A stretch of DNA of 64,000 nt from Armatimonadota bacterium (GTDB taxonomy: Bacteria > Armatimonadota > UBA5829 > DTJY01), in contig JARYMF010000005.1 of NCBI GenBank assembly GCA_029907255.1, positions 124,001-188,000 on the forward strand, written 5' to 3'. Position 1 is the stretch's first letter; each line of letters begins with the position of its first letter. Both the position numbers and the translations under genes were made by a program. Shown piece after piece: positions 1 to 64,000 of the stretch. The notes beneath the pieces were generated by a model that searched no databases, was not told the DNA's origin, and saw only the letters and a list, made by a program, of their open reading frames with translations.

Positions 1-3000
1 GATATGATTCATCTGCAGCAGAAAGCAACGCCTGTTGAAGATATTGTTGCCGGACTATGCTTGGCACTTGCGCGCAACTTCAAAAGCACAGTTGGCGCCG
101 CCAAAGATTTACAACCTCCCGTAGCATTTCACGGCGGCGTAGCAGCAAACCCAGGTATCGTTCGCTCATTAAAAACCGTGCTTAATCTGAGCGACGATGA
201 CCTTATTATCCCCAAGGAATTTGGATGCACGGGCGCGATTGGCGCTGCGCTAATTGCAATTCACGAAGGCGGCCCAGAACCAGATTTCTCGAAGCTTTCG
301 CAACTAAAGGAGCACAGCGACCTAGCCTCTGAGGAGCGCGGTCGTGATAAGCCACTAAAACTAGAAAAATCTATTCTGCCAACAGACAACTCTGTTTCGC
401 CTCCTGCAAAAACCGAAAGAAAAATTCCAGCATATCTAGGCGTAGATGTTGGCTCGATTAGCACTAATGTAGTGGTTCTTGATGCCAACAAACGCGTGTT
501 AGCTAAGCGGTATTTAATGACAGCCGGCCGCCCAATCGAGGCGGTAAGACAAGGGCTAAAAGAAATCGGTGAGGAAATTGGCGATCTTGTCGAGATTAGA
601 GGTGCATGTACGACCGGGTCGGGAAGATACCTAATTGCCGACTTCATTGGTGCTGACGTAGTCAAAAATGAAATTACCGCCCAAGCCAGAGCCGCTGCAG
701 AAATAGACCCCGAGGTAGACACTATATTTGAAATTGGCGGTCAAGACTCAAAATATATAAGCTTACAAAATGGTGCAATCGTCGACTTTGAGATGAATAA
801 AGTCTGTGCAGCAGGCACAGGGTCATTCCTCGAAGAGCAGGCGGAGAAGCTAGGGATAAGCATCAAAGAAGAGTTCGGCAATCTTGCCCTGTCATCGAAG
901 TCACCAATTAACCTTGGTGAGAGATGTACAGTCTTCATGGAAACCGAGCTCGTGCGCAATCAACAAGCAGGCGCAAGCACTGAAGACTTAGTAGCCGGGC
1001 TAAGCTACTCAATAGTGCGCAACTACCTCAACCGAGTAGTTGGAACGAAGCCCATCGGCAAGCGCATTTTCTTCCAGGGTGGAGTCGCCGCAAACAAGGG
1101 AGTCATAGCCGCCTTCGAGATGGTAACCGGTCAGCCGATTATCGTGCCCAAGCACCACGAGGTTACAGGGGCAATCGGTTGCGCATGTATAGCCATGGAC
1201 GAAGACAAGGGGCAAGGCAGCAAATTTAAAGGCTTTGACCTCAGCCAACGGTCATATGAAATTACCTCCTTTGAATGCAAGGAATGTGCAAACCAGTGTG
1301 AAATAAACCGTGTCGTAGTTGAGGGTGAGAGGCCGCTTTTCTACGGCAGTCGGTGTGAAAAATATGACGTTGACCGGCGGACACAAGTGGTTAGCAAATA
1401 TCCTGACCACTTCGCTGAACGCACGGAGATGCTTCTCGAACCCTACGTGCCAAAGGAACCAATAACGGCTGATGCACCTAGAATTGGCATTCCCCGATGC
1501 CTCCTATTCTACGAGCTTTATCCATTCTGGCAGGCGTTCTTCAAAGAATTGGGCTGTGAAGTTGTTATCTCTGACCCAACTACCAAGAAGATAATCCATG
1601 ATGGAGCCGAAAGCTCCGTTGCAGAAACATGCTTCCCAATGAAAGTAGCATTGGGGCACGTATTAAATCTCCTAAATAAAGAGATAGACTACATATTCCT
1701 GCCTAGCGTAATTAATCTGCCTTTGCCCGACCGACGAATGACTGATAGCTTTGTTTGCCCGTATGTACAAAGCTTTGTATATACAGTCAAATCGGCGGTA
1801 AATTTCACAGCAGCTGGCGTTAAGACGCTCGAGCCAGTAATATACCTCCAGCTCCCCACTCGACATCGAATTAAGGCATTAGAAGACGTGGGGAGGCAAT
1901 TGGGCAAGTCGCGAAGACAAGTAGCCAATGCTGTTATTGCCGCCCAGGAAAATCTCGAGCGCTTCCAACGCAAGCTTGAAGCACGCGGACGGGAAGTTTT
2001 AGCCGAGATTGAACCAAACGAAAAAGCAATCGTTATCGTAAGCCGAGCGTATAACGGATGTGATCCTGGAGCAAATTTGGAAATTCCAAAGAAGCTAAAC
2101 AAAATTGGCGTGCGGTGCATACCGATGGACTTTCTGCCTCTTGACTCTGTAAGACTGCCTGACGACTGGAAAAACATGTACTGGCGCTATGGGCAAAAAA
2201 TACTCTCGGCAGCCGAGATAATAGCCGATGACCCAAGGCTTTATCCGCTCTATCTGACAAACTTCGGATGTGGTCCAGATTCGTTTGTGCACAAGTTCTT
2301 CCGCGAGCGTCTAGGACGCAAGCCTTGCCTTGTGATTGAGGTAGACGAGCACAGCGCCGATGCAGGCATGATTACCCGCTGTGAAGCATTCATGGACAGC
2401 ATCCAAAATACAAATGGCCGAGCCATTGGGGAACGGATATTCCGCCCTGTAAATATAGAAAAGGGTACTCACCGAACGGTACTTATTCCAAATATGAGTG
2501 CCCATGCCTACGCCCTAGCCGCAGCATTTGAAGCTTGTGGGATGAAAGCTGAGGTTCTTCCTGAACCAGACGAAGAAACCCTCGAGTGGGGCCGACAGTT
2601 TACAACCGGCAAAGAATGCTTCCCATGCATAGTTACCACCGGCGATATGGTAAAGTTCACTAAAAGGCCGGACTTCGACAGAAATAAATATGCGTTTTTC
2701 ATGGGTGGTTCCGGCGGACCATGCAGATTTGGCCAATATAATGCTCTTCAACGCATGGTGCTCGACCAGCTCGGCTATCCAGATGTGCCTATTTACGCGC
2801 CGAACCAAGCAGCAAGCTTCTATAACGACATTGGAATTGTCGGGCGAAAACTCCTTGAGATTGGCTGGCGTGGGATAATCGCGATAGACCTCCTAGAGAA
2901 GTGTGTTCGAGAGACAAGGCCATACGAAACGGTAAAAGGCGCCGCTGACGAAGCATTCAACAAGTCAGTGCAAATCGTCTATGAAGCGCTGAAAAACGAA

Positions 3001-3678
3001 ACCAATCTTGTCGAAGCTCTCAAAAAATGTCGAAAACTATTTGAAGCTGTCCCAGTTGACCGAAGCATAGAAAAACCAATCATTGGCTATGTTGGTGAGT
3101 TTTACGTTCGCGCCAATGCATTTAGTAACCAAGATATTGTCCGTAAAATTGAAGCACTCGGCGGCGAAGTATGGGCAGCGCCGATTTTAGAGTGGTTCTT
3201 ATATCGCAATGTTCGTAGGAGCATGAGGGCATGGCTTGACTGCAACTATAAATTATGGTTAAAGAATAACATCACCGACTGGTTTATGAAACGCGATGAG
3301 CACGAGCTGACAAATGTATTCCGTGGGTTCCTGCGCAATCTTGAGGAGCCTTCTAGCAACGAAATACTAGTCAAAGCTTCTCCCTATGTCCATCGGAGTT
3401 TCGAGGGCGAAGCAATTATGACAGTAGGCAAGGCAATTGACTTTATTACGAAAGGACTCTCAGGAATTGTAGCCGTGATGCCGTTCACATGCATGCCAGG
3501 AACAATTTCAAACGCTTTGCTCAAACGTGTTCGGGAGGAATTAGGCGAATTCCCATTCCTAAATATGGTCTATGATGGCGTAGAACAGTCCACAAGCGAA
3601 ACGCGTATTGAAGCGTTCATGCACCAAGCCAAGCAATATATGAAACGGCGCCAGCACTCTCAGCTGGCTAAGGTCTAA
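1..3678 (+). CDS. 2-hydroxyacyl-CoA dehydratase activase-like ATPase with DUF2229 region (5' partial)
   Basis: The frame is open from base 1, so the N-terminus lies outside the window. The first ~85 visible residues are the end of one BcrA/BadF/HgdC-type ASKHA ATPase domain (HGGVAANPG, then GCTGAIGAAL). A complete second one follows at about residues 143-400 (GVDVGSISTN, FEIGGQDSK, FFQGGVAANKG). Cys268 (NKVCAAGTGS) and Cys308 (GERCTVF) are the expected ligands of the subunit-bridging [4Fe-4S] cluster. A Cys motif (ECKECANQC, 424-432) precedes a long DUF2229/HgdB-like part from about 493 to the end. Members are often near 1400 residues. Classical activases pass one electron to 2-hydroxyacyl-CoA dehydratases using ATP in anaerobes. 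The substrate of these giant fused forms is unknown, and no dehydratase subunit is adjacent. Confidence 0.85.
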   Translation, partial: DMIHLQQKATPVEDIVAGLCLALARNFKSTVGAAKDLQPPVAFHGGVAANPGIVRSLKTVLNLSDDDLIIPKEFGCTGAIGAALIAIHEGGPEPDFSKLSQLKEHSDLASEERGRDKPLKLEKSILPTDNSVSPPAKTERKIPAYLGVDVGSISTNVVVLDANKRVLAKRYLMTAGRPIEAVRQGLKEIGEEIGDLVEIRGACTTGSGRYLIADFIGADVVKNEITAQARAAAEIDPEVDTIFEIGGQDSKYISLQNGAIVDFEMNKVCAAGTGSFLEEQAEKLGISIKEEFGNLALSSKSPINLGERCTVFMETELVRNQQAGASTEDLVAGLSYSIVRNYLNRVVGTKPIGKRIFFQGGVAANKGVIAAFEMVTGQPIIVPKHHEVTGAIGCACIAMDEDKGQGSKFKGFDLSQRSYEITSFECKECANQCEINRVVVEGERPLFYGSRCEKYDVDRRTQVVSKYPDHFAERTEMLLEPYVPKEPITADAPRIGIPRCLLFYELYPFWQAFFKELGCEVVISDPTTKKIIHDGAESSVAETCFPMKVALGHVLNLLNKEIDYIFLPSVINLPLPDRRMTDSFVCPYVQSFVYTVKSAVNFTAAGVKTLEPVIYLQLPTRHRIKALEDVGRQLGKSRRQVANAVIAAQENLERFQRKLEARGREVLAEIEPNEKAIVIVSRAYNGCDPGANLEIPKKLNKIGVRCIPMDFLPLDSVRLPDDWKNMYWRYGQKILSAAEIIADDPRLYPLYLTNFGCGPDSFVHKFFRERLGRKPCLVIEVDEHSADAGMITRCEAFMDSIQNTNGRAIGERIFRPVNIEKGTHRTVLIPNMSAHAYALAAAFEACGMKAEVLPEPDEETLEWGRQFTTGKECFPCIVTTGDMVKFTKRPDFDRNKYAFFMGGSGGPCRFGQYNALQRMVLDQLGYPDVPIYAPNQAASFYNDIGIVGRKLLEIGWRGIIAIDLLEKCVRETRPYETVKGAADEAFNKSVQIVYEALKNETNLVEALKKCRKLFEAVPVDRSIEKPIIGYVGEFYVRANAFSNQDIVRKIEALGGEVWAAPILEWFLYRNVRRSMRAWLDCNYKLWLKNNITDWFMKRDEHELTNVFRGFLRNLEEPSSNEILVKASPYVHRSFEGEAIMTVGKAIDFITKGLSGIVAVMPFTCMPGTISNALLKRVREELGEFPFLNMVYDGVEQSTSETRIEAFMHQAKQYMKRRQHSQLAKV

Positions 3679-3697
3679 CTGTTAGAAACAAGTTCGA

Positions 3698-5563
3698 ATG
3701 ACAAAAGTAGTTGGTAGACTTATTTTCACGTTGGCTTTCAACCTAATATTCGTAGTGATTTGCCTAGCTGGGGTCAACCCTGGTCGAGCAATCTTTTGGC
3801 AGTTCAAAGACCAAGATATTCCCGAAGCCAGACAACCTGACTTCGACGATTCCAGCTGGGAATCGGTAACGTGCGGGCATAAATGGAAGTGCCGAGGATT
3901 CGCCTGGCTGCGTGCTAACATCACAATTCCTGGTTCAATTGATGGGAAAGCCACCAACCGCCGACCAATTGGCATCAAGTGGAATGCGGGCAATGGTGGC
4001 GAGATATATGTCTATGGGCGTCTCCAGTCACGATATGATAATGATCACCCCGGCTTAATTCTCCTAACAAAGTCCGCAAGGCCCGGCGAACAGATTCCGG
4101 TCGCCGTTCGGGTGTTTATGGGACCAAGGGATGACTCAGAAGGCGAAGGTGAATTTTCCGAATGCGACTTTGTAATCCTAGATGCCGAGCGAGTTTCAGA
4201 GCCGTTTAAGGTAAAAGTAGATGCAGCAAAACCACTTGGCAGGCTCCCCAGGCCATTTGCGGGACTTTCACAAGGCGGAGGCCTCCCCGATTATGAACCT
4301 GAGACAGCAACCAAGTTTAAAGAAATTGGCATAAAGTGGTTTCGCATGGATAACGTTCTGACCAACGTAGTGAAAAAACGCGAGGATGGAACTATCTATT
4401 ATGATTGGGAGGATTTTGACCGCCGAGTTGATTTCATAAAAAGCATCGGCGCAGAGCCAATTCTCTGCCTTTCATATATGCCCCAGCCATTCGACATTGT
4501 CGACAATCCCGACCGACATAGCCGTCCTAGAGACTGGAAGGAATGGGAAGACCTCGTGTATGCTGCCGTCCGACGGTGCAATGTCGAGCGCAAGGCATAT
4601 GTAAAGTACTGGGAAGTATGGAATGAAAGCAACGCCGGATGGATTGCTACTTTGCCCGGCGAAGACCTTCTGGAGACGTATCTAAAACTCTATGACGCCT
4701 CGGCTCGGGGAGTAAAGCGCGCCGATCCAAACGCCCTCGTTGGCGGCCCATGTAATGCTGCTGGCCCATGGAATAGCGACAAGGGAAGCGCCTTCGTTAG
4801 AGGAGAGGATTTCATGCGCGGTTTAATGAAACACTGCGAAGAAACAGGCACACCGCTCGATTTCATTACTTGGCATGAGTATTTCCACCCATGGACTACC
4901 ATCCTTGACGAGGCGCTCACTACATGGCGATACTTGGAAGATTACCCAAAAGTAAAAAAGCAAGTAAGAGAATTCATGATTACTGAATGGAATTACGCCT
5001 GGTGGCACGATCGTCCACATGACAACGAAATCGGAGCGGCATGGTGCGCAACATCGATGCTACGAGCCATGATTCCTGGCAAGGTAAACAAACCTTGTTT
5101 CTTCTTAGCTAAGGACTGGGATGCGAATCTTGTGGGAAGTTGGGGTATGTTCACGCGGGATAACAAGATTAAACCAGTGGGCAATGTCTGCCGAATGTTT
5201 AATATGATGGCCCCAGAAAAAATACAATATTTAGGCACGGATGATGAAATCACAGGGTTCGCCGCTAGAGACTCAAAGACTGGCAGGATTACAGTGCTAA
5301 TCGTCAACTTTGCAGAGAGATATGGAGTCCCCAGGGAAATCGAACTTAATCTTACTAAACTCCCCCAAAAACTAATCGGCGGGACGTGCAAACGTTATCT
5401 CGTTGACAAAGACCACAGCAATATCTTTCACAATCGCGAAAGATATGAACTTGAATGCGTAGAAGCAATTAAAATATCCAAAGGCGGCGACTTTACGCAC
5501 ACCTTCACACTTGAAAATAATGCCGTGACTCTTCTTGAGTTCATCCCCCCATCAAGTCATTGA
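3698..5563 (+). CDS. secreted GH39-like (clan GH-A) glycoside hydrolase
   Basis: 621 residues. An N-terminal signal peptide (hydrophobic ~9-25) is followed by a galactose-binding-like beta-sandwich (~30-165, DDSSWESV as in GH2 sugar-binding modules). A TIM barrel resembling GH39/GH-A enzymes covers ~190-500. The likely acid/base is Glu310 in EVWNESN and the nucleophile Glu430 in MITEWNYAW; WHEYFHPW lies between them. A C-terminal beta domain (~500-621) fits the family. It probably cleaves beta-linked plant glycans such as xylosides outside the cytoplasm; the substrate is not readable from sequence. It starts 19 bp after the activase with no clear Shine-Dalgarno, and its 3' end overlaps the convergent pectate-lyase-fold gene by 7 bp. 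Confidence 0.75.
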   Translation: MTKVVGRLIFTLAFNLIFVVICLAGVNPGRAIFWQFKDQDIPEARQPDFDDSSWESVTCGHKWKCRGFAWLRANITIPGSIDGKATNRRPIGIKWNAGNGGEIYVYGRLQSRYDNDHPGLILLTKSARPGEQIPVAVRVFMGPRDDSEGEGEFSECDFVILDAERVSEPFKVKVDAAKPLGRLPRPFAGLSQGGGLPDYEPETATKFKEIGIKWFRMDNVLTNVVKKREDGTIYYDWEDFDRRVDFIKSIGAEPILCLSYMPQPFDIVDNPDRHSRPRDWKEWEDLVYAAVRRCNVERKAYVKYWEVWNESNAGWIATLPGEDLLETYLKLYDASARGVKRADPNALVGGPCNAAGPWNSDKGSAFVRGEDFMRGLMKHCEETGTPLDFITWHEYFHPWTTILDEALTTWRYLEDYPKVKKQVREFMITEWNYAWWHDRPHDNEIGAAWCATSMLRAMIPGKVNKPCFFLAKDWDANLVGSWGMFTRDNKIKPVGNVCRMFNMMAPEKIQYLGTDDEITGFAARDSKTGRITVLIVNFAERYGVPREIELNLTKLPQKLIGGTCKRYLVDKDHSNIFHNRERYELECVEAIKISKGGDFTHTFTLENNAVTLLEFIPPSSH

Positions 5564-6762
5564 TTGTTTGAAATTGCACATTTTGCTGATTTGGGCAGTT
5601 TGTTCACTATTTGTGCAAATTTGCTGCCTTCGAATATACAATTTGCCACTGTCACTTTATCTGCATTTCCGCCGAGATATACTCCTGGGCCAAATGCATC
5701 GAAGGTGCAACCGTTAAGTATTATGTTCTTTCCGCCGATGACATAAGCAGCATATGCTTTTGGATTCTCAAATGCCTTTTGGAAACGACATGCGCTAAAC
5801 ATTACGTTACCGCAGTTTGTGATTTGCAAGGCGTGATCGCCATTTGCCTGGATGATTGCACCGTGAACTATGAGTGTAGCATTTCGATTTGCGACCTTAA
5901 AAGCTATAAAGTGATTCAAATAACTTCCGTTTGTTACCCGTAACCTTGCTCCTGATTCAACCACATATCCAAAAACGCAAGCATCGGTTGAGCAGTTGAA
6001 TAAGCCGCCGTAAGTATTTCCCCCATTTTCGGTTTTATCTTCTACGAAAAGGAAGCCAGTATGTGCGCCAATTACAAAGCAATTTGATGCGTGAAATTCA
6101 TCTAAACGCCCAAGCTTGAAACCTACCCCATGCTCTAGAAAATACTTATTTGTGCAAAAAACTTCGACATTGCGCATAGTGGGAATGTCGAAAGCTTTTG
6201 TGAGATACACACCGGTATTAATGACCTCCGGGAGGAAGATATTTTCAAGATTAACACGCCCAATGTTACTTTTGCCATCAGCGGCTATAGCATCATATGC
6301 CCCCCAAATTTTTACATTACTAATTGATATTCCATTGCCAGCAAGAAGGATTGTGGGCGGATATTTGGTCGGCTTCTCAAAGTCAACCCCAGCATATCGA
6401 AACGCTAAACCATGAACACTGGAAAAATTACCACATCTAACTGCTGGTCCATCGCTATGAGAAACGAGTATTCCCGGAAGAACATCTGCATCCGAAGGAA
6501 AGCCACCCGAGATGTTCCCAACCAAATGGACTCCTTCAAGGTCTAGCGTTCCAGAAATTTTGTAGACGCCCATGGGAAAACTCACAGTGCCGCCAAGACC
6601 TGCGGCCTTGATAGCCTTCCTAATGGCGGCAGTATCATCAGTCTTCCCATCTCCAACAGCTCCATAATCCTTTACGTTTTGGATTGAGCCAGTAGCGGCA
6701 AAACAACTTGCTGTAAGAAAAACCGCTATCATAATTAATAATAATCTGCACTTAGAATGCAT
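5557..6762 (-). CDS. secreted pectate-lyase-3-type beta-helix protein
   Basis: 401 residues with an N-terminal signal peptide (hydrophobic ~5-22, cleavage near CFAATG). The mature protein opens with KDYGAVGDGKTDDTAAI, the hallmark of Pectate_lyase_3/GH28-like right-handed beta-helices, followed by irregular repeats rich in I, N and G (GNGISISNVKI, NVMFSACRF, NIILNGCTF) that form helix coils. No pectinase catalytic triad can be assigned confidently, so it may be a polysaccharide lyase, a hydrolase or only a binding protein. The start is set by GGAGGAG 6-7 nt before ATG. A good promoter (TTGACA-N17-TAAACT) lies about 40-60 bp upstream. Confidence 0.75.
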   Translation of the reverse strand: MHSKCRLLLIMIAVFLTASCFAATGSIQNVKDYGAVGDGKTDDTAAIRKAIKAAGLGGTVSFPMGVYKISGTLDLEGVHLVGNISGGFPSDADVLPGILVSHSDGPAVRCGNFSSVHGLAFRYAGVDFEKPTKYPPTILLAGNGISISNVKIWGAYDAIAADGKSNIGRVNLENIFLPEVINTGVYLTKAFDIPTMRNVEVFCTNKYFLEHGVGFKLGRLDEFHASNCFVIGAHTGFLFVEDKTENGGNTYGGLFNCSTDACVFGYVVESGARLRVTNGSYLNHFIAFKVANRNATLIVHGAIIQANGDHALQITNCGNVMFSACRFQKAFENPKAYAAYVIGGKNIILNGCTFDAFGPGVYLGGNADKVTVANCIFEGSKFAQIVNKLPKSAKCAISNNQ

Positions 6763-6780
6763 TTTTTCTCCTCCATCAAA

Positions 6781-6791
6781 GAGCAGTGCTC
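6781..6791. promoter_or_regulatory. palindromic operator candidate at the transcription start
   Basis: GAGCAGTGCTC is a perfect palindrome around a central base. It lies immediately downstream of the -10 box of the minus-strand promoter, where transcription of the pectate-lyase-fold gene should begin. The position suits a repressor, but 11 bp can arise by chance. Confidence 0.3.
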
Positions 6792-6793
6792 AG

Positions 6794-6822
6794 AGTTTAC
6801 AGGGATAATCTGGCTATGTCAA
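6794..6822 (-). promoter_or_regulatory. sigma70-type promoter of the pectate-lyase-fold gene
   Basis: On the minus strand TTGACA (6822-6817) is separated by exactly 17 bp from TAAACT (6799-6794), with the ATG about 32 bp downstream. The -35 box is perfect and the -10 box matches 4 of 6. Confidence 0.6.
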
Positions 6823-6926
6823 CAGCATACGCGCCGCTGATGCTTTTGCCTTTAAAAACTAAGGAGATTGAAGCAAACCATCCAATCGGTAACCTATACA
6901 CCATAAACCCTAATGTCTGCTTTTCC

Positions 6927-6955
6927 TTGACTCTGCAAACTCCGGCAGATATACT
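6927..6955 (+). promoter_or_regulatory. sigma70-type promoter of the sugar isomerase gene
   Basis: TTGACT (6927-6932), a 17-bp spacer, then TATACT (6950-6955). The start codon of the sugar isomerase is about 65 bp downstream. It is divergent from the pectate-lyase-fold promoter. Confidence 0.65.
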
Positions 6956-7020
6956 CAATATGAAGGCAAACCATGTGGAGCTTAGGGTGACTGCGCAGAA
7001 CGTTAATTTGGAGGTAGTGC

Positions 7021-7893
7021 ATGTATTTATCAGTTCGCGACCATATCGCACTTTGTGCCTGGCCATCGCTGAAAGAAGGCCTTGATGGCCTTGGCTTTGA
7101 TGCAGTCGAGCTTGAGTTTGCAAGAGATAATTCAGTCTTTGCAATTCGCCCTTCGCCAGGCAAAGAGCGATTCAAACTCGACACGCCCAACTCAATCGAA
7201 GAGTTTCGCAAGCATCTTGATGAAAACAAAGTTCGAGTTTCTGCTTTCCTTATGTCAAACAATTTTGGCAGCGATGACTTGGAAAATGAGATCAAGTGGA
7301 CGATAAACGCAGTGAAAGCTGCTGATATGCTTGGCATTCAAGCAGTCAGGATAGATGCTATCATGCATGGCGAAAAAGACCAACCACTTGAACATAATGT
7401 TACAATTTTTGCGGACTGCATGAAACGAATACTTGACGCCACACCTGACGCAAGAGTCGACCTAGGTGTAGAAAATCACGGTTACCAAGGAAACATGCCA
7501 GAGTTTCTCGACCAACTGCTTGAACGAGTGGGCTCTCCGCGAGTTGGGATTACTATTGACACTGGAAATTTCTACTGGCGAGGGCACCCTCTTAGTCGAG
7601 TTTACGAAATTATTGAGCACTTTGCGCCGTACTGCAAGCATACACATGCAAAGAACATAAATTATCCGCCTGATATTCGCGAGGTTGAGCGCGAAATGGG
7701 TTACAAGTATGGAGAATACGTTTCTCCGCTACGAGATGGTGACATAGACCACAAGCGGGTTGTTGCCATACTCAAAGAAGCTGGATATGAACGCGATTTG
7801 TGCCTCGAGGACGAGTCGCTTGGCCGTTGGCCCCGCGAGGAGTGGCAATCGGTTCTCAAACGAGATGCAGACTTCTTCCGTGAAATAATATAA
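7021..7893 (+). CDS. sugar phosphate isomerase/epimerase, xylose-isomerase-like TIM barrel
   Basis: 290 residues with no signal peptide, so probably cytoplasmic. It matches the AP_endonuc_2/xylose-isomerase-like fold. Metal-site residues can be placed at Glu151 (GVENHG), Asp180 (TIDTGN), His207/His209 (CKHTHAKN) and Glu263 (CLEDES). Such proteins isomerise or epimerise ketoses, hydroxypyruvate or inosose; the exact substrate cannot be read. GGAGGT stands 7 nt before ATG and a sigma70-type promoter lies upstream. It is followed after 13-34 bp by the DUF6785 membrane protein, consistent with co-transcription and uptake-plus-catabolism of sugars released by the flanking hydrolases. Confidence 0.75.
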   Translation: MYLSVRDHIALCAWPSLKEGLDGLGFDAVELEFARDNSVFAIRPSPGKERFKLDTPNSIEEFRKHLDENKVRVSAFLMSNNFGSDDLENEIKWTINAVKAADMLGIQAVRIDAIMHGEKDQPLEHNVTIFADCMKRILDATPDARVDLGVENHGYQGNMPEFLDQLLERVGSPRVGITIDTGNFYWRGHPLSRVYEIIEHFAPYCKHTHAKNINYPPDIREVEREMGYKYGEYVSPLRDGDIDHKRVVAILKEAGYERDLCLEDESLGRWPREEWQSVLKRDADFFREII

Positions 7894-7927
7894 GTTAAAG
7901 TAGCGTTTGGCTGGCAGGATTTCACAC

Positions 7928-9868
7928 TTGAAAAAGAACTCTCCTTCAAAAGCACTAACCCTTCGGGCAGTGACGATAGGTCTTGTAGTCACTGTTTTGG
8001 TAAACCTCTGGCTTCACTATGCCGAATTGGTGCTGGGTGGCTTTCGGGGCCACACAGCGCTAGCAAATACTTCCATTCCGTTCGGCGCATTCAACGCACT
8101 CTTGGCAGTTGTAGCGATAAACTTAATATTCACTAAATTTCTTCCTGGAATTGCATTAAAGCAAGGCGAACTTATTATCATTTATGCTATGTCCACTGTC
8201 GGAACAGTACTTTCTTCCTCAGGCGGACTGCATTTCCTAATACCGACGCTCACTGCTGCTCACTACTTTGCCTCCGAAGCAAACGGATGGGCGGCACTAT
8301 TTCACCCTTATATCCCAAAGTGGCTTGCTCAAACCGATAAGACAGCACTTGATCATTTCTACAAAGGAAACTCGCCTTTTATTTGGAGCGAATGGGCAAC
8401 TCAAATTTGCGTTTGGGTAGGCTTCCTGTTTGTATTCGCTTCGGCAACCTTATGCATAGTAATTTTGTTACGCAAACAATGGATAGAAAATGAGAAGCTC
8501 CCCTTCCCGACAGTCACCTTGCCAATTGAGCTCACGCGAGAAGGAGTGCCATTATTTAAAGAGAAGCTTTTCTGGGGTGGCGCAATCGCCACGTTCCTAC
8601 TAGGTACTCTAAATACGCTCCACGAAAATATACCAAATATGCCAATGATTCAAGTTCGCGCAACCGAGTTGAGTACCTATTTCCCAAACCCTCCCTGGAA
8701 CGCAATGGGACCTACACCGATTACTTTCTTCCCGTTCGCAATAGGCATAGGCTTTCTTTTATCAACTGAAGTCGTATTCAGTTGTTGGTTTTTCTTCCTA
8801 GTAACCAAGGCTGAGCTTATCTTCGCATCAGCTGTACGCGCGACAGAAAGCGCGGGCTTCAGCGCGCAAAGCGTGTTCCCTTATCTATCGTTCCAAGGTG
8901 CAGGGGCGTTTCTGGGGATTTCAGCATCGACTTTATGGCTGGCTAGGCGGCATCTTGCAAAAATCTTCCGAGAAGCCTTCATAGGCAAAGAATCAGGGGA
9001 CCCACATGTCAAAGCTCACCAGTTCGCATTTATTGGACTAGCTGTGTGCTTTGCAATTCTTGTTTCTTTCACGGTTATCGCTGGCGCAAGACTCCCCATA
9101 GCGCTCATGATGATTACACTAGTGTTAATTTATCTAATTGCAGCAACACGAATTCGCGCTGAAACTGGTAACGTTTGGCCAGTTGGACCCGATATTGACG
9201 GCTACCGCCTAATGCAAACGATTTTCGGCTCGAATTTCTTCACAACCGCCGACCTAACATCGCTGACATATGTCCGTGCCGCAACTGCTGGCCAAGATTT
9301 TCGTGGAACATGCATGCCACATGAGCTCGACGCTCTTAAGATGGCAGACTCTGCAAAGGTAGATTTCCGCCGCCTGGTCCTACCTATACTTATCTCCGTC
9401 AGCATTGGCGTCATGATTTCCTTCATAATTGCACTGACGCTTTGGACGAACTATGGCGCACTTGCAAAAACAAATTATTGGAGAAGCTACTCTGGCATGA
9501 ATTCGTTCACAGTATTAGCGCAATTCATCCGCACTCCCAGACCTACCGATTGGGCCGGCCTCAAGGGTGTCGGCGCTGGGATGATGGTAACGGCAATCCT
9601 CGCATTTCTCAGAGGCAGATACGTATGGTGGCCATTTCACCCAGTCGGCTATGCAATGGCAAATACTTGGACAATGAACTACACTTGGGGACCATTTCTT
9701 ATTGCATGGTTGGCAAAGGTTGTGCTCATAAGAGCAGGAGGCTTAAGGCTCTATCGTCGCGCCCTGCCATTCTTTCTCGGCATGATTGCCGGCGACATTC
9801 TCCAAGGCGGATTCTATACGCTCCTAGGTTGCCTAACGAATTTGAACGTCTACCCAGCTAACTGGTAA
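7928..9868 (+). CDS. DUF6785/DUF6784-type polytopic membrane protein, possible transporter
   Basis: About 646 residues with roughly 13-15 hydrophobic segments over its whole length. It resembles the DUF6785/DUF6784 proteins frequent in Armatimonadota, Planctomycetota and Verrucomicrobiota: RAVTIGLVV start, LKQGELIIIYAMS, then ENEKLPFPTVTLP after a transmembrane helix. Overall architecture is reminiscent of OPT oligopeptide transporters, so transport is plausible but unproven. The start is uncertain. TTG at 7928 has AGGA 8 nt upstream; TTG at 7907 is in frame but has only a weak site. No ATG is available. Its position beside a sugar isomerase and a glycosidase suggests it moves carbohydrate-derived solutes. 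Confidence 0.7.
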   Translation: MKKNSPSKALTLRAVTIGLVVTVLVNLWLHYAELVLGGFRGHTALANTSIPFGAFNALLAVVAINLIFTKFLPGIALKQGELIIIYAMSTVGTVLSSSGGLHFLIPTLTAAHYFASEANGWAALFHPYIPKWLAQTDKTALDHFYKGNSPFIWSEWATQICVWVGFLFVFASATLCIVILLRKQWIENEKLPFPTVTLPIELTREGVPLFKEKLFWGGAIATFLLGTLNTLHENIPNMPMIQVRATELSTYFPNPPWNAMGPTPITFFPFAIGIGFLLSTEVVFSCWFFFLVTKAELIFASAVRATESAGFSAQSVFPYLSFQGAGAFLGISASTLWLARRHLAKIFREAFIGKESGDPHVKAHQFAFIGLAVCFAILVSFTVIAGARLPIALMMITLVLIYLIAATRIRAETGNVWPVGPDIDGYRLMQTIFGSNFFTTADLTSLTYVRAATAGQDFRGTCMPHELDALKMADSAKVDFRRLVLPILISVSIGVMISFIIALTLWTNYGALAKTNYWRSYSGMNSFTVLAQFIRTPRPTDWAGLKGVGAGMMVTAILAFLRGRYVWWPFHPVGYAMANTWTMNYTWGPFLIAWLAKVVLIRAGGLRLYRRALPFFLGMIAGDILQGGFYTLLGCLTNLNVYPANW

Positions 9869-9935
9869 TCCCAATAGTCTCGCCTAAGCAGCAAAAACTT
9901 TTAAAGGTATCCGTCAATTCTCCAGCTAAAGAGTT

Positions 9936-9941
9936 TATAAT
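9936..9941 (+). promoter_or_regulatory. -10 element before the large six-hairpin protein gene
   Basis: A perfect TATAAT lies 32 bp before the start codon in a 104-bp gap. The expected -35 position holds only a weak match (GTCAAT at 9913-9918, 17-bp spacer). Confidence 0.35.
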
Positions 9942-9972
9942 TTACAAGGAAAACATTGAGGGGGAAACTCTT

Positions 9973-12900
9973 ATGTTCATTTTGCCGCAACCTGGCCAAT
10001 TTGCAGACATTGCTCCGTTCGCTATGGTAGCTTACTGGACAGGCACGATGCCCGAGACTATCGAAAGCCATGTGCTTCAGCCGCAGTCAAACACCGACGG
10101 CACAAGATGGTGGCGACCGGAAGACATACCCGAACAAGGTGGACCGCATATTGGCTTTGAGTGGGAAGAACCTAGGCGATTCAGCAAAGTCGCCGTCAAA
10201 TGGCTACATCCCGACAAAGCACCGGACCCATCATTGATTAAAGTCCAATACTGGCACCGAAGTTGGCCTCAGCACGGTTTAAGCGGGTGGAATGCGATTG
10301 ATGATTTTTACAATGGCCAGTGGGTTACCGCAAAAACAAGCCATTTCTGCGAAAATGGAGAAACCATATTCTCTGTCCTCCCTCTTGATCGCGAAGAGCT
10401 TGACAGGAGCGGCATCGAGCCTGTGACATACCGACCAACTCTCCGTGTTCGACTCCTATTCCCCAAAGGACAAACGCCTGAAATATTATATATAAGGGTT
10501 GAAGGCGATTACAAATGGATTGAGTTACCCATCAAGATTGAATTTGGATGCACAAACAAGCGGATACCGCAATCGGCACTACTGGAAGTACACAACGGCT
10601 ACGGAATGCACGGCGATCAATATACCAAACCAGGGGAAGGAATCAAACTGAACATCAAAGGCAAAGTATTGGATATGTCCGTTCTTGCCGCCGAGGTAAC
10701 ACTCAACTTGCCCGACCGAACAATTTGCACCTTGCACACTGACCACTTCAGCTTTTCATTCCTGCCATTGGAAGCTGTCTGTGAACCAATTTTTATCAAG
10801 GACTTTGGCGTATTCATCTCGAGTGGAGTAAGTTTTGATGAATGGTCGAGAAGCCACCCACAAACCGAAAAATGCATCTACGATCGAGTTACCGATGAAC
10901 CTGAACAATCTTATGAGCGCGCAAGCAGAGAAATCCCACAACTTCAGAAAACACTTCAGACTCCTTTGCCAAGGTACGTGCCACTTGGATGTGATGGTAA
11001 TAGGCAAGAAATCGCAGTTCTCTACAACGGCGACATATTAATAGACAGGAGTGCGCTGAAATCAAAGCCAACCGAACGCGAGCCGCTTCTCTGGCCCGAA
11101 GGCGAGGATTTGCTTCGATATCGTATTATGACAGGAAGGGCGATGGAAAAGCGCGAAGGAGAGAACGACACCAAACAGTCCGTCCTAGATGGTTACCTCC
11201 CTGTGCTAATCTCGGAATGGGAAACCGAGGGAATTTCGTACCGACAAGAAAGCTTTGCTGCTTTGCTGGAAGGCAGACAGGAGGATGAAACAAAGCAACG
11301 CGGCGATGAAACAACAGTTCTGTTCAATAAAATTTCAATCACAAACACCCTTGATAAGCCGGCAACTGCACTCTTGTGGATTGCAATGGAGCACCCCGAA
11401 CGACTCGAATTAATAGATAGTTGTGTGATGGCAACAGCTGACCTTAAACCTCACAATGGAAAGCCTGACATTGTATATGACCTGCCTCGATTACGTTTAT
11501 TCTTCAACACAAAAGGCAAAGGCAACCTTGACATAACATCCACAGCCGAATTGCCAAGCGTAGTTCGGTATTCAGTTGCGCTTGGCCCAAAACAATCTCA
11601 CGAGGTCGAACTTCGCGTGCCGTTCATCACTTTCACAAGCATGGAGTGGCGGTCGCGGATTGCAAACCCTGATTACGCAAACAAACTTAGAGAAACGATT
11701 GATTATTGGAAATCTATCATCAACTCGGGAACACAAATTGAAACTCCCGAGCCTCTCCTTAATGATTTCATTCGCTTCCAGGTTACCCATATTGCAATAA
11801 CGGCTGACAAAGATCCACTCACTGACCTGACAATGGTTCCTGCTGCTACATATGCGTATGGTGTCTGCGCTAATGAAGCAATGCATCAAGTCAGATCGCT
11901 AGACCTCAGAGGATACTACAAACGCGCAGAAAAGTATCTTGAGCCTTTTCTCAAACTTCAGGGCACGCGCAACCTCCACGGGCGTTTCAAGAACCCTGCT
12001 GGGGCACTCCACGGCTTGCGTGTGAGCGAGGATACCGACTATCAGACTTTCAACTATAACCTCGACCACGGTTTTGTGCTTTGGATGCTCTGCGAACACT
12101 ACAAAATCACACGAGATAGAAAATGGGCTGAAAGGATTGCCCCCAACCTAATTGCCGCATGCGATTTTATTACTCGCGAGCGCAAGGCTACTATGCGCAC
12201 AGACTCACATGGAACCAAAGTATGGGAATATGGTTTACTTCCGCCTGGCCATCTCGAAGACCCACCAGAGTTTCACTATTGGTACGCCGTGAATGCTTAT
12301 GCGGCACGCGGGATGATTGAGGCAGCGGAAGTGCTCAAAGAGATTAAGCATCCTGAGGCGCAAAGAATCGAGAGGGATGCAAGAGCATTCATGAGCGACG
12401 TCCGACAAGCAGTGCGTACGTCAATGGCACTCGCTCCGGTGGTTCGCCTCAGAGATGGCACATCTGTTCCATTCCAACCCACCCGTTGCCTTCTTAGAGG
12501 GAGAGATTGGGGTTGGATTAGGGATGCACTATACGGCCCCGTGCACCTGATTGACTGTGGTATATACGAGCCAAAGAGCGATGAGGCAACATGGATACTA
12601 AAAGACACAGAGGACAATGTGTTTATAAGCCCACTTTACGGCCGGCGGATAGACGACTTTGAGAAATACTGGTTTAGTCAGGGCGGAATTACCATCCAGT
12701 CGAACCTCCTGCCGAATCCACTTGTATATCTTAAACGAGGGCAGCCCGAGCATGCTATTCGGGCATTCTACAACAGCATGGCGGCGAATCTATATCAGGA
12801 CGTGCGCGTCTTTTGCGAGCACCCTGTTGAAAGCTATGGGCGCGGCGCGGGACCGTTTTTCAAATCGCCAGACGAAAGTGCTTTCGTCACATGGCTTAGG

Positions 12901-13248
12901 CACATGCTGGTAATGGAAGACGGAAATACCCTCATGATTGCCCCAGGCGCGCCTAGAGCCTGGTTTGAAAATGGCAAGAAAATCAACTGCAAAAACTTGC
13001 CAAGTTACTTTGGGCCATTGAGCTTCTCGATAAACTCAATGACCAATACTATCGAAGCGACAATTAAGCCTCCAAAGCGAAACCCACCAGATACGCTTGA
13101 GGTTCACCTGCGCCATCCCACGAAAAAACAGATTCGTTTGGTAACCGTAGATGGAAAACCTTACGAAAACTTTGATGCAGAAAAAGGAATAATCAGGCTT
13201 AAAGCGGCCAACCTCCCTGCGAAAATCCACGTGGTCGCTGTCTATTAA
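9973..13248 (+). CDS. large six-hairpin glycosidase-like protein
   Basis: 1091 residues without a signal peptide. The N-terminal ~180 residues look like a discoidin/F5-8C-type beta-sandwich (FSKVAVKWLHPD). The middle is beta-rich. Residues ~600-960 form an alpha/alpha toroid as in GH78/GH65/GH127-type six-hairpin enzymes, with YNLDHGFVLWMLCEHY, WAERIAPNLIAACDFI and WGWIRDALYGPVHL. The C-terminal ~100 residues form a beta domain. No family can be fixed and no catalytic acid pair is certain. A deglycosylating role on imported oligosaccharides fits the neighbours. GAGGGGG stands 8 nt before ATG and supports the start. Confidence 0.65.
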   Translation: MFILPQPGQFADIAPFAMVAYWTGTMPETIESHVLQPQSNTDGTRWWRPEDIPEQGGPHIGFEWEEPRRFSKVAVKWLHPDKAPDPSLIKVQYWHRSWPQHGLSGWNAIDDFYNGQWVTAKTSHFCENGETIFSVLPLDREELDRSGIEPVTYRPTLRVRLLFPKGQTPEILYIRVEGDYKWIELPIKIEFGCTNKRIPQSALLEVHNGYGMHGDQYTKPGEGIKLNIKGKVLDMSVLAAEVTLNLPDRTICTLHTDHFSFSFLPLEAVCEPIFIKDFGVFISSGVSFDEWSRSHPQTEKCIYDRVTDEPEQSYERASREIPQLQKTLQTPLPRYVPLGCDGNRQEIAVLYNGDILIDRSALKSKPTEREPLLWPEGEDLLRYRIMTGRAMEKREGENDTKQSVLDGYLPVLISEWETEGISYRQESFAALLEGRQEDETKQRGDETTVLFNKISITNTLDKPATALLWIAMEHPERLELIDSCVMATADLKPHNGKPDIVYDLPRLRLFFNTKGKGNLDITSTAELPSVVRYSVALGPKQSHEVELRVPFITFTSMEWRSRIANPDYANKLRETIDYWKSIINSGTQIETPEPLLNDFIRFQVTHIAITADKDPLTDLTMVPAATYAYGVCANEAMHQVRSLDLRGYYKRAEKYLEPFLKLQGTRNLHGRFKNPAGALHGLRVSEDTDYQTFNYNLDHGFVLWMLCEHYKITRDRKWAERIAPNLIAACDFITRERKATMRTDSHGTKVWEYGLLPPGHLEDPPEFHYWYAVNAYAARGMIEAAEVLKEIKHPEAQRIERDARAFMSDVRQAVRTSMALAPVVRLRDGTSVPFQPTRCLLRGRDWGWIRDALYGPVHLIDCGIYEPKSDEATWILKDTEDNVFISPLYGRRIDDFEKYWFSQGGITIQSNLLPNPLVYLKRGQPEHAIRAFYNSMAANLYQDVRVFCEHPVESYGRGAGPFFKSPDESAFVTWLRHMLVMEDGNTLMIAPGAPRAWFENGKKINCKNLPSYFGPLSFSINSMTNTIEATIKPPKRNPPDTLEVHLRHPTKKQIRLVTVDGKPYENFDAEKGIIRLKAANLPAKIHVVAVY

Positions 13249-13271
13249 GTTGCAAGCGCTCTTTTGGATAC

Positions 13272-13304
13272 TAAGTTGATGAATCAAGCAAAGCCATCAA
13301 CTTA
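13272..13304. terminator. bidirectional terminator between convergent genes
   Basis: Perfect 10-bp arms TAAGTTGATG and CATCAACTTA enclose a 13-nt loop, between the end of the plus-strand hydrolase-like gene and the end of the minus-strand DUF169 gene. The tail toward the plus direction is A/T-rich (AATTATTATT). Confidence 0.55.
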
Positions 13305-13308
13305 ATTA

Positions 13309-14019
13309 TTATTCCTCATGCGCTTGAAATTCTGGCGGTATCTCAAGCTTCGCCGTGCCTGCTGTACACTTATCAATTGCTTCCACAATATTTGGCAGCT
13401 TGTGATATGGGATGCTGACGATTAGCTCGTCAGGCTTATATGGACGCGTCCTTCTAGCTGTCCAGTCGAGAAATGTAACATTAATCTCGCCAGAGACTAT
13501 TGGATAAGCAATTGCCATGTGGCACCCGGAGCCGATGAGCTCAGTCTTTGGATTAATGCCATCCCAATACGCCGCAAGCTGTATCAATCTACATGCCTGT
13601 TCGGCATTTACGATGAATAACACGACATCCGGCATTAGCTCTGCCTTCTCCATGGGCGCTAAAATTACATTCTCCGCTGCACCTTCTGGCGGTGGAGTGC
13701 CCAACATCATCACCCTCTGGAAAACAGCAATCGAGCAAAAGAGTTTCTCGCCGTGAACAAGGAACTTCTTTAGTGCTTTATCCTGATCTCCGCTGGGTCG
13801 CGGACCGAGGCCAAGATGCCAAATTCCGCCGGGACATGAGGAACTATCCTTTGTAAGATTAATAACTTTGCCGTCTCGTGCATCCAAAATCGCCTTGCAA
13901 GCCGAGTGTTTCCCAGGCTCGGCGTTCTTTGCTGGTTCCATCGAATATGTAACTGCTACAGGGCTGCCCTTTAACTCAAGGACATGTTTCAACCTTTGTG
14001 AGTATTCCTGCCAAATCAT
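13309..14019 (-). CDS. DUF169 domain protein
   Basis: 236 residues. DUF169 features are clear: LELKGSPVAVTY near the start, a Cys-containing CKAI segment, then SSCPGGIWHLGLG and LVHGEKLFCS. Family members are of unknown function and may bind a metal or cofactor through these Cys/Gly motifs. The start is ATG at 14019 with GGGGAGG 6 nt upstream; a longer reading from TTG at 14034 would place the Shine-Dalgarno inside the gene. It faces the upstream hydrolase gene across a terminator. Confidence 0.75.
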   Translation of the reverse strand: MIWQEYSQRLKHVLELKGSPVAVTYSMEPAKNAEPGKHSACKAILDARDGKVINLTKDSSSCPGGIWHLGLGPRPSGDQDKALKKFLVHGEKLFCSIAVFQRVMMLGTPPPEGAAENVILAPMEKAELMPDVVLFIVNAEQACRLIQLAAYWDGINPKTELIGSGCHMAIAYPIVSGEINVTFLDWTARRTRPYKPDELIVSIPYHKLPNIVEAIDKCTAGTAKLEIPPEFQAHEE

Positions 14020-14095
14020 TGCCAACCTCCCCAAAATTGCTAATAGCCGTTGAATACCAAACGCAGTCCAACATTAGTAATCAGCTTACAAAATC

Positions 14096-14509
14096 CTATT
14101 CTCCTATTACCTTAACCACAACTCTCTTTCTTCGCTGTCCATCGAACTCACAATAAAAAATTGTCTGCCATGGACCCAAATCAAGCTGACCGTTCGTAAC
14201 GGGAATTATAACTTGGTGATGGGTAAGTAAGTTCTTCAGGTGGGCATCACCGTTATCCTCACCAGTCCGATGATGGCGGTAACTTGGGTTGAACGGCGCA
14301 AGTCGCTCAAGCATATCATCGGCATCCTGGAGAATACCTGGTTCATTATCATTTACCCATACGCCGGCAGTAATGTGCATAGCCGAAACAAGCATAAATC
14401 CCTCTTTGATGCCGCTTTCTTTTAGGATTCTTGCGCATTCACCAGTTATATTAATGTACTCTCGCCTCTTGGAAGTATTAAACCAAAGGTATTCTGTATG
14501 CGATTTCAT
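14096..14509 (-). CDS. YjbQ/UPF0047 family protein
   Basis: 137 residues, the normal family size. Diagnostic segments are [33 protein letters not shown] and [14 protein letters not shown]. Conserved His residues suggest a small active site; some homologues are annotated as secondary thiamine-phosphate synthases because they rescue thiamine auxotrophs when overproduced. AAGGGTG precedes ATG. Its promoter probably lies at 14528-14557. The 76-bp gap to DUF169 permits co-transcription, but no functional link is evident. Confidence 0.85.
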
Positions 14510-14527
14510 CCAGTTTCACCCTTCACA

Positions 14528-14557
14528 ATCTTAATCTTTATGCTCAAGCTAAGTCAA
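14528..14557 (-). promoter_or_regulatory. candidate promoter of the yjbQ-like gene
   Basis: On the minus strand TTGACT (14557-14552), an 18-bp spacer and TAAGAT (14533-14528) stand 19 bp before the start codon. Confidence 0.35.
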
Positions 14558-14636
14558 TTACAATGCTCAAAATGAAGGAATGAAGGGTTTTTTTATCGAA
14601 AGAGATTTTAGATTTGTTTCTTTGCTGGAGGATATT

Positions 14637-15878
14637 ATGGGATTTGGTTTACGCTTCCGTCTTAGTCTAATGATGTTCTTAGAATACGCAATTTGGGGCG
14701 CATGGGCTCCTGTTCTTTGGCCCTATCTTGTAAGTGCCCCACCAAATGGATTGGGGCTTTCTCCGCAACAGGCCGCCTTACTTTTTGGGCTACTACCACT
14801 GGCGTGTATCTTGGCCCCATTTACAGGCGGACAAGTTGCAGATAGATGGGTACCGACCCAGTGGTTCTTGGCATTTGCTCAGCTGGCTGGTGGGATTTTT
14901 CTCCTAATTGCTGCCAAAACCCAGGGGTTTGGAAACATAATGCTTGTGTTTGGTCTTTATTGTCTGCTTTTTGCACCGACACTTGCTCTAACAAACTCGC
15001 TAGCGTTTCATCATCTGAAAGATGAGAAAGCCTTTGGTGGGATAAGAGTATGGGGAACTATTGGCTGGATTGTGGCAGGCTTGGTGCTAACTTTTTGGCG
15101 AAAAATCGGCACACCACCCGGCATGGCAGACTGCCTTTTGCTCGCAGGCATATCAAGCATTATTATGGGTGTATTCTGCCTGACACTGCCACACACTCCG
15201 CCTGCTAAGGACGAAGCAGCTGACCCACTTGCATTCCGAAAAGCATTTGTTCTATTGAAAAATACAAACTTTCTTGTCTTTATGCTGATTGCGTTTGTAG
15301 TAACCACAGAACTGCAATTTTACTATCTGCCGACCGCGGACTTCCTTAACCGAGCGCTCAGAATAGACACTTCTGATATACCGGCCACTATGTCAGTAGC
15401 TCAGGCTGCTGAAATCATCGCTATGGCATTTCTCCTGCCTGTTGCACTGCGAATTTGGGGTGTCCGAAAGACTCTTGCGCTTGGTGTAATTGCTTGGCCA
15501 CTACGCTACATAGTTTTCTCTGCCGCTCCCTATGGTCCAGTTGAGGTAATGCGGCCGCTCGTAATAGCATCCCTCACTCTTCACGGCTTTGGCTATGCAT
15601 TCTTCTTCGTCGCAAGCCAGATATTTGTGGACATGGTTGCAACCAAAGACATCAGAGCATCGGCACAAAGTCTTCTCACGCTAGTAACTCTTGGAATAGG
15701 CACGTGGCTGGGGATGCAGTTCACAGGATACATTCTCAAGGTATTTCCAACCACAGTCGACCAGCACATGTGGACAAAGGTCTTCCTAGTGCCCTGCGCG
15801 CTAACTGTTGCTTGTGCACTGGCATTCTTGCTTTTCTTCAAGGATCCTGAAAAAGAAGCTGTGGTTGTAAAATCCTAG
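14637..15878 (+). CDS. MFS nucleoside:H+ symporter (NHS/NupG-like)
   Basis: About 413 residues with 12 predicted transmembrane helices. The opening FRLSLMMFLEYAIWGAWAPVL and FGLLPLACILAPFTGGQVADRW are typical of the nucleoside:H+ symporter branch of the MFS. It likely imports nucleosides or a glycoside across the inner membrane. ATG at 14637 is preferred over the longer ATG at 14580 because GGAGGAT stands 5 nt before it and the first helix then starts correctly. It is divergent from the yjbQ-like gene and convergent with the GTPase gene, so it is a single-gene unit. Confidence 0.75.
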   Translation: MGFGLRFRLSLMMFLEYAIWGAWAPVLWPYLVSAPPNGLGLSPQQAALLFGLLPLACILAPFTGGQVADRWVPTQWFLAFAQLAGGIFLLIAAKTQGFGNIMLVFGLYCLLFAPTLALTNSLAFHHLKDEKAFGGIRVWGTIGWIVAGLVLTFWRKIGTPPGMADCLLLAGISSIIMGVFCLTLPHTPPAKDEAADPLAFRKAFVLLKNTNFLVFMLIAFVVTTELQFYYLPTADFLNRALRIDTSDIPATMSVAQAAEIIAMAFLLPVALRIWGVRKTLALGVIAWPLRYIVFSAAPYGPVEVMRPLVIASLTLHGFGYAFFFVASQIFVDMVATKDIRASAQSLLTLVTLGIGTWLGMQFTGYILKVFPTTVDQHMWTKVFLVPCALTVACALAFLLFFKDPEKEAVVVKS

Positions 15879-15912
15879 GGAAGAGGCAATTTGCATATAG
15901 CTCCAGTTGGTA

Positions 15913-16911
15913 TTATACGTGGAGTTCGATTATGTCGCGATCTTCGAGCACATGATCACGGCTGACCATCTGGCCTTCGAACTTTGAGGCGCCCCAAATT
16001 CGAGCATACCTCAGCTTCTCAGCAAAATCTTTATGGATCATTGTAGCTAGCTCGATTACAGTTGTGCCGCGTGGGACGACATATGGGGTATCCATATCGG
16101 CCGGCTTTCCCGGGATTTTCGTGTAAATGCGGACAACATCAAGCATGCGGAAAACTTGCTGCTTGAGATCCTCCAGCCCTCGGCCCGTCTCGGAAGATAC
16201 CGGAATAATAGGAAATCTGTCGCCATAAAGTTCGCGGATTACCTCCAAGTTTTCGGCGCTTTCTGGGCAATCCATCTTGTTTGCCACGAGAATCGTCTTC
16301 TTTGGGACAACAATGCCCAGCTCGTCCTTGGGCACTGGCCTATCCCACCCATAAAGTCGCACGCGGAACTTTTCTAATATGCGAAGAGTGCTTTCGATTT
16401 CTTCCAGCACCGAACCATTGCTCACATCAAGAACGAACAAGATTCCATCAGCGTTCCTTGCGATTGCTGCCATCCAAGGTTCCGTAAATTCTTCTGTGAT
16501 TGGCGGCATATCTACAATTTGGAATTGTATATCCTCATACTCCATCATGCCTGGTAATGGCTTTTGGGTTGTATACGGATACTCGCCAATCTCAGGTTGA
16601 GCATTCGTAACGCGCGATAGTAGTTTTGATTTGCCTGAATTTGCGGGACCAACCAGGACTACCTGTCCGCCGCCTTCCTTCTCGACGTTATACAAGCTAG
16701 AAGACCGCTTGCCTTTGGCAATTCTCTGCTCTTCCTGCTCTTTTAGCTTAGCAATTCGGCGTTTGATATCGCCCTGCATGTGCTCGGTTCCCTTATGCTT
16801 GGGAATGACCGCAAGCATTTCTTCTAGCGCAGCAAGCTTCTCCTCAAAAGTTTTCGCCTGGCGGTATCGTTCTTCAGCTTCCTTATATTGTGGGGTTAGA
16901 TTTGCAGGCAT
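15913..16911 (-). CDS. OBG/DRG-like GTPase with C-terminal TGS domain
   Basis: 332 residues. A helical, charged N-terminus (~1-75) precedes the G domain: G1 GPANSGKS (88-95), G3 DMPP (134-137), G4 NKMD (211-214) and G5-like SSETG (240-243). A TGS domain ends the protein (~265-332, PRGTTVIELATMIHKD). It resembles archaeal/eukaryotic DRG more than bacterial ObgE, since the glycine-rich Obg fold is missing. TGS-GTPases commonly bind ribosomes or (p)ppGpp-related partners; that role is inferred. ATG is preceded by GGTGAT. Confidence 0.75.
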   Translation of the reverse strand: MPANLTPQYKEAEERYRQAKTFEEKLAALEEMLAVIPKHKGTEHMQGDIKRRIAKLKEQEEQRIAKGKRSSSLYNVEKEGGGQVVLVGPANSGKSKLLSRVTNAQPEIGEYPYTTQKPLPGMMEYEDIQFQIVDMPPITEEFTEPWMAAIARNADGILFVLDVSNGSVLEEIESTLRILEKFRVRLYGWDRPVPKDELGIVVPKKTILVANKMDCPESAENLEVIRELYGDRFPIIPVSSETGRGLEDLKQQVFRMLDVVRIYTKIPGKPADMDTPYVVPRGTTVIELATMIHKDFAEKLRYARIWGASKFEGQMVSRDHVLEDRDIIELHV

Positions 16912-17020
16912 TGCAGTTACATCACCGAGGGAAATTTAACATATTTTACGTTGAATTCCAATCCTCAAGCACAAGCAGAGCAATACAGCAAGGGGCAAAT
17001 TGGCGGCTAGTATCTTGGTG

Positions 17021-17755
17021 TCAAACCGCTGAAATGATCTCGTTATTTACCTGCTCGATGGTTCGACATCCGGGCCTAACGATGAGGAATTCCGTTTCAT
17101 CCCAATCGCCAAAAAGGAGCTTATCTATTAGTCGCGTGTCGCCTGGGATTTCTTCATATGACCATCCCCTATTTTCAGCCAATCGCTTGGTAAATTCGCG
17201 GTAGCTTTCAATATTGCCCAGCCCCGTATTAATAAAAGCTGCCCTGTTGTAGTTTACGAGCCAAAGGCGCTCTTGCTCGATTAGGAACTGCGCGTTATCT
17301 TCGCCGTATTTCTGAACATACTCCCTAAAACGCTCCTCTTCAAGACGCTCTTGTACCGAGTCCACCACACCTTGCCTAATCTCGCCTTCTTTGCGCTCAA
17401 CCCATCCAGGACTGTAGTAATAAGTCCCAGGATGTTGTTGAAATTCCTCTTTATATCGCTCCCTGGAGCCGAGAAGGAGAGTAATACAGTCGTGAGCGCG
17501 TGGAATGACGATTGGCGTGCTCCTAGCCTCGAGGTCAGCAGTACCCCTGCTGCACAACCCGTATGCTAAAACAATATATTCGAATCTACCGTCGGAGGCA
17601 ATATCAATCTCCTTTTGAATCCGACGCCGAAGCTCATCAGGCTCATTGTGGAGGCCAAACGGTAGAAGAATTAAATCTACGACGTGCGGCGAATAAGCGG
17701 TAGCCCGAGCGCACTCACGGGCAAAAACCTCGCAGGAAATTGCACAAAGCCTCAA
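17021..17755 (-). CDS. DUF1638 domain protein
   Basis: 244 residues. The opening LCAISCEVFARECA, LILLPFGLHNEP and YIVLAYGLCSRG, plus PRAHDCITLLLGS, match DUF1638. Conserved Cys residues (4, 8, 14 and the GLCS Cys) suggest metal or cofactor binding. Homologues often sit beside corrinoid methyltransferase genes, but none is here. The start is TTG overlapping the stop of the aldo/keto reductase gene (TTGA), with AGGAGG 6 nt upstream inside that gene. The two proteins are therefore translationally coupled. Confidence 0.8.
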   Translation of the reverse strand: MRLCAISCEVFARECARATAYSPHVVDLILLPFGLHNEPDELRRRIQKEIDIASDGRFEYIVLAYGLCSRGTADLEARSTPIVIPRAHDCITLLLGSRERYKEEFQQHPGTYYYSPGWVERKEGEIRQGVVDSVQERLEEERFREYVQKYGEDNAQFLIEQERLWLVNYNRAAFINTGLGNIESYREFTKRLAENRGWSYEEIPGDTRLIDKLLFGDWDETEFLIVRPGCRTIEQVNNEIISAV

Positions 17756-18843
17756 CTTTCGCCTCCTTCGAACAGCTCTTGGACTTCCTTTATCTGCTGA
17801 ATTATTGGGATGTTATTGGGGCACTTCTTCTCGCATTCGCCGCATTCTGTACAGTTTATCGGATGACGCTCTTTCATTCGTGCATACGAGCGCACAGCCC
17901 ATTCTTTAAGGCCGAAGACTTTGTAGTAATTGCGGATGCGGAATAGGCCTGGAATACGAACCTCATTTGGACATGGCATGCAGTAATTGCATCCCGTACA
18001 GAACTTCTCACCAAGGGCTTTATATTCATCAAGTGTCCTAATGAGCGCATCTCTTTCTTCGACCGTGAGCGGCACGAATTCCTCAGCAGTTCGAACGTTC
18101 TCCTCAACCTCTTTAACCGAAGTCATGCCCGAAGGCACGGTGGTCACGTAAGGATTCGACATAACAAAAGTAAGAGCTACTGCCGCTGTGGACGTTCGTT
18201 TCGCGCCAGCCAGGCTTGACAAAACATCCGATGGAGTGGCAAGCATTCCGCCGGCTAGCGGAGTCATGATGACAACACCGATACTATGCTCATAAGCATA
18301 CTGGATAACGGGCTCCTTTTCGCGATTCAGCATATGATAGGCGAGAGTGATGCTTTCAAGGCGGCCTGTATTGAGACATTCGATAACATGTTCATTTGAC
18401 TCATGACTTGTCATACCAATGTGGCCAATAAGACCTTCGTCACGAAGCTTCTCTAATGTGTCGAGTGCTCCACCCTTCTTGAAAACCGCATCGTACTCGG
18501 GCCATCTAAAATCCCACACCTGATAAAAATCCACATAATCGACTCCCAGCCTCTGAAGCGAACCCTCAAAAGCCCTTTTGACATCATCTGGAGTAGTTTC
18601 GGGTTTAACTTTGCACTTTGTAGAAATATACACTTTATCTCTGCGACCCTTTATGCCCATACCAACTTTTATTTCACTTCGGTTGGAGCAATACCATTCC
18701 GAGGTCTCAAAGTAATTAATACCAAGGTCAACCGCCCGACTGACAACTTTTGCGCCTTCTTCATCATCATCCGGAAGACGCATGCAACCAAGACTCAAAA
18801 GCGTGAGTTTCTTTCCAGTCCGTCCAAGCTCTCGAAGCTCCAA
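17752..18843 (-). CDS. aldo/keto reductase with C-terminal 2[4Fe-4S] ferredoxin domain
   Basis: 363 residues. An AKR TIM barrel (~1-270) is followed by two Cys clusters: CTGCNYCMPCP and CTECGECEKKCP. Such ferredoxin-tailed AKRs are common in anaerobes and probably exchange electrons with iron-sulfur partners. The usual catalytic Asp of FDTA is Glu46 here (NYFETSEWY); Tyr51, Lys76 and the His of SHE are present. The start is TTG with GGGGAGGG about 10 nt upstream. It is first in a two-gene unit with DUF1638. Confidence 0.85.
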   Translation of the reverse strand: MELRELGRTGKKLTLLSLGCMRLPDDDEEGAKVVSRAVDLGINYFETSEWYCSNRSEIKVGMGIKGRRDKVYISTKCKVKPETTPDDVKRAFEGSLQRLGVDYVDFYQVWDFRWPEYDAVFKKGGALDTLEKLRDEGLIGHIGMTSHESNEHVIECLNTGRLESITLAYHMLNREKEPVIQYAYEHSIGVVIMTPLAGGMLATPSDVLSSLAGAKRTSTAAVALTFVMSNPYVTTVPSGMTSVKEVEENVRTAEEFVPLTVEERDALIRTLDEYKALGEKFCTGCNYCMPCPNEVRIPGLFRIRNYYKVFGLKEWAVRSYARMKERHPINCTECGECEKKCPNNIPIIQQIKEVQELFEGGES

Positions 18844-18870
18844 TTTATTTGTCCCTCCCCATAAATAAAA

Positions 18871-18929
18871 TTAGACGTGAGTCGAATTTAAGCCTTCGTA
18901 AAATACTTAATTGTTCTACCCACGTCTAA
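18871..18929 (-). terminator. long-loop inverted repeat after the anti-sigma kinase gene
   Basis: Perfect 9-bp arms TTAGACGTG (18871-18879) and CACGTCTAA (18921-18929) enclose 41 nt. On the minus strand the second arm is followed by TTTTATTT. It may end the anti-sigma transcript or act in the leader of the aldo/keto reductase gene. Confidence 0.4.
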
Positions 18930-18961
18930 AAATTGCAAGATGACGCGTATTTTTAATTTAC

Positions 18962-19465
18962 TTACCGAAGCCGTTTGGTGAGAATCACCTTCGTTCCATC
19001 GAGACCAACCACAAAATCCACCTGGTCCATAAGTGCCCGCATTATGGGGATGCCAAATCCTCTATCACTGCCACATCCAACCTTAGATTCTATCCAGCAT
19101 CCTGTACCCTGGTCTGCAATTTCGATTCTAAGCTCCTTTTCGGTCCATGAAAATGTTACAGCAACATCGTTTTCGCTGCCCAGCGGCGAGCCGTGTTCAA
19201 TTGCATTAGCACATGCTTCTCCAACGGCAAGCTTTAGATCATAAACGGAATTGTTACTCAGCATTAACTTCTCAGCTACTTTTTGGGTTATCAAGCGCAC
19301 TGCAGCCAGGTATTCCATATCTGCCTTGAAACGCACTTCTACCTGATTACTTTGCGTGAAATTCGCAGAGACTCTGTTGAGCCGAGGAATTCTAATTCCT
19401 TCGCATTGGCAAGAATGCCTTCGCATAGGGTTAAGACTTCTCACTAAACCCTGGCTCTTTCTCAT
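18962..19465 (-). CDS. anti-sigma factor serine kinase (RsbW/SpoIIAB-like HATPase)
   Basis: 167 residues. A HATPase_c_2 domain covers about 50-167: N-box LAVGEACANAIEHG, then IADQGTG and RGFGIPIMRALMD. In partner switching such kinases bind a sigma factor or other target and phosphorylate a STAS antagonist; a STAS protein is encoded at 47023-47394. ATG at 19465 is preferred, with AGGGGTGG 5 nt upstream; a reading from 19483 starts before this site. The N-terminal ~45 residues are basic and unlike the family. A possible small gene ends 2 nt before this ATG. Confidence 0.8.
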   Translation of the reverse strand: MRKSQGLVRSLNPMRRHSCQCEGIRIPRLNRVSANFTQSNQVEVRFKADMEYLAAVRLITQKVAEKLMLSNNSVYDLKLAVGEACANAIEHGSPLGSENDVAVTFSWTEKELRIEIADQGTGCWIESKVGCGSDRGFGIPIMRALMDQVDFVVGLDGTKVILTKRLR

Positions 19466-19467
19466 TT

Positions 19468-19647
19468 TTACCACCCCTTCCATAAACTCTGCATGGCATT
19501 GACTGCGTCGGGGGTGACCGCGCCTTTGAATCTAGACTTGAAAATTCCCTGCCGCCAAGGAAGCACAAAGTCTGTACTGTGAAATGTGCCGGCCGCCTCA
19601 GCGCAAATCACGCAGACTGGAAACGTGGGGTGATTTACATAGTTCAC
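19468..19647 (-). CDS. possible small hypothetical protein (59 aa) coupled to the anti-sigma kinase
   Basis: This frame is open for 66 codons between a TAG near 19683 and the TAA at 19468-19470, and fills the gap between folC and the anti-sigma kinase. It reads NYVNHPTFPVCVICAEA, then DFVLPWRQGIFKSRF and ends MQSLWKGW. It contains a CxxC and looks protein-like, not random. GTG at 19647 is the only standard start before the conserved-looking part, and no good Shine-Dalgarno precedes it. Its stop is 2 nt before the kinase ATG, whose Shine-Dalgarno lies inside this frame, as in coupled genes. The family is not recognised. Confidence 0.4.
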   Translation of the reverse strand: MNYVNHPTFPVCVICAEAAGTFHSTDFVLPWRQGIFKSRFKGAVTPDAVNAMQSLWKGW

Positions 19648-19691
19648 AGTGCCAGGGGGGTCACTTTGTTTATACCCAATCTAACGTCTGA

Positions 19692-21047
19692 TCAAAACTT
19701 ATTAACCAGGCTCTTGATATCTCTCGGAGCTTCGCCAACTGTATAGAACGAACCAGTCACACACACCAAATCATTAGAAGAAGAGAGCGCAAGGGCACGC
19801 CTTACAGCTTCCCGAACAGGCGTGATTTGCTCCACGTTTGAGCAGTATTGTCTAGCTATGTTAGCAATAGTTTCAGCGGGCGCCGCGCGAACATTTGAGG
19901 ACTTAGTAGCTATAATCGTGTGTGCAAGTGGCGCAAGTTCCGACATTACGTCTTCAACGGAATGGCCGGATACCATCCCAATAACAAGTATCAGCCGATT
20001 ATGAGGAAAGCGACAAAGCGCATGAGCTAGCTCCCGCGCAGCGTTTAGATTGTGCGCGCCGTCTACAACTACAAATGGCTTCTCATGTAGCACTTCAAGT
20101 CGACCAGGTACATAAGCTTTCTTTAACCCCTCACGGATTGCTGACTCAGAGACGCAAAAGCCATGTTCCTTCAAAACTTCAACGGTTGCAACTGCTGTCG
20201 CAGCATTTAACAGCTGAAACTCACCCTCCATTCCAACTTCAACATTCTCATACCGCGCCAGAATCCCGTCAAGCGAAAAAGAGTTTTGAATGCTACTCTC
20301 ACAAAGCGGCCCCCTAGGTGAACTGTCCTTCTGAGGCTCTACTTTAAAGCATCTGGCACAATTTGCGGGCTGGACATGGAAAAGCTTGGCATGTCGCTCA
20401 TCGCACACCTGTCTGATGACTTTTAGAGCTTCATTATCCTGGGCGGCCGTGACCACGGGGATACCTTCCTTGATGATACCTGCCTTCTCAAATGCTATCT
20501 CTGATACGGTGTTGCCCAATCTTTCCATATGATCCATTCCGACATTCGTTATAACACTCACGAGAGGGGTTACAATGTTCGTGGCGTCAAGCCTGCCCCC
20601 AAGTCCTACTTCCAAGACAGCAAAGTCAACCTCTTGCTCGGCAAAATATAGGAGCGCAATAGCTGTCTTCATTTCGAATTCAGTAGGGTGACCATGTTGT
20701 GTCTTTTCTAGCGCCAAAGCATGTGGTCGGATTGTATTCACCAGCCGGACGAAATCAACAGGAGGAATCATTTCGCCATTAAGCATGAAACGCTCCCGAA
20801 TATCATAGACAAACGGTGAATAATATGCTCCAACCTTGTAATTATTTGCCCCCAAAATTGCCGATACCATAGCGGCAGTAGAGCCCTTTCCGTTTGTTCC
20901 GGCAATATGTATTATTCTCAGCTTGTCCTGAGGGTTGCCAAGACTCTCACAAAGGGCACGGAAACGCTCCAAGCCGAGTTTAATCACAGATTCACCTAGG
21001 CTGTGGATATACTTTACAGCCTCTTCGTATGAAAGAATATCATTCAT
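19692..21047 (-). CDS. folC: bifunctional folylpolyglutamate synthase / dihydrofolate synthase
   Basis: 451 residues, a usual length. The P-loop GTNGKGST lies at 50-57, followed by YYSPFVYDIRERF, EVGLGGRLDATN and, in the C-terminal Mur-ligase domain, VVDGAHNLNA. It adds glutamate to dihydropteroate or to folates in the cytoplasm. It follows valS by ~70 bp on the same strand, a pairing known from Firmicutes, so it is probably under the valS T-box as well. No strong Shine-Dalgarno precedes ATG. Confidence 0.93.
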   Translation of the reverse strand: MNDILSYEEAVKYIHSLGESVIKLGLERFRALCESLGNPQDKLRIIHIAGTNGKGSTAAMVSAILGANNYKVGAYYSPFVYDIRERFMLNGEMIPPVDFVRLVNTIRPHALALEKTQHGHPTEFEMKTAIALLYFAEQEVDFAVLEVGLGGRLDATNIVTPLVSVITNVGMDHMERLGNTVSEIAFEKAGIIKEGIPVVTAAQDNEALKVIRQVCDERHAKLFHVQPANCARCFKVEPQKDSSPRGPLCESSIQNSFSLDGILARYENVEVGMEGEFQLLNAATAVATVEVLKEHGFCVSESAIREGLKKAYVPGRLEVLHEKPFVVVDGAHNLNAARELAHALCRFPHNRLILVIGMVSGHSVEDVMSELAPLAHTIIATKSSNVRAAPAETIANIARQYCSNVEQITPVREAVRRALALSSSNDLVCVTGSFYTVGEAPRDIKSLVNKF

Positions 21048-21117
21048 GGTAGCAAACGAATTTGAAGTATTTACCTCTGTCTAGACCAGCAATCACTTAG
21101 TTTTCAATAATGCCAGG

Positions 21118-23799
21118 CTACTCTCCTTTTGTCAGCATGTCGAGCCGCTCTTGAAGTTTTTTGCGTCGGTCGGCAAGCTCTTGGGCAATTCGCTGTTCTT
21201 TCTCAATTACATGGGCCGGCGCACGAGCAAGGAACTGTTCATTAGCCAGCTTGGATGTGGTTCTAGCAAGCTCGCGTTCAACTTCGGAGAGTTCATTCGT
21301 AACACGCGCAATCTCCCGATCTATATCCACTAATCCGGCAAGCGGAATGTATATATCTGCCTCGGGCAAATGCGCCGATATAAAGCGCACATGCTCCGCT
21401 GAGGGTCTGGAAGAGGCGACTTCAAGCTTGCTTACCTTAGCCAAGGTCATTATGCTTTCTCTTCCTGACGAGATTGCAGCCCTCACATCAGAAGATTCGG
21501 AAACAACGATGCACTCAACCGTTTTGCCAGGTAAAACTCCTATTTCCGCCCTAAGATTGCGAATCGAGCGAGTAATTTCCATTATGAGGTCCATCCACCA
21601 CTCTGCCTTTTCATTGATTAAAGATGCATCCGCTTCGGGGAATGCAGCTTTCATGATGCTTTCGCCTTCGTGAGGAATAGACTGCCAAATCTGCTCTGTA
21701 ACAAATGGCATAATTGGATGAAGAAGACGCATGGATGTCTCAAGCACACGCCAGAGAACATATTGAACAATTGGCTTTTCTTCACCCTGAAGCCTAGGTT
21801 TTGCAAGCTCTATATACCAATCAGCATACTCGCTCCATAAGAAATCATAAAGCACTCGGGCGGCAGCATCCATATCATAGTTGGCAAAGCCAGCGTTGAC
21901 AGTTTCAATAGTTTTCTGAAGGCGGCTTAATATCCATTTATCCTCATTTCGCAAAACCTCTGGTGAAGGCTCTTTAGGGAGTTCACCTGATTCGGCGTCG
22001 AGATTCAACATCACAAAGCGAGCAATGTTCCAAATTTTGTTGCAAAAGTTCCTGATTGCCGCAACTCGCGACTCGGAAAAGCGAATATCCTGTACTTTGC
22101 CAACCTGCTGAATCAAAGCAAATCTGAGTGCATCAGCGCCGTATTTCTCAACAAGGTCAAGGGGGTCGATTCCTGTGCCAAGCGACTTGCTCATTCTGCG
22201 ACCCTCTTCATTTAGAACTGTGGCATAGATATACACATCCCGAAATGGTATCTCATTCAGGAAATATAGGCTCGTCATAATCATCCGTGAAACCCAAAGA
22301 TAGATTATGTCGCGAGCAGTTATCAAAACTGATGTTGGATAGAAATACTCAAGCTCCCATGTCTTCTTGGGCCATCCCATTGTAGCGAAAGGCCAAAGGG
22401 CAGATGAAAACCAGGTGTCTAGCACGTCTGGATCTTGTTCGATATTCCTACTGCCACATTTTGAGCAAGCACTGACTTCTGTTTTTGACGCTGTATACTC
22501 GCCACAATCTAGGCATTTCCAAATTGGTATACGGTGACCCCACCACAGCTGGCGGGAGATACACCAATCTCGGATGTTTTCCATCCAATCAATGTATACG
22601 CTCGCATAACGGTCGGGGACGAAGCGAACGCTTCCGTTGCGAACTACTTCAATGGCTGGTTGAGCAATTTGCTTCATACGAACAAACCACTGCTCCGAAA
22701 GTAGGGGCTCTATGGTGGTGCCACACCTGGCGCAAGTTCCAACTGAATGGACATATTCCTCCTCGCGAACAAGCAAACCCTGACTCCTTAGCTCCTCGAC
22801 GATTGCCTCACGTGCCGCATACCGGTCCATTCCTGCAAACCTTCCTGCCTCTTCCGTCATACTTCCATCTGTGCCAATTACGACCACTTGCTGAAGGTTG
22901 TGGCGCATCCCTATTTCGAAGTCGTTTGGGTCATGTGCAGGTGTGACTTTGACCGCCCCAGTACCGAAATTCGGATCCACATGAGTATCAGCAATAATCG
23001 GAATGGAGCGCCCCATTATTGGTAGAATAGCATTCTTGCCTATAATGCCGAGATATCTGTCGTCTTCAGGATGCACAGCCACCGCAGTATCGCCTAACAT
23101 AGTTTCTGGGCGCGTGGTGGCTACCGTTACGACACCTGACCCATCTTCCAATGGGTAGTCAATGTGCCAAAGGTGGCCGGCGACTTCTTCATACTCGACT
23201 TCAATATCCGATATCGCTGTCTGGCATCTTGGACACCAATTGATAACGCGAACGCCTCTATATATCAAGCCATCGTTAAACCAACGGATGAACTCCTCCA
23301 ACACAGCATCCGCGTATCCTTCATCCATCGTAAATCGAAGGCGATCCCAATCAAAAGCATATCCCATGCGCTTGAATTGGCGGATTATTGTGCCGCCATA
23401 TTCCTCACGCCACTGCCAAACACGCTCGAGGAATTTCTCCCGGCCCAGGTCGTGGCGTGTCAATCCCTCCATCGCTAACTGCTTCTCAACCACATTCTGA
23501 GTAGCAATGCCGGCATGGTCAGTGCCTGGAAGGATTAGGACATTGAAACCCTGCATACGCTTCCAGCGCCCAAGGACATCATGGATTGTATAGCAGAGTG
23601 CATGGCCCATATGAAGCGAGCCGGTAATGTTCGGCGGTGGAATTGTTATGGAGTACATTTTCTTCTTCTCAGGATCTTCTCTAAGAAGCTCCTCAGCATT
23701 GCCAGCTGCAAAGTACCCTTTCTCCATCCAAAAATCATACCACTTTGGTTCGACTACTTTTGGGTCATAAGTTTTCGGCAATGTGTCGTATCGGTTCAT
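21118..23799 (-). CDS. valS: valyl-tRNA synthetase
   Basis: 893 residues from ATG at 23799, chosen because GGGGAGGAG stands 4 nt upstream; an upstream in-frame reading to 23826 would run into the leader terminator. Class I signatures are present: HMGH (63-66, NITGSLHMGHAL) and RMSKS. CP1 editing-domain elements (TTRPETMLGDTAV) are present. A Cys-containing insertion CLDCG...CSKCG is probably zinc-binding, and the C-terminal ~70 residues form the usual coiled coil. The enzyme charges tRNA-Val and hydrolyses Thr-tRNA-Val. Expression is controlled by the T-box leader directly upstream. Confidence 0.97.
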   Translation of the reverse strand: MNRYDTLPKTYDPKVVEPKWYDFWMEKGYFAAGNAEELLREDPEKKKMYSITIPPPNITGSLHMGHALCYTIHDVLGRWKRMQGFNVLILPGTDHAGIATQNVVEKQLAMEGLTRHDLGREKFLERVWQWREEYGGTIIRQFKRMGYAFDWDRLRFTMDEGYADAVLEEFIRWFNDGLIYRGVRVINWCPRCQTAISDIEVEYEEVAGHLWHIDYPLEDGSGVVTVATTRPETMLGDTAVAVHPEDDRYLGIIGKNAILPIMGRSIPIIADTHVDPNFGTGAVKVTPAHDPNDFEIGMRHNLQQVVVIGTDGSMTEEAGRFAGMDRYAAREAIVEELRSQGLLVREEEYVHSVGTCARCGTTIEPLLSEQWFVRMKQIAQPAIEVVRNGSVRFVPDRYASVYIDWMENIRDWCISRQLWWGHRIPIWKCLDCGEYTASKTEVSACSKCGSRNIEQDPDVLDTWFSSALWPFATMGWPKKTWELEYFYPTSVLITARDIIYLWVSRMIMTSLYFLNEIPFRDVYIYATVLNEEGRRMSKSLGTGIDPLDLVEKYGADALRFALIQQVGKVQDIRFSESRVAAIRNFCNKIWNIARFVMLNLDAESGELPKEPSPEVLRNEDKWILSRLQKTIETVNAGFANYDMDAAARVLYDFLWSEYADWYIELAKPRLQGEEKPIVQYVLWRVLETSMRLLHPIMPFVTEQIWQSIPHEGESIMKAAFPEADASLINEKAEWWMDLIMEITRSIRNLRAEIGVLPGKTVECIVVSESSDVRAAISSGRESIMTLAKVSKLEVASSRPSAEHVRFISAHLPEADIYIPLAGLVDIDREIARVTNELSEVERELARTTSKLANEQFLARAPAHVIEKEQRIAQELADRRKKLQERLDMLTKGE

Positions 23800-23816
23800 A
23801 ATCTCCTCCCCGTGTC

Positions 23817-23861
23817 TTAAAAGCACAAAGCTCCTTCCATCCTAAAGGACGAAAGGAGCTT
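23817..23861 (-). terminator. intrinsic terminator of the valS T-box
   Basis: Arms AAGCTCCTT (23861-23853) and AAGGAGCTT (23836-23828) enclose the typical loop with GTCCTTTAGGA, followed by TGTGCTTTT. The 5' arm directly follows the antiterminator segment, so the two folds are mutually exclusive. Confidence 0.85.
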
Positions 23862-24176
23862 CTTCCGTGGTACCACCTTAATTCGCCTGCCATTGCGCGA
23901 TAAAACATTAACAGGCCTCGTTTTTAGCTATAACGGGCTTGCCCGGCCAGGCTTAATCCTCGGGGGTTCAAAACCTTACCCCACCATCATCGAAAGCAAA
24001 CACGAAGTCATTTTGCAATTTTGCTCTGTTAAGGCTTCCTCACGCCTTCGCAGGTTCACCATCCGACGATGAGACTCAGCCTGACGGCTCTGGGGCGACG
24101 TTCTGCGACCCGATTCCGGAAAGCTCGCACCAAATACTTTCCTCTCTGAAGGCCGCGGCCGCATACTCCTCCCCTT
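23817..24176 (-). promoter_or_regulatory. T-box riboswitch of valS, specifier GUC (Val)
   Basis: On the minus strand the leader starts right after the lon stop codon. The Stem I base is GGGG (24174-24171) paired with CCCC (24095-24092). The specifier loop has 5' AGGAGTA with the AGTA loop-E motif and 3' GAAC followed by GTC (24099-24097), a valine codon. The upper helix TGCGGCC (24163-24157) pairs with GGTCGCA (24110-24104). The AGAGAG motif is at 24147-24142 and the distal stem is GGAAAG/CTTTCC. The T-box/antiterminator AAGGTGGTACCACGG (23879-23865) has TGGT to pair with ACCA of uncharged tRNA-Val. The competing terminator is at 23828-23861. Uncharged tRNA-Val should permit readthrough into valS. 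Confidence 0.92.
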
Positions 24177-26597
24177 CTAAGCCTTTGCCCTTTTCTTTTG
24201 TTTCTTTGTGTTATTCAAGAGCGCAATCTCGAGAACCTCGTCTGCATGCTCAACTGGCTTGAAGGTTAGCTCCTCTCTTACGTAATCAGGGATGTCCTCG
24301 AGGTCCTTGATATTGTCCTTAGGAATAATTATAGTTCGTATACCCGCGCGATGCGCAGCGAGAACCTTTTCTTTGAGCCCGCCAATTGGAAGAACTTTCC
24401 CGCGAAGTGTAATCTCGCCGGTCATTGCGACATCACGTCGCACCGGCCGCCCAGTTAGCGCTGATGCGAGAGCTGCCGCCATCGTTATGCCTGCAGATGG
24501 TCCATCTTTTGGTATCGCACCTGCAGGCACGTGTATATGAACATCCATATTATTTGGAAAATCCTCAGGGATGTCAAGCTGCGCAGCCCTAGACCGCACA
24601 TAAGAGAGCGCCGCCTGCGCCGATTCTTTCATTACTTCGCCAAGCTGTCCCGTCAGGATTAGCTTTCCTTCCTGGGCGCGCATAAGACCTACTTCGATGC
24701 TAACTGTGTCTCCGCCGAACTCGGTGTAAACCAAGCCAGTTGCCGCACCAACCTCGTCATGCTCTTCTGCCATGCCATAGCGGTATTTCGGTTGGCCTAA
24801 ATAATCCTTGACTTTGTTGGGCGTAACTCTCGTCTGCGTATTCTTTCCTTGCGCTACTTCTTTCGCTACCTTGCGGCAGATAGAAGCAATCTCGCGCTCA
24901 AGATTTCTAACGCCAGCTTCGCGAGTATATTCTCTGATAATCTTGCAAAGAGCCTCATCAGTGATTTTTAGAAGCTTCGGCTTCAGCCCGTGCTCTGTAA
25001 TTTGTTTGGGTACAAGAAACTGCTTTGCAATATTTATTTTGTCATCTTCGGTGTATCCCGAAAATGGAATAACTTCCATTCTATCTTTCAACGCTGGCGG
25101 AATAGGATCAAGTAAGTTTGCGGTTGTTATAAACATTACATCTGAAAGATCAAAGGGAACTTCGAGGTAATGATCGCTGAATGCGAAGTTTTGCTCAGGG
25201 TCAAGCGCTTCGAGCAACGCCGCTGAAGGATCACCGCGAAAGTCCACTCCAACTTTATCAATTTCGTCCAGCATAAAAACTGGATTACGCGAACCTGCTT
25301 GTTTTATGCCTTGAATTATTCGACCAGGCATTGAGCCGACATATGTGCGCCGATGGCCGCGTATCTCGGCTTCGTCGCGAATTCCACCAAGTGAGACTCG
25401 GATGAATTTCCGTCCAAGAGCCCGGGCTATCGAGCGCCCTATGGATGTCTTGCCAACTCCCGGAGGCCCAACAAAGCAAAGAATGGGACCTTTCATACCT
25501 CCGGAGAGCTGCTTGACAGCCAAAAACTCAAGGATGCGCTCCTTCGCTTTCATTAAGCCATAGTGGTCCTCATCAAGAACACGGGCAGCTTCCTGTATAT
25601 CAATGTCATCTTCCGTGCGCTTGCTCCATGGCAATGATATTAACCAATCGAGGTATGTTCTAATTACAACGCCTTCGGGCGCAGCATACGGCATTTTCTC
25701 CAGCCGTCCTAACTCTTTCATTGCGCGCTCCCGGACCTCTTCAGGCATGCAGGCTTCCTCTATCTTGGTTTTGTACTCCTCAATTTCGCCGTATCTCTCG
25801 TCATGCTCGCCGAGCTCTTGCTGAATTGCCTTCATCTGCTCGCGGAGAATAAACTCACGCTGTGTGTCGCTCATCTCCTTTTCAACGCGGTTTCGAATGT
25901 TGCGCTGAATTTCGAGGATTTCGACTTCCTTTTTAAGAAGGAGATTGAGCCTATCCAGTCGGTCGCGCACGGATGTACTTTCTAGGATTTCTTGCTTGGA
26001 TTCAACACGCAGTGGAAGATAAGGAGTGATGGCATCGGCTAGGCGACCCGGGTCAGTAATGTTGACAACGTTGACGAGTGCCTCTGGCGGAATGTTTCGG
26101 CCAACGTTGACAATCTGTTCGAACAACGCCGTTACGCTCCGCATAAGAGCCTCTATTTCGAGGCCATACTCCTCTTGCGTTGGCATTGGCTCAACTTTAA
26201 CCAGGAAAAATGGCTCCGTTTCCAGATATTCGGTAATCCTGGCGCGCTCGATACCCTCGAGGACCACGCGAACCGTCCCGTCGGGCACACGCATAATCTG
26301 CATTATTTCGGCAATTAAACCCACGGAGAAGGTATCATCCGGCCCTGGGTCGTCGGTCGCCACTTGTTTCTGCGCCACAAGGAGAATAAAACGATTGCTA
26401 GCCATTGCCTCATCGAGCGCGCGAATTGACTTTGCACGCCCGACAAAGAGTGGGAATATCATGTGCGGAAAATAAACTTCATTCCGCACTGGAAGCATTG
26501 GTAGTATTTCAGGCAATGAGGGAGCAGTTTGCTCTTCAATCGAAACTTCCTTGCTTGCTTTCTTGCTTTTTCCTGCTTTTGTTTGGGATTTCGCCAT
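24177..26597 (-). CDS. lon: ATP-dependent protease La
   Basis: 806 residues from ATG at 26597 (AGAGGAT 6-7 nt upstream; TTG at 26615 is an in-frame alternative). It has the LON substrate-binding domain ([22 protein letters not shown]), a coiled region, an AAA+ domain with Walker A GPPGVGKT (377-384), and the S16 protease domain with the Ser701 (KDGPSAG)/Lys744 dyad. It degrades misfolded and regulatory proteins in the cytoplasm. The C-terminus ends in a Lys-rich tail (KKQKKRAKA). It lies downstream of clpX. The valS T-box starts at its stop codon. Confidence 0.97.
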
Positions 26598-26631
26598 CCG
26601 TGTATCCTCTTCCAAACAGGGAAAGTCTCCT

Positions 26632-26659
26632 GGGGCTCCTTGTATTTTTAAGGAGCCCC
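26632..26659. terminator. strong hairpin in the clpX-lon gap
   Basis: Perfect 10-bp arms GGGGCTCCTT (26632-26641) and AAGGAGCCCC (26650-26659) enclose 8 nt. On the minus strand it is not followed by a U run, so it may be an mRNA stabiliser or attenuator between clpX and lon and not a classical terminator. It lies about 35 nt before the lon start. Confidence 0.45.
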
Positions 26660-26701
26660 TTTGACTTGAGGTCTCAGACGAGTGTTCTTGAAATGAGCAC
26701 T

Positions 26702-27967
26702 CTACGAAGCTGCTCTCATTTCATCAATTGTAATGAGTTTTGGTTCTTTTTTGCCGAGAATCACATCTGCATCAATGATACACTTCTTTACGCCCCCAAC
26801 AGACGGAATCTCGTACATAATGTTTAGCATGACTTCTTCTATAATCGCCCGGAGCGCACGTGCGCCAATACTACGCTTCATTGCTTCATGAGCAATAGCC
26901 GCAAGAGCATCGTCTGTAAAACTAAGCTCCACTCCATCGTACTCGAAGAACTTTTGGTATTGCTTAACAAGTGCATTCTTTGGTTCTACAAGTATCCTTA
27001 CCAAAGTCTGTTCATCCAGTGCATCAAGGGTTGCGATGACCGGAACTCTACCGACGAATTCCGGTATAAACCCATATTTGAGCAGGTCTTCAGGAAGCAC
27101 CTGTGATAGAAGTTCGCCAACGTTGCGCTCCTTCTTGCTTTCGACCTTGGCACGGAAGCCCAAAGCCTGGTCGCTTAGCCTGCGTTCGATTATGCGGTCA
27201 AGACCCTCAAATGCGCCACCACAGATAAATAGTATATTGGTGGTGTCAATTTGAATGTATTCCTGCTGTGGATGCTTTCGGCCTCCTTGTGGAGGGACGT
27301 TCGCCACAGTTCCTTCCAGGATTTTAAGTAGTGCTTGCTGAACACCCTCTCCAGACACATCACGTGTGATTGAAGGATTGTCCGACTTTCGACTGATTTT
27401 GTCTATCTCGTCTATATAGACAATCCCCCGCTGGGCATTCCGTATTGTGTTCTGGAGGCTATCGCCATGGTCGGCTGCCTGCAGAAGCTTGAGGAGGATG
27501 TTCTCGACATCCTCACCCACATAGCCAGCCTCAGTCAACGAAGTTGCGTCAGCAATGGCAAAAGGCACGTTTAGTATTTTGGCGAGCGTCTGCGCTAGCA
27601 GTGTCTTACCACTTCCAGTCGGTCCGATTAAGAGGATATTGCTCTTCTGCAACTCCACATCGGAAGCTGGTGCATTTATGCGCTTAAAGTGGTTGTACAC
27701 AGCTACGCTCAAAATGCGCTTCGCTTTCTCCTGCCCTATGACATACTGACTCAGAATCCGGTATATGTCCTTTGGCTTAGGTATGCTTCCGAACTCAAAC
27801 GATTCTTCTCGGCGCCCAAGCTCAGCCCGAATGGTTTCGTTGCATAGCTCCAAGCATTCCAGACATATTCCGCCATATGGGCCTACTATAAGTCTTTGCA
27901 CTTGCTCGCGGCTCCGGCCGCACAAAGCGCACCGTTGTTCGCCGCGTTCGAATCCAACCCGTGCCAA
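26702..27967 (-). CDS. clpX: Clp protease ATP-binding subunit ClpX
   Basis: 421 residues. The zinc-binding domain uses Cys13, 16, 35 and 38 (CALC...CLEC). The AAA+ domain has Walker A GPTGSGKT, Walker [11 protein letters not shown], the pore region around [12 protein letters not shown] and sensor 2 near SIGARALR. It unfolds tagged substrates and feeds them to ClpP. The start is TTG with GGAGGG about 8 nt upstream; no ATG is available near it. It follows clpP by 40 bp. Its stop codon sits in an imperfect hairpin (TGAAATGAG/CTCATTTCA). Confidence 0.97.
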
Positions 27968-28007
27968 ATACGTGCCCTCCAGTACTTATTTTCTATTAAA
28001 GACTCTT

Positions 28008-28595
28008 TTACCTATTTGAACCTTCCAGAATCTCGTCTATCAGGCCATAAGCCAGTGCTTCCTCAGCCGACATGTAGAAATCCCGGTCGGTATCGCGCTC
28101 AATCTTCTCAATTGGCTGTCCAGTGTGCTTTGCAAGCAAACTGTTCAAAAGCGCCTTGTATCGAAGGATTTCCCTTGCTTGGATATCTATATCCGAAGGC
28201 GTACCCTGAAATCCGGCACTGCCCTGATGAATCATCATGCGCGCGTTTGGAAGAGCATATCGCTTCCCTTTCGCGCCACCAGCAAGCAGTATTGCCGCCA
28301 TGCTTGCCGCCTGGCCAACGCAGATAGTTGCCACGTCAGGCTTTATAATCTGCATGGTATCGTATATTGCTAGTCCAGCCGTGACGAGGCCGCCTGGGCT
28401 GTTAATGTAGAATTCTATATCCTTATCAGGGTCTTCCTTCTCAAGGAAAAGAAGCTGGGCGATTACTAGGTTCGATACGTCATCATCAATTGGCGTGCCA
28501 ATGAATATAATCCTCTCTTTCAGTAGGCGGGAGAAAATATCATAAGCCCGCTCCCCCCGAGAGGTTTGCTCTACAACCATTGGTATTAGTGCCAT
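28008..28595 (-). CDS. clpP: ATP-dependent Clp protease proteolytic subunit
   Basis: 195 residues from ATG at 28595, matching the normal length; an upstream reading to 28691 would add an atypical extension. The catalytic triad is Ser98 (GQAASMAA), His123 (MMIHQG) and Asp172 (ERDTDRD). The N-terminus [20 protein letters not shown] is standard. It forms the tetradecameric peptidase chamber served by ClpX. AAGGAG stands about 12 nt before ATG. Gene order tig-clpP-clpX is the classical bacterial arrangement. Confidence 0.97.
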
Positions 28596-28707
28596 TTTTG
28601 TTTCATTCTCCTTCCGGTTAGCTAATCGGGTATGTGCAGCCCGACTTGAAACGCGGAAAGGCATTTGAGGGTTAACGTAGCTAATTGCCAATTACCCCCA
28701 TTACCGA

Positions 28708-30012
28708 TTATGTGCTTTCCGCGCTATTTTCTGCACTTTTTATATTAGATACTGATCTTAAAAACTCAAAAATCTTTCGGTTGAGCAGGCGATTTCGAAG
28801 ACTCTCAGTGCCTCCTTGGGTGTCTAGAAAACTGACCACCGCCTCGCGCGTAGTTTTTTCCTCGGTTGCGATGCGGTCAATTTCAGCTTCCACTTCTTCA
28901 TCGCTGACTTGGATGCCTTCTTTATTTGCTATCTCCCCAAGGACTAAGCCAGCACGGAGTCGCCTGGAAGCTGCTTCTCTAAGGTTTTCCAGTAACTGTT
29001 CCTCCGTCTGGCCAGTTTGGCGCAGATAGTCTTCCATGGTAGCGTTTTGGCGCTTGACTTGCTCCTCAATGTCTTCGAGGTCATGATGTACTTCGTGCTC
29101 GACCATTACCTCTGGGAAGCAGATGCTTGAGCGAGAAACAATCTGCTCAACAATCTTGCTGTCTACCTCTCTATCGGCTTCTCGGTTGCGTAATTCAACC
29201 AAGCGCCGTCTGATATCCTCACGAAGCTGGTCAAGCGTTTCAAAGTTTGATATCTCCTTTGCAAATTCATCATTGAGCTCTGGCAGTACACGGATTCGGA
29301 TGCTGTCGACGGTAACGTCGAATTCCGCCTTTTTACCTGCGAGGTCGGGGTCGGCAAAATCAACCGGATAAGTGAGCGAGAAGGTTCTCTTCTCACCTGG
29401 CTTCATGCCTATGATTGCTTTGTCAAAATCAGGTAGATTTGTTCCAACATGTAATATCGACCTCGTAGACCGGCTGTTCTCCTCTCCTTCGATCCTGGAT
29501 GTGATTTCCGCTATAACGAAGTCGCCATTCTCGACTCCACGGTCCTCTACCGGCTTTGAGGTTGCTCGACTTTCCCTAAGGTGCTCGAGCTGGGCTTCAA
29601 CATCCTTGTCCGTGACCTCAACCTTCGGTCGCTCGACCTCAATTCCTTTGTAATCCCCAACCTCCACCTTAGGCGGAAGCGGCACCTTGGCTTTGAAAAT
29701 GAAAGGGCTGTCCATTTCGAACTTGACCACTTCGAGTTCAGGCTCTGCGAAAGGATGCAGGTCGGTTTGCTTCAACGCCTCGGCGTATGCGATTGGGATT
29801 AGTTCCTCGATAGCCCTTTGTCGAACAGATTCAGGCGAGATATAGCGCTCCAGGATTGCCTGAGGTGCTTTCCCGCGGCGAAATCCCGGAATGTCAACTT
29901 TTTGTGCAAGCTCCTTATATACTCCCTTTACAGTCCTGACTACCTGCTCAGCATCCACTTCCACGTTCAAAGTGGTCGTACAGGCATCCTGGTGCTCAAC
30001 CGTAACTTGCAT
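28708..30012 (-). CDS. tig: trigger factor
   Basis: 434 residues from ATG at 30012 (AAGGAGA 6-7 nt upstream). The ribosome-binding signature GFRRGKAP lies near residue 45, the FKBP-like PPIase domain is around 150-240 (GDFVIAEI, FSLTYPVDF) and the helical C-terminal chaperone arms follow. It binds nascent chains at the ribosome exit tunnel. It leads the tig-clpP-clpX-lon series. The only upstream space is the hairpin-rich leader between it and tRNA-Gly. Confidence 0.95.
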   Translation of the reverse strand: MQVTVEHQDACTTTLNVEVDAEQVVRTVKGVYKELAQKVDIPGFRRGKAPQAILERYISPESVRQRAIEELIPIAYAEALKQTDLHPFAEPELEVVKFEMDSPFIFKAKVPLPPKVEVGDYKGIEVERPKVEVTDKDVEAQLEHLRESRATSKPVEDRGVENGDFVIAEITSRIEGEENSRSTRSILHVGTNLPDFDKAIIGMKPGEKRTFSLTYPVDFADPDLAGKKAEFDVTVDSIRIRVLPELNDEFAKEISNFETLDQLREDIRRRLVELRNREADREVDSKIVEQIVSRSSICFPEVMVEHEVHHDLEDIEEQVKRQNATMEDYLRQTGQTEEQLLENLREAASRRLRAGLVLGEIANKEGIQVSDEEVEAEIDRIATEEKTTREAVVSFLDTQGGTESLRNRLLNRKIFEFLRSVSNIKSAENSAEST

Positions 30013-30044
30013 AATCAATCTCCTTTAAAACTAACAAAACAATA

Positions 30045-30073
30045 CCTCGTCGGGGCAAGCCCTAGCGACGAGG
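30045..30073 (-). terminator. terminator-like hairpin between the tRNA genes and tig
   Basis: Arms CCTCGTCG (30045-30052) and CGACGAGG (30066-30073) are perfect, with an inner GGGC/GCCC extension. On the minus strand the hairpin is followed by TATTGTTTTGTT. It could end the tRNA transcript or act as an attenuator for tig. Confidence 0.6.
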
Positions 30074-30086
30074 CATTAAGAAAGCA

Positions 30087-30166
30087 GTACAGAGCACAAA
30101 GTGCTCTTTACAAAGACAGCGGGGACCGCCCGAATGCCCGAGTATCGGAGACCTTGTACTCTGTAC
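30087..30166 (-). repeat. nested inverted repeats in the tRNA-Gly/tig leader
   Basis: Outer arms GTACAGAG (30087-30094) and CTCTGTAC (30159-30166) are perfect and enclose a second hairpin GAGCAC-AAA-GTGCTC (30092-30106). The segment could fold as a long structured RNA before the terminator-like hairpin. The function is unknown. Confidence 0.4.
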
Positions 30167-30172
30167 CAAAAT

Positions 30173-30247
30173 TGGAGCGGGAGACGGGATTCGAACCCGC
30201 GACATCCACCTTGGCAAGGTGGCGTTCTACCCCTGAACCACTCCCGC
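30173..30247 (-). tRNA. tRNA-Gly (anticodon GCC)
   Basis: On the minus strand the acceptor GCGGGAG pairs with CTCCCGC, the D-arm holds GGTTCAGGGGTAGAA, the anticodon stem CCACC/GGTGG holds loop TTGCCAA, and the T-arm is GCGGGTTCGAATCCCGT. CCA is encoded at 30175-30173. Confidence 0.95.
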
Positions 30248-30337
30248 ATTCTTAGTGTACAAGATATTCAAGCACCGAGCCCAGCGCTTTAGGGAATCGA
30301 ACACGCTGTTCTCTTGATCTCTATACCTCGTACTTTT

Positions 30338-30421
30338 TGGTGGGCGAGAGGAGAGTTGAACTCCTACGCCTTTCGGCACTAGATCCTAAGTCTAGCGTGT
30401 CTGCCATTCCACCACTCGCCC
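30338..30421 (-). tRNA. tRNA-Leu (anticodon TAG)
   Basis: Acceptor GGGCGAG/CTCGCCC, anticodon stem CTAGA/TCTAG with loop CTTAGGA, a long class II variable arm (TGCCGAAAGGCGT) and T-arm GAGTTCAACTCTC. Encoded CCA lies at 30340-30338. Confidence 0.93.
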
Positions 30422-30440
30422 GTGTGCCAACCGTCTGAAA

Positions 30441-30516
<76 letters not shown>

Positions 30517-30617
30517 GGATTTTCAATATAATTCAAAAGGCTTTGCCGCCTTACTAACTGCATTTCAGTAGCCAGCCCCGCCGAAGAGGCCCGCAGGATT
30601 CGGCAGATCACAGGCGA

Positions 30618-30646
30618 ATTATACACGTTCCGCAAAGTTTTGTCAA
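30618..30646 (-). promoter_or_regulatory. perfect consensus sigma70 promoter for tRNA-Lys-Leu-Gly
   Basis: On the minus strand TTGACA (30646-30641), exactly 17 bp, then TATAAT (30623-30618). The transcript would have a ~95-nt leader before tRNA-Lys and could run through tRNA-Leu and tRNA-Gly toward tig. Confidence 0.85.
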
Positions 30647-30664
30647 GCGAAGTTACAACTCTTT

Positions 30665-30740
30665 TGGCGGGCCTGGAGGGAATCGAACCCCCAACACCCA
30701 GTTCCGAAGACTGGTGCTCTATCCGTTGAGCTACAGGCCC
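30665..30740 (-). tRNA. tRNA-Arg (anticodon TCG)
   Basis: Acceptor GGGCCTG/CAGGCCC, D-arm TAGCTCAACGGATAGAGC, anticodon stem CCAGT/ACTGG with loop CTTCGGA, T-arm GGGGGTTCGATTCCCTC. Encoded CCA lies at 30667-30665. Confidence 0.95.
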
Positions 30741-30753
30741 GGAGCCAATTAAA

Positions 30754-30782
30754 ATTCTACTCTATACAAGGTCAAATGTCAA
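30754..30782 (-). promoter_or_regulatory. sigma70 promoter of tRNA-Arg
   Basis: On the minus strand TTGACA (30782-30777), 17 bp, TAGAAT (30759-30754). The start point would lie about 6 nt before the mature tRNA-Arg 5' end. Confidence 0.75.
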
Positions 30783-30963
30783 GGTTCGTATTTTGGTTGC
30801 TAGTTTTATCTCGTCTTCTCTAGCATCAGAAGACAACACTCCAGGCATTTTCGAAAACAATAAATTTCCGCTCTTGGCCTATTGCTTATGCCTAAAGAAT
30901 GACTGATAGCAACAAGCAAGGAGAAACATCGAGACCACTAGGGTCTTGTGTTATTCTTCATGC

Positions 30964-31194
30964 TTAAGGCATCGGACAACGATTCCGGGCTTTAGGGGGC
31001 GAGGCATGAGGATGCGCAAGAACCGCAAAAGGCGATTTTGTCTCTATCAAACCCCTTGCTATATCTTCCATGTTGTCAATCGCCTCTTTGGCAGTTCGAC
31101 CCTCTGCGTGGCAACCTTCTATCAGTGGGCATGTCGCAACATACCTGCCGCCTGGTAGCTCGGCAACCTCAACTGGTAGAATAAACTTTTCCAC
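30964..31194 (-). CDS. HicB-family antitoxin-like protein, no HicA partner seen
   Basis: 76 residues. The HicB-like fold motif GGRYVATCPLIEGCHAEG and EAIDNMEDIARGLIE match antitoxins of HicAB modules. The start is GTG with GGGAGG 7 nt upstream. It lies 41 bp after cmk on the same strand. Neither the 223 bp downstream nor the upstream genes encode a HicA-like RNase. The C-terminus (HPHASPPKARNRCPMP) lacks an obvious DNA-binding domain. It may be an orphan regulator or a remnant. Confidence 0.7.
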   Translation of the reverse strand: MEKFILPVEVAELPGGRYVATCPLIEGCHAEGRTAKEAIDNMEDIARGLIETKSPFAVLAHPHASPPKARNRCPMP

Positions 31195-31235
31195 TTTGCG
31201 TCCTCCCGAGCGAGATCAAAGTAGAAAGTTAATGT

Positions 31236-31898
31236 TTAGCGCTTGCAAATTTCGAGTATGCGCTCGACAACCTGATCAACTGTCAATTCATCAGTATTAA
31301 TCTCGACAGCTTCAGGGACCTTTGTCAGTGGACTGTCTGCTCTGGTGCTGTCGCGATGGTCCCGCTCTTCAATTTCGCGCTTGAGGGTTTCTATGTCTAC
31401 CGAAATTCCTGCAGCTTTCATTTCCGCATATCGGCGTCTTGCTCGTTCCTCAACTGATGCTGTGAGGAATATTTTTACTTCCGCACCGGGGAGTACTACC
31501 GAACCTATGTCGCGCCCTTCCATTACTACCCCGCCACCGCTTGCCAGCCGTCTTTGCTGGGCTACTAAATGCCTTCGCACACCTGAGATTGCCGATACTG
31601 GCGAAGAAAGCCGCGTAACCTCGGGAGTTCGAATTGCTTCAGAAACATCCTTCCCATCAACGAATATTCGAGACCCATCGCCCATTGGGAAGTCAATCTT
31701 CATTTTGGCAACCATCTCCACAATTGCTTCCTTATCGGAAAGTGGTATGCCCTCCTCGAGCGACTTCCAGGCGACTGCACGGTACATTGCTCCTGTATCA
31801 ATATATCTCAAACCAAGACGACGCGCAACTTCTTTAGCCACAGTTGTCTTTCCGGCACCAGCCGGACCGTCTATGGCTATGGATATCCTCCTGCTCAT
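31236..31898 (-). CDS. cmk: cytidylate kinase
   Basis: 220 residues. The P-loop GPAGAGKTT is at the N-terminus, followed by YIDTGAMYRAVAWK, VVMEGRDIGSVV and the REIEERDHRDSTR lid region, all standard for Cmk. It phosphorylates CMP/dCMP in pyrimidine salvage. It sits ~95 bp downstream of tyrA; the aroA-cmk or tyrA-cmk neighbourhood is common in bacteria. The Shine-Dalgarno is weak. Confidence 0.95.
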   Translation of the reverse strand: MSRRISIAIDGPAGAGKTTVAKEVARRLGLRYIDTGAMYRAVAWKSLEEGIPLSDKEAIVEMVAKMKIDFPMGDGSRIFVDGKDVSEAIRTPEVTRLSSPVSAISGVRRHLVAQQRRLASGGGVVMEGRDIGSVVLPGAEVKIFLTASVEERARRRYAEMKAAGISVDIETLKREIEERDHRDSTRADSPLTKVPEAVEINTDELTVDQVVERILEICKR

Positions 31899-31992
31899 CC
31901 TGGGCTACCTTAACCGCAACATTGTAAACCAACGTTATGATTTCGAAACATTTTTGGGCGCAGGGCAAATCGTATAATTACATTCGCCTATA

Positions 31993-32883
31993 TTAACTAG
32001 AATCTTTATTCTCCTGCGCTGGCCGAAATATGCTATCCCTTATCTGCTTAGCAGAACCAAACCATTTCATAAATGCCTCGCCGTCGTTTGACTCCAAGGT
32101 CCTCAGGCCTTCGGTGAGATGCTGTTTAAAGCTCTCAGCCGCTTTCTGAATTTCTTCAACGTTCGTCAAGCAGATATCACGCCAAAGGACTGGCGAGCTA
32201 CTTGCTACACGTGTCATATCACGAAAGCTACCGGCAACAAGATTGAAAACCTGAGGGTTTTTGAGAGAATATTCATGTGCCATGGATACAAGTGCCGCCG
32301 CAATAATGTGCGGAAGATGGCTAACTGCTGCCACACACCAATCGTGCGCCTCTGGATCCATAATTATAACTTTAGACCCAATTGCCTCTGCTAGTTTTTG
32401 AACAACAGCCATGGCTTCAGGACTAGTTGCACTTGTTGGCGTTAGAACATACGTCGCGTTGACAAAAAGCTCGGGATTTGCTGCTTCAACACCTGTCATT
32501 TCGGAGCCAGCCATCGGATGGCCGCCTACAAAATGGACATCCTTGCGAACTATTTTATCTACCTGCCTGCATATCTCGCCCTTCGTACTGCCGGCGTCAG
32601 TAATAATGCATCCATTTGGAGCCGCCATCACCGCTTGGCGAATAAAATGAACCTCCAAACCGACGGGTGTGGAAATGTATACTAGGTCAGCATCACGAAC
32701 TCCTGCTTCGATGTCGGTCATCCATTCATCTATTGCGCCAAGATCTACAGCTTTTTGAAGCCGCTCTGGGTTACGACCGATACCAATGACGCGCTCAGCC
32801 AAGCCTCGTTTTTTCAGGGCCATCCCAAACGAACCACCGATTAGCCCAACACCAACTATTGCCACATTATCAATTAGCCTCAA
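31993..32883 (-). CDS. tyrA: prephenate dehydrogenase
   Basis: About 296 residues. The NAD-binding motif GVGLIGGSFG is at the N-terminus, then ITDAGSTKG and GGHPMAGSEMTG, diagnostic for TyrA. It oxidatively decarboxylates prephenate (or arogenate) for tyrosine. The likely start is TTG at 32883, with GGAG 8 nt upstream and the Rossmann motif immediately after. It overlaps the aroF stop by about 14 nt; an in-frame reading to 32919 would overlap aroF by 50 nt. No ACT domain is attached. Confidence 0.93.
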   Translation of the reverse strand: MRLIDNVAIVGVGLIGGSFGMALKKRGLAERVIGIGRNPERLQKAVDLGAIDEWMTDIEAGVRDADLVYISTPVGLEVHFIRQAVMAAPNGCIITDAGSTKGEICRQVDKIVRKDVHFVGGHPMAGSEMTGVEAANPELFVNATYVLTPTSATSPEAMAVVQKLAEAIGSKVIIMDPEAHDWCVAAVSHLPHIIAAALVSMAHEYSLKNPQVFNLVAGSFRDMTRVASSSPVLWRDICLTNVEEIQKAAESFKQHLTEGLRTLESNDGEAFMKWFGSAKQIRDSIFRPAQENKDSS

Positions 32884-33919
32884 TTGTTTCGCTCCAACTT
32901 GGTTTTCTTCCAACAGCACGGATTAAATGTACCAATTCTTTCATCAGCTTGTCGAACGTATCAAACTTGAGTGACTGGGGCCCGTCTTTTAGCGCATGCT
33001 GTGGTTCGGGATGAACTTCGATTATTAGACCATCTGCTCCTGCTGCGATTGCCGCTTTTGCAACAGGACCAACAAACTGCCACCGTCCCGTACCATGGCT
33101 AGGGTCGGCAATTATGGGCAAATGGCTAAGCTCAGAAACCGCCGGAATTGCATTTATGTCAAAAGTATTTCGAGTAATGGTCTCGAACGTTCGTATACCC
33201 CGCTCGCACAAAATGATTTCATAATTGCCTCGTGCAGCAATGTATTCCGCTGCCAGAAGCCATTCTTCGATAGTTGCCGACATGCCACGCTTCAACATGA
33301 CAGGCTTTCGCGCTTGACCAATTTCCTTTAAGAGAGCGAAATTGGTCATGTTTCGCGTACCAACTTGAAGTATATCGGCATACCTCATTACCAGCTCAAC
33401 ATCGCGCGTATCCATAACTTCGGTGATAATAGGCATGCCAGTCTCGGCACGTGCTGCATCAAGAATTTTTAAGCCATCTTCACCAAGCCCATGGAAGCTA
33501 TATGGTGAGGTGCTTGGTTTAAAAGCGCCTCCACGAAGAATGCGAGCACCAGACCGATAGCAAGCACGGGCGGTTTCCAATACTTGCTTCTCGTTTTCAA
33601 CGCAGCATGGGCCTGCCATAACCACAACTTCGTCCCCACCTATCTCAACGCCCCTAACATTGATAACAGTCTTCTCGGGATGGAATTCACGACTAACAAT
33701 TTTATAGGGCTTCAGAATTGGCACTACGCGCTCAACGAATGGAAGCGCTTCAATCTGCTGGATAATAAGAAGCTTATCTTCCTCTGGAGCACCAATTGCG
33801 CCGATGATTGTTTTTTCTACGCCGCGAGAAAGATGTATTCCATAACCGCGCTCCTTAAGGCTCGCGGCTAGTTTTTCTATATCTTGGTCGGTAGCCTCAG
33901 AAGATAATATGATAATCAT
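32870..33919 (-). CDS. aroF: 3-deoxy-7-phosphoheptulonate synthase (type I beta, with N-terminal regulatory domain)
   Basis: 349 residues. An N-terminal ~70-residue ferredoxin-like regulatory domain (as in Thermotoga DAHPS) precedes the TIM barrel with MAGPCCVE, RGGAFKPSTSPYSFHG, MLKRGMSAT and ADPSHGTGR. It condenses PEP and erythrose-4-phosphate, the first shikimate-pathway step. The N-terminal domain suggests feedback inhibition by an aromatic amino acid. It lies between hisC and tyrA. Confidence 0.95.
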   Translation of the reverse strand: MIIILSSEATDQDIEKLAASLKERGYGIHLSRGVEKTIIGAIGAPEEDKLLIIQQIEALPFVERVVPILKPYKIVSREFHPEKTVINVRGVEIGGDEVVVMAGPCCVENEKQVLETARACYRSGARILRGGAFKPSTSPYSFHGLGEDGLKILDAARAETGMPIITEVMDTRDVELVMRYADILQVGTRNMTNFALLKEIGQARKPVMLKRGMSATIEEWLLAAEYIAARGNYEIILCERGIRTFETITRNTFDINAIPAVSELSHLPIIADPSHGTGRWQFVGPVAKAAIAAGADGLIIEVHPEPQHALKDGPQSLKFDTFDKLMKELVHLIRAVGRKPSWSETIEAN

Positions 33920-33967
33920 AGTTGTTCCTGTTACTTAAGCCTGAAAGCTAAATCTTGAACTTTAAAT

Positions 33968-35065
33968 TTAGCCAAACAGAACTGTTCGCAAAGTTTCAAT
34001 AAACCTTTTATTCTCCGACTCGGTGCCAATGGTAACCCGAATGTAAGTTGGGTAACCAAATATATCGCCGGTTCGTACAATGACACCTCTCTTTAGGAGC
34101 TCTGTAAACACCTGGCGAGAATCACGTTTAAGGTCTACCCAGACGAAGTTTGCTTCAGTAGGCGTATATGGAAGGCCCATTTCCTCAAATTCGCGGTATA
34201 AGTATCGCTTGCCCTCGGAATTGCACCGTCGGCTACGTTCAACTTGTTCTGGATCGCTAAGACTGGCAATCGCACCAATTTGGGCAACGCTGTTTACGTT
34301 GAATGGTTCACGAACTTGATTCAAACACTGAATTATCTCTGGCCTTGCTATTGCATAACCAACTCTGAGGCCAGCAAGCCCATATATTTTCGAGAAAGTC
34401 CGCAACACGATAACATTGGCTCCAGCTTTCACGAACTCCAACATCCTCGGGAATTCAGGGCTCTCAACATATTCATAATAGGCCTCATCAAACACTGCAA
34501 TAACGCGTTTTGGCAACCGCGATATAAGTCGTTCGGCATCTTTATGCGTAACCGCCGTCCCTGTTGGATTATTTGGGTTTGCGACGAATATGAGCCGCGT
34601 GCGCTCGGTAATTCGGTCACCCATTGCATCTAGGTCATGTGTGAAGTTCTTGAGCGGCACCATGATGCATTCGCAATTATTCAGGATTGCTGCAGATTCA
34701 TAGCGCACAAATGACGGGTCAGCTTGGATTACTTCATCACCTGGTGAAAGAAACGTCACGCCAATATAGTGGATTAGTTCATCTGACCCATTTCCTGGAA
34801 GCACCTCGTCTTCGCTTACGCCCCAGTGCTTGGCAAGCGCCTTCTTTAGGCTGAAGCAGCTTCCATCGGGGTATAGTGCAACATTCTCCACGGCTTTCTT
34901 CATGGCTTCTACAGCCTTCGGAGAAGGACCAAGTGGGTTCTCATTCGAAGCGAGCTTAATAATATCGGTAATGCCATACTCGCGCTCTACTTCTTCAATT
35001 GGCTTACCAGGTGAATAGGGTTTTAATCGCTGTATATTCTCTCCAACAAGGTCACTTATAGCCAT
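33968..35065 (-). CDS. hisC: histidinol-phosphate / aromatic aminotransferase
   Basis: 365 residues, fold-type I PLP aminotransferase of the HisC family: NENPLGPSPKA, YPDGSCFSLKKALA, NPNNPTGTA, and the PLP-Lys region RTFSKIYGLAGLRVGYA. HisC-type enzymes also transaminate prephenate or phenylpyruvates. Since it leads the aroF-tyrA operon and no his genes are nearby, an aromatic amino acid role is likely. AGGAG stands 7 nt before ATG and a promoter is present 30-55 bp upstream. Confidence 0.9.
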   Translation of the reverse strand: MAISDLVGENIQRLKPYSPGKPIEEVEREYGITDIIKLASNENPLGPSPKAVEAMKKAVENVALYPDGSCFSLKKALAKHWGVSEDEVLPGNGSDELIHYIGVTFLSPGDEVIQADPSFVRYESAAILNNCECIMVPLKNFTHDLDAMGDRITERTRLIFVANPNNPTGTAVTHKDAERLISRLPKRVIAVFDEAYYEYVESPEFPRMLEFVKAGANVIVLRTFSKIYGLAGLRVGYAIARPEIIQCLNQVREPFNVNSVAQIGAIASLSDPEQVERSRRCNSEGKRYLYREFEEMGLPYTPTEANFVWVDLKRDSRQVFTELLKRGVIVRTGDIFGYPTYIRVTIGTESENKRFIETLRTVLFG

Positions 35066-35091
35066 AAGTATTCTCCTACAATATTTGGTTC

Positions 35092-35121
35092 AGTTTAGCA
35101 CAGATAAATAGGAATTGACAA
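35092..35121 (-). promoter_or_regulatory. promoter of the hisC-aroF-tyrA operon
   Basis: On the minus strand TTGTCA (35121-35116), 18 bp, TAAACT (35097-35092), about 27 bp before the hisC start codon. Confidence 0.5.
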
Positions 35122-35140
35122 GCGAGGAAGCAATGCATCC

Positions 35141-36406
35141 CTAAACCCGATAGATTCGTGGCTTGCGTCCTTGAGCTGTGATATATACTCCAATGCTTCT
35201 TTCGACAAGAGCCCGAGCAAAATGGGCATCGTGCGAAGGAAGGCCTTCCAAGGCAAGTTCTAAAGCACACGCAACCGCAACCCGCGCAAGGTCTGAGTAT
35301 CCTGTTTTTAAAAGCACATATGCATTTTCTTCAATTCGACGCTTATATCTTGCTCGGACCTCTGGTGTAAAAATTTCATCTATAGCCGTCTGAAAAATGC
35401 GTTCAATTCTTTCTCTTTGGCTCGTCTCAGAAAGAATCAGAGGGCTTTCCTCGGCTTCAATGAGCTTGGTTGCATGTGGCTGAATATCCTCTTCTGCTAT
35501 CAACCAGGAGCGGAATGCAGGGGTTTCGAACAACTCTCCAGCACGCTTAACGAGCGAAGGTTCGGAACTAATTTCCTCGGCATTAATTTCTTCATATACA
35601 ATTGAGCGCTCATAATCCCGGCCAGGAGTATGGAATAGGTCGCGATAAAACTGATACTCGGTTGGCAACGGTTTCCCTTGCGCTACAGTAATAGCTTCAT
35701 ATTCTCGTCCTCTGAATAGTATATAAGAGGCAGGGGCATCAACGAATACAAAGCTCCTGTCCGCGTCGCTAGCAATATGTTCATCATACGCCCTCTTTGT
35801 TATTCGAGCACCTGCTACATCCTTAATGCCGCCGATGTCATCAGCAACCATTTCCACTGCCTCGGTGCCACTTAACGGCGCTGAAAATAAAATAGAGAGG
35901 ATTTGCCCGCCGCTCCCGTCAATATTACTCATTACAGACCTAATAATTCGCCTTCCGCCAGCCAGCGCGATCGTTGGCCTTGGCAACTCCTGCGTCTCTT
36001 CTACTGCTATACCGTAGGATTTTAGGCGGTGGAGCGCGCGCCGCGCGGCCTTCACTATTGCTTTCGGCAACTCCGCCCTATCGAGATTCCGCAGGATTGG
36101 AACTACCGCTTCTGAGCGAATGAACCCCATGGCTTCTGCTGCTAACGGTGCATATTCCGTGTCACTTGTTAGGGATTCTAATATTGGAAGTATGGCTACT
36201 TGCCACTTACGTGCCGCATCCACAAGCGCTGTTTCAGCTTCTATTAAGGGGAGCGAGCGGACAGCCTGAACGATTTCTGGCAGTTTTGCAATGCGTTCTT
36301 CGGGAGATTGCTCTGAGAACTCACCAATGCGGTTAACTATAGTTTGTACCTCTTGGCTAATATTTTTCCGAGTTGCAGCCTTTTTGGTAGATTTACCCTT
36401 CCTCAC
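35141..36406 (-). CDS. unknown protein, last gene of the FHA/kinase operon
   Basis: 421 residues, family not recognised. Residues ~1-20 are Lys-rich. Residues ~20-130 look like short HEAT/ARM-type helical repeats (ALVDAARKWQVAILPILESL, VVPILRNLDRAELPKAI). Residues ~150-250 are an alpha/beta region (GGRRIIRSVMSNIDGSGGQILSILF). The C-terminal half is helical and acidic. No signal peptide or membrane segment. The start is GTG. Its Shine-Dalgarno GGAGG lies inside the last codons of the kinase gene, so it is translationally coupled to the kinase and is a good candidate substrate or effector. Confidence 0.75.
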   Translation of the reverse strand: MRKGKSTKKAATRKNISQEVQTIVNRIGEFSEQSPEERIAKLPEIVQAVRSLPLIEAETALVDAARKWQVAILPILESLTSDTEYAPLAAEAMGFIRSEAVVPILRNLDRAELPKAIVKAARRALHRLKSYGIAVEETQELPRPTIALAGGRRIIRSVMSNIDGSGGQILSILFSAPLSGTEAVEMVADDIGGIKDVAGARITKRAYDEHIASDADRSFVFVDAPASYILFRGREYEAITVAQGKPLPTEYQFYRDLFHTPGRDYERSIVYEEINAEEISSEPSLVKRAGELFETPAFRSWLIAEEDIQPHATKLIEAEESPLILSETSQRERIERIFQTAIDEIFTPEVRARYKRRIEENAYVLLKTGYSDLARVAVACALELALEGLPSHDAHFARALVERSIGVYITAQGRKPRIYRV

Positions 36407-36408
36407 GC

Positions 36409-38037
36409 TTATCCTCCGTTTACCACATTGTCAATCCTAGCTTGGGCTTGGTCACCGACATCCGTACCAGGAGCTATCTTAACTGCTTTCCGCCACCATG
36501 CTACTGCACCTTCAACATCGCCATTTTTGTAGGCTTCGTCACCACGAGTAACGTATATGACTGCTGCATGTTGCCTTGCAACTGACCCCGCCTCACTTGA
36601 TGGCTCGAGCTTAACAACAGTCTCGAACTCAGAGAGTGCTTCATCCTCTCGGCCAACGCGCCTCAGCAAGTCGCCAAGAAAAAGGTGGGCGTCAGCGTAC
36701 TCTTTATCATAAACGAGCGCTTGCTGGTAAAACGTAATCGCCCGAGTGTAGTCGCCGCCTTGCTCAGCTTGGTTTCCAAGCCGCAGATAGCACGCCGCAA
36801 TGTTTCGCCTAATGGCTTTGGCTACATCTGGGTCGCCTGCCAATTTCAGCGCCTTGCTCCATTCCTGGATAGCAGCAAGATAACTCTCGGAATCAAAATA
36901 CCTCTTCCCTGCGTCCAAGAGCACTTGAATCTCCTGCTGGCGAAATTGTCTTTGATACCCCTGATAAGCGGCTGAAAATGCCCAAATAAACGCGACCACT
37001 ACAGCGCAGGCGAAAAGGACTGCGAACATCACTTTTAAGAAATATTTCGCTTCGGGCGAAAGAAGCGGCTTCGATGGGAGCTTTGGCAAGACAATATCGT
37101 CTGGCTTTGAACCACCAAGCTGGTCACCTGTTGGCAGTGGAGGTATTGGGGGAGTCTGAGGACCGCCATACCAACCACCAGGCATTCCAACCGTAGAGCC
37201 GAATGGATCTGGCTGTGCGACTGGTTGTTGATATGCCGAAGGGTTGAGGTCAGCTTTTATTTCTTCGGCAGATTGATATCGCATATTGGGGTCTTTAGCA
37301 AGACAACGCCGAATTACATTAGCCATGAAGGGTGGAATCGTCGGGGGAATGACAACATCCTGGTTCATAATGTTGTAAGTAATTGTAACAACTGAATCCC
37401 CAGTGAACGGCTTCTTTCCCGTCAGCATTTCGTATATCACTATGCCAAGCGAGAATATATCCGTCCGATGGTCTAATTGCTTTCCAGCAATCTGCTCAGG
37501 TGACATATAGCTAGGCGTACCGAAAACCTGGCCATTAGCAGTTAATGAGGGCTCCTCCATTAGGCGAGCAATTCCGAAGTCGGTTATTTTGACCAGGCCG
37601 GAAGGGAGAATATGTATATTGTCGGGTTTTATATCGCGATGGATAACTCGCTTCGAATGAGCAAAAGCAAGGCCATCACAAACCTGAGAGATTATTTCAA
37701 TGGCGCGGTCAACAGAAATTTGGCCTTCGATTTCGAGGATGTTGCGCAGGGATTGACCCTCCAGATATTCCATGGCAATAAAATGCCTGCCCTGGTCTTC
37801 ACCTGCCTCGTAGATAGTTACGATATTTGGATGTGTAAGCGATCCTGCGGCACGTGCTTCGCGGTAAAACCGCTCTATCCGTTCTCTTCTCTGCTGACCT
37901 GTGAGGTTTGGAGGTATGACAAGTTCCTTCAGCGCTACGCGGCGGTTGATTCTCGTATCTATCGCCTCGTAGACTATATCATTGCTTCTTCCAATCTCGC
38001 GAACAATTTGGTAATGACCAAGTGTATTCGTAGCCAC
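36409..38037 (-). CDS. membrane Ser/Thr protein kinase with C-terminal TPR domain
   Basis: 542 residues. The kinase domain covers ~8-265: Lys37 (VALKE), HRDIKPDN (133-140), DFG (153-155) and SPE (179-181). A Pro/Gly-rich linker, one transmembrane helix (~332-357) and four to five TPR-like repeats (~370-540) follow. If the topology is type II, the TPRs would be extracytoplasmic. The Gly-rich loop reads IGRSNDIVYEA, keeping only the first Gly. The start is GTG, with no clear Shine-Dalgarno. The phosphatase gene lies 105 bp upstream and the unknown protein 3 bp downstream. Confidence 0.88.
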   Translation of the reverse strand: MATNTLGHYQIVREIGRSNDIVYEAIDTRINRRVALKELVIPPNLTGQQRRERIERFYREARAAGSLTHPNIVTIYEAGEDQGRHFIAMEYLEGQSLRNILEIEGQISVDRAIEIISQVCDGLAFAHSKRVIHRDIKPDNIHILPSGLVKITDFGIARLMEEPSLTANGQVFGTPSYMSPEQIAGKQLDHRTDIFSLGIVIYEMLTGKKPFTGDSVVTITYNIMNQDVVIPPTIPPFMANVIRRCLAKDPNMRYQSAEEIKADLNPSAYQQPVAQPDPFGSTVGMPGGWYGGPQTPPIPPLPTGDQLGGSKPDDIVLPKLPSKPLLSPEAKYFLKVMFAVLFACAVVVAFIWAFSAAYQGYQRQFRQQEIQVLLDAGKRYFDSESYLAAIQEWSKALKLAGDPDVAKAIRRNIAACYLRLGNQAEQGGDYTRAITFYQQALVYDKEYADAHLFLGDLLRRVGREDEALSEFETVVKLEPSSEAGSVARQHAAVIYVTRGDEAYKNGDVEGAVAWWRKAVKIAPGTDVGDQAQARIDNVVNGG

Positions 38038-38142
38038 AAGTGAATACCATTCATGCTTCCTCTTACCCTAGCAGAAGGCCAAATCGTGAGATCTTTTATT
38101 CCTATAATAGCCCTCTTCCTTGGGTATCGGAAGCAGAGACCT

Positions 38143-39030
38143 CTACCTATCAAACAATCTACTGATTTTACGCTTGCTACCACATTTGTCTATGCTTTTG
38201 ATGCTAACAATTAGCACGGTAATGTTGTCACCACCGCCGTGCCCATTCGCACGGTCTACTAACTTCAGCGCCGCCAGCGCAGGGCTTGCTTCTGAAACTA
38301 TCTCTAATATCTCGGCATCCGAAACATACCCCGAAAGACCATCAGAACACATAAGGATGACATCGCCTTTTTTAAGCTCTTCCTGGTAAAAATCTACCTC
38401 GACATCAGGAGTCACCCCAAGCGATCTAGTGATGACATTTCTAAATGGCGACATCATCGCTTCTTCTTCTGTCATTGCTCCACGCTGTACCTGCTCCGCA
38501 ACCCAAGAATGGTCTTGCGTAAGCTGGCGAATCTTGCCGCTTCGAATCATGTATGCGCGGCTATCGCCAACGTGTGCAATGTGAAGTTTCCCTTCCCGAA
38601 TCACCGCTGCCGTACATGTTGTCCCCATCCCAGACCGCTCAGGAATGCTCTGACCAACATCGTAGATGTATGCATTTGCCGCTTTAAATGCCGCCTCTAG
38701 ACTCTGCTCTATGTCTTCAGAAAAATCAGTATAGTAGTTCCTGATTATCATCTTAAGGGCAAGTTCACTAGCGATTTGGCCAGACGCATGGCCACCCATG
38801 CCATCCGCCACCGCATAGAACAATCCCTTTGCCGCAAGAAGCTCGGGCTCCTCAGGTTCGAAGAACTCGAACTTGTCTTCGTTATTCTCGCGAATCAGCC
38901 CAAGGTCGGTTTTTGCCCCGAGTCGTGTGCTAACTATTACGCCTGGTTTTAAACCTTTCTTATTAGCCCAACCTTGTATTAAATCTCCGGTATCAATTCT
39001 TGCAGTAATCTCCATCTGCTCCATCGTCAT
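38143..39030 (-). CDS. PP2C-type Ser/Thr protein phosphatase
   Basis: 295 residues. PPM motifs are complete: RENNED (48-52), VADGMGGH (75-81), HVGDSRAY, CSDGLSG and GGDNITV, which bind the two or three catalytic Mn/Mg ions. An N-terminal ~35-residue extension precedes the domain. It presumably reverses phosphorylation by the downstream kinase. Its ATG overlaps the FHA-protein stop (ATGA), so the two are coupled. Confidence 0.93.
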   Translation of the reverse strand: MTMEQMEITARIDTGDLIQGWANKKGLKPGVIVSTRLGAKTDLGLIRENNEDKFEFFEPEEPELLAAKGLFYAVADGMGGHASGQIASELALKMIIRNYYTDFSEDIEQSLEAAFKAANAYIYDVGQSIPERSGMGTTCTAAVIREGKLHIAHVGDSRAYMIRSGKIRQLTQDHSWVAEQVQRGAMTEEEAMMSPFRNVITRSLGVTPDVEVDFYQEELKKGDVILMCSDGLSGYVSDAEILEIVSEASPALAALKLVDRANGHGGGDNITVLIVSIKSIDKCGSKRKISRLFDR

Positions 39031-39998
39031 TCATTACCTTCGGGCAATTTCGGCTGAGTATCAGAGCTTGCTGGCTCTCCTTCTGCTGAAAAGATTTCAA
39101 AGCGCAATGTAGTCATTCCTACGGTTATTTCATCGCCGTTTGAAAGCGCACTGCGCATGCCAGGTGAAATTCTTACTCCATTTACAAACGTGCCATTAGT
39201 ACTGCCCATATCTGTTATAAAAAACCCATCGGCCTCTGCAATAAGGTCCGCATGAATACTAGATACATATCCATCGAATGTGATAGGAACAGCTGCGCTT
39301 GATCGTCGGCCGATGTCATTTACTCCAGGTTTTATTTCAAAAACCTTGGTGGGGTCGGAAACAACGACAAGACGCGCCACAGGTTTCTCCTGCTCAGAAG
39401 CGATTTCATCAGCCTTTTCTAACTGAGTTTGAGCTTCTTCAGCCTGCTCGGCTTCTGCTTCGGCTGTCGTTCCCTCACCAATGGCAGAGGCTTCTTCCGC
39501 AACTCCTGGGGCAACTTGAGGAAGATTTAAGATTAGCACTGAACCCCCGAATTTGAGTTCCGCACCATCGCCTATCTGAATTTTCTCGCCTTTTTCTACC
39601 TTTCGTCCATTCACAAACGTGCCATTTGTGCTTCCAATATCCTCCACCCAGCAACCTGATTCGTCAAATGTGATTATGGCATGACGCCTGGAAACGGTTG
39701 GATCTTCGAGAAGAATATCCGCAGCCTCACGTCCGACGGCATTTTCACCGGAGTGGAGGAAAAATTCGCGTCCCCGTATCTTATCCACAAGTTTAGGAAA
39801 AGCTGACAAGTCCTTGATTGGCGTAGCATCGGCGGGAACCATCGAAAGTAAAAACCCACAGTCACCACAATACTTCTCGCTTGGGTTGTTTTCCATACCG
39901 CACACAGGGCATTTTATCGGCGTGCCGATTATAGTAGCTTCCACTGGAGCAGGCTGTGCAACCATTGTTTTTTCAGTTTGTGGCTGGTCTATTTCCAT
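39027..39998 (-). CDS. zinc-ribbon protein with two FHA domains
   Basis: 323 residues, soluble. An N-terminal zinc ribbon (Cys30, 33, 44, 47) is followed by FHA1 (~75-155: GR, SRRH 103-106, STNG 123-126), an Ala/Glu-rich linker (~165-205) and FHA2 (~210-305: IGRR, SSIH, STNG). FHA1 has all phosphothreonine-binding residues; FHA2 has SSIH in place of S-R-x-H and may bind weakly or not at all. It is likely the cytoplasmic reader of the kinase. GGGGAG precedes ATG. Confidence 0.9.
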   Translation of the reverse strand: MEIDQPQTEKTMVAQPAPVEATIIGTPIKCPVCGMENNPSEKYCGDCGFLLSMVPADATPIKDLSAFPKLVDKIRGREFFLHSGENAVGREAADILLEDPTVSRRHAIITFDESGCWVEDIGSTNGTFVNGRKVEKGEKIQIGDGAELKFGGSVLILNLPQVAPGVAEEASAIGEGTTAEAEAEQAEEAQTQLEKADEIASEQEKPVARLVVVSDPTKVFEIKPGVNDIGRRSSAAVPITFDGYVSSIHADLIAEADGFFITDMGSTNGTFVNGVRISPGMRSALSNGDEITVGMTTLRFEIFSAEGEPASSDTQPKLPEGNE

Positions 39999-40063
39999 GA
40001 AAATCTCCCCTTTAAGTAAATCTTGTTTGCTAAGCGCCGAATTAATTAATTTGTGGTATTGAG

Positions 40064-41395
40064 CTATTTCTTTTTCCCCCGGTCCAGGTTATAAATAGTG
40101 CCAACTAGGGTCTTCTCTGCGTCTGGTCCGCCGCGCTTAACAGAATCAATTGCTTTCTTTACTTCCTCTGCCTCTTGCACACGACCTTGGTCAAGTAGAA
40201 TGTTCATTGTCCGCTCAAGCTCCGCTGTCGCCGCCATCGCCGAGAGTTGTTGAGTTTTCATTCCCATGACCGTCTTTTCCAGGTTCCTTGAAGCAAGCGC
40301 TACCTCAAGCTCTTGTTTGACAATAGGGTTGACCCCTGTCGGAATCAGCGTCTTTTCTGGTGTAAATTCAAACTCAATATCGGCAGACAAGACTTCATTT
40401 TGATTGCTCACGGCATCATTATAGAAGACCTCAGCCTTCATAACCCTATAGATACCAGCCGGTCGCGGCGCAAACTCAAGCTCGCAGAGGACTGATATTG
40501 CACTTCCTCGCTCCATGTCCACTAAGTTAACCTCAGCGTAGCGTTCGCCATACGACGGCTGTTTGCCATATATTTGGCGTAATTGCACCCAACGCGACAA
40601 ACCAAGACGCAGGCGTATATTGCGCGCTGTGATTGTCATTAAGCTTTCCAACTCGCGGCGGAAGATTTCTGGAATTAGTTCGGGACGAGAAATGTAGTAG
40701 TAGTTTCCACCACTTTGCCGCGCAATTCCTGCCATCAACTCTTCGTTATATTCGGGGCCAAAACCTAGAGCAGTTACTGTAATACCCCTACTCTTCTGTT
40801 CGGCAACCTGGCCTACTATTGAGGCAAAATCCTTTATACCAGCGGTTGGCTCGCCGTCGGTAAATAGTAACACCCGGTTCAGGTATCCCTCAGAATATGC
40901 CGACATAACCTGATTAGCCCCGACAACGATTCCATCATATAGGTTGGTAGTATTGCCAACTTCAATGCGATTGATATGCTCCTTTAAAAGCGCTTTATTT
41001 ATAACTCGGCGAGCAGGCATGATAACATCAACCTGCTCAGCAAAAGTGACAATCGAGAGTATGTCAGTTGGCTCAAGGAGGTCAACAACATATCCACAAG
41101 CCCGCTTTACATAGTCAAGTGGCTCGCCCTCCATAGAGCCACTCCTATCAATCACAAGCGCTATGTTTAGCGGCAAGCGGCGACCCATCACACCAGGCGC
41201 TGACTTTAGCTGTATCAGAACATGCTCCCTTGATGGTTCAGTACTTAGGGCATATCGGTTGCCGGGAAAACATTCAATGTCAAGCGCCCTAAGTACGCCA
41301 GCCATCGCAGTTTTGTCCGTCGCGGCATCAAGAGCTCTTGTTCGTACGTCGGGTCCGTTATCGCCACCAGGCGGGATAATCCTTGTTTGTTCCAT
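40064..41395 (-). CDS. von Willebrand factor A domain protein
   Basis: 443 residues, no signal peptide. The vWA domain (~75-260) has an intact MIDAS: DRSGS (83-87), a Thr in GNTTNLYDG and Asp in LLFTDGEP. A beta-rich domain (~260-370) and a helical C-terminus (MAATAELERTMNILLDQG) follow. Such proteins act as metal-dependent protein-interaction scaffolds. In the middle of the FHA/kinase operon it probably assembles a complex. GGAGGT lies 11 nt before ATG. Confidence 0.88.
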   Translation of the reverse strand: MEQTRIIPPGGDNGPDVRTRALDAATDKTAMAGVLRALDIECFPGNRYALSTEPSREHVLIQLKSAPGVMGRRLPLNIALVIDRSGSMEGEPLDYVKRACGYVVDLLEPTDILSIVTFAEQVDVIMPARRVINKALLKEHINRIEVGNTTNLYDGIVVGANQVMSAYSEGYLNRVLLFTDGEPTAGIKDFASIVGQVAEQKSRGITVTALGFGPEYNEELMAGIARQSGGNYYYISRPELIPEIFRRELESLMTITARNIRLRLGLSRWVQLRQIYGKQPSYGERYAEVNLVDMERGSAISVLCELEFAPRPAGIYRVMKAEVFYNDAVSNQNEVLSADIEFEFTPEKTLIPTGVNPIVKQELEVALASRNLEKTVMGMKTQQLSAMAATAELERTMNILLDQGRVQEAEEVKKAIDSVKRGGPDAEKTLVGTIYNLDRGKKK

Positions 41396-41454
41396 ATGAT
41401 TACTTACCTCCAGAAAATGGGTTGTGGAGAATTAGAAAAAACCCACCTTTACAA

Positions 41455-42228
41455 TTATTCAGCCCCTATTAATGTCAGCTCCTCTGTTCTAACCTCGGCA
41501 AGGCTAATCTCGGGGCCAACCTCCCTGAAATGCGCTTCCATTCGCGCAAGACCTTCGGCAAAATCTTCCTCACTTATAAGCGTCAAAGCAGAGATATTTT
41601 TATTTCGCACTTTGTCGAGATATGCTTCAACGCTTGAAACCAGCTCTTGGGTGACGGTCTCATGCCAAACATTCTGGAAACCCGCACGGCGGAGCTCTTC
41701 TTCTATAATGTCAACTGAAGGCAGGCGTCTGCGATCAATCTCGTATGCCTTCGGAAAGAAACGATAGACCGGCATGGTATCCATCTGCTCATGGGCCGTT
41801 GTGCGAATCAGGCAGACTCCCCCGGGGTTTAGCAACCGCCGGCACTCCGAAAGCACCCGTCTCATATTGTTAACGTGATGCAGTAAAAACGACATGAACA
41901 CACATTGGAAGATTCCATCCCGAAAAGCCGCAAGCTCAGCATCACATCTAACCCACATTACTTTTTCAGCGCCAGGCTTGCTGGCCGCATGCTTTAGCAT
42001 TTCGGCTGAAAGGTCGGCGCCTATCACATATGCACCTGTAATCTCTCTAAGCGGAATAGCAAACCGACCTGTACCGCATCCCAAATCCAAACACAATGAA
42101 CTCTTTTCAAGACGGCCTCGCCTTTGAATTAAATTTACCCATTGTGCGATTGCCTCTTCGGGAAGCCTCCTGCCGATATCAAAACAGCTGGCAATTTCCG
42201 AATAGTCAGCATATTCCTTTTCACTCAT
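41455..42228 (-). CDS. class I SAM-dependent methyltransferase
   Basis: 257 residues. Motif I is LDLGCGTGRF (47-56), the acidic end of strand 2 is GADLS, and the post-motif segment is FMSFLLHHVNNMRRVLSECRRLL (a Methyltransf_11/25 type). The substrate is unknown. Its ATG overlaps the stop of the membrane FHA protein (ATGA), so it is made together with it. A methyltransferase coupled to FHA and kinase genes could modify the same target. Confidence 0.88.
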   Translation of the reverse strand: MSEKEYADYSEIASCFDIGRRLPEEAIAQWVNLIQRRGRLEKSSLCLDLGCGTGRFAIPLREITGAYVIGADLSAEMLKHAASKPGAEKVMWVRCDAELAAFRDGIFQCVFMSFLLHHVNNMRRVLSECRRLLNPGGVCLIRTTAHEQMDTMPVYRFFPKAYEIDRRRLPSVDIIEEELRRAGFQNVWHETVTQELVSSVEAYLDKVRNKNISALTLISEEDFAEGLARMEAHFREVGPEISLAEVRTEELTLIGAE

Positions 42229-43637
42229 TGCTCAAACCTGAATTGCGAGGCCCCAAATGCTATAACATCTCCCGGCGCTAACTCCTGACGGTTAACTCGC
42301 ATGCCATTTACAACCGTGCCATTTGAGCTCCCTTCGTCATATACGACGAAAGTGCCGCCTTCGTTTACTATTCGTGCGTGTTTGCGCGAGACAGTTGTGT
42401 CCATTGGAAGTTGAATGCTGCGCCCAGGCTCGCGCCCAATAGTTGTAGGTGTATCCAAAGCCAAAATGAACGACTGCCCAGCATATGGACCACTAATTCC
42501 AACCAGTCTCGGGCCAGTACCCGTAGGAGCTGAAATTGTCTGAGAAGTGGGTAAAGCTCCAATTGAACAATCGCATAATCCCGTATTTGGATCCTTCTTG
42601 CCTCCGCAGAATGGACATATGCCTGGCGCCTGCGGAATCGGCCTGGAAGGAGGACTTTCCGGAACATCAACTTGCCGTGGAATCTTAGATGCAGTAGCCT
42701 TTTCATGAAATTCTAGGCGCATCGAACCAATTTCGATAATATCTCCATCTTTGAGCACACTTTGAGTGACTTTTTGCCCATTGACTAGCGTACCAATTGG
42801 GCTTCCTGCATCATGCAGGATATGCCTTCCCTGCTGGACATCGATTACCGCATGCAAAGGAGCAATATTCCTATCGCCGAACAATGCAATATCCGCAAGC
42901 TCATCTCGTCCAATAGTTGTTCTAGGCTTTGAAATAACGTACTCTTTGCCTTCGTTCCTACCTTGAACTACACGAATCCACGCTTGTTTAAGAAGAGTTT
43001 CAACTAGTCCTATAAAAAAGCCAATGGATGCGCCGGTAACCGTCATGCTGATGGCTCTGCTTACAACGCCCGGATTTTTCGTTCCGGGTGGCAAAATCCA
43101 TGGAACAATCTCAAATAGTGTGCCACCGACAAAACCACCAAGCAAGCCTCCGACTGCACCATGGCGTGCTGCCCGTTTCGAACCAGAAGGCAACCCCTGA
43201 ACAACTCCGATAAATAAACCAATCAAGGCCCAACCAATCGCACGTACGATAATACCCCAAACGAAATAGAAAGGCCGCATAACAGAAAGCGGCGGCACAG
43301 AAAGCGGGTCTACATAGAGGCTTCCAAAAAAGAGCTGTCCAAAAACAAGACCTAATATACCACCGCAGAAGCCGACAACCGCCCCCCAGCCGAGGTTTCT
43401 CTTCATCTGCGGCCAGCTTCCTGCCCACAGACCGTTGACATAACCTATTGCAAGCCCAACCATTGTTCCAAAAATAGCTCCAACAAACCATTGTTCGGAA
43501 ATTTGCTTCATAAACGTGCCAATGGTCGGGCCGGGCTGAAGCCGATACCATGGGTTGAAGTCAACAATAACCCATGCTAAAAGCGCACCAAACGTAGATG
43601 CTAGGAAACTTAATATGACTTTCGAATTAAGCGACAT
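42225..43637 (-). CDS. polytopic membrane protein with two FHA domains and a zinc knuckle
   Basis: 470 residues. About six Gly-rich transmembrane segments fill residues ~5-225 (GAIFGTMVGLAIGYVNGL, GGLLGGFVGGTLF). FHA1 (~240-310) has GRDE but APLHAV in place of SRxH. A Cys motif CPFCGGKKDPNTGLCDC lies at ~340-356. FHA2 (~375-470) is canonical (GRE, SRKHA, SSNG). It probably places a phosphothreonine reader at the membrane. It starts 3 bp after the upstream FHA gene and overlaps the methyltransferase by 4 bp. Confidence 0.88.
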   Translation of the reverse strand: MSLNSKVILSFLASTFGALLAWVIVDFNPWYRLQPGPTIGTFMKQISEQWFVGAIFGTMVGLAIGYVNGLWAGSWPQMKRNLGWGAVVGFCGGILGLVFGQLFFGSLYVDPLSVPPLSVMRPFYFVWGIIVRAIGWALIGLFIGVVQGLPSGSKRAARHGAVGGLLGGFVGGTLFEIVPWILPPGTKNPGVVSRAISMTVTGASIGFFIGLVETLLKQAWIRVVQGRNEGKEYVISKPRTTIGRDELADIALFGDRNIAPLHAVIDVQQGRHILHDAGSPIGTLVNGQKVTQSVLKDGDIIEIGSMRLEFHEKATASKIPRQVDVPESPPSRPIPQAPGICPFCGGKKDPNTGLCDCSIGALPTSQTISAPTGTGPRLVGISGPYAGQSFILALDTPTTIGREPGRSIQLPMDTTVSRKHARIVNEGGTFVVYDEGSSNGTVVNGMRVNRQELAPGDVIAFGASQFRFEQ

Positions 43638-43640
43638 AAA

Positions 43641-44900
43641 TTACGTCTCAAACCTTAGCTTATTGCTTCCAATCTGAATCTCATCACCGGCGCTCAGTAT
43701 ACGCTCGGTTACTTTGATTCCATTCACAAATGTCCCGTTCGATGAACCTAGGTCAATAATCTTATACGTATTACCTTCGCTTGTAATTTTTGCATGTTTG
43801 CGCGAGGTTGTAGGGTCCTGCGCAAAAGCAATGCTGTTGCCTTCATCACGCCCGATTGTAACTTCATTAGTCAAAATCTGATAAATGCTTCCCACATATG
43901 GACCTTGAGTAGCAATTAACCTGGGTCCTGAGCCAGCATCTTGCACTGCCGCTATGCCGGGCACGCCGACAGTGCAGGCACATGCTCCAGTATTTGGGTC
44001 CTTCTTCCCACCGCAAAACGGACACACCGTTGGGTCAACTGGCGGCGCCTGCGATTGAGTTTGACTAGTGCCTGGTGGGACCTGGTCTGGTTGAATTTCC
44101 ACACCCATCTTACGAAGAATTTCTTGGAAACGCGCACCTCGATTACGCATTAGCACATATGCACTATAGACTATCACTCCGAATAACACCAAGCCAATAA
44201 ATCCGGTAAGCCAATCCAATCGGTTTCCAACACGTTGCGGAGCATCCTCTGCAGCTTTTTTGCCATTTTCTGTCTCCTTCGTTGGCTCAGCCGTCTGGAT
44301 AGTGTCAATGTCGCCAACCACTGGGACACTTATACGAGCTGTGAGTTCCTCGCGGTCTAAAGGAATATCAATATCCTGGCTTGACATTCGGTCTTCGCCA
44401 TATTTAACGGTAACTCTTGCAGTGCCTGAGGCAACATCAAGAAACGTGGCTACCCCTTCGGCCATTGGATCAAGAGTCTGAACTTGTACTTTCTTCTCGC
44501 TATCCTCCAGCTTTACGATACAAGCGGCAGCAGGCCTGCCTGTTTCTGCACCCAAGACGGTTATTTCGACACGCCGCACTTTGTTAAAGTCGCCCGGTTT
44601 GAGGTCAAACTTCAATGGCTCGTCTTTCTTAGGCTCGATTTCAATTACCGCCTCATTGCCAGACTTGCCATCTAGCACATAAAGCTTGCACTTTGGAACG
44701 GCATCCTTTACAAGCGGCAGTTCAGCTGTCGCCCTTTTATCTTTAAAGCTTCTCGGCGTTGTCTGGATTACATTACCCTTTGCATCGGTATAGGAAAACC
44801 AGTAGTAGTATTCACCTGCAGAGGGGACAGTTATCGGCGCCGTCACGGCAAAGGCAGCAGAAACTGAGAAAATTAATACCAAGATTATGATAGCACGCAA
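43641..44900 (-). CDS. single-pass membrane FHA protein with extracytoplasmic beta domain
   Basis: 419 residues. A signal peptide (MRAIIILVLIFSVSAAFA) leads an extracytoplasmic region (~20-205) that includes a carboxypeptidase-regulatory-like beta-sandwich (TVLGAETGRPAAACIVKL). A transmembrane helix (~228-250, LTGFIGLVLFGVIVYSAYVL) is followed by a zinc knuckle CPFCGGKKDPNTGACAC and a C-terminal canonical FHA (GRDE, SRKHA, SSNG). It could link an outside signal to cytoplasmic phospho-binding. The start is TTG with AAGGGGG 8 nt upstream. It lies 17 bp after the NAD(P)HX repair gene. Confidence 0.87.
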   Translation of the reverse strand: MRAIIILVLIFSVSAAFAVTAPITVPSAGEYYYWFSYTDAKGNVIQTTPRSFKDKRATAELPLVKDAVPKCKLYVLDGKSGNEAVIEIEPKKDEPLKFDLKPGDFNKVRRVEITVLGAETGRPAAACIVKLEDSEKKVQVQTLDPMAEGVATFLDVASGTARVTVKYGEDRMSSQDIDIPLDREELTARISVPVVGDIDTIQTAEPTKETENGKKAAEDAPQRVGNRLDWLTGFIGLVLFGVIVYSAYVLMRNRGARFQEILRKMGVEIQPDQVPPGTSQTQSQAPPVDPTVCPFCGGKKDPNTGACACTVGVPGIAAVQDAGSGPRLIATQGPYVGSIYQILTNEVTIGRDEGNSIAFAQDPTTSRKHAKITSEGNTYKIIDLGSSNGTFVNGIKVTERILSAGDEIQIGSNKLRFET

Positions 44901-44917
44901 GTTAATACCCCCTTCGC

Positions 44918-46459
44918 TTACTTTAGAGCATAAAGCTCCCTCAACGAGGCAGGCAATGCGCGAATAACATCGCCTGCAAGCATTCCGGGCGACCCAACAT
45001 CTCGCTCGGCGATCTCGCCCGCCCTACCATGAACATATACGCCGCACGCTGCAGCATCCCACGGACTTATTCCTTGGGCTAGCAACCCCCCGATTGCGCC
45101 GGCAAGTACGTCTCCTGTGCCACCTGTCGCTAGTGCAGATGTACCTGTGGGATTAATAAGCACTCTGCCATTAGGATGCGCGATTACCGTTCTAGCTCCT
45201 TTAAGAACAACTATGCTTTGAAATCGCAGCGCTGCCGTTTGCGCCGCTCCTACCCTGTCAGACTGAATGCTCGCAATATCAGTTCCAAGCAGTCGCGCCA
45301 TCTCACCAGGGTGTGGAGTAAGAATAAACTCGGCATGGCTACTCTCCAGGACGCTGGTATTCTTGGAAAGCGCATTTAGCCCATCTGCATCAATCACCGC
45401 AGGTTTTTTGAGGGCTTTTATGAAGGCGTGGACAAATTCGCAAGTTTCCGGGTGGGTACCTAATCCACAGCCAAGCACTACGGCATTCGCCTTATCTGCA
45501 AGCTCAAGTGCTGCGTCCAAAGCTTGAGTGCTGATTGACCTCTCAGGGGTTTCGGGAAGTCCGCTGGTCATAACTTCGGTAAGTTTGACAGCCATAACAT
45601 CCTGCAAGCTTTTTGGAACGCCAACGACTGCAAGACCTGCGCCCACACGCAGAGCTGATTCACCAGCCATCGCTGCCGCACCGGTCAGCCCTGCCGAACC
45701 AGCTATAACAACGACTGTTCCAAAAGTTCCCTTATGCGCATTTGGAGGTCTAGCTGGAAGTTTTGCGGCAATATCTTGGGCATCGGTGAGCTCAATATAT
45801 ACCTCATCATAGAGTTGTTTTGGAATGCCAATGTCCCCGACAACCAGACGGCCTGCATACTCAGCCCCAGGGTAAATAACAATTCCAAGTTTAGGGAGAG
45901 CAAACGTCACCGTAACATCAGCCTTCACGCAAACACCCAATACTCGCCCAGTGTCGGCATCGACCCCGGATGGGATATCCACTGCTATAACAGGCCGTCC
46001 GGAATCGTTGATTGCCTTAATTATCTCTCTGGGAACGCCTGTAACCTCTCCCTTGATACCAGTGCCAAATATCGCATCAATAATTAAATCGGCTTGGGCT
46101 AGGAGCGATACGACCGCCGAGGCCTCAGAGATTTGCCGAATATCTGCGCCTGTGTTGCGGAGGATTTCAAAGTTGGTCTTCGCATCACCCTTGATTTTTT
46201 CTGGATGGGCAAGGAGAAGAACGATAACCTGGGCGCCGGCATCGCGAAGATGGCGGGCGGCAACAAACCCATCACCGCCATTGTTACCGCTGCCAGCGAC
46301 AACGATTACTAGTTTGCCAATAACACGGCCGAGAATGCCGCAAGCTGACTCGAATACATGCCGCCCGGCGTTCTCCATCAACACAATACTTGGAATGCCG
46401 AATTCCTCAGCTGCACGCCTATCGAAGTCATGCATTTGTTTTGCAGTTGCTACCTTCAA
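44918..46459 (-). CDS. nnr: bifunctional NAD(P)H-hydrate epimerase / ADP-dependent dehydratase
   Basis: About 513 residues. The N-terminal YjeF_N epimerase (~1-215: ENAGRHVFE, GSGNNGGDGFVAARHL) is fused to a C-terminal ribokinase-like dehydratase (~225-513: GCGLGTHPET, LTPHPGEMARLLG, GTGGTGDVLAGAIGG). It repairs hydrated NAD(P)H. TTG at 46459 is preferred with AGGTGG 5 nt upstream; GTG at 46468 is an in-frame alternative lacking one. It follows acpS, a widespread pairing. Confidence 0.93.
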   Translation of the reverse strand: MKVATAKQMHDFDRRAAEEFGIPSIVLMENAGRHVFESACGILGRVIGKLVIVVAGSGNNGGDGFVAARHLRDAGAQVIVLLLAHPEKIKGDAKTNFEILRNTGADIRQISEASAVVSLLAQADLIIDAIFGTGIKGEVTGVPREIIKAINDSGRPVIAVDIPSGVDADTGRVLGVCVKADVTVTFALPKLGIVIYPGAEYAGRLVVGDIGIPKQLYDEVYIELTDAQDIAAKLPARPPNAHKGTFGTVVVIAGSAGLTGAAAMAGESALRVGAGLAVVGVPKSLQDVMAVKLTEVMTSGLPETPERSISTQALDAALELADKANAVVLGCGLGTHPETCEFVHAFIKALKKPAVIDADGLNALSKNTSVLESSHAEFILTPHPGEMARLLGTDIASIQSDRVGAAQTAALRFQSIVVLKGARTVIAHPNGRVLINPTGTSALATGGTGDVLAGAIGGLLAQGISPWDAAACGVYVHGRAGEIAERDVGSPGMLAGDVIRALPASLRELYALK

Positions 46460-46503
46460 GCTAACCACCTACAGCGCAATTATACACTAAAGCTTTGTAC
46501 CCC

Positions 46504-46860
46504 TCAATCCGACACAACGATCGCATACGCCACTGCATGAGTGCGGCAGTGGGATATGCTCACAAGCACCCTGCCTTTGCCCAGGGCTTCTGCTGCCTTA
46601 TTTCGCAGGTGCACAACCGGTTTCCCAGCAGCATCAGGAAGCACCTCGACGTCACGCCACCTCAGTCGTGTGCCAAGTGCTTTAGCGATAGCTTCTTTAG
46701 CGGCAAATCTCCCCGCCAACCGCTCTGCCCAGCCAGCATGGGAAAAGCAATAAGCCGTCTCGGCATCTGTAAACACCCTCTCTGTAAATTTTGGATGCCG
46801 AGCCAGGCAATCCTTGATTCTGTTTACTTCAATTATATCGGTACCAATGCCTATTATCAT
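46504..46860 (-). CDS. acpS: holo-[acyl-carrier-protein] synthase
   Basis: 118 residues, standard size. GIGTDIIEVNRI with Asp8 and RFAAKEAIAKALGT with the Mg-binding Glu define AcpS. HVxISHCRTHAVAYAIV-type ending is present (VLVSISHCRTHA). It transfers 4'-phosphopantetheine from CoA to ACP. First gene of the long minus-strand run that continues into the FHA genes. AGGGG lies ~9 nt before ATG. Confidence 0.95.
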   Translation of the reverse strand: MIIGIGTDIIEVNRIKDCLARHPKFTERVFTDAETAYCFSHAGWAERLAGRFAAKEAIAKALGTRLRWRDVEVLPDAAGKPVVHLRNKAAEALGKGRVLVSISHCRTHAVAYAIVVSD

Positions 46861-47022
46861 TATGAAACCCCTACCAATTATGGAATACCATCAATGCATC
46901 CTAATTCCTTCTATAGGGCTTCCGCAAGGCTGTTCCCTGAGAAACCTTCCAGCTTTTATACCAATTGCTGAGAAATTTTACTGCAAGATGGGTATATACA
47001 TTGCAAAGAGGAGGCGAGAACG

Positions 47023-47394
47023 GTGGCAGAAACCTGGCATGTCTCAAAACTAGATGTGGATATTCACTATATTGATGATATTCCCATAATTGAAGCCAAG
47101 GGTGAATGCGACTTAATCACTAGCCGAAAATTAAAGGAGGCCGCCGATAACCTCCTCGAAACGGGTCGAAACAAAATTATTTTCGATTTAAGAAATATGG
47201 TTTACATTGACAGCGCAGGATTCAGAGTTCTCCTTGATACGAAAAATAGAGCAACCGAAAAGGGTGGCGATATTGTTCTAGTTAGCTTAACTGAACCCGT
47301 TGACCGAGCATTTAAACTCCTTCGCTTGGATGAACTTATTATTAGAGCCGAAACAATTGAAGAAGCTATCAAGCACCTGAAATCAATTGCCTAA
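47023..47394 (+). CDS. STAS-domain anti-sigma factor antagonist
   Basis: 123 residues, one STAS domain. The phosphorylatable serine is Ser64 in YIDSAGFRVLL. It fits SpoIIAA/RsbV-type antagonists that release a sigma factor or target from an RsbW-like kinase. The only such kinase in view is at 18962-19465, 28 kb away. The start is GTG with GAGGAGG about 7-9 nt upstream. It is divergent from acpS across 162 bp. No strong promoter pair could be placed in that gap, though a TATATA lies at 46993-46998. Confidence 0.9.
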   Translation: MAETWHVSKLDVDIHYIDDIPIIEAKGECDLITSRKLKEAADNLLETGRNKIIFDLRNMVYIDSAGFRVLLDTKNRATEKGGDIVLVSLTEPVDRAFKLLRLDELIIRAETIEEAIKHLKSIA

Positions 47395-47445
47395 ATAATT
47401 TAAATAGCAACAAAAAAAGAAATTTCTAATCCCTCTTTCTACCTC

Positions 47446-47475
47446 TTGACAGCATTCAGCATAACCATCTATCAT
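47446..47475 (+). promoter_or_regulatory. promoter of the BlaI-like repressor gene
   Basis: A perfect TTGACA (47446-47451), an 18-bp spacer and TATCAT (47470-47475) precede the TTG start by 46 bp. The -10 box overlaps a palindrome. Confidence 0.65.
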
Positions 47476-47492
47476 ATAACACGTTATAAGAT
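47471..47492. promoter_or_regulatory. palindromic operator overlapping the blaI-like promoter
   Basis: TATAAC-AC-GTTATA (47475-47488) is a perfect inverted repeat, extended by ATC...GAT to an 18-of-22 dyad over 47471-47492. It overlaps the -10 box and the start point, the expected place for autorepression by the dimeric winged-helix protein encoded next. Confidence 0.6.
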
Positions 47493-47521
47493 ATAATTTT
47501 AATTAGGAAAGGAGTGACTAA

Positions 47522-47893
47522 TTGAACAGCAGTACTGGTATAAAGGATTATGTGGGCATTCGCAAAGGTCTTGACGGCCAATCATTGGGTGAGCTGGAAG
47601 CTCAAATTCTCGACATTGTGTGGGACTTGGAACCACCTATTACCGCATCAAAAGTTTTTAAAATAATGTATCCTAGACGGGAGCTATCTTATTCGACTAT
47701 CATGCTCACAATGTCGAAGCTAGCGCGAAAAGGTTTTTTAATTCAGGAGCGATCTGGCAACAAAAAGACCGATGCTTTTGTGTACACTCCAGCAATCTCA
47801 AGAATGGAAATGGCAACAAAGCTTTTGGAAGAAATCTCAAAGCAAATTTTCCGAAAGCCTTTTGTTCAGGCTATCCGCGACCTTGTTAAGTGA
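47522..47893 (+). CDS. BlaI/MecI/CopY-family transcriptional repressor
   Basis: 123 residues. The winged-helix part (~20-90) reads LGELEAQILDIVW, ITASKVFKIM, LSYSTIMLTMSKLARKGFL, typical of Penicillinase_R, with a C-terminal dimerisation helix. No BlaR1 sensor or beta-lactamase is adjacent, so the inducer pathway is unknown. The start is TTG with AAAGGAG ~8 nt upstream. A dyad operator lies on its promoter. It is a one-gene unit ended by a strong bidirectional terminator. Confidence 0.88.
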   Translation: MNSSTGIKDYVGIRKGLDGQSLGELEAQILDIVWDLEPPITASKVFKIMYPRRELSYSTIMLTMSKLARKGFLIQERSGNKKTDAFVYTPAISRMEMATKLLEEISKQIFRKPFVQAIRDLVK

Positions 47894-47916
47894 TATATAA
47901 CGGAACTAGAAAAGTT

Positions 47917-47948
47917 TATGGGATGGGGAGTTAGAACCCCCATCCCAT
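47917..47948. terminator. strong bidirectional terminator
   Basis: Perfect 12-bp arms TATGGGATGGGG (47917-47928) and CCCCATCCCATA (47937-47948) with an 8-nt loop lie between the convergent repressor and PDO genes. Confidence 0.75.
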
Positions 47949-47956
47949 ATCTGTCT

Positions 47957-48634
47957 TTATGCGCTTAGAGCCTCGGCAATTTTATCTGCGAACTCATAAT
48001 CGGGCAATGCACCCTCAAACTGAACTTTGTCGTTAATCACCACGGTCGGTACTGCGCTGATGTCATACTTGCTGACTAGATGCGGAAACTCAGTTGCCTC
48101 GATTGCATCCGCCACTATGTGCTCGGGGTTCTCGATTGCCATTTGGTGGGCAATCCGAACAGCAGACGGGCAGTAAGGACAAGTTGGTGTGACGAATACT
48201 TGTATATGGACATCCTGGTTGATACCTCGGACCTTTTCCTTAGCTTCGTTTGATAAATCTGTGATGTTTTTCGAAACATCCACAATGTCCTCGATTAATG
48301 AGCTGAATTCAAACCCACCAGGAATACCAAAGTACCGAATGCCCTTAATACTGTCAGCCATTAGTATAATCGCCGGAAGCTTGTCAATTCCAAGCTTAGC
48401 CACCATTTCATCGGATGGCGTGTATTCCCTATGCTCAACCTTAATTAAATCTGAAAGCTCAGCCACCTCGTCAACTAGCTGAGCTGTTTCCTTGCAGAAC
48501 TCGCACTCCAAGCCAGGCAGCTCCAAGTTCTCAGCCTTTTCAGTAAATGCAACAACTGTTACCTCATTCTCTAATTCATCTGCAAACTTTGCCTTGAGAA
48601 ACTCTTTATCTTGCTCGGGAATCAATTGCCTCAT
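47957..48634 (-). CDS. protein disulfide oxidoreductase with two thioredoxin folds (PDO-like)
   Basis: 225 residues. Two thioredoxin-fold units carry CEFC (Cys44/47) and CPYC (Cys152/155), with cis-Pro loops KLPAI (Pro87) and AVPTV. This matches PDO/glutaredoxin-like proteins common in thermophiles and in anaerobes, where they act in cytoplasmic disulfide exchange. AAGGAG lies 9 nt before ATG. The gene starts inside the last 29 bp of the flavoprotein gene upstream, which is its likely reductase. Confidence 0.9.
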   Translation of the reverse strand: MRQLIPEQDKEFLKAKFADELENEVTVVAFTEKAENLELPGLECEFCKETAQLVDEVAELSDLIKVEHREYTPSDEMVAKLGIDKLPAIILMADSIKGIRYFGIPGGFEFSSLIEDIVDVSKNITDLSNEAKEKVRGINQDVHIQVFVTPTCPYCPSAVRIAHQMAIENPEHIVADAIEATEFPHLVSKYDISAVPTVVINDKVQFEGALPDYEFADKIAEALSA

Positions 48635-49532
48635 TTTCGGACATCTCCTTTTCTTTTAGTTTATACACATACCTTGCGGCGCTCAATGCAGCCACCTGAC
48701 CTTCACCAACGGCTTTTGCAATTTGGAACGGCCCGCCTGTGCAATCACCAGCAGCGAAGACACCAGGGATGCTTGTCGCCATCTGTCTATCTACCTTTAT
48801 AAAGCCGTCGGTCACTTCAAGTCCCGAAAGTAATGTTGTCACCGGAACGGCTTCGCGTATGATAAATATACCATCGGCATGTATCTCCCCAATCTGTGTT
48901 TTGATGGCGCGAGCACGTGCATCTCCAATTATTGCCACAGGATTCGCGTGAATAACCTCAACCGACTTGTCGAGCATTTGCACATTTTCGTATGTTGCAA
49001 CATACGTCACACGCCGAGCAAATCCGGCCAGTGAATTCGCTTCCTCCTCTCCCTCTGGTATATAACCTACGACAACTACGTCCTTGCCGCGGAACAAAGC
49101 CCCATCGCAAGTAACGCAGTAGGAAACTCCTTTACCAAGATACTGTTCCTCACCCGGCAGTACCCGCGATTGGGCCACGCCTGTGGTAATAATAACCGTT
49201 CGGCTTCGATGAACTTCGCTGTCGGTGGTAACCATGAAATTATTGTTACCATCTTGCGTAACATTGAGTGCCCGTTGTTTCTTATATAAGAAGCCTGTGT
49301 TCGAGAAGTGGCGCATGAAATGACAAGCTAATTCAGCACCAGTAACTTTGGGCAATCCTAAGTAATTCGTCACCTCAGGGTAGATTTTCGGCTTACTTGC
49401 AGGTTCGCGGAAGTCAAACGCAATTCCTTTTAAATTTCTTGCTTTTGCATTTACCGCCGCTGATAAGCCTGCCGGCCCTGCGCCTATTATCAAAACATCC
49501 CAAATTTTGCCTCCGAACACACCGGAAACCAT
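48606..49532 (-). CDS. thioredoxin-reductase-like flavoprotein lacking NADPH-binding motifs
   Basis: 308 residues. The FAD motif GAGPAG (17-22), the redox pair CVTC (Cys139/142) and the C-terminal FAD motif GVFAAGDCTGG are those of low-Mr TrxR. The second nucleotide-binding loop reads VVVVGYIPEGEEEA (152-165) where NADPH enzymes have GGGxSA, and the HRRxxxR region is TYVATYEN. This resembles pyridine-nucleotide-independent relatives (FFTR/DTR types). The electron donor may be ferredoxin or another carrier. It overlaps the PDO gene by 29 bp. Confidence 0.88.
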   Translation of the reverse strand: MVSGVFGGKIWDVLIIGAGPAGLSAAVNAKARNLKGIAFDFREPASKPKIYPEVTNYLGLPKVTGAELACHFMRHFSNTGFLYKKQRALNVTQDGNNNFMVTTDSEVHRSRTVIITTGVAQSRVLPGEEQYLGKGVSYCVTCDGALFRGKDVVVVGYIPEGEEEANSLAGFARRVTYVATYENVQMLDKSVEVIHANPVAIIGDARARAIKTQIGEIHADGIFIIREAVPVTTLLSGLEVTDGFIKVDRQMATSIPGVFAAGDCTGGPFQIAKAVGEGQVAALSAARYVYKLKEKEMSENEAIDSRAR

Positions 49533-49759
49533 TATCTAAAACCCCTGCTGCAGTGGTTAATTTAATATATTTTGTTTTTACCCACTTATTCCTTCTAAAA
49601 ACTTTTTCCTAACTTATTTTCATATAAAACATTCATGCGCCTAAGGAGTCAGCTTTCCCAGGGTTACTTGAGAGCTTAATCCAAATGCCAACTGACTCTT
49701 CCTTGGATGAAAACCGAACATCAGTTATCCTGTTTGAAGTTCTTTCTTTGTTTGGTATT

Positions 49760-49789
49760 TGACTTTGGTTGTACCAGGCTAATAGTATA
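49760..49789 (+). promoter_or_regulatory. candidate trxB promoter
   Basis: TTGACT (49760-49765), 18 bp, TAGTAT (49784-49789), 24 bp before the trxB ATG. The rest of the 281-bp gap holds only an imperfect repeat, AAGGAGTCAG near 49643 against CTGACTCTTCCTT near 49690. Confidence 0.5.
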
Positions 49790-49813
49790 GTATGGTAGAA
49801 TTAGCTAACAAAG

Positions 49814-50746
49814 ATGAAAAGCTTGGATTTATACGACGTCGTCATAATCGGAGGTGGGCCTGCCGGGCTTTCGGCAGGTATTTATGCAATGCGGTCGCGC
49901 CTAAAGACCATACTGCTTGAGAAATACTTACCAGGCGGACAGATGGTTCTTATCGACCACATAGAAAACTACCCTGGCTTCCCTGGAGGAACCTCTGGTC
50001 TTGAAATTACATCACGAATGGAAGAACAGGCTCGCTTGCTGGGACTCGAAATAATCTCAAGCGAGGTCCAATCGCTAGACCTTTCGAGACGTGACAAGGT
50101 AGTCCATTCATCAACCGGCGATTACCATACCAAGACCATTATTATTGCATCAGGTGCGACGCCACGTCGATTAGGACTTCCAAATGAAGACCGGCTTACC
50201 GGCAAAGGAGTCTCATACTGCGCCACATGCGATGGCATTTTCTTCAAAGGAAAAGAGATTGCGGTGGTTGGCGGTGGTGATTCCGCAGTTCAAGATGCAG
50301 TATTTCTTAGCAGATTTGCTAACAAGATTGCTATCATCCACCGCAGGGATACTCTGCGAGCTTGCAAGATTCTTCAGGAACGCGTTTTTAAAAACCCAAA
50401 AATCACAGTCAAATGGAATACGATCGCCGTCGAAATTCTCGGCAAAGAAAAAGTCGAGGGATTAGTAATCGAAAATGTAGCGACCGGCAAACGAGAAACC
50501 CTGCCAGTCGAGGGAGTATTTGTGCTTGTCGGCACGGACCCGAACACGGAGTTTGTTCATGGGGCTGTGGTAACTGACGAACAAGGATACATATTAACTA
50601 ACGAGGAAATGCAGACTAACGTTCCCGGCGTCTTCGCGGCTGGCGATTGCCGAAGAAAATCCCTACGCCAGTTGATCACCGCCGCCGCTGACGGTGCAAT
50701 AGCGGCTGTATCGGCGGAGAAGTATATCGAATCGCTGGAACAATAA
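49814..50746 (+). CDS. trxB: NADPH-dependent thioredoxin reductase
   Basis: 310 residues. FAD motif GGGPAG near the N-terminus, GGQMVLIDHIENYPGFP, redox pair CATC, NADPH loop VVGGGDSAVQDA, HRRDTLRACK and C-terminal GVFAAGDCR are canonical TrxB features. It reduces thioredoxin at the expense of NADPH. It is divergent from the motif-poor paralogue. No thioredoxin gene is adjacent. The Shine-Dalgarno is weak (AAAG). Confidence 0.95.
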   Translation: MKSLDLYDVVIIGGGPAGLSAGIYAMRSRLKTILLEKYLPGGQMVLIDHIENYPGFPGGTSGLEITSRMEEQARLLGLEIISSEVQSLDLSRRDKVVHSSTGDYHTKTIIIASGATPRRLGLPNEDRLTGKGVSYCATCDGIFFKGKEIAVVGGGDSAVQDAVFLSRFANKIAIIHRRDTLRACKILQERVFKNPKITVKWNTIAVEILGKEKVEGLVIENVATGKRETLPVEGVFVLVGTDPNTEFVHGAVVTDEQGYILTNEEMQTNVPGVFAAGDCRRKSLRQLITAAADGAIAAVSAEKYIESLEQ

Positions 50747-50765
50747 TCAGTCTCTTAGGGTTAGC

Positions 50766-51677
50766 CTATTTCTCCGCTACTTGCAGATTCTGAACAATAG
50801 AAATATATATTGCACTACTAAAGACTATAATTGCGCCAAGTAAAATCATCCAATTAAAAGGGTCACCCAGCCAGAGAATACCTGCTATGGATGAATAAAT
50901 AACGGTTGTCATTTGAATTATTCCCGCCTCACCAGCGCGTGACCATCGGAGAGCATAAGTCATTGACAGCTGACCTGCAGTACTTGCTATCCCCATCACC
51001 AATAAAACCAGCCAACCATAAAAATTGGGTAAAACTGCTCCCTCAAAGAGCATCCCAATTAAACCTGCTAGCGCCCCGAATACGCAAAACGAGAAAAATA
51101 TAGAGATAGCTGATTCGGTTTTCCTTAGCTCCCTTATTATCACTATTGCCAATCCTGAAATCACACCAGCCGCTAAGCCATAGATATCTCCAGTCCTGAT
51201 GTGACTGAAGTTCGGCTGAATAACAAGGTACAAGCCAATAAGGGCAGCTACAACCGCAAGGATTGTGCCAAACCTAAGCCTTTCTTTAATCAGAAGTGCT
51301 CCAAAAATGGGTGTAAATATGAAATAGGAGTTGCCCAAAAGAACACTATTCGTTAACGGAGTCTGTCCCGGCCCTTTGACAGACGCAAGACTAAGATAAT
51401 AAAAAAGGATTGCAACACCACCAGTAATTCCTCTGGCTGCGAGTAGCCACTTCCGATAAAAATGCATTTGGGCAATGCCAAATTTATGGAGCAGTCCCAC
51501 ACTTGCCAATCCAAACATAAAGCGAACAAATGTTGTTTCCGAACCAGAAATACCCTGCAACCCGGCAAGCCGCACCATTACGGCCACTATTGCAAAAAGA
51601 GTGGCTGAGATGGTTAACCATATGGGGCCAAAAGTGATATTTTGGCAACTCGCTTGGTCTTCCGAAATTCTTCCCAT
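50766..51677 (-). CDS. EamA/DMT-family transporter
   Basis: 303 residues with 10 predicted transmembrane helices in two EamA repeats (FVRFMFGLASVGLL, then WLVLLVMGIASTAGQLSMTYALRWSRAGEAGII). It probably exports a metabolite across the inner membrane; the substrate is unknown. It is convergent with trxB across 19 bp and divergent from the prepilin-like gene. No Shine-Dalgarno is apparent. Confidence 0.88.
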   Translation of the reverse strand: MGRISEDQASCQNITFGPIWLTISATLFAIVAVMVRLAGLQGISGSETTFVRFMFGLASVGLLHKFGIAQMHFYRKWLLAARGITGGVAILFYYLSLASVKGPGQTPLTNSVLLGNSYFIFTPIFGALLIKERLRFGTILAVVAALIGLYLVIQPNFSHIRTGDIYGLAAGVISGLAIVIIRELRKTESAISIFFSFCVFGALAGLIGMLFEGAVLPNFYGWLVLLVMGIASTAGQLSMTYALRWSRAGEAGIIQMTTVIYSSIAGILWLGDPFNWMILLGAIIVFSSAIYISIVQNLQVAEK

Positions 51678-51870
51678 TTAATTCTCACATTACAAGTTGA
51701 CACCGTAGACTTCTTACTCTACACAAGAACGTTAAAGTACTGCAAGTTTTTGACATAAAGCTAATGCGCTGGAAATCAAAATCGTCGTCTTAAACCCTTA
51801 CCCAACACAGCAAAAGAACCTTTCCGCTTACCGACATACAACAATTTACTAGCTTTTCACATTTGCTTTG

Positions 51871-51899
51871 TTTACATTCGCATGCTTACCTGGTAAACT
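51871..51899 (+). promoter_or_regulatory. promoter with palindrome upstream of the prepilin-like gene
   Basis: TTTACA (51871-51876), 17 bp, TAAACT (51894-51899). The dyad TTACC-T-GGTAA (51886-51896) overlaps the -10 box and may be an operator. Confidence 0.5.
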
Positions 51900-51936
51900 A
51901 CCGTAAGGTTGTTAATACTTTAAAAAAGGAAAAATT

Positions 51937-52662
51937 ATGAGAATTTATTCAAAAGGCTTTACAATCATCGAATTGCTTGTTGTGATAGCCATTTCAGCAC
52001 TCCTAGCTGGCTTACTTTTCCCTGTGATTATCTCCGCACGCATGGCATGTAGGAAATCTCAATGTGCAACAAACCTCAAACAAATTGGGATAGCATTCGA
52101 TCTCTACACAAACGATTGGGATGGAGTTCTCCCCTGTCCCGGTGGCCGCTATGGAGATCTCTCATACTGGGACCAGGAAGGCAACGGTGGAATTCGCCCT
52201 TACCTTAAGGAGAGAGGTAGAGGTGAACACGGACTACTTTGCTGCCCAGCGTACACTGGCCGTTGGCGCTCAAAGTACTCGCCGCGCACCTACAGCATGA
52301 ATGAGTATTTAAGATGGCCACCAGATATCCCTTATCCGCAATGCATTAAATACCTATGCGGGATTCCCAAACGTCAAATAATACAGCCTGAGCGAACAAT
52401 CCTACTGTACGAAGGCATACCTGCAGATGAGGAAAGCCCTTTTGGAGAAGGTTTTGTATACCGATGCGGCAACTGGGAATGGGTTATGGGATATCGGCCG
52501 ACAAAGAACAAGTATTGGCAGAGCGCTAATCGGCCGATGCACGCCAGGATGAACAATTACCTTATGTGTGACGGCCATGTGATAACAATGGAGCCCGAAA
52601 AATATCCTTTTGCCCCATCAGATCCTGCCAACAACCTTTGGTACGTAACGAGACTCAGATAA
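51937..52662 (+). CDS. prepilin-like protein with H-X9-DG C-terminal motif (DUF1559-related)
   Basis: 241 residues. The type IV prepilin leader [13 protein letters not shown], with cleavage after Gly and Glu at +5, begins at residue 6 and is followed by the membrane helix. The C-terminus has [13 protein letters not shown], an H-X9-DG motif. Such multigene families abound in Planctomycetota, Verrucomicrobiota and Armatimonadota. They are processed by a prepilin peptidase; their function is largely unknown. Six Cys residues suggest disulfides. AAGGA lies ~8 nt before ATG. Confidence 0.88.
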
Positions 52663-52732
52663 TAATTTCATCTGCAATTTTGTGGCTTTTACCCGTCCTG
52701 CGGATAATGTCGTCTGAAAATGCTAGGAGCTG

Positions 52733-53935
52733 TTATTGGCGAAGTCTTCGGCACATCGGAAAGAACATGCAGATTCCAGCGGCAAGAACAAAGATACCTG
52801 AAGGCTCGGGCACAACATCGAAAGCGTCCCTCATGAAGAAATATATGTCGGTATTGTCTACTACTCCATTAGCTACGTAAGCATCTATCAGAAACGAATC
52901 AGCGCCCGTAGTATAGAGTGGTACGTTTGCTGCTGTATGACCTGTAGAGGTCCATGAAGCAAGCGGATAAACACCAGCACCTCGATTAGTAACAGTTAAG
53001 CCGCCAGTTTCGTGATCAGCAACAACTATAAGCAGAGTATCTGACCGCCCCTGCATCCAATTCAGCACTGCTTGAACAGAATTGTGAAATTCCACAACCT
53101 CGCATGTAGTTCGCTCTATCCAATTTCCATGAGCGGCATGGTCTATTAACCCTCCCTCAATCATCAGGAAAAAGCCATCAGAATCGGCATCCATGATATC
53201 CAAAGCTTTAATAGTCATCTGACTCAAATGGGGTTCCAAGTTATCAGGAAGACGGTCGTATTCATAAGTCATATCGCCGCCCGCAAAAAGACCAATGGCA
53301 CGGCTGGTCGTTGCTGGATTTAGAACAGACATTTGAGAATTGTTATAGACCACCTGATATCCCAGCGTCTGGGCAGTTGCAACTTGGGATGCGCTAAAAT
53401 AACTTGACCCGCCGCGTGCAGGATCACCGCCGCCGAAAATTATATCTGGACGTGATGAGCTTAAGTAGTCATTGCCAATGCTTATGTAATTGTTTCTCGA
53501 TGACTCGTGCGCCCCAAAGGCAGCTGGCGTCGCATGAGTAATAGGAACATTGGTAACAAGACCGGTGCGCTTGCCTTTTCCCTTTGCATATTCCAAAATT
53601 GTTTGATATGGCGAACCATCTGGCGCTTGCGAGACAACGTTATTATTAACCTTATGCCCTGTTGCCATGGCAGTAGCAGCTGCGGCAGAATCCGTAATTG
53701 GGTTATTCGCTGAATACGTGGTTACTCCGCATTTATAAAATCGCTCGAACGAAAGATTACCAGCGGCACCTGTAAGATAGTAACTTGCGGCATTCACATG
53801 CTGGTAGCCCATGCCATCTCCTATCATTAGGATGATGTTTCTAGCGGCAGATATTTCGCTACCGAATATGAAAATACTAAAGAAGACAATATGGAAATAA
53901 AGGATAAGCCGTAGTAAGTGGTTTTTAAGAAGCAT
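52733..53935 (-). CDS. secreted alkaline phosphatase with PEP-CTERM anchor
   Basis: 400 residues. A signal peptide (~8-30) is followed by alkaline phosphatase motifs: LMIGDGMG (metal Asp), TDSAAAATAMATG (phosphoryl-accepting Ser), FFLMIEGGLIDHAAHGN and VVADHETGG. The end is VPEPSGIFVLAAGICMFFPMCRRLRQ-like: a PEP motif, a hydrophobic helix and a basic tail, so it should be sorted by exosortase. It releases phosphate from organic esters outside the cell. AGGAG lies 7 nt before ATG. Confidence 0.92.
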   Translation of the reverse strand: MLLKNHLLRLILYFHIVFFSIFIFGSEISAARNIILMIGDGMGYQHVNAASYYLTGAAGNLSFERFYKCGVTTYSANNPITDSAAAATAMATGHKVNNNVVSQAPDGSPYQTILEYAKGKGKRTGLVTNVPITHATPAAFGAHESSRNNYISIGNDYLSSSRPDIIFGGGDPARGGSSYFSASQVATAQTLGYQVVYNNSQMSVLNPATTSRAIGLFAGGDMTYEYDRLPDNLEPHLSQMTIKALDIMDADSDGFFLMIEGGLIDHAAHGNWIERTTCEVVEFHNSVQAVLNWMQGRSDTLLIVVADHETGGLTVTNRGAGVYPLASWTSTGHTAANVPLYTTGADSFLIDAYVANGVVDNTDIYFFMRDAFDVVPEPSGIFVLAAGICMFFPMCRRLRQ

Positions 53936-54083
53936 TATATTCTCCTAGAAAAGCAAGTCAATTAAAGACCTGAGCGCTGGTTAAGTTTCCACCACAACAG
54001 GCACGTCAACCATTTTGTAGCTCAATCTCTGCCGTTTGTCAACAAATGCCAATTTAAACGCAAAACCACTAATACCAGAAGAG

Positions 54084-54596
54084 CTAATCAAGTAAGGCAA
54101 AGACATGGTCAACTACATCCTCGAGCTTCATTTTTACAGTGCGAGCTAACTCCTGAAGGTCGGCTCCACCAGGAATTGCGAAGAGCACTATTGGATCGAC
54201 AGCCTCAACAACCGTGCCATTCGTTTGCTCATAAACAACAAGCCCAAATGGAAGAAGGAGACCGCAGTCGAGGTCGAGATGCAGTGCTTGATTTGCCCAC
54301 GTTGGATGCCAAACGCCCAATATTGTGTAATGTGGGAAGTCTGCACCGCTAAGATTACTGATGAATTTTCGGACGTCAGCTTCGTAAGCTATCACCAAAC
54401 CCTCTTGCACAAGCTTTTCTTTCACTGCAGCTAATACCCGTTCATAAGGTCTTTCTATCCACACCTTGATGCCATAACTAACAGGGAGACGAATGGCAGA
54501 TGCATGACGTTCAACTCCCTCGCCCAATTTGGATGAAATGCTTGGTCCTTCTGCAACTTCAATGATTCTCTCGTCAGCCACTTTCGTCACCCCCAA
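54084..54596 (-). CDS. DUF302 domain protein
   Basis: 170 residues. An N-terminal ~40-residue extension precedes the DUF302 domain (~45-165): VLAAVKEKLVQEGLVIAYE, ILGVWHPTWANQAL, GLLLPFGLVVYE and VDPIVLFAI. The usual ILGACNP-type Cys is missing (ILGVWHP). The function is unknown; DUF302 proteins often accompany sulfur or redox genes. The start is TTG at 54596 with AGGAT 9 nt upstream; GTG at 54590 is possible. Confidence 0.8.
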   Translation of the reverse strand: MGVTKVADERIIEVAEGPSISSKLGEGVERHASAIRLPVSYGIKVWIERPYERVLAAVKEKLVQEGLVIAYEADVRKFISNLSGADFPHYTILGVWHPTWANQALHLDLDCGLLLPFGLVVYEQTNGTVVEAVDPIVLFAIPGGADLQELARTVKMKLEDVVDHVFALLD

Positions 54597-54725
54597 ATTT
54601 AAATATCCTTCAACTTTGAGCTACCCATACAAAAGAACACCAAAACAAAGCAGGGAGGTATTCGATTGTAACGTATGTAATAGATTCTTAAGAAAGTATA
54701 TTCCGACCATTATGGAGGCAAAGAT

Positions 54726-56033
54726 ATGAAAAATAGAATAACAAGAAGGGATTTTCTTAAAGGCACAGCAGTTTCAGGAGCAAGCTTTCTTTTCCTTCGC
54801 GAGAGTCGGCTGGCATTTGGCTACAGCGAGAATGAGAAGCTAAACATTGCTATAATTGGGAGCGGTGGCAAAGGTGGCGATAATCTCAATAACGTCTCAA
54901 GTGAAAATATAGTTGCACTTTGCGACATAGACGAAACACGCATTCCCGCAGATCGTTTTCCAAAAGCAAAGGTATATTATGATTTCCGCAGATTGCTTGA
55001 CGATATGGAAAAGCAGATTGATGCCGTTGTTGTGAGCACGCCAGACCACACCCATGCTCACGCTTCAATCATGGCAATGAGAATGGGTAAACATGTCTAC
55101 TGCGAGAAGCCGCTGACCCATTCGATTTACGAAGCTAGGCTTATGCGCGAAACCGCCCGCAAATATAAGGTTGCAACGCAAATGGGCAACCAGGGCACAG
55201 CAAGCACCGCACTCCGCGAGGGCGTCGAGATTCTGCAAGCCGGCGCTATTGGCCCTGTCCGCGAAGTGCATGTATGGTCGAACCGTCCAATTTGGCCACA
55301 GGGAATAAATCGCCCAAGCGAGACCCCGCCCGTTCCAAAAGAGATTCACTGGGATCTTTTCCTCGGACCCGCACCCAAACGACCATACCATCCGTGTTAC
55401 CATCCGTTCAAATGGAGAGGATGGATTGACTTTGGCACAGGAGCCTTAGGGGATATGGGTTGCCATACTTTAAACATGGTTTACATGGGTCTTAAGCTTG
55501 ACAACCCGATATCTGTAGAGGCCGAGGTCGTAAAAGAGATGACAAGCGAATCATACCCAAAGCAGTCCATAATCCGCTATACGTTCCCAGCAAGAGGCAA
55601 TATGCCCCCTTTGCGTTTGAAATGGTACGACGGTGGCCTAAAACCCTCGCCAAGTATTATTGGGCGTGAAGAGCTTCCCGGGAGCGGCGTTGCAATTATT
55701 GGTGACAACGGGATAATGTACGCGCCAGGCGATGGCGGCGGAGGTTGTGAACTACTTCCAGCTGAGAAGTTCGCAAACTTCCAAAAACCTGAGCCTACAT
55801 TGCCTCGTTCGCCAGGGCATCATGCGGAGTGGATTCGGGCGTGTAAAGGTGGAGAACCAGCAATGTCGAATTTCGATTACGCAGCTGGTCTTACTGAATT
55901 ATGCTTGCTTGGCAACTTAGCACTTCTCACGCGCGAGCCAATCTACTGGGATTCAGAGAATATGAGAGCGATTAACTGCCCGAAAGCAGATAGGTTTATC
56001 AATACGCCATATAGAAAAGGGTGGGAATTGTAA
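54726..56033 (+). CDS. Tat-exported Gfo/Idh/MocA-family oxidoreductase
   Basis: 435 residues. A twin-arginine signal TRRDFLKG (6-13) and hydrophobic stretch lead a Rossmann domain (IIGSGGKGGD ~44) and the family motifs DHTHA and CEKPLTHS. Lys of EKP is the catalytic residue in Gfo/Idh enzymes. The C-terminal half (NRPIWPQGINRP, GTGALGDMGCHTL) matches periplasmic members frequent in sugar-degrading bacteria. It is probably a cofactor-loaded sugar oxidoreductase or epimerase. GGAGG lies ~8 nt before ATG. Confidence 0.9.
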   Translation: MKNRITRRDFLKGTAVSGASFLFLRESRLAFGYSENEKLNIAIIGSGGKGGDNLNNVSSENIVALCDIDETRIPADRFPKAKVYYDFRRLLDDMEKQIDAVVVSTPDHTHAHASIMAMRMGKHVYCEKPLTHSIYEARLMRETARKYKVATQMGNQGTASTALREGVEILQAGAIGPVREVHVWSNRPIWPQGINRPSETPPVPKEIHWDLFLGPAPKRPYHPCYHPFKWRGWIDFGTGALGDMGCHTLNMVYMGLKLDNPISVEAEVVKEMTSESYPKQSIIRYTFPARGNMPPLRLKWYDGGLKPSPSIIGREELPGSGVAIIGDNGIMYAPGDGGGGCELLPAEKFANFQKPEPTLPRSPGHHAEWIRACKGGEPAMSNFDYAAGLTELCLLGNLALLTREPIYWDSENMRAINCPKADRFINTPYRKGWEL

Positions 56034-56084
56034 AGTTCTTTTAACTTTGCAACACTCTGTCTAAATGGCATATAAACATTTCAG

Positions 56085-56116
56085 GGTGGCAGGCTTTTGC
56101 AACATAACCTGCCATC
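56085..56116 (+). terminator. terminator after the Gfo/Idh gene
   Basis: GGTGGCAGG (56085-56093) pairs with CCTGCCATC (56108-56116) with one G-U, followed by TTTAACTTTTGTG. It lies 52 bp after the stop codon. Confidence 0.6.
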
Positions 56117-56165
56117 TTTAACTTTTGTGTATTTTTCCAAACAACCGATGGTTAAGATTTAAATC

Positions 56166-56194
56166 TTGACTTTCCATCTATGCTTCTATATACT
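56166..56194 (+). promoter_or_regulatory. sigma70-type promoter of the DnaA_N-like gene
   Basis: TTGACT (56166-56171), exactly 17 bp, TATACT (56189-56194). The start codon is 73 bp downstream. Confidence 0.65.
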
Positions 56195-56266
56195 TTGGCA
56201 GGTACGGGCATACTAATTACGACTACATATTCGTCTCTTCACTAACGCAATCAAGGAGGTTTGGCA

Positions 56267-56893
56267 ATGCAAACCCAAATCGATATACGAACTGTATGGA
56301 ACAAGGTAGTTGACCACGTCAAGCTTAAAGTAATGCACCGGACGCTATGGGAAGCCCTTGAGAATTCCGTTCCAGTAATAATAGATGAAGGCCAGTTCGT
56401 CGTTGGATTTGCTCCCGGCACGTTCCATCTAAGCGGCAACATGACAACGTCTGAACACAAGATGGCAATTGAGAATGCCATTCGGCAATTCACCGGCCAA
56501 TCGCTCACACTAAGAATCATCGAGGGCACTACTCTTCAAGACTGGGCCCATGCAAAGGCAAAAGATCAGCAAATCGCTGCGATTCGTGATGCCGCATATC
56601 AAAAGCAGAAAGAAGAGAAAGCTGCCGCAAAGTCGTGGGAAGGTTTATTAGAATATGTGAGCCGCCGATATGCCAACACGCCATTGCGCACGCTTCCACA
56701 AGCAAAAGCAAAATACATCGAAGAAGCAGTTCGCGCAATTTCCGAGACAATGGACGAACTAATGCCGAATGATGATTCCGCTGATGAGCTTGCTGAGCGA
56801 TCTTTGGCGAGAGTACTTGAAAAGGTCGCCACTTTGACCGAGGTTCCTTCGGCGATTATTGCAATGGAACTTCGGCGCTTCCGGGGGAAATAG
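56267..56893 (+). CDS. hypothetical protein with DnaA_N-like N-terminal domain
   Basis: 208 residues from ATG at 56267, with AAGGAGG 7 nt upstream. Residues ~8-88 (VWNKVVDHVKLKVMHRTLWEAL, VPVIIDEGQFVVGFAP, IENAIRQFTGQSLTLRII) follow the pattern of the DnaA N-terminal domain or gamma/tau C-terminal KH-like folds, including a Trp near the start and a beta strand ending. The remainder (~90-208) is helical and charged. It has no AAA+ domain, so it is not DnaA. A role in protein-protein contact at DNA is possible but unproven. Confidence 0.6.
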   Translation: MQTQIDIRTVWNKVVDHVKLKVMHRTLWEALENSVPVIIDEGQFVVGFAPGTFHLSGNMTTSEHKMAIENAIRQFTGQSLTLRIIEGTTLQDWAHAKAKDQQIAAIRDAAYQKQKEEKAAAKSWEGLLEYVSRRYANTPLRTLPQAKAKYIEEAVRAISETMDELMPNDDSADELAERSLARVLEKVATLTEVPSAIIAMELRRFRGK

Positions 56894-56896
56894 TAG

Positions 56897-57604
56897 TTGC
56901 ATAATTGCCAAAAAGAAAAAGGATTTACTCTAATAGAGGTCTTAGTTGTAGTAGTAATAATTGCCATATTGGCGGCAATTTTGCTTCCGGTCTTTACAAC
57001 TGCCAAGATAAAGGCGCAAAGGGCCGCCTGCCAATCAAATCTAGTACAAATCGGCCAAGCATTCAGTTTGTATCTTCAAGATTATGACGGATGCTACCCC
57101 AACACCAACGATCCTTTTCTATGGATGGGCAGGAGATGGCGCTGGCCTTTGATGCCATATCTCGCATCGGATGCGGAAGAAGATCCCAACGATAAATGGA
57201 AATCAAAACGAAACAACGCTCTAATTCTTCTTTGCCCCAGTGATACTAAGGCACCAACAGCCTATGATAAAACATCCTATGCATATTCGATGGCATTTTA
57301 TCATACTGTCGAACAAATAAACAGTTTGACAAGGATTGAGCAAACTTGGACAGAAAAGATTCCGTGCGTAACTTGGAGGCAACATGCAGTGAAATATCCG
57401 TCAAAAAAAGTCCTCGTTGCTGAATGGCTCAGCAATCATGAAACGCCTCATGTAGGCTGGAACAGTTGGAAAGGTGGCAGGAATTATCTATTTGCGGACT
57501 ATCACTGCAAATACCTAAAAGCTACCCAGATAAACAAAGCCAACGATGGCTGGCCAGACATCAATCTGACCCGCGATGGAATAATGGGAAAGGACATAGA
57601 TTAG
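56897..57604 (+). CDS. prepilin-like protein (DUF1559-related)
   Basis: 235 residues. The prepilin leader GFTLIEVLVVVVIIAILAA begins near residue 9, with Glu+5 after the cleavage Gly. CQSNLVQIGQAFSLYLQDYDG is the typical post-helix segment. The C-terminal motif is a variant, NYLFADYH preceded by GWNSWKGG instead of H-X9-DG. The start is TTG, 3 bp after the previous stop, so it is coupled with the DnaA_N-like gene. It precedes the Zn dehydrogenase by 9 bp. Confidence 0.85.
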   Translation: MHNCQKEKGFTLIEVLVVVVIIAILAAILLPVFTTAKIKAQRAACQSNLVQIGQAFSLYLQDYDGCYPNTNDPFLWMGRRWRWPLMPYLASDAEEDPNDKWKSKRNNALILLCPSDTKAPTAYDKTSYAYSMAFYHTVEQINSLTRIEQTWTEKIPCVTWRQHAVKYPSKKVLVAEWLSNHETPHVGWNSWKGGRNYLFADYHCKYLKATQINKANDGWPDINLTRDGIMGKDID

Positions 57605-57613
57605 GAGTTTAAA

Positions 57614-58645
57614 ATGCGAACTGCAATGCTTTACGGAGCAGGTGACCTACGCTTGGTAGAAATTGAGAAACCCGTACCCGGCGAAGGAGAAGTCCTAGTA
57701 CAAGTCAAAGCGGTCGGCATTTGTGCATCGGACATCCATTATTTTCGAGATGGCAGAATTGGCGATGTAGTGGTAAGCGAACCCATAATTCTAGGCCATG
57801 AGTTCGCTGGGGTAATCGCCGAAGTTGGCCAAGGAGTCTCGAATGTTAAACCAGGTGATAAGGTTGCTGTCGAACCTGCAATTGCCTGCCGAAAGTGCGA
57901 CTTATGCCTCAACGGCGATTATAACATCTGTCGAAACATACTTTTCTGCGGCACTCCACCAACTCAAGGGGCACTTCGTGAATTTCTAACCTGGCCGGCA
58001 CACCTAGTGTACAAAGTGCCCGACTCTATGGATTATGCTGAAGCCGCCATGCTCGAGCCAATCGCAATTGGAGTCTATGCGGTTGACCTCGCAGAACCAA
58101 TACAGGGAAAAACGGTTGGCATTTTAGGTGCTGGCGGCATTGGAATCTCAATTATGCAAGCTGCACGAGCAGCTGGTTGCAGTGATATTTACGTCACAGA
58201 CTTAATCTCCGAAAGACTAGAAATTGCAAAAAAGTTAGGAGCCACACGAACTTTCAAGGCAGACGAACCTGATCTAGTTAAACAGATTATTTCAGCAACC
58301 GGCGGACGGGGGCTTGATATAGTATTCGAGGCAGCAGGCGAAAATGAAGCCGTCCAACAGGCAACCGAGATAGTTCGCCCTGGCGGGCTCGTGCTTGTGG
58401 GCGGCATACCACGTGAAGACAATATGACTCTCACGGCCTCCGTTGTTCGTCGAAAGGGCTTAACAATAAAGCTTATCCGCAGAAGCAATAACACGCTCGA
58501 ACGCTCAATAAATCTTGTCCGCGATGGGAAGATAAACGCAATCTCAATGGTAACGCATCGTTTCCCACTGGAACGAGTTGTTGAAGCCATAGAGTTAGCT
58601 CGTGACCGTAGGGACGGAGTCCTAAGGGCTGTCATCGAGCTGTAA
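57614..58645 (+). CDS. zinc-dependent sorbitol/threonine-dehydrogenase-like oxidoreductase
   Basis: 343 residues, MDR family. Catalytic zinc ligands Cys37, His62, Glu63 (GHEFAG) and structural zinc Cys92, 95, 98 and 106 are present. The Rossmann motif GAGGIG with acidic YVTD after strand 2 favours NAD. It probably oxidises a polyol such as sorbitol or iditol to a ketose. AGGAG precedes ATG. It continues the operon begun at 56267, though the link to a prepilin is odd. Confidence 0.85.
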   Translation: MRTAMLYGAGDLRLVEIEKPVPGEGEVLVQVKAVGICASDIHYFRDGRIGDVVVSEPIILGHEFAGVIAEVGQGVSNVKPGDKVAVEPAIACRKCDLCLNGDYNICRNILFCGTPPTQGALREFLTWPAHLVYKVPDSMDYAEAAMLEPIAIGVYAVDLAEPIQGKTVGILGAGGIGISIMQAARAAGCSDIYVTDLISERLEIAKKLGATRTFKADEPDLVKQIISATGGRGLDIVFEAAGENEAVQQATEIVRPGGLVLVGGIPREDNMTLTASVVRRKGLTIKLIRRSNNTLERSINLVRDGKINAISMVTHRFPLERVVEAIELARDRRDGVLRAVIEL

Positions 58646-58769
58646 CAATTAGCTAGTATAAATAACCTCTTCCATTCCACGTTTGGCGCCCAGCCATATG
58701 TGGGCATAGATTCATTAAAGAAATTTCGCCTACAAGTGTTGCATTAGAACCCTGGGAGGCTCACCCACC

Positions 58770-60563
58770 ATGAAACAGTATTCTCCCGCCATACGCTGGA
58801 TGGATTGGACCAAAGAGGCATTTATAAAAGCTGAGAAGGAAAATAAGCTAATAATTCTCAATATTAGCGCCACCTGGTGTCATTGGTGCCATGTTATGGA
58901 CCGAACAACCTATGCCGACCCCATTGTCGTTCGTATAATCAATGACCGCTTTGTTCCAATCCGGATTGATGGCGACAAGAGGCCAGATATCCAAGACCGA
59001 TACCTGCTTGGCGGCTGGCCAACAACTGCAATTCTTACCCCTGACGGAAGGATTCTCAACGGTTCCACATATCTTCCGCCTGACGCTATGATTCGAATGT
59101 TATGTGAAACAAACATAGCTTATTACGAACACACTGCAACAACCACAATGCGTATTGTTGAGCAGGAAGAGGAGATCATCGAACACGCAAGAGAACTGCC
59201 AGAAGCTCCCATTCCCGAACTAGACGAAACCGTCTTAGACAAACTCTCATCGGCACTTAAACGAGAGTTCGACCCTTGGCATGGCGGTTTTGGGAGTGAA
59301 CCAAAGTTTCCCTATCCAGACGCCATTCATTTTGCTTTCCTCCAATATAAAAAAACTGGAGACGAGGACATGCTAAAAATAGCTTTAAAGACTCTTGATG
59401 GAATGATGGGGATATATGACCCTGTGTGGGGTGGGTTTTTCAGATACTCGGAAGACGGCAGTTGGACGCAACCCCATTATGAGAAAATGCTCTACGTCCA
59501 AGCTGGCGCTCTGGATAATTACCTAGAAGCATACCAGGTGACTAAAGATAACAAATATGGCGAAGTTGCAGCAGGCATCAAGAACTATCTTAAAAGATTC
59601 CTCTCTGACCAACAAAACGGTGGTTTCTATGGCAGCCAAGATGCGGATGTCGGCAGTAGAGACTTATCAAAAGACCTCATACCCGGAGAAAATTACTATT
59701 CAAAGGACGAAAAAGAGCGGTTAGAAATTGGCGTACCCGATGTAGATACAACAATTTTTACCGACTGGAATGGAATGATGATTTCTGCTTACTGCCGACT
59801 CTTCCAAGCAATGGGTGACAAAGAAGCCCGCGACTTTGCGGTAAAGACGGCTGACCGAATACTTGATGAGAATATGATAGACGGGAAGATGTGCCATTAT
59901 AACGACGGTGAACCAAAGCTTCCTGGAATACTTAGCGACCAAGTGTACTTTGCACAAGGCCTTGTTGATTTGTTCCAATCTACAGGCCAGCGGAAATACT
60001 TAAATCAGGCTGAAGCATTGGTCAAATTCATGATATCTGAACTTCGAGACCAAGAAGACGGAGGTTTCTATTTCCAGTTATACGACCCAAGTGCTTTCGG
60101 CAGGCTCAAAGAAAGGCACAAGCCTTTTGATGAAAATGTAATGGCGGCGAAATTGTTGGTTGAGCTTTCATATCTTACTGGTTTCGAAACATACCGCGAT
60201 CTTGCGGAGCAAACATTTCATGCGATTGCACATCCCCAAATGGTGGAAAGCGTCCTTGGCGCAGGTTTTGGCGTTGCCCTCGACCTATATCTAAACTTTC
60301 CAGTTCATATCGTTCTAGTTGGCAATCGAACAAAAGAGGAAACTCAGGCGATGCTCGAAACAAGCTTGCACGCATACGATCCTCGAAAGCTCGTTCAACT
60401 CCTTGACCCGAATGAGGACCTACTTACCATCGGTCCTATCACCTACAAAGCAGAAGAAAAGCCGATTGTATACGTATGCTATCAAAACGAATGTTCCACG
60501 CCATTGACTAGCAATGAAGAGCTCGCAAGTATGCTAGAAAATGTTTTAGGTGCTCAAACTTAG
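58770..60563 (+). CDS. YyaL/DUF255 family protein: thioredoxin domain plus six-hairpin domain
   Basis: 597 residues. A thioredoxin-like domain with the family motif CHWCHVM (Cys37/40) and GGWPTTAILTPDG is joined to an alpha/alpha toroid (~160-500: KFPYPDAIHFAFLQY, QPHYEKMLYVQAG, DWNGMMISAYCRLFQ). Relatives (YyaL, SPATA20) are often ~680 residues, so it is somewhat short. No signal peptide. The function is unknown; a redox-regulated sugar-modifying role has been suggested for the fold combination. GGGAGG stands ~12 nt before ATG. Confidence 0.88.
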   Translation: MKQYSPAIRWMDWTKEAFIKAEKENKLIILNISATWCHWCHVMDRTTYADPIVVRIINDRFVPIRIDGDKRPDIQDRYLLGGWPTTAILTPDGRILNGSTYLPPDAMIRMLCETNIAYYEHTATTTMRIVEQEEEIIEHARELPEAPIPELDETVLDKLSSALKREFDPWHGGFGSEPKFPYPDAIHFAFLQYKKTGDEDMLKIALKTLDGMMGIYDPVWGGFFRYSEDGSWTQPHYEKMLYVQAGALDNYLEAYQVTKDNKYGEVAAGIKNYLKRFLSDQQNGGFYGSQDADVGSRDLSKDLIPGENYYSKDEKERLEIGVPDVDTTIFTDWNGMMISAYCRLFQAMGDKEARDFAVKTADRILDENMIDGKMCHYNDGEPKLPGILSDQVYFAQGLVDLFQSTGQRKYLNQAEALVKFMISELRDQEDGGFYFQLYDPSAFGRLKERHKPFDENVMAAKLLVELSYLTGFETYRDLAEQTFHAIAHPQMVESVLGAGFGVALDLYLNFPVHIVLVGNRTKEETQAMLETSLHAYDPRKLVQLLDPNEDLLTIGPITYKAEEKPIVYVCYQNECSTPLTSNEELASMLENVLGAQT

Positions 60564-60591
60564 TTCAAATATTTAGAAACGGCGTTGAAAA

Positions 60592-61275
60592 ATGAAACGA
60601 ACAGTTGCTGTCCTAGTAGATGCACCAATCCCTGGCAAAGTTCAAACTAAGCTTTGCCCGCCGCTCGATGCTGAGTCTGCTGCGCGAATACACGAAAGCT
60701 TCATATGCGACACGTTGGAAAGAATTTCGAGCATCCCTGACGCAGAAATAGTTATTTATTACAACCAGCCTGGCGCACTCTCAATCCTATCAAAGGTAGC
60801 CTTAGATTCCAAACAATATTTGCGGCAAAAGGGCAAAAGTACCGAACAAAAAATTCACTACTGCTTTGAAAGACTGTGCGAACCACACAGAGGAGTAATT
60901 TTCACATGGACCAACAGCCCAACACTTCCTGTGCGGTCGTTTGAGCTAGCATTCGACGCCTTGGCATCAGGCGAGATAGATATAGTACTAGGCCCGGCAG
61001 ATGACGGAGGATGTTATCTTATCGGCTCTATATGCTCGAACCACAATCATGTATGCGGCATAGAATCATCCGCACTGCATAATGTACAAAATGCCATCGA
61101 AAATGCAGCCCGCTTGGGGCTTCGCTGGTACCTTCTACCTAATTGGTATGTGGTCCGACAGCCAGAAAGTCTGTACCGCCTAAAAAACGAACTGCTTGAA
61201 ATGCCAAATAAATGCTATGTACCAAATCGCACTAAGAGCTGTATCTTAGAGCTTGTTGACAGGCATATTATATAA
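60592..61275 (+). CDS. DUF2064 / TIGR04282-type glycosyltransferase-like protein
   Basis: 227 residues. Nucleotidyltransferase-like A fold with GKVQTKLCPPL (usually GxVKTRLxPxL), TWTNSPTLP (usually GxDxPxLP) and LGPADDGGCYLIG. Members are annotated as arsenosugar-type or rSAM-associated glycosyltransferases. Here the Asp of the D-x-P motif is Asn, so activity may be altered. It lies 28 bp after the YyaL gene. Confidence 0.75.
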   Translation: MKRTVAVLVDAPIPGKVQTKLCPPLDAESAARIHESFICDTLERISSIPDAEIVIYYNQPGALSILSKVALDSKQYLRQKGKSTEQKIHYCFERLCEPHRGVIFTWTNSPTLPVRSFELAFDALASGEIDIVLGPADDGGCYLIGSICSNHNHVCGIESSALHNVQNAIENAARLGLRWYLLPNWYVVRQPESLYRLKNELLEMPNKCYVPNRTKSCILELVDRHII

Positions 61276-61353
61276 ACCCCGCAGTAAATTCACCAATTGT
61301 TGTTTTGGAACAAAGCTTTGTAGGAGAAAAATTTAAAATGGAGGCTGAAAAAA

Positions 61354-61623
61354 ATGGCACAGTTTTTAATTAAAATCCCATATACGCCGGATATGTTCTT
61401 GCATACTTTGGACGAAATGAAAGAAAAAACTCCCGAATTGTTGGGAAGAACTTACTGGGGCAATATGGATGGAGAATACGCCGGTTGGCTTATGGTGGAT
61501 GCAGATAATGAGGAAGAAGCGAGGGATATGCTTCCCATTGCGCTACGTAACGAGGCTCAAATTGCCGAGGTAAGAAAATATAACATTTACGACATCGAAC
61601 GTCTGCATGCGATGGTAGCTTAA
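61354..61623 (+). CDS. small ferredoxin-like-fold protein, paralogue 1
   Basis: 89 residues. It is clearly homologous to the next gene: PYTPDMFLHTLDEM, LLGRTYWGNMDGEYAGWLMVDADNEEEARDML and LRNEAQIAEV align without gaps. The pattern (beta-alpha-beta with central GWxxVEA) resembles dimeric alpha+beta-barrel proteins of muconolactone-isomerase or DUF3303 type. The function is unknown. GGAGG lies ~8 nt before ATG. Confidence 0.8.
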   Translation: MAQFLIKIPYTPDMFLHTLDEMKEKTPELLGRTYWGNMDGEYAGWLMVDADNEEEARDMLPIALRNEAQIAEVRKYNIYDIERLHAMVA

Positions 61624-61714
61624 AGGCAGTTTGGTTTCTAATCAAAACAAAGTAAAGTTCCAATAAGTGAGAGCCGAAGTCCAAGCAACAGTTTTTTCCA
61701 AGAGGTGGAAAACG

Positions 61715-62014
61715 ATGCCGCAATTCATGATTGAGTTCATGCATACACCAGACCAGTGCATTAAGGCACTAGACAAACTGGAACCAAGAGCAACTGATTT
61801 GCTTGATGAGGTATACTGGAGCTGCTTCTCAGGAAACCATGTAGGATGGGTTATTGTAGAAGCTAGCAGTGAGGAAGCAGCAAGGGAGATGATTCCAGAA
61901 CCTTTGCGCAACCAAGCTATTATTACAGAAGTCCACACTTTCTTACCAGAAGAAGCCCAAGCCATTGACCCCGAAGCGGCTCGAGCCGTAGTACAAGAGC
62001 CGGATCTCTCCTAG
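61715..62014 (+). CDS. small ferredoxin-like-fold protein, paralogue 2
   Basis: 99 residues from ATG at 61715, chosen for AAGAGGTGG upstream and alignment with paralogue 1; an in-frame GTG at 61667 would add 16 unlikely residues. MHTPDQCIKALDKL, LLDEVYWSCFSGNHVGWVIVEASSEEAAREMI match the paralogue, and a Glu/Ala-rich tail (~75-99) is extra. It is convergent with the SDR gene, with 4 bp between the stops. Confidence 0.8.
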   Translation: MPQFMIEFMHTPDQCIKALDKLEPRATDLLDEVYWSCFSGNHVGWVIVEASSEEAAREMIPEPLRNQAIITEVHTFLPEEAQAIDPEAARAVVQEPDLS

Positions 62015-62018
62015 AAAA

Positions 62019-62822
62019 CTAGCGCATTTCCTGGCCGCCAGTAACATTAATCGCTTGGCCAGTCATGTAAGACGACTGGTCGGATGCTAGAAAGACAACA
62101 ACATTTGCTACATCTTCATAAGTGCATGGCCGACCTAACGGGACCTGGCTGAGGTACTTTTCTCTTAGCTGCTCTGGAGTTAGCCCCTGAGTCTTGGAGT
62201 ATTGTTCAAAAAGGCTTTCCTGCCAGAGAGTGCCCTCCAAGATATTCCCTGGGCATACGGCATTAACACGGACGTTGTACGGCGCCATCTCAAGAGCCAA
62301 GCTTTGGGTTAGACCAATGCCTCCGAACTTGCTTGCCGCGTAAGCGGAGTTTCTGAAACTCCCTTTTTTCCCAGACTTCGAATTAATTTGGATAATAACG
62401 CCGCTCTTTTGTGCCATCATCACTTTTGCTGCTTCGCGAGCGCATATGAAATAACCCACAAGGTTTACATCAATAACTTTACGCCACTGCTCAGTTGGAA
62501 ATTCGACCACCGGCCCGGCAATTAGAATTCCTGCATTGGCAACCATGATGTCAAGCTTGCCGAACTCCCGGACGGCAGTTTGAACCATTTCCAAAACTTG
62601 CTGTTCATTTGTAACATCGGCCAACACCGGTATTGAACGGACGCCATATTCCTTCTTGATAGCCTCGGCCACCTTCTCCAATTTCTCAAAGTTAATGTCC
62701 GAAACGACAACGTCCGCGCCTTCCGCGGCAAGTCTTTTGGCAATCGCCTCACCAAGGCCCTGCGCAGCGCCCGTTACAATCGCCGCTTTGCCCGGCAAAT
62801 GCTTACATACTACTCCATTCAT
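62019..62822 (-). CDS. SDR oxidoreductase, sorbitol-6-phosphate 2-dehydrogenase-like
   Basis: 267 residues, classical SDR: TGAAQGLG (17-24), NAG (96-98), Ser148, Tyr161 and Lys165. The C-terminal part (GNILEGTLWQESLFEQYSK, then YMTGQAINVTGGQEM) is strikingly like SrlD of the glucitol operon, which oxidises sorbitol-6-phosphate to fructose-6-phosphate. The ATG directly follows GGAGGT, too close for a normal Shine-Dalgarno; GGAG 13 nt upstream is the alternative. The partial Zn dehydrogenase gene lies ~96 bp upstream on the same strand. Confidence 0.85.
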   Translation of the reverse strand: MNGVVCKHLPGKAAIVTGAAQGLGEAIAKRLAAEGADVVVSDINFEKLEKVAEAIKKEYGVRSIPVLADVTNEQQVLEMVQTAVREFGKLDIMVANAGILIAGPVVEFPTEQWRKVIDVNLVGYFICAREAAKVMMAQKSGVIIQINSKSGKKGSFRNSAYAASKFGGIGLTQSLALEMAPYNVRVNAVCPGNILEGTLWQESLFEQYSKTQGLTPEQLREKYLSQVPLGRPCTYEDVANVVVFLASDQSSYMTGQAINVTGGQEMR

Positions 62823-62918
62823 ACCTCCGCTTGCACTCCTTGCAATATGTAAATCAATACTTTCAAATCGAATTCTTGTCTAGCAAGAAAGCTTTCTGCA
62901 ATAGCTAGCATTTCTGGA

Positions 62919-64000
62919 TTATAATTCTAGCATCGTCCGCAGAAGCTCCTTTTCGGCTTCTCGATTCCAAAACATTCCATCGGTAAGCTTGGCGTAGACA
63001 TTCGGCAACTTATCTTTAAGGTCAGTCACAGCAGTTAGCCCGAGCCCCCGAATTTGAGGATAAATAATGATCTTGCCTGGGAATCGGCCCTCTTTTGTAG
63101 CAAGCATTCCATCCCACGATGCCTCGATTCCGCCAATGGCAGCGACCGATTTATCCGTTGCTAGACTGCCCGACTCCGCTTCGCTAAGGGTATCTAGCAT
63201 ATCTCGAATTCTCGACCCGCTACTTCCAACAAGGCGAAGCTTTTTCTCATAGACGCCCGTCAAGTCTATATTAGCAATCGTTCCAACAGGAAATCCGGCA
63301 AAGATGTTCATCAACCCTTCTTCTGCAAGATATTGGATAGCTTCCTCGATAAGCGAGACAACAGGTGCAAGCACGATTATATCATCGAACCCTCTGCCGC
63401 ACGTAAAATCCCGCAGCAATTTGTCGAACAGCACCTTGTCCGAATCATTCGGATTCACCGCAAGAAACTCAATTCCCTTGGCGGCTGCTGCGGCGGCAAC
63501 ACGGTCTTTGACGCTGTTCAGGCGCGCCGTATCAATATCCGTCGCGAGTATTTTTGAAGGTCCATTTTTCATTTCAACCGCACGCTGGACGTGCATTTGA
63601 CCCATTGGACCACCTGCGCCAATGTACCAAGCAATTCCCCCGGCTTTCAATTCGCTCGGAACGCGGACCATCTCATAACCCGCACCAATTCGAGTGCTAG
63701 CCGTGCCCACATAGGATTGAAACTGATAATGGATTTTGCCGATGTCTATCTCAACCGGTCTGCCAATTGGTTCGGAAGCGACTATGTTCATTATCCCATG
63801 CTTAGCCAAGAGAGGGGCAGAATGTTGGATAACACCTGCGTCGGCGCCAAGGACGATAATATCGTCAAAGCCGCCGTATCTCGTCGCCAGCTCTTCTAAA
63901 TCAAGCTCGTCAAAAGTGGGGGTAATGGTCAACTCAAAGCACCCTGCCCCAGCCCACATTTCTAAGTCATCAAGCAAGCTCCAATCGAGGTCAGTTGCCA
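62919..64000 (-). CDS. MDR zinc-type dehydrogenase, L-sorbose-1-phosphate-reductase-like (5' partial)
   Basis: The frame is open to base 64000, so the N-terminus with the catalytic zinc site is outside the window. About 360 residues are visible. The Rossmann motif IGAGGPMGQMHVQRAVE and ATDID mark an NAD(P)-binding MDR. Repeated FDDIIVLA segments are present before and after it. With the SrlD-like SDR it resembles sorbose/sorbitol gene sets (SorE-like). The stop is about 96 bp before the SDR start, suggesting one operon. Confidence 0.75.
   Translation of the reverse strand, partial: ATDLDWSLLDDLEMWAGAGCFELTITPTFDELDLEELATRYGGFDDIIVLGADAGVIQHSAPLLAKHGIMNIVASEPIGRPVEIDIGKIHYQFQSYVGTASTRIGAGYEMVRVPSELKAGGIAWYIGAGGPMGQMHVQRAVEMKNGPSKILATDIDTARLNSVKDRVAAAAAAKGIEFLAVNPNDSDKVLFDKLLRDFTCGRGFDDIIVLAPVVSLIEEAIQYLAEEGLMNIFAGFPVGTIANIDLTGVYEKKLRLVGSSGSRIRDMLDTLSEAESGSLATDKSVAAIGGIEASWDGMLATKEGRFPGKIIIYPQIRGLGLTAVTDLKDKLPNVYAKLTDGMFWNREAEKELLRTMLEL

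Follow-up and report, generated by a model that had tools for sequence, protein, structure and literature searches.

Ferredoxin-dependent reduction of thioredoxin by a flavoenzyme was first reported in Clostridium pasteurianum, according to the work cited in PMC5627308. Clostridial ferredoxin-dependent flavin thioredoxin reductases (FFTRs) use ferredoxin as electron donor and TrxA as partner (PMC10880999, PMC5627308, PMC8469568), and trxA shares operons with their genes (PMC10880999). In the catalytic cycle described for the family, the FAD of an open form of the enzyme accepts electrons singly from ferredoxin, upon which the domain carrying the CxxC motif turns inward, is converted to the dithiol and turns outward again to reduce the carrier (PMC12796991, PMC8469568, PMC5627308). 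Ferredoxin is also the known donor of the Gloeobacter violaceus FFTR or DTR (5J60, 6XTF), whose NADPH motifs are likewise lost. The small protein disulfide oxidoreductase PDO has so far been described behind NAD(P)H-dependent thioredoxin reductases, as in Pyrococcus and Saccharolobus, where it serves as the thiol carrier (PMC7278568).

Here we analyse a locus within a 64,000-nucleotide stretch of a contig of an Armatimonadota bacterium (the window). One of its open reading frames is, with high probability, a clostridial-type FFTR gained by a single family outside the Clostridia; in the window genus, its gene would share a transcript with a PDO gene, and the translation of the two is probably coupled. 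The enzyme type as such is already known; what is unusual is its host and the gene with which it is paired. In contrast to the archaeal systems, in which the reductases use NAD(P)H, the enzyme linked to PDO in the window is of the ferredoxin type.

A constrained FFTR gene overlapping a PDO gene

The core of the locus consists of the following features:

47957..48634, minus strand: PDO, 225 aa, with CEFC in the N-terminal and CPYC in the C-terminal half (TIGR02187 251.6 bits, cut-off 185)
48606..48634, minus strand: 29 bp shared by the two genes (3' end of FFTR, 5' end of PDO), exactly as in the sister species
48606..49532, minus strand: FFTR-type flavoprotein, 308 aa, assigned by motifs, structure matches and tree
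48645..48650, minus strand: AAGGAG within the FFTR gene and 10 nt upstream of the ATG of PDO, read from the sequence as the likely PDO ribosome-binding site
49533..49813, no strand: 281-bp spacer separating the divergent FFTR and NTR genes, in which an Rfam search found no element
49814..50746, plus strand: canonical NAD(P)H-type thioredoxin reductase (NTR, TrxB, P0003) with VGGGDSAVQDA and HRRDTLR (TIGR01292 397.9 bits, cut-off 343.45)

The original prediction had described a flavoprotein with an intact CVTC and both FAD motifs, and GAGPAG (residues 17-22), CVTC (139-142) and AAGDC are indeed seen in the window FFTR, which carries AAGDCTGGPFQIAKAVGEGQVAA near its C terminus. Both NAD(P)H motifs, GxGxxA and HRRxxxR, are missing. 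In an alignment to the neighbouring P0003, VGYIPEGEEEA takes the place of VGGGDSAVQDA at the GGGxSA position and YVATYENVQ that of IIHRRDTLRACK at the HRRxxxR position, which confirms the replacements noticed earlier. P0003, the canonical TrxB previously placed about 280 bp away (the gap is 281 bp), is 32% identical to the window FFTR and shares its fold, FAD sites and CxxC, but differs in its GGGDSAVQDA and HRRDTLR. The thioredoxin-binding site is FF in the NTR and LF in the window FFTR, a point against the reading favoured here. Set against the criteria for a diflavin-linked disulfide oxidoreductase, DDOR (a second flavin and loss of the thioredoxin-binding GR/KG site), rather than against DDOR sequences, the window FFTR retains a GKG ahead of CVTC, a feature that tells against DDOR.

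The second species of the window genus keeps all three reading frames, their order and the overlap, at 95% amino acid identity, and dN/dS between the two species, at a dS of 0.2, is 0.13 for FFTR, 0.05 for PDO and 0.07 for NTR. Because reading frames, overlap and order are conserved in the sister species and dN/dS is low, the FFTR gene is a real gene under constraint; a sequencing error or a decaying copy is thereby ruled out, and a decayed pseudogene was rejected on the dN/dS of 0.13. That the protein could be a degenerate, functionless thioredoxin reductase heading for loss, with its NADPH motifs already gone and its gene missing from most of the family, is hardly credible in view of this purifying selection, of intact catalytic and FAD sites and of identical replacements in all clostridial FFTRs. 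Since this signature is common to clostridial FFTRs, chance is excluded as well.

The predicted overlap with the PDO gene was found at 29 bp. It shows that FFTR and PDO are co-expressed, in the window genus only, and we infer co-regulation. The intergenic region towards the NTR gene (49533..49813) contains weak inverted repeats, from which no operator could be assigned.

Membership in the clostridial FFTR clade

Which enzyme class the window FFTR belongs to follows from several lines of comparison. Searching the PDB with its sequence returned the C. acetobutylicum FFTR chains 6GNA/6GND/6GNC at 227-246 bits, followed by the NADPH-independent 3CTY at 143 bits and, at lower scores, NTRs; a search of solved structures with a 52-member profile gave 427-433 bits for FFTR chains versus at most 230 for the rest. 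On TIGR01292, the NCBIfam model for NADPH thioredoxin reductase, the window FFTR scores 184.4 bits, below the cut-off of 343.45. In a tree of 53 rows, the three FFTRs of the family and 28 clostridial-type rows make up one side of a branch supported at 100/99, with 6GNA and 6GNC on this side and the NADPH reductases, including the window NTR, on the other. Thus, where clustering with ordinary NADPH thioredoxin reductases would have spoken against the original prediction, the window FFTR groups with ferredoxin-dependent FFTRs instead. The three family members lie amid Bacillota sequences, and an Intestinimonas sequence adjoins them with weak support (86/82).

The window FFTR and clostridial FFTRs have the diagnostic residues NYLGxP, VGYxxEGEEEA and AAGDCTGxPxQxxKAxGEGQVAA in common, and in the pseudo-NADPH domain, which bears the CxxC within an FAD-binding thioredoxin reductase fold, deletions of 12 and 10 residues occur as in clostridial FFTRs. 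Foldseek and VIA-align comparison of an AF2 model (mean pLDDT 93.8) ranked FFTR structures first, with Z 33.6-34.7 and rmsd 3.0-3.1 Å, versus Z of about 27 or less and rmsd of about 10-15 Å for the NADPH reductases listed, where the high rmsd is due to another domain orientation. The model thus resembles open FFTR structures at 3 Å, although such a conformation is weak evidence, as the network may echo its training structures.

Compared with the C. acetobutylicum FFTR (6GNA, 6GNB, 6GNC, 6GND), the window FFTR is about 40% identical over its full length and shares the CxxC, the FAD motifs, the pseudo-NADPH replacements and deletions, the FFTR-specific C-terminal motif and, as the AF2 model suggests, the open-form fold. 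It differs in having a host outside the Bacillota, a PDO rather than a thioredoxin gene as neighbour, a 12-residue C-terminal extension running into the PDO gene and CVTC instead of CATC. Of the FFTR and DTR enzymes with which a phylogeny was suggested earlier, the clostridial FFTRs form the clade of the window FFTR, and DTR lies outside it: the Gloeobacter enzyme has an open conformation similar to that of the model, but belongs to a different clade and has a full-length pseudo-NADPH domain and a C-terminal Trp tail, which is missing from the window FFTR. Motifs, structure matches and tree therefore bear out a TrxR-like flavoprotein without NADPH motifs. A wholly new enzyme class was rejected because of the FFTR match.

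Probable electron donor and acceptors, and a proposed mechanism

The idea of a ferredoxin-fed enzyme, also raised in the original prediction, is well supported by this family membership, from which we infer ferredoxin to be the probable donor, although ferredoxin dependence has been assayed in only a few FFTRs, which are about 40% identical to the window FFTR. NADPH independence might also go along with a different donor, such as flavodoxin, F420 or another, which is assumed of DvTRi and has been demonstrated for MjDFTR, an enzyme that depends on F420. Thioredoxin reductase relatives with other donors do exist (PMC5627308, PMC7278568), and the fold of Desulfovibrio vulgaris TRi is also close to the AF2 model (5NII, Z 27.1). 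We regard this as improbable, however, since tree and diagnostic residues place the window FFTR inside the clostridial FFTR group and 5NII reaches only 118.8 bits compared with 246. More generally, 5NII and the Thermoplasma thioredoxin reductase (3CTY) are NAD(P)H-independent relatives as well, but with far lower scores (119 and 143 bits versus 246).

Candidates for donating to and accepting from a ferredoxin-dependent FFTR are present in the window genome. It encodes a 56-aa 2[4Fe-4S] clostridial-type ferredoxin, whose best matches include 1CLF from C. pasteurianum, and three POR gamma-type domains; COX1 had no match in this genome. A single WCGPC thioredoxin is encoded elsewhere on the window contig. 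The PDO consists of two thioredoxin folds with a CxxC in each, scores above the TIGR02187 cut-off and has 1J08 and 1A8L as its nearest solved structures.

With these components, 2-oxoacid:ferredoxin oxidoreductases would generate reduced clostridial-type ferredoxin, which would pass two single electrons to the FAD of the FFTR in its open form. The CVTC domain would swing onto the flavin, take up both electrons and swing out, a motion proposed by analogy with the family cycle, and would then reduce a CxxC of the PDO, probably the C-terminal CPYC, by dithiol–disulfide exchange, as well as the WCGPC thioredoxin of the cell. The FFTR is thus expected to be a ferredoxin-fed reductase of both PDO and thioredoxin. 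The adjoining NADPH-type TrxB may feed the same carriers from NADPH, and if so, the cell could draw on ferredoxin or NADPH alike to keep its thiol carriers reduced.

The locus in four genera of one family

Whether the pair is a dedicated one can be judged from the locus in four genera of one family, i.e. the window genus, G002, G003 and G004. Besides the genes listed above, this comparison includes:

44918-46468, minus strand: NAD(P)HX epimerase/dehydratase, synteny marker in the locus comparison
46504-46860, minus strand: AcpS, synteny marker in the locus comparison
47023..47394, plus strand: STAS-domain protein, synteny marker in the locus comparison
47522..47893, plus strand: BlaI/MecI/CopY-type (Penicillinase_R) repressor, convergent with PDO and found beside NTR in three of the four family genera

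The window genus has the order NAD(P)HX repair, acpS, STAS, BlaI-type repressor, PDO and FFTR, with the NTR gene diverging. G002 (99% complete) shows this order minus the FFTR, which is found nowhere in its genome; this leaves the NTR as the one reductase of this kind that might act on PDO there. G003 (99% complete) has STAS and FFTR facing the NTR and is without the repressor; no PDO occurs anywhere in its genome but thioredoxin is present, and its FFTR must therefore have another acceptor, most simply thioredoxin. G004 has acpS and the repressor next to an NTR that comes with neither FFTR nor PDO. The NTR is thus constant over the four genera, while FFTR and PDO vary independently, and since they come and go independently, neither partner needs the other. 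The BlaI/CopY-type repressor is a possible regulator of this redox locus.

The dedicated reductase–PDO pair of the original prediction is weakened by these arrangements, with the PDO of G002 beside an NTR and the FFTR of G003 beside an NTR and accompanied by thioredoxin in the genome. A couple confined to the window genus, in which the FFTR would pass its electrons solely or mainly to PDO and the adjoining NTR would serve thioredoxin, would be in line with the 29-bp overlap and the ribosome-binding site inside the FFTR gene in both species, with a locus where no thioredoxin gene adjoins the FFTR, unlike in 40 of the 80 Bacillota-type loci, and with the linkage that arose apart from this one in G050 and G112 of the phylum, where a Gloeobacter-type FFTR lies directly downstream of PDO. 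Nevertheless, we consider it unlikely given the same locus in G003 and G002 and the WCGPC thioredoxin of the window genome; with an NTR and this canonical thioredoxin also present, the FFTR need not serve PDO. An exclusive FFTR–PDO partnership is therefore probably not what the locus reflects, but its modular make-up argues only against exclusivity and is compatible with PDO as a substrate in genomes that have both genes. Four related genera with differing subsets of FFTR, PDO and NTR at one redox locus also represent a natural experiment, which makes testable both the charging of PDO from ferredoxin and the way in which a cell selects ferredoxin or NADPH as its source for reducing thiols.

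Linkage of PDO with FFTR genes

A PDO gene lay next to the FFTR gene at none of the best 80 Bacillota-type FFTR loci listed, and a thioredoxin gene was found within 300 bp at 40 of these. Linkage to thioredoxin is thus common among FFTRs but not defining, and the window FFTR has PDO as its neighbour instead. Just one of 39 FFTR-bearing genomes searched has a PDO above the cut-off, on a contig other than that of its FFTR. In this PDO, from Paradesulfitobacterium ferrireducens (L224:1484-2143), the C-terminal CPxC-type site reads PTUPHC, with an in-frame TGA where the first Cys would stand, so that it is apparently a selenocysteine form. In the same species, the FFTR gene is directly preceded by one (L126:1994-3328) for an NTR-like protein of 444 aa, which has an additional DCPPC motif and weak similarity to thioredoxin and is possibly an NTR–Trx fusion.

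PDO occurs in 33 of 291 genomes of the phylum of the window, and five of 30 PDO loci inspected have it beside a thioredoxin reductase homologue: those of both species in the window genus (beside FFTR and NTR), of G002 (beside NTR), and of G050 (L054:6994-8885) and G112 (L174). In the latter two, which belong to another family, a Gloeobacter-type FFTR lies downstream of PDO in the same orientation, after gaps of 15 bp and 94 bp, respectively; both reductases are without NADPH motifs and grouped with Gloeobacter FFTR. In one phylum, FFTR-type enzymes from two clades thus have PDO genes as neighbours, which, with so few lineages, is no more than suggestive. A full-text search of the open-licence literature found no description of an FFTR–PDO pair, and the pairing looks new.

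With two FFTR clades separately linked to PDO in one phylum, we tentatively propose, as a reading with somewhat less than an even chance, a ferredoxin-to-PDO reduction pathway, in which PDO would be charged from low-potential ferredoxin and a parallel NADPH branch would operate at the window locus.

Origin and distribution of FFTRs in the phylum

The clostridial-type FFTR is present in three of 291 genomes of the phylum, i.e. in the two window-genus species and in the genus of G003, which belongs to the same family (60% identity), and the clostridial FFTR family is thereby extended to another phylum. The best 80 relatives listed in a scan of species genomes, being the top of a sample, are nearly all from Bacillota; a search of viral contigs yielded no relative of the window FFTR. 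The simplest reading, argued from distribution and tree only, is horizontal gain by the ancestor of the family; alternatively, most of the phylum may have lost FFTR. The FFTR gene matches its neighbours in GC and GC3, with no compositional sign of recent transfer. An AU test did not reject a single origin of the clostridial and Gloeobacter FFTR types, and as its p of 0.097 is not decisive, we make no claim that NADPH use was lost twice independently.

Gloeobacter-type FFTRs without NADPH motifs are found in about 23 of the 291 genomes (435-549 bits versus at most 350 for the rest; L012, L015, L017, L018, L020, L194-L209, L211, L213 and L216). Cyanobacterial FFTRs have been reported as monophyletic, with FFTR not found in the other groups analysed there (PMC9025218), and the Gloeobacter-type enzymes of this phylum bear on the question of their origin. 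Many of them end in DW or DY, resembling the cyanobacterial Trp tail. In G034 (L012:297-3908), such a gene lies near genes for a SoxA/TsdA-type cytochrome c and an Fe/Mn superoxide dismutase.
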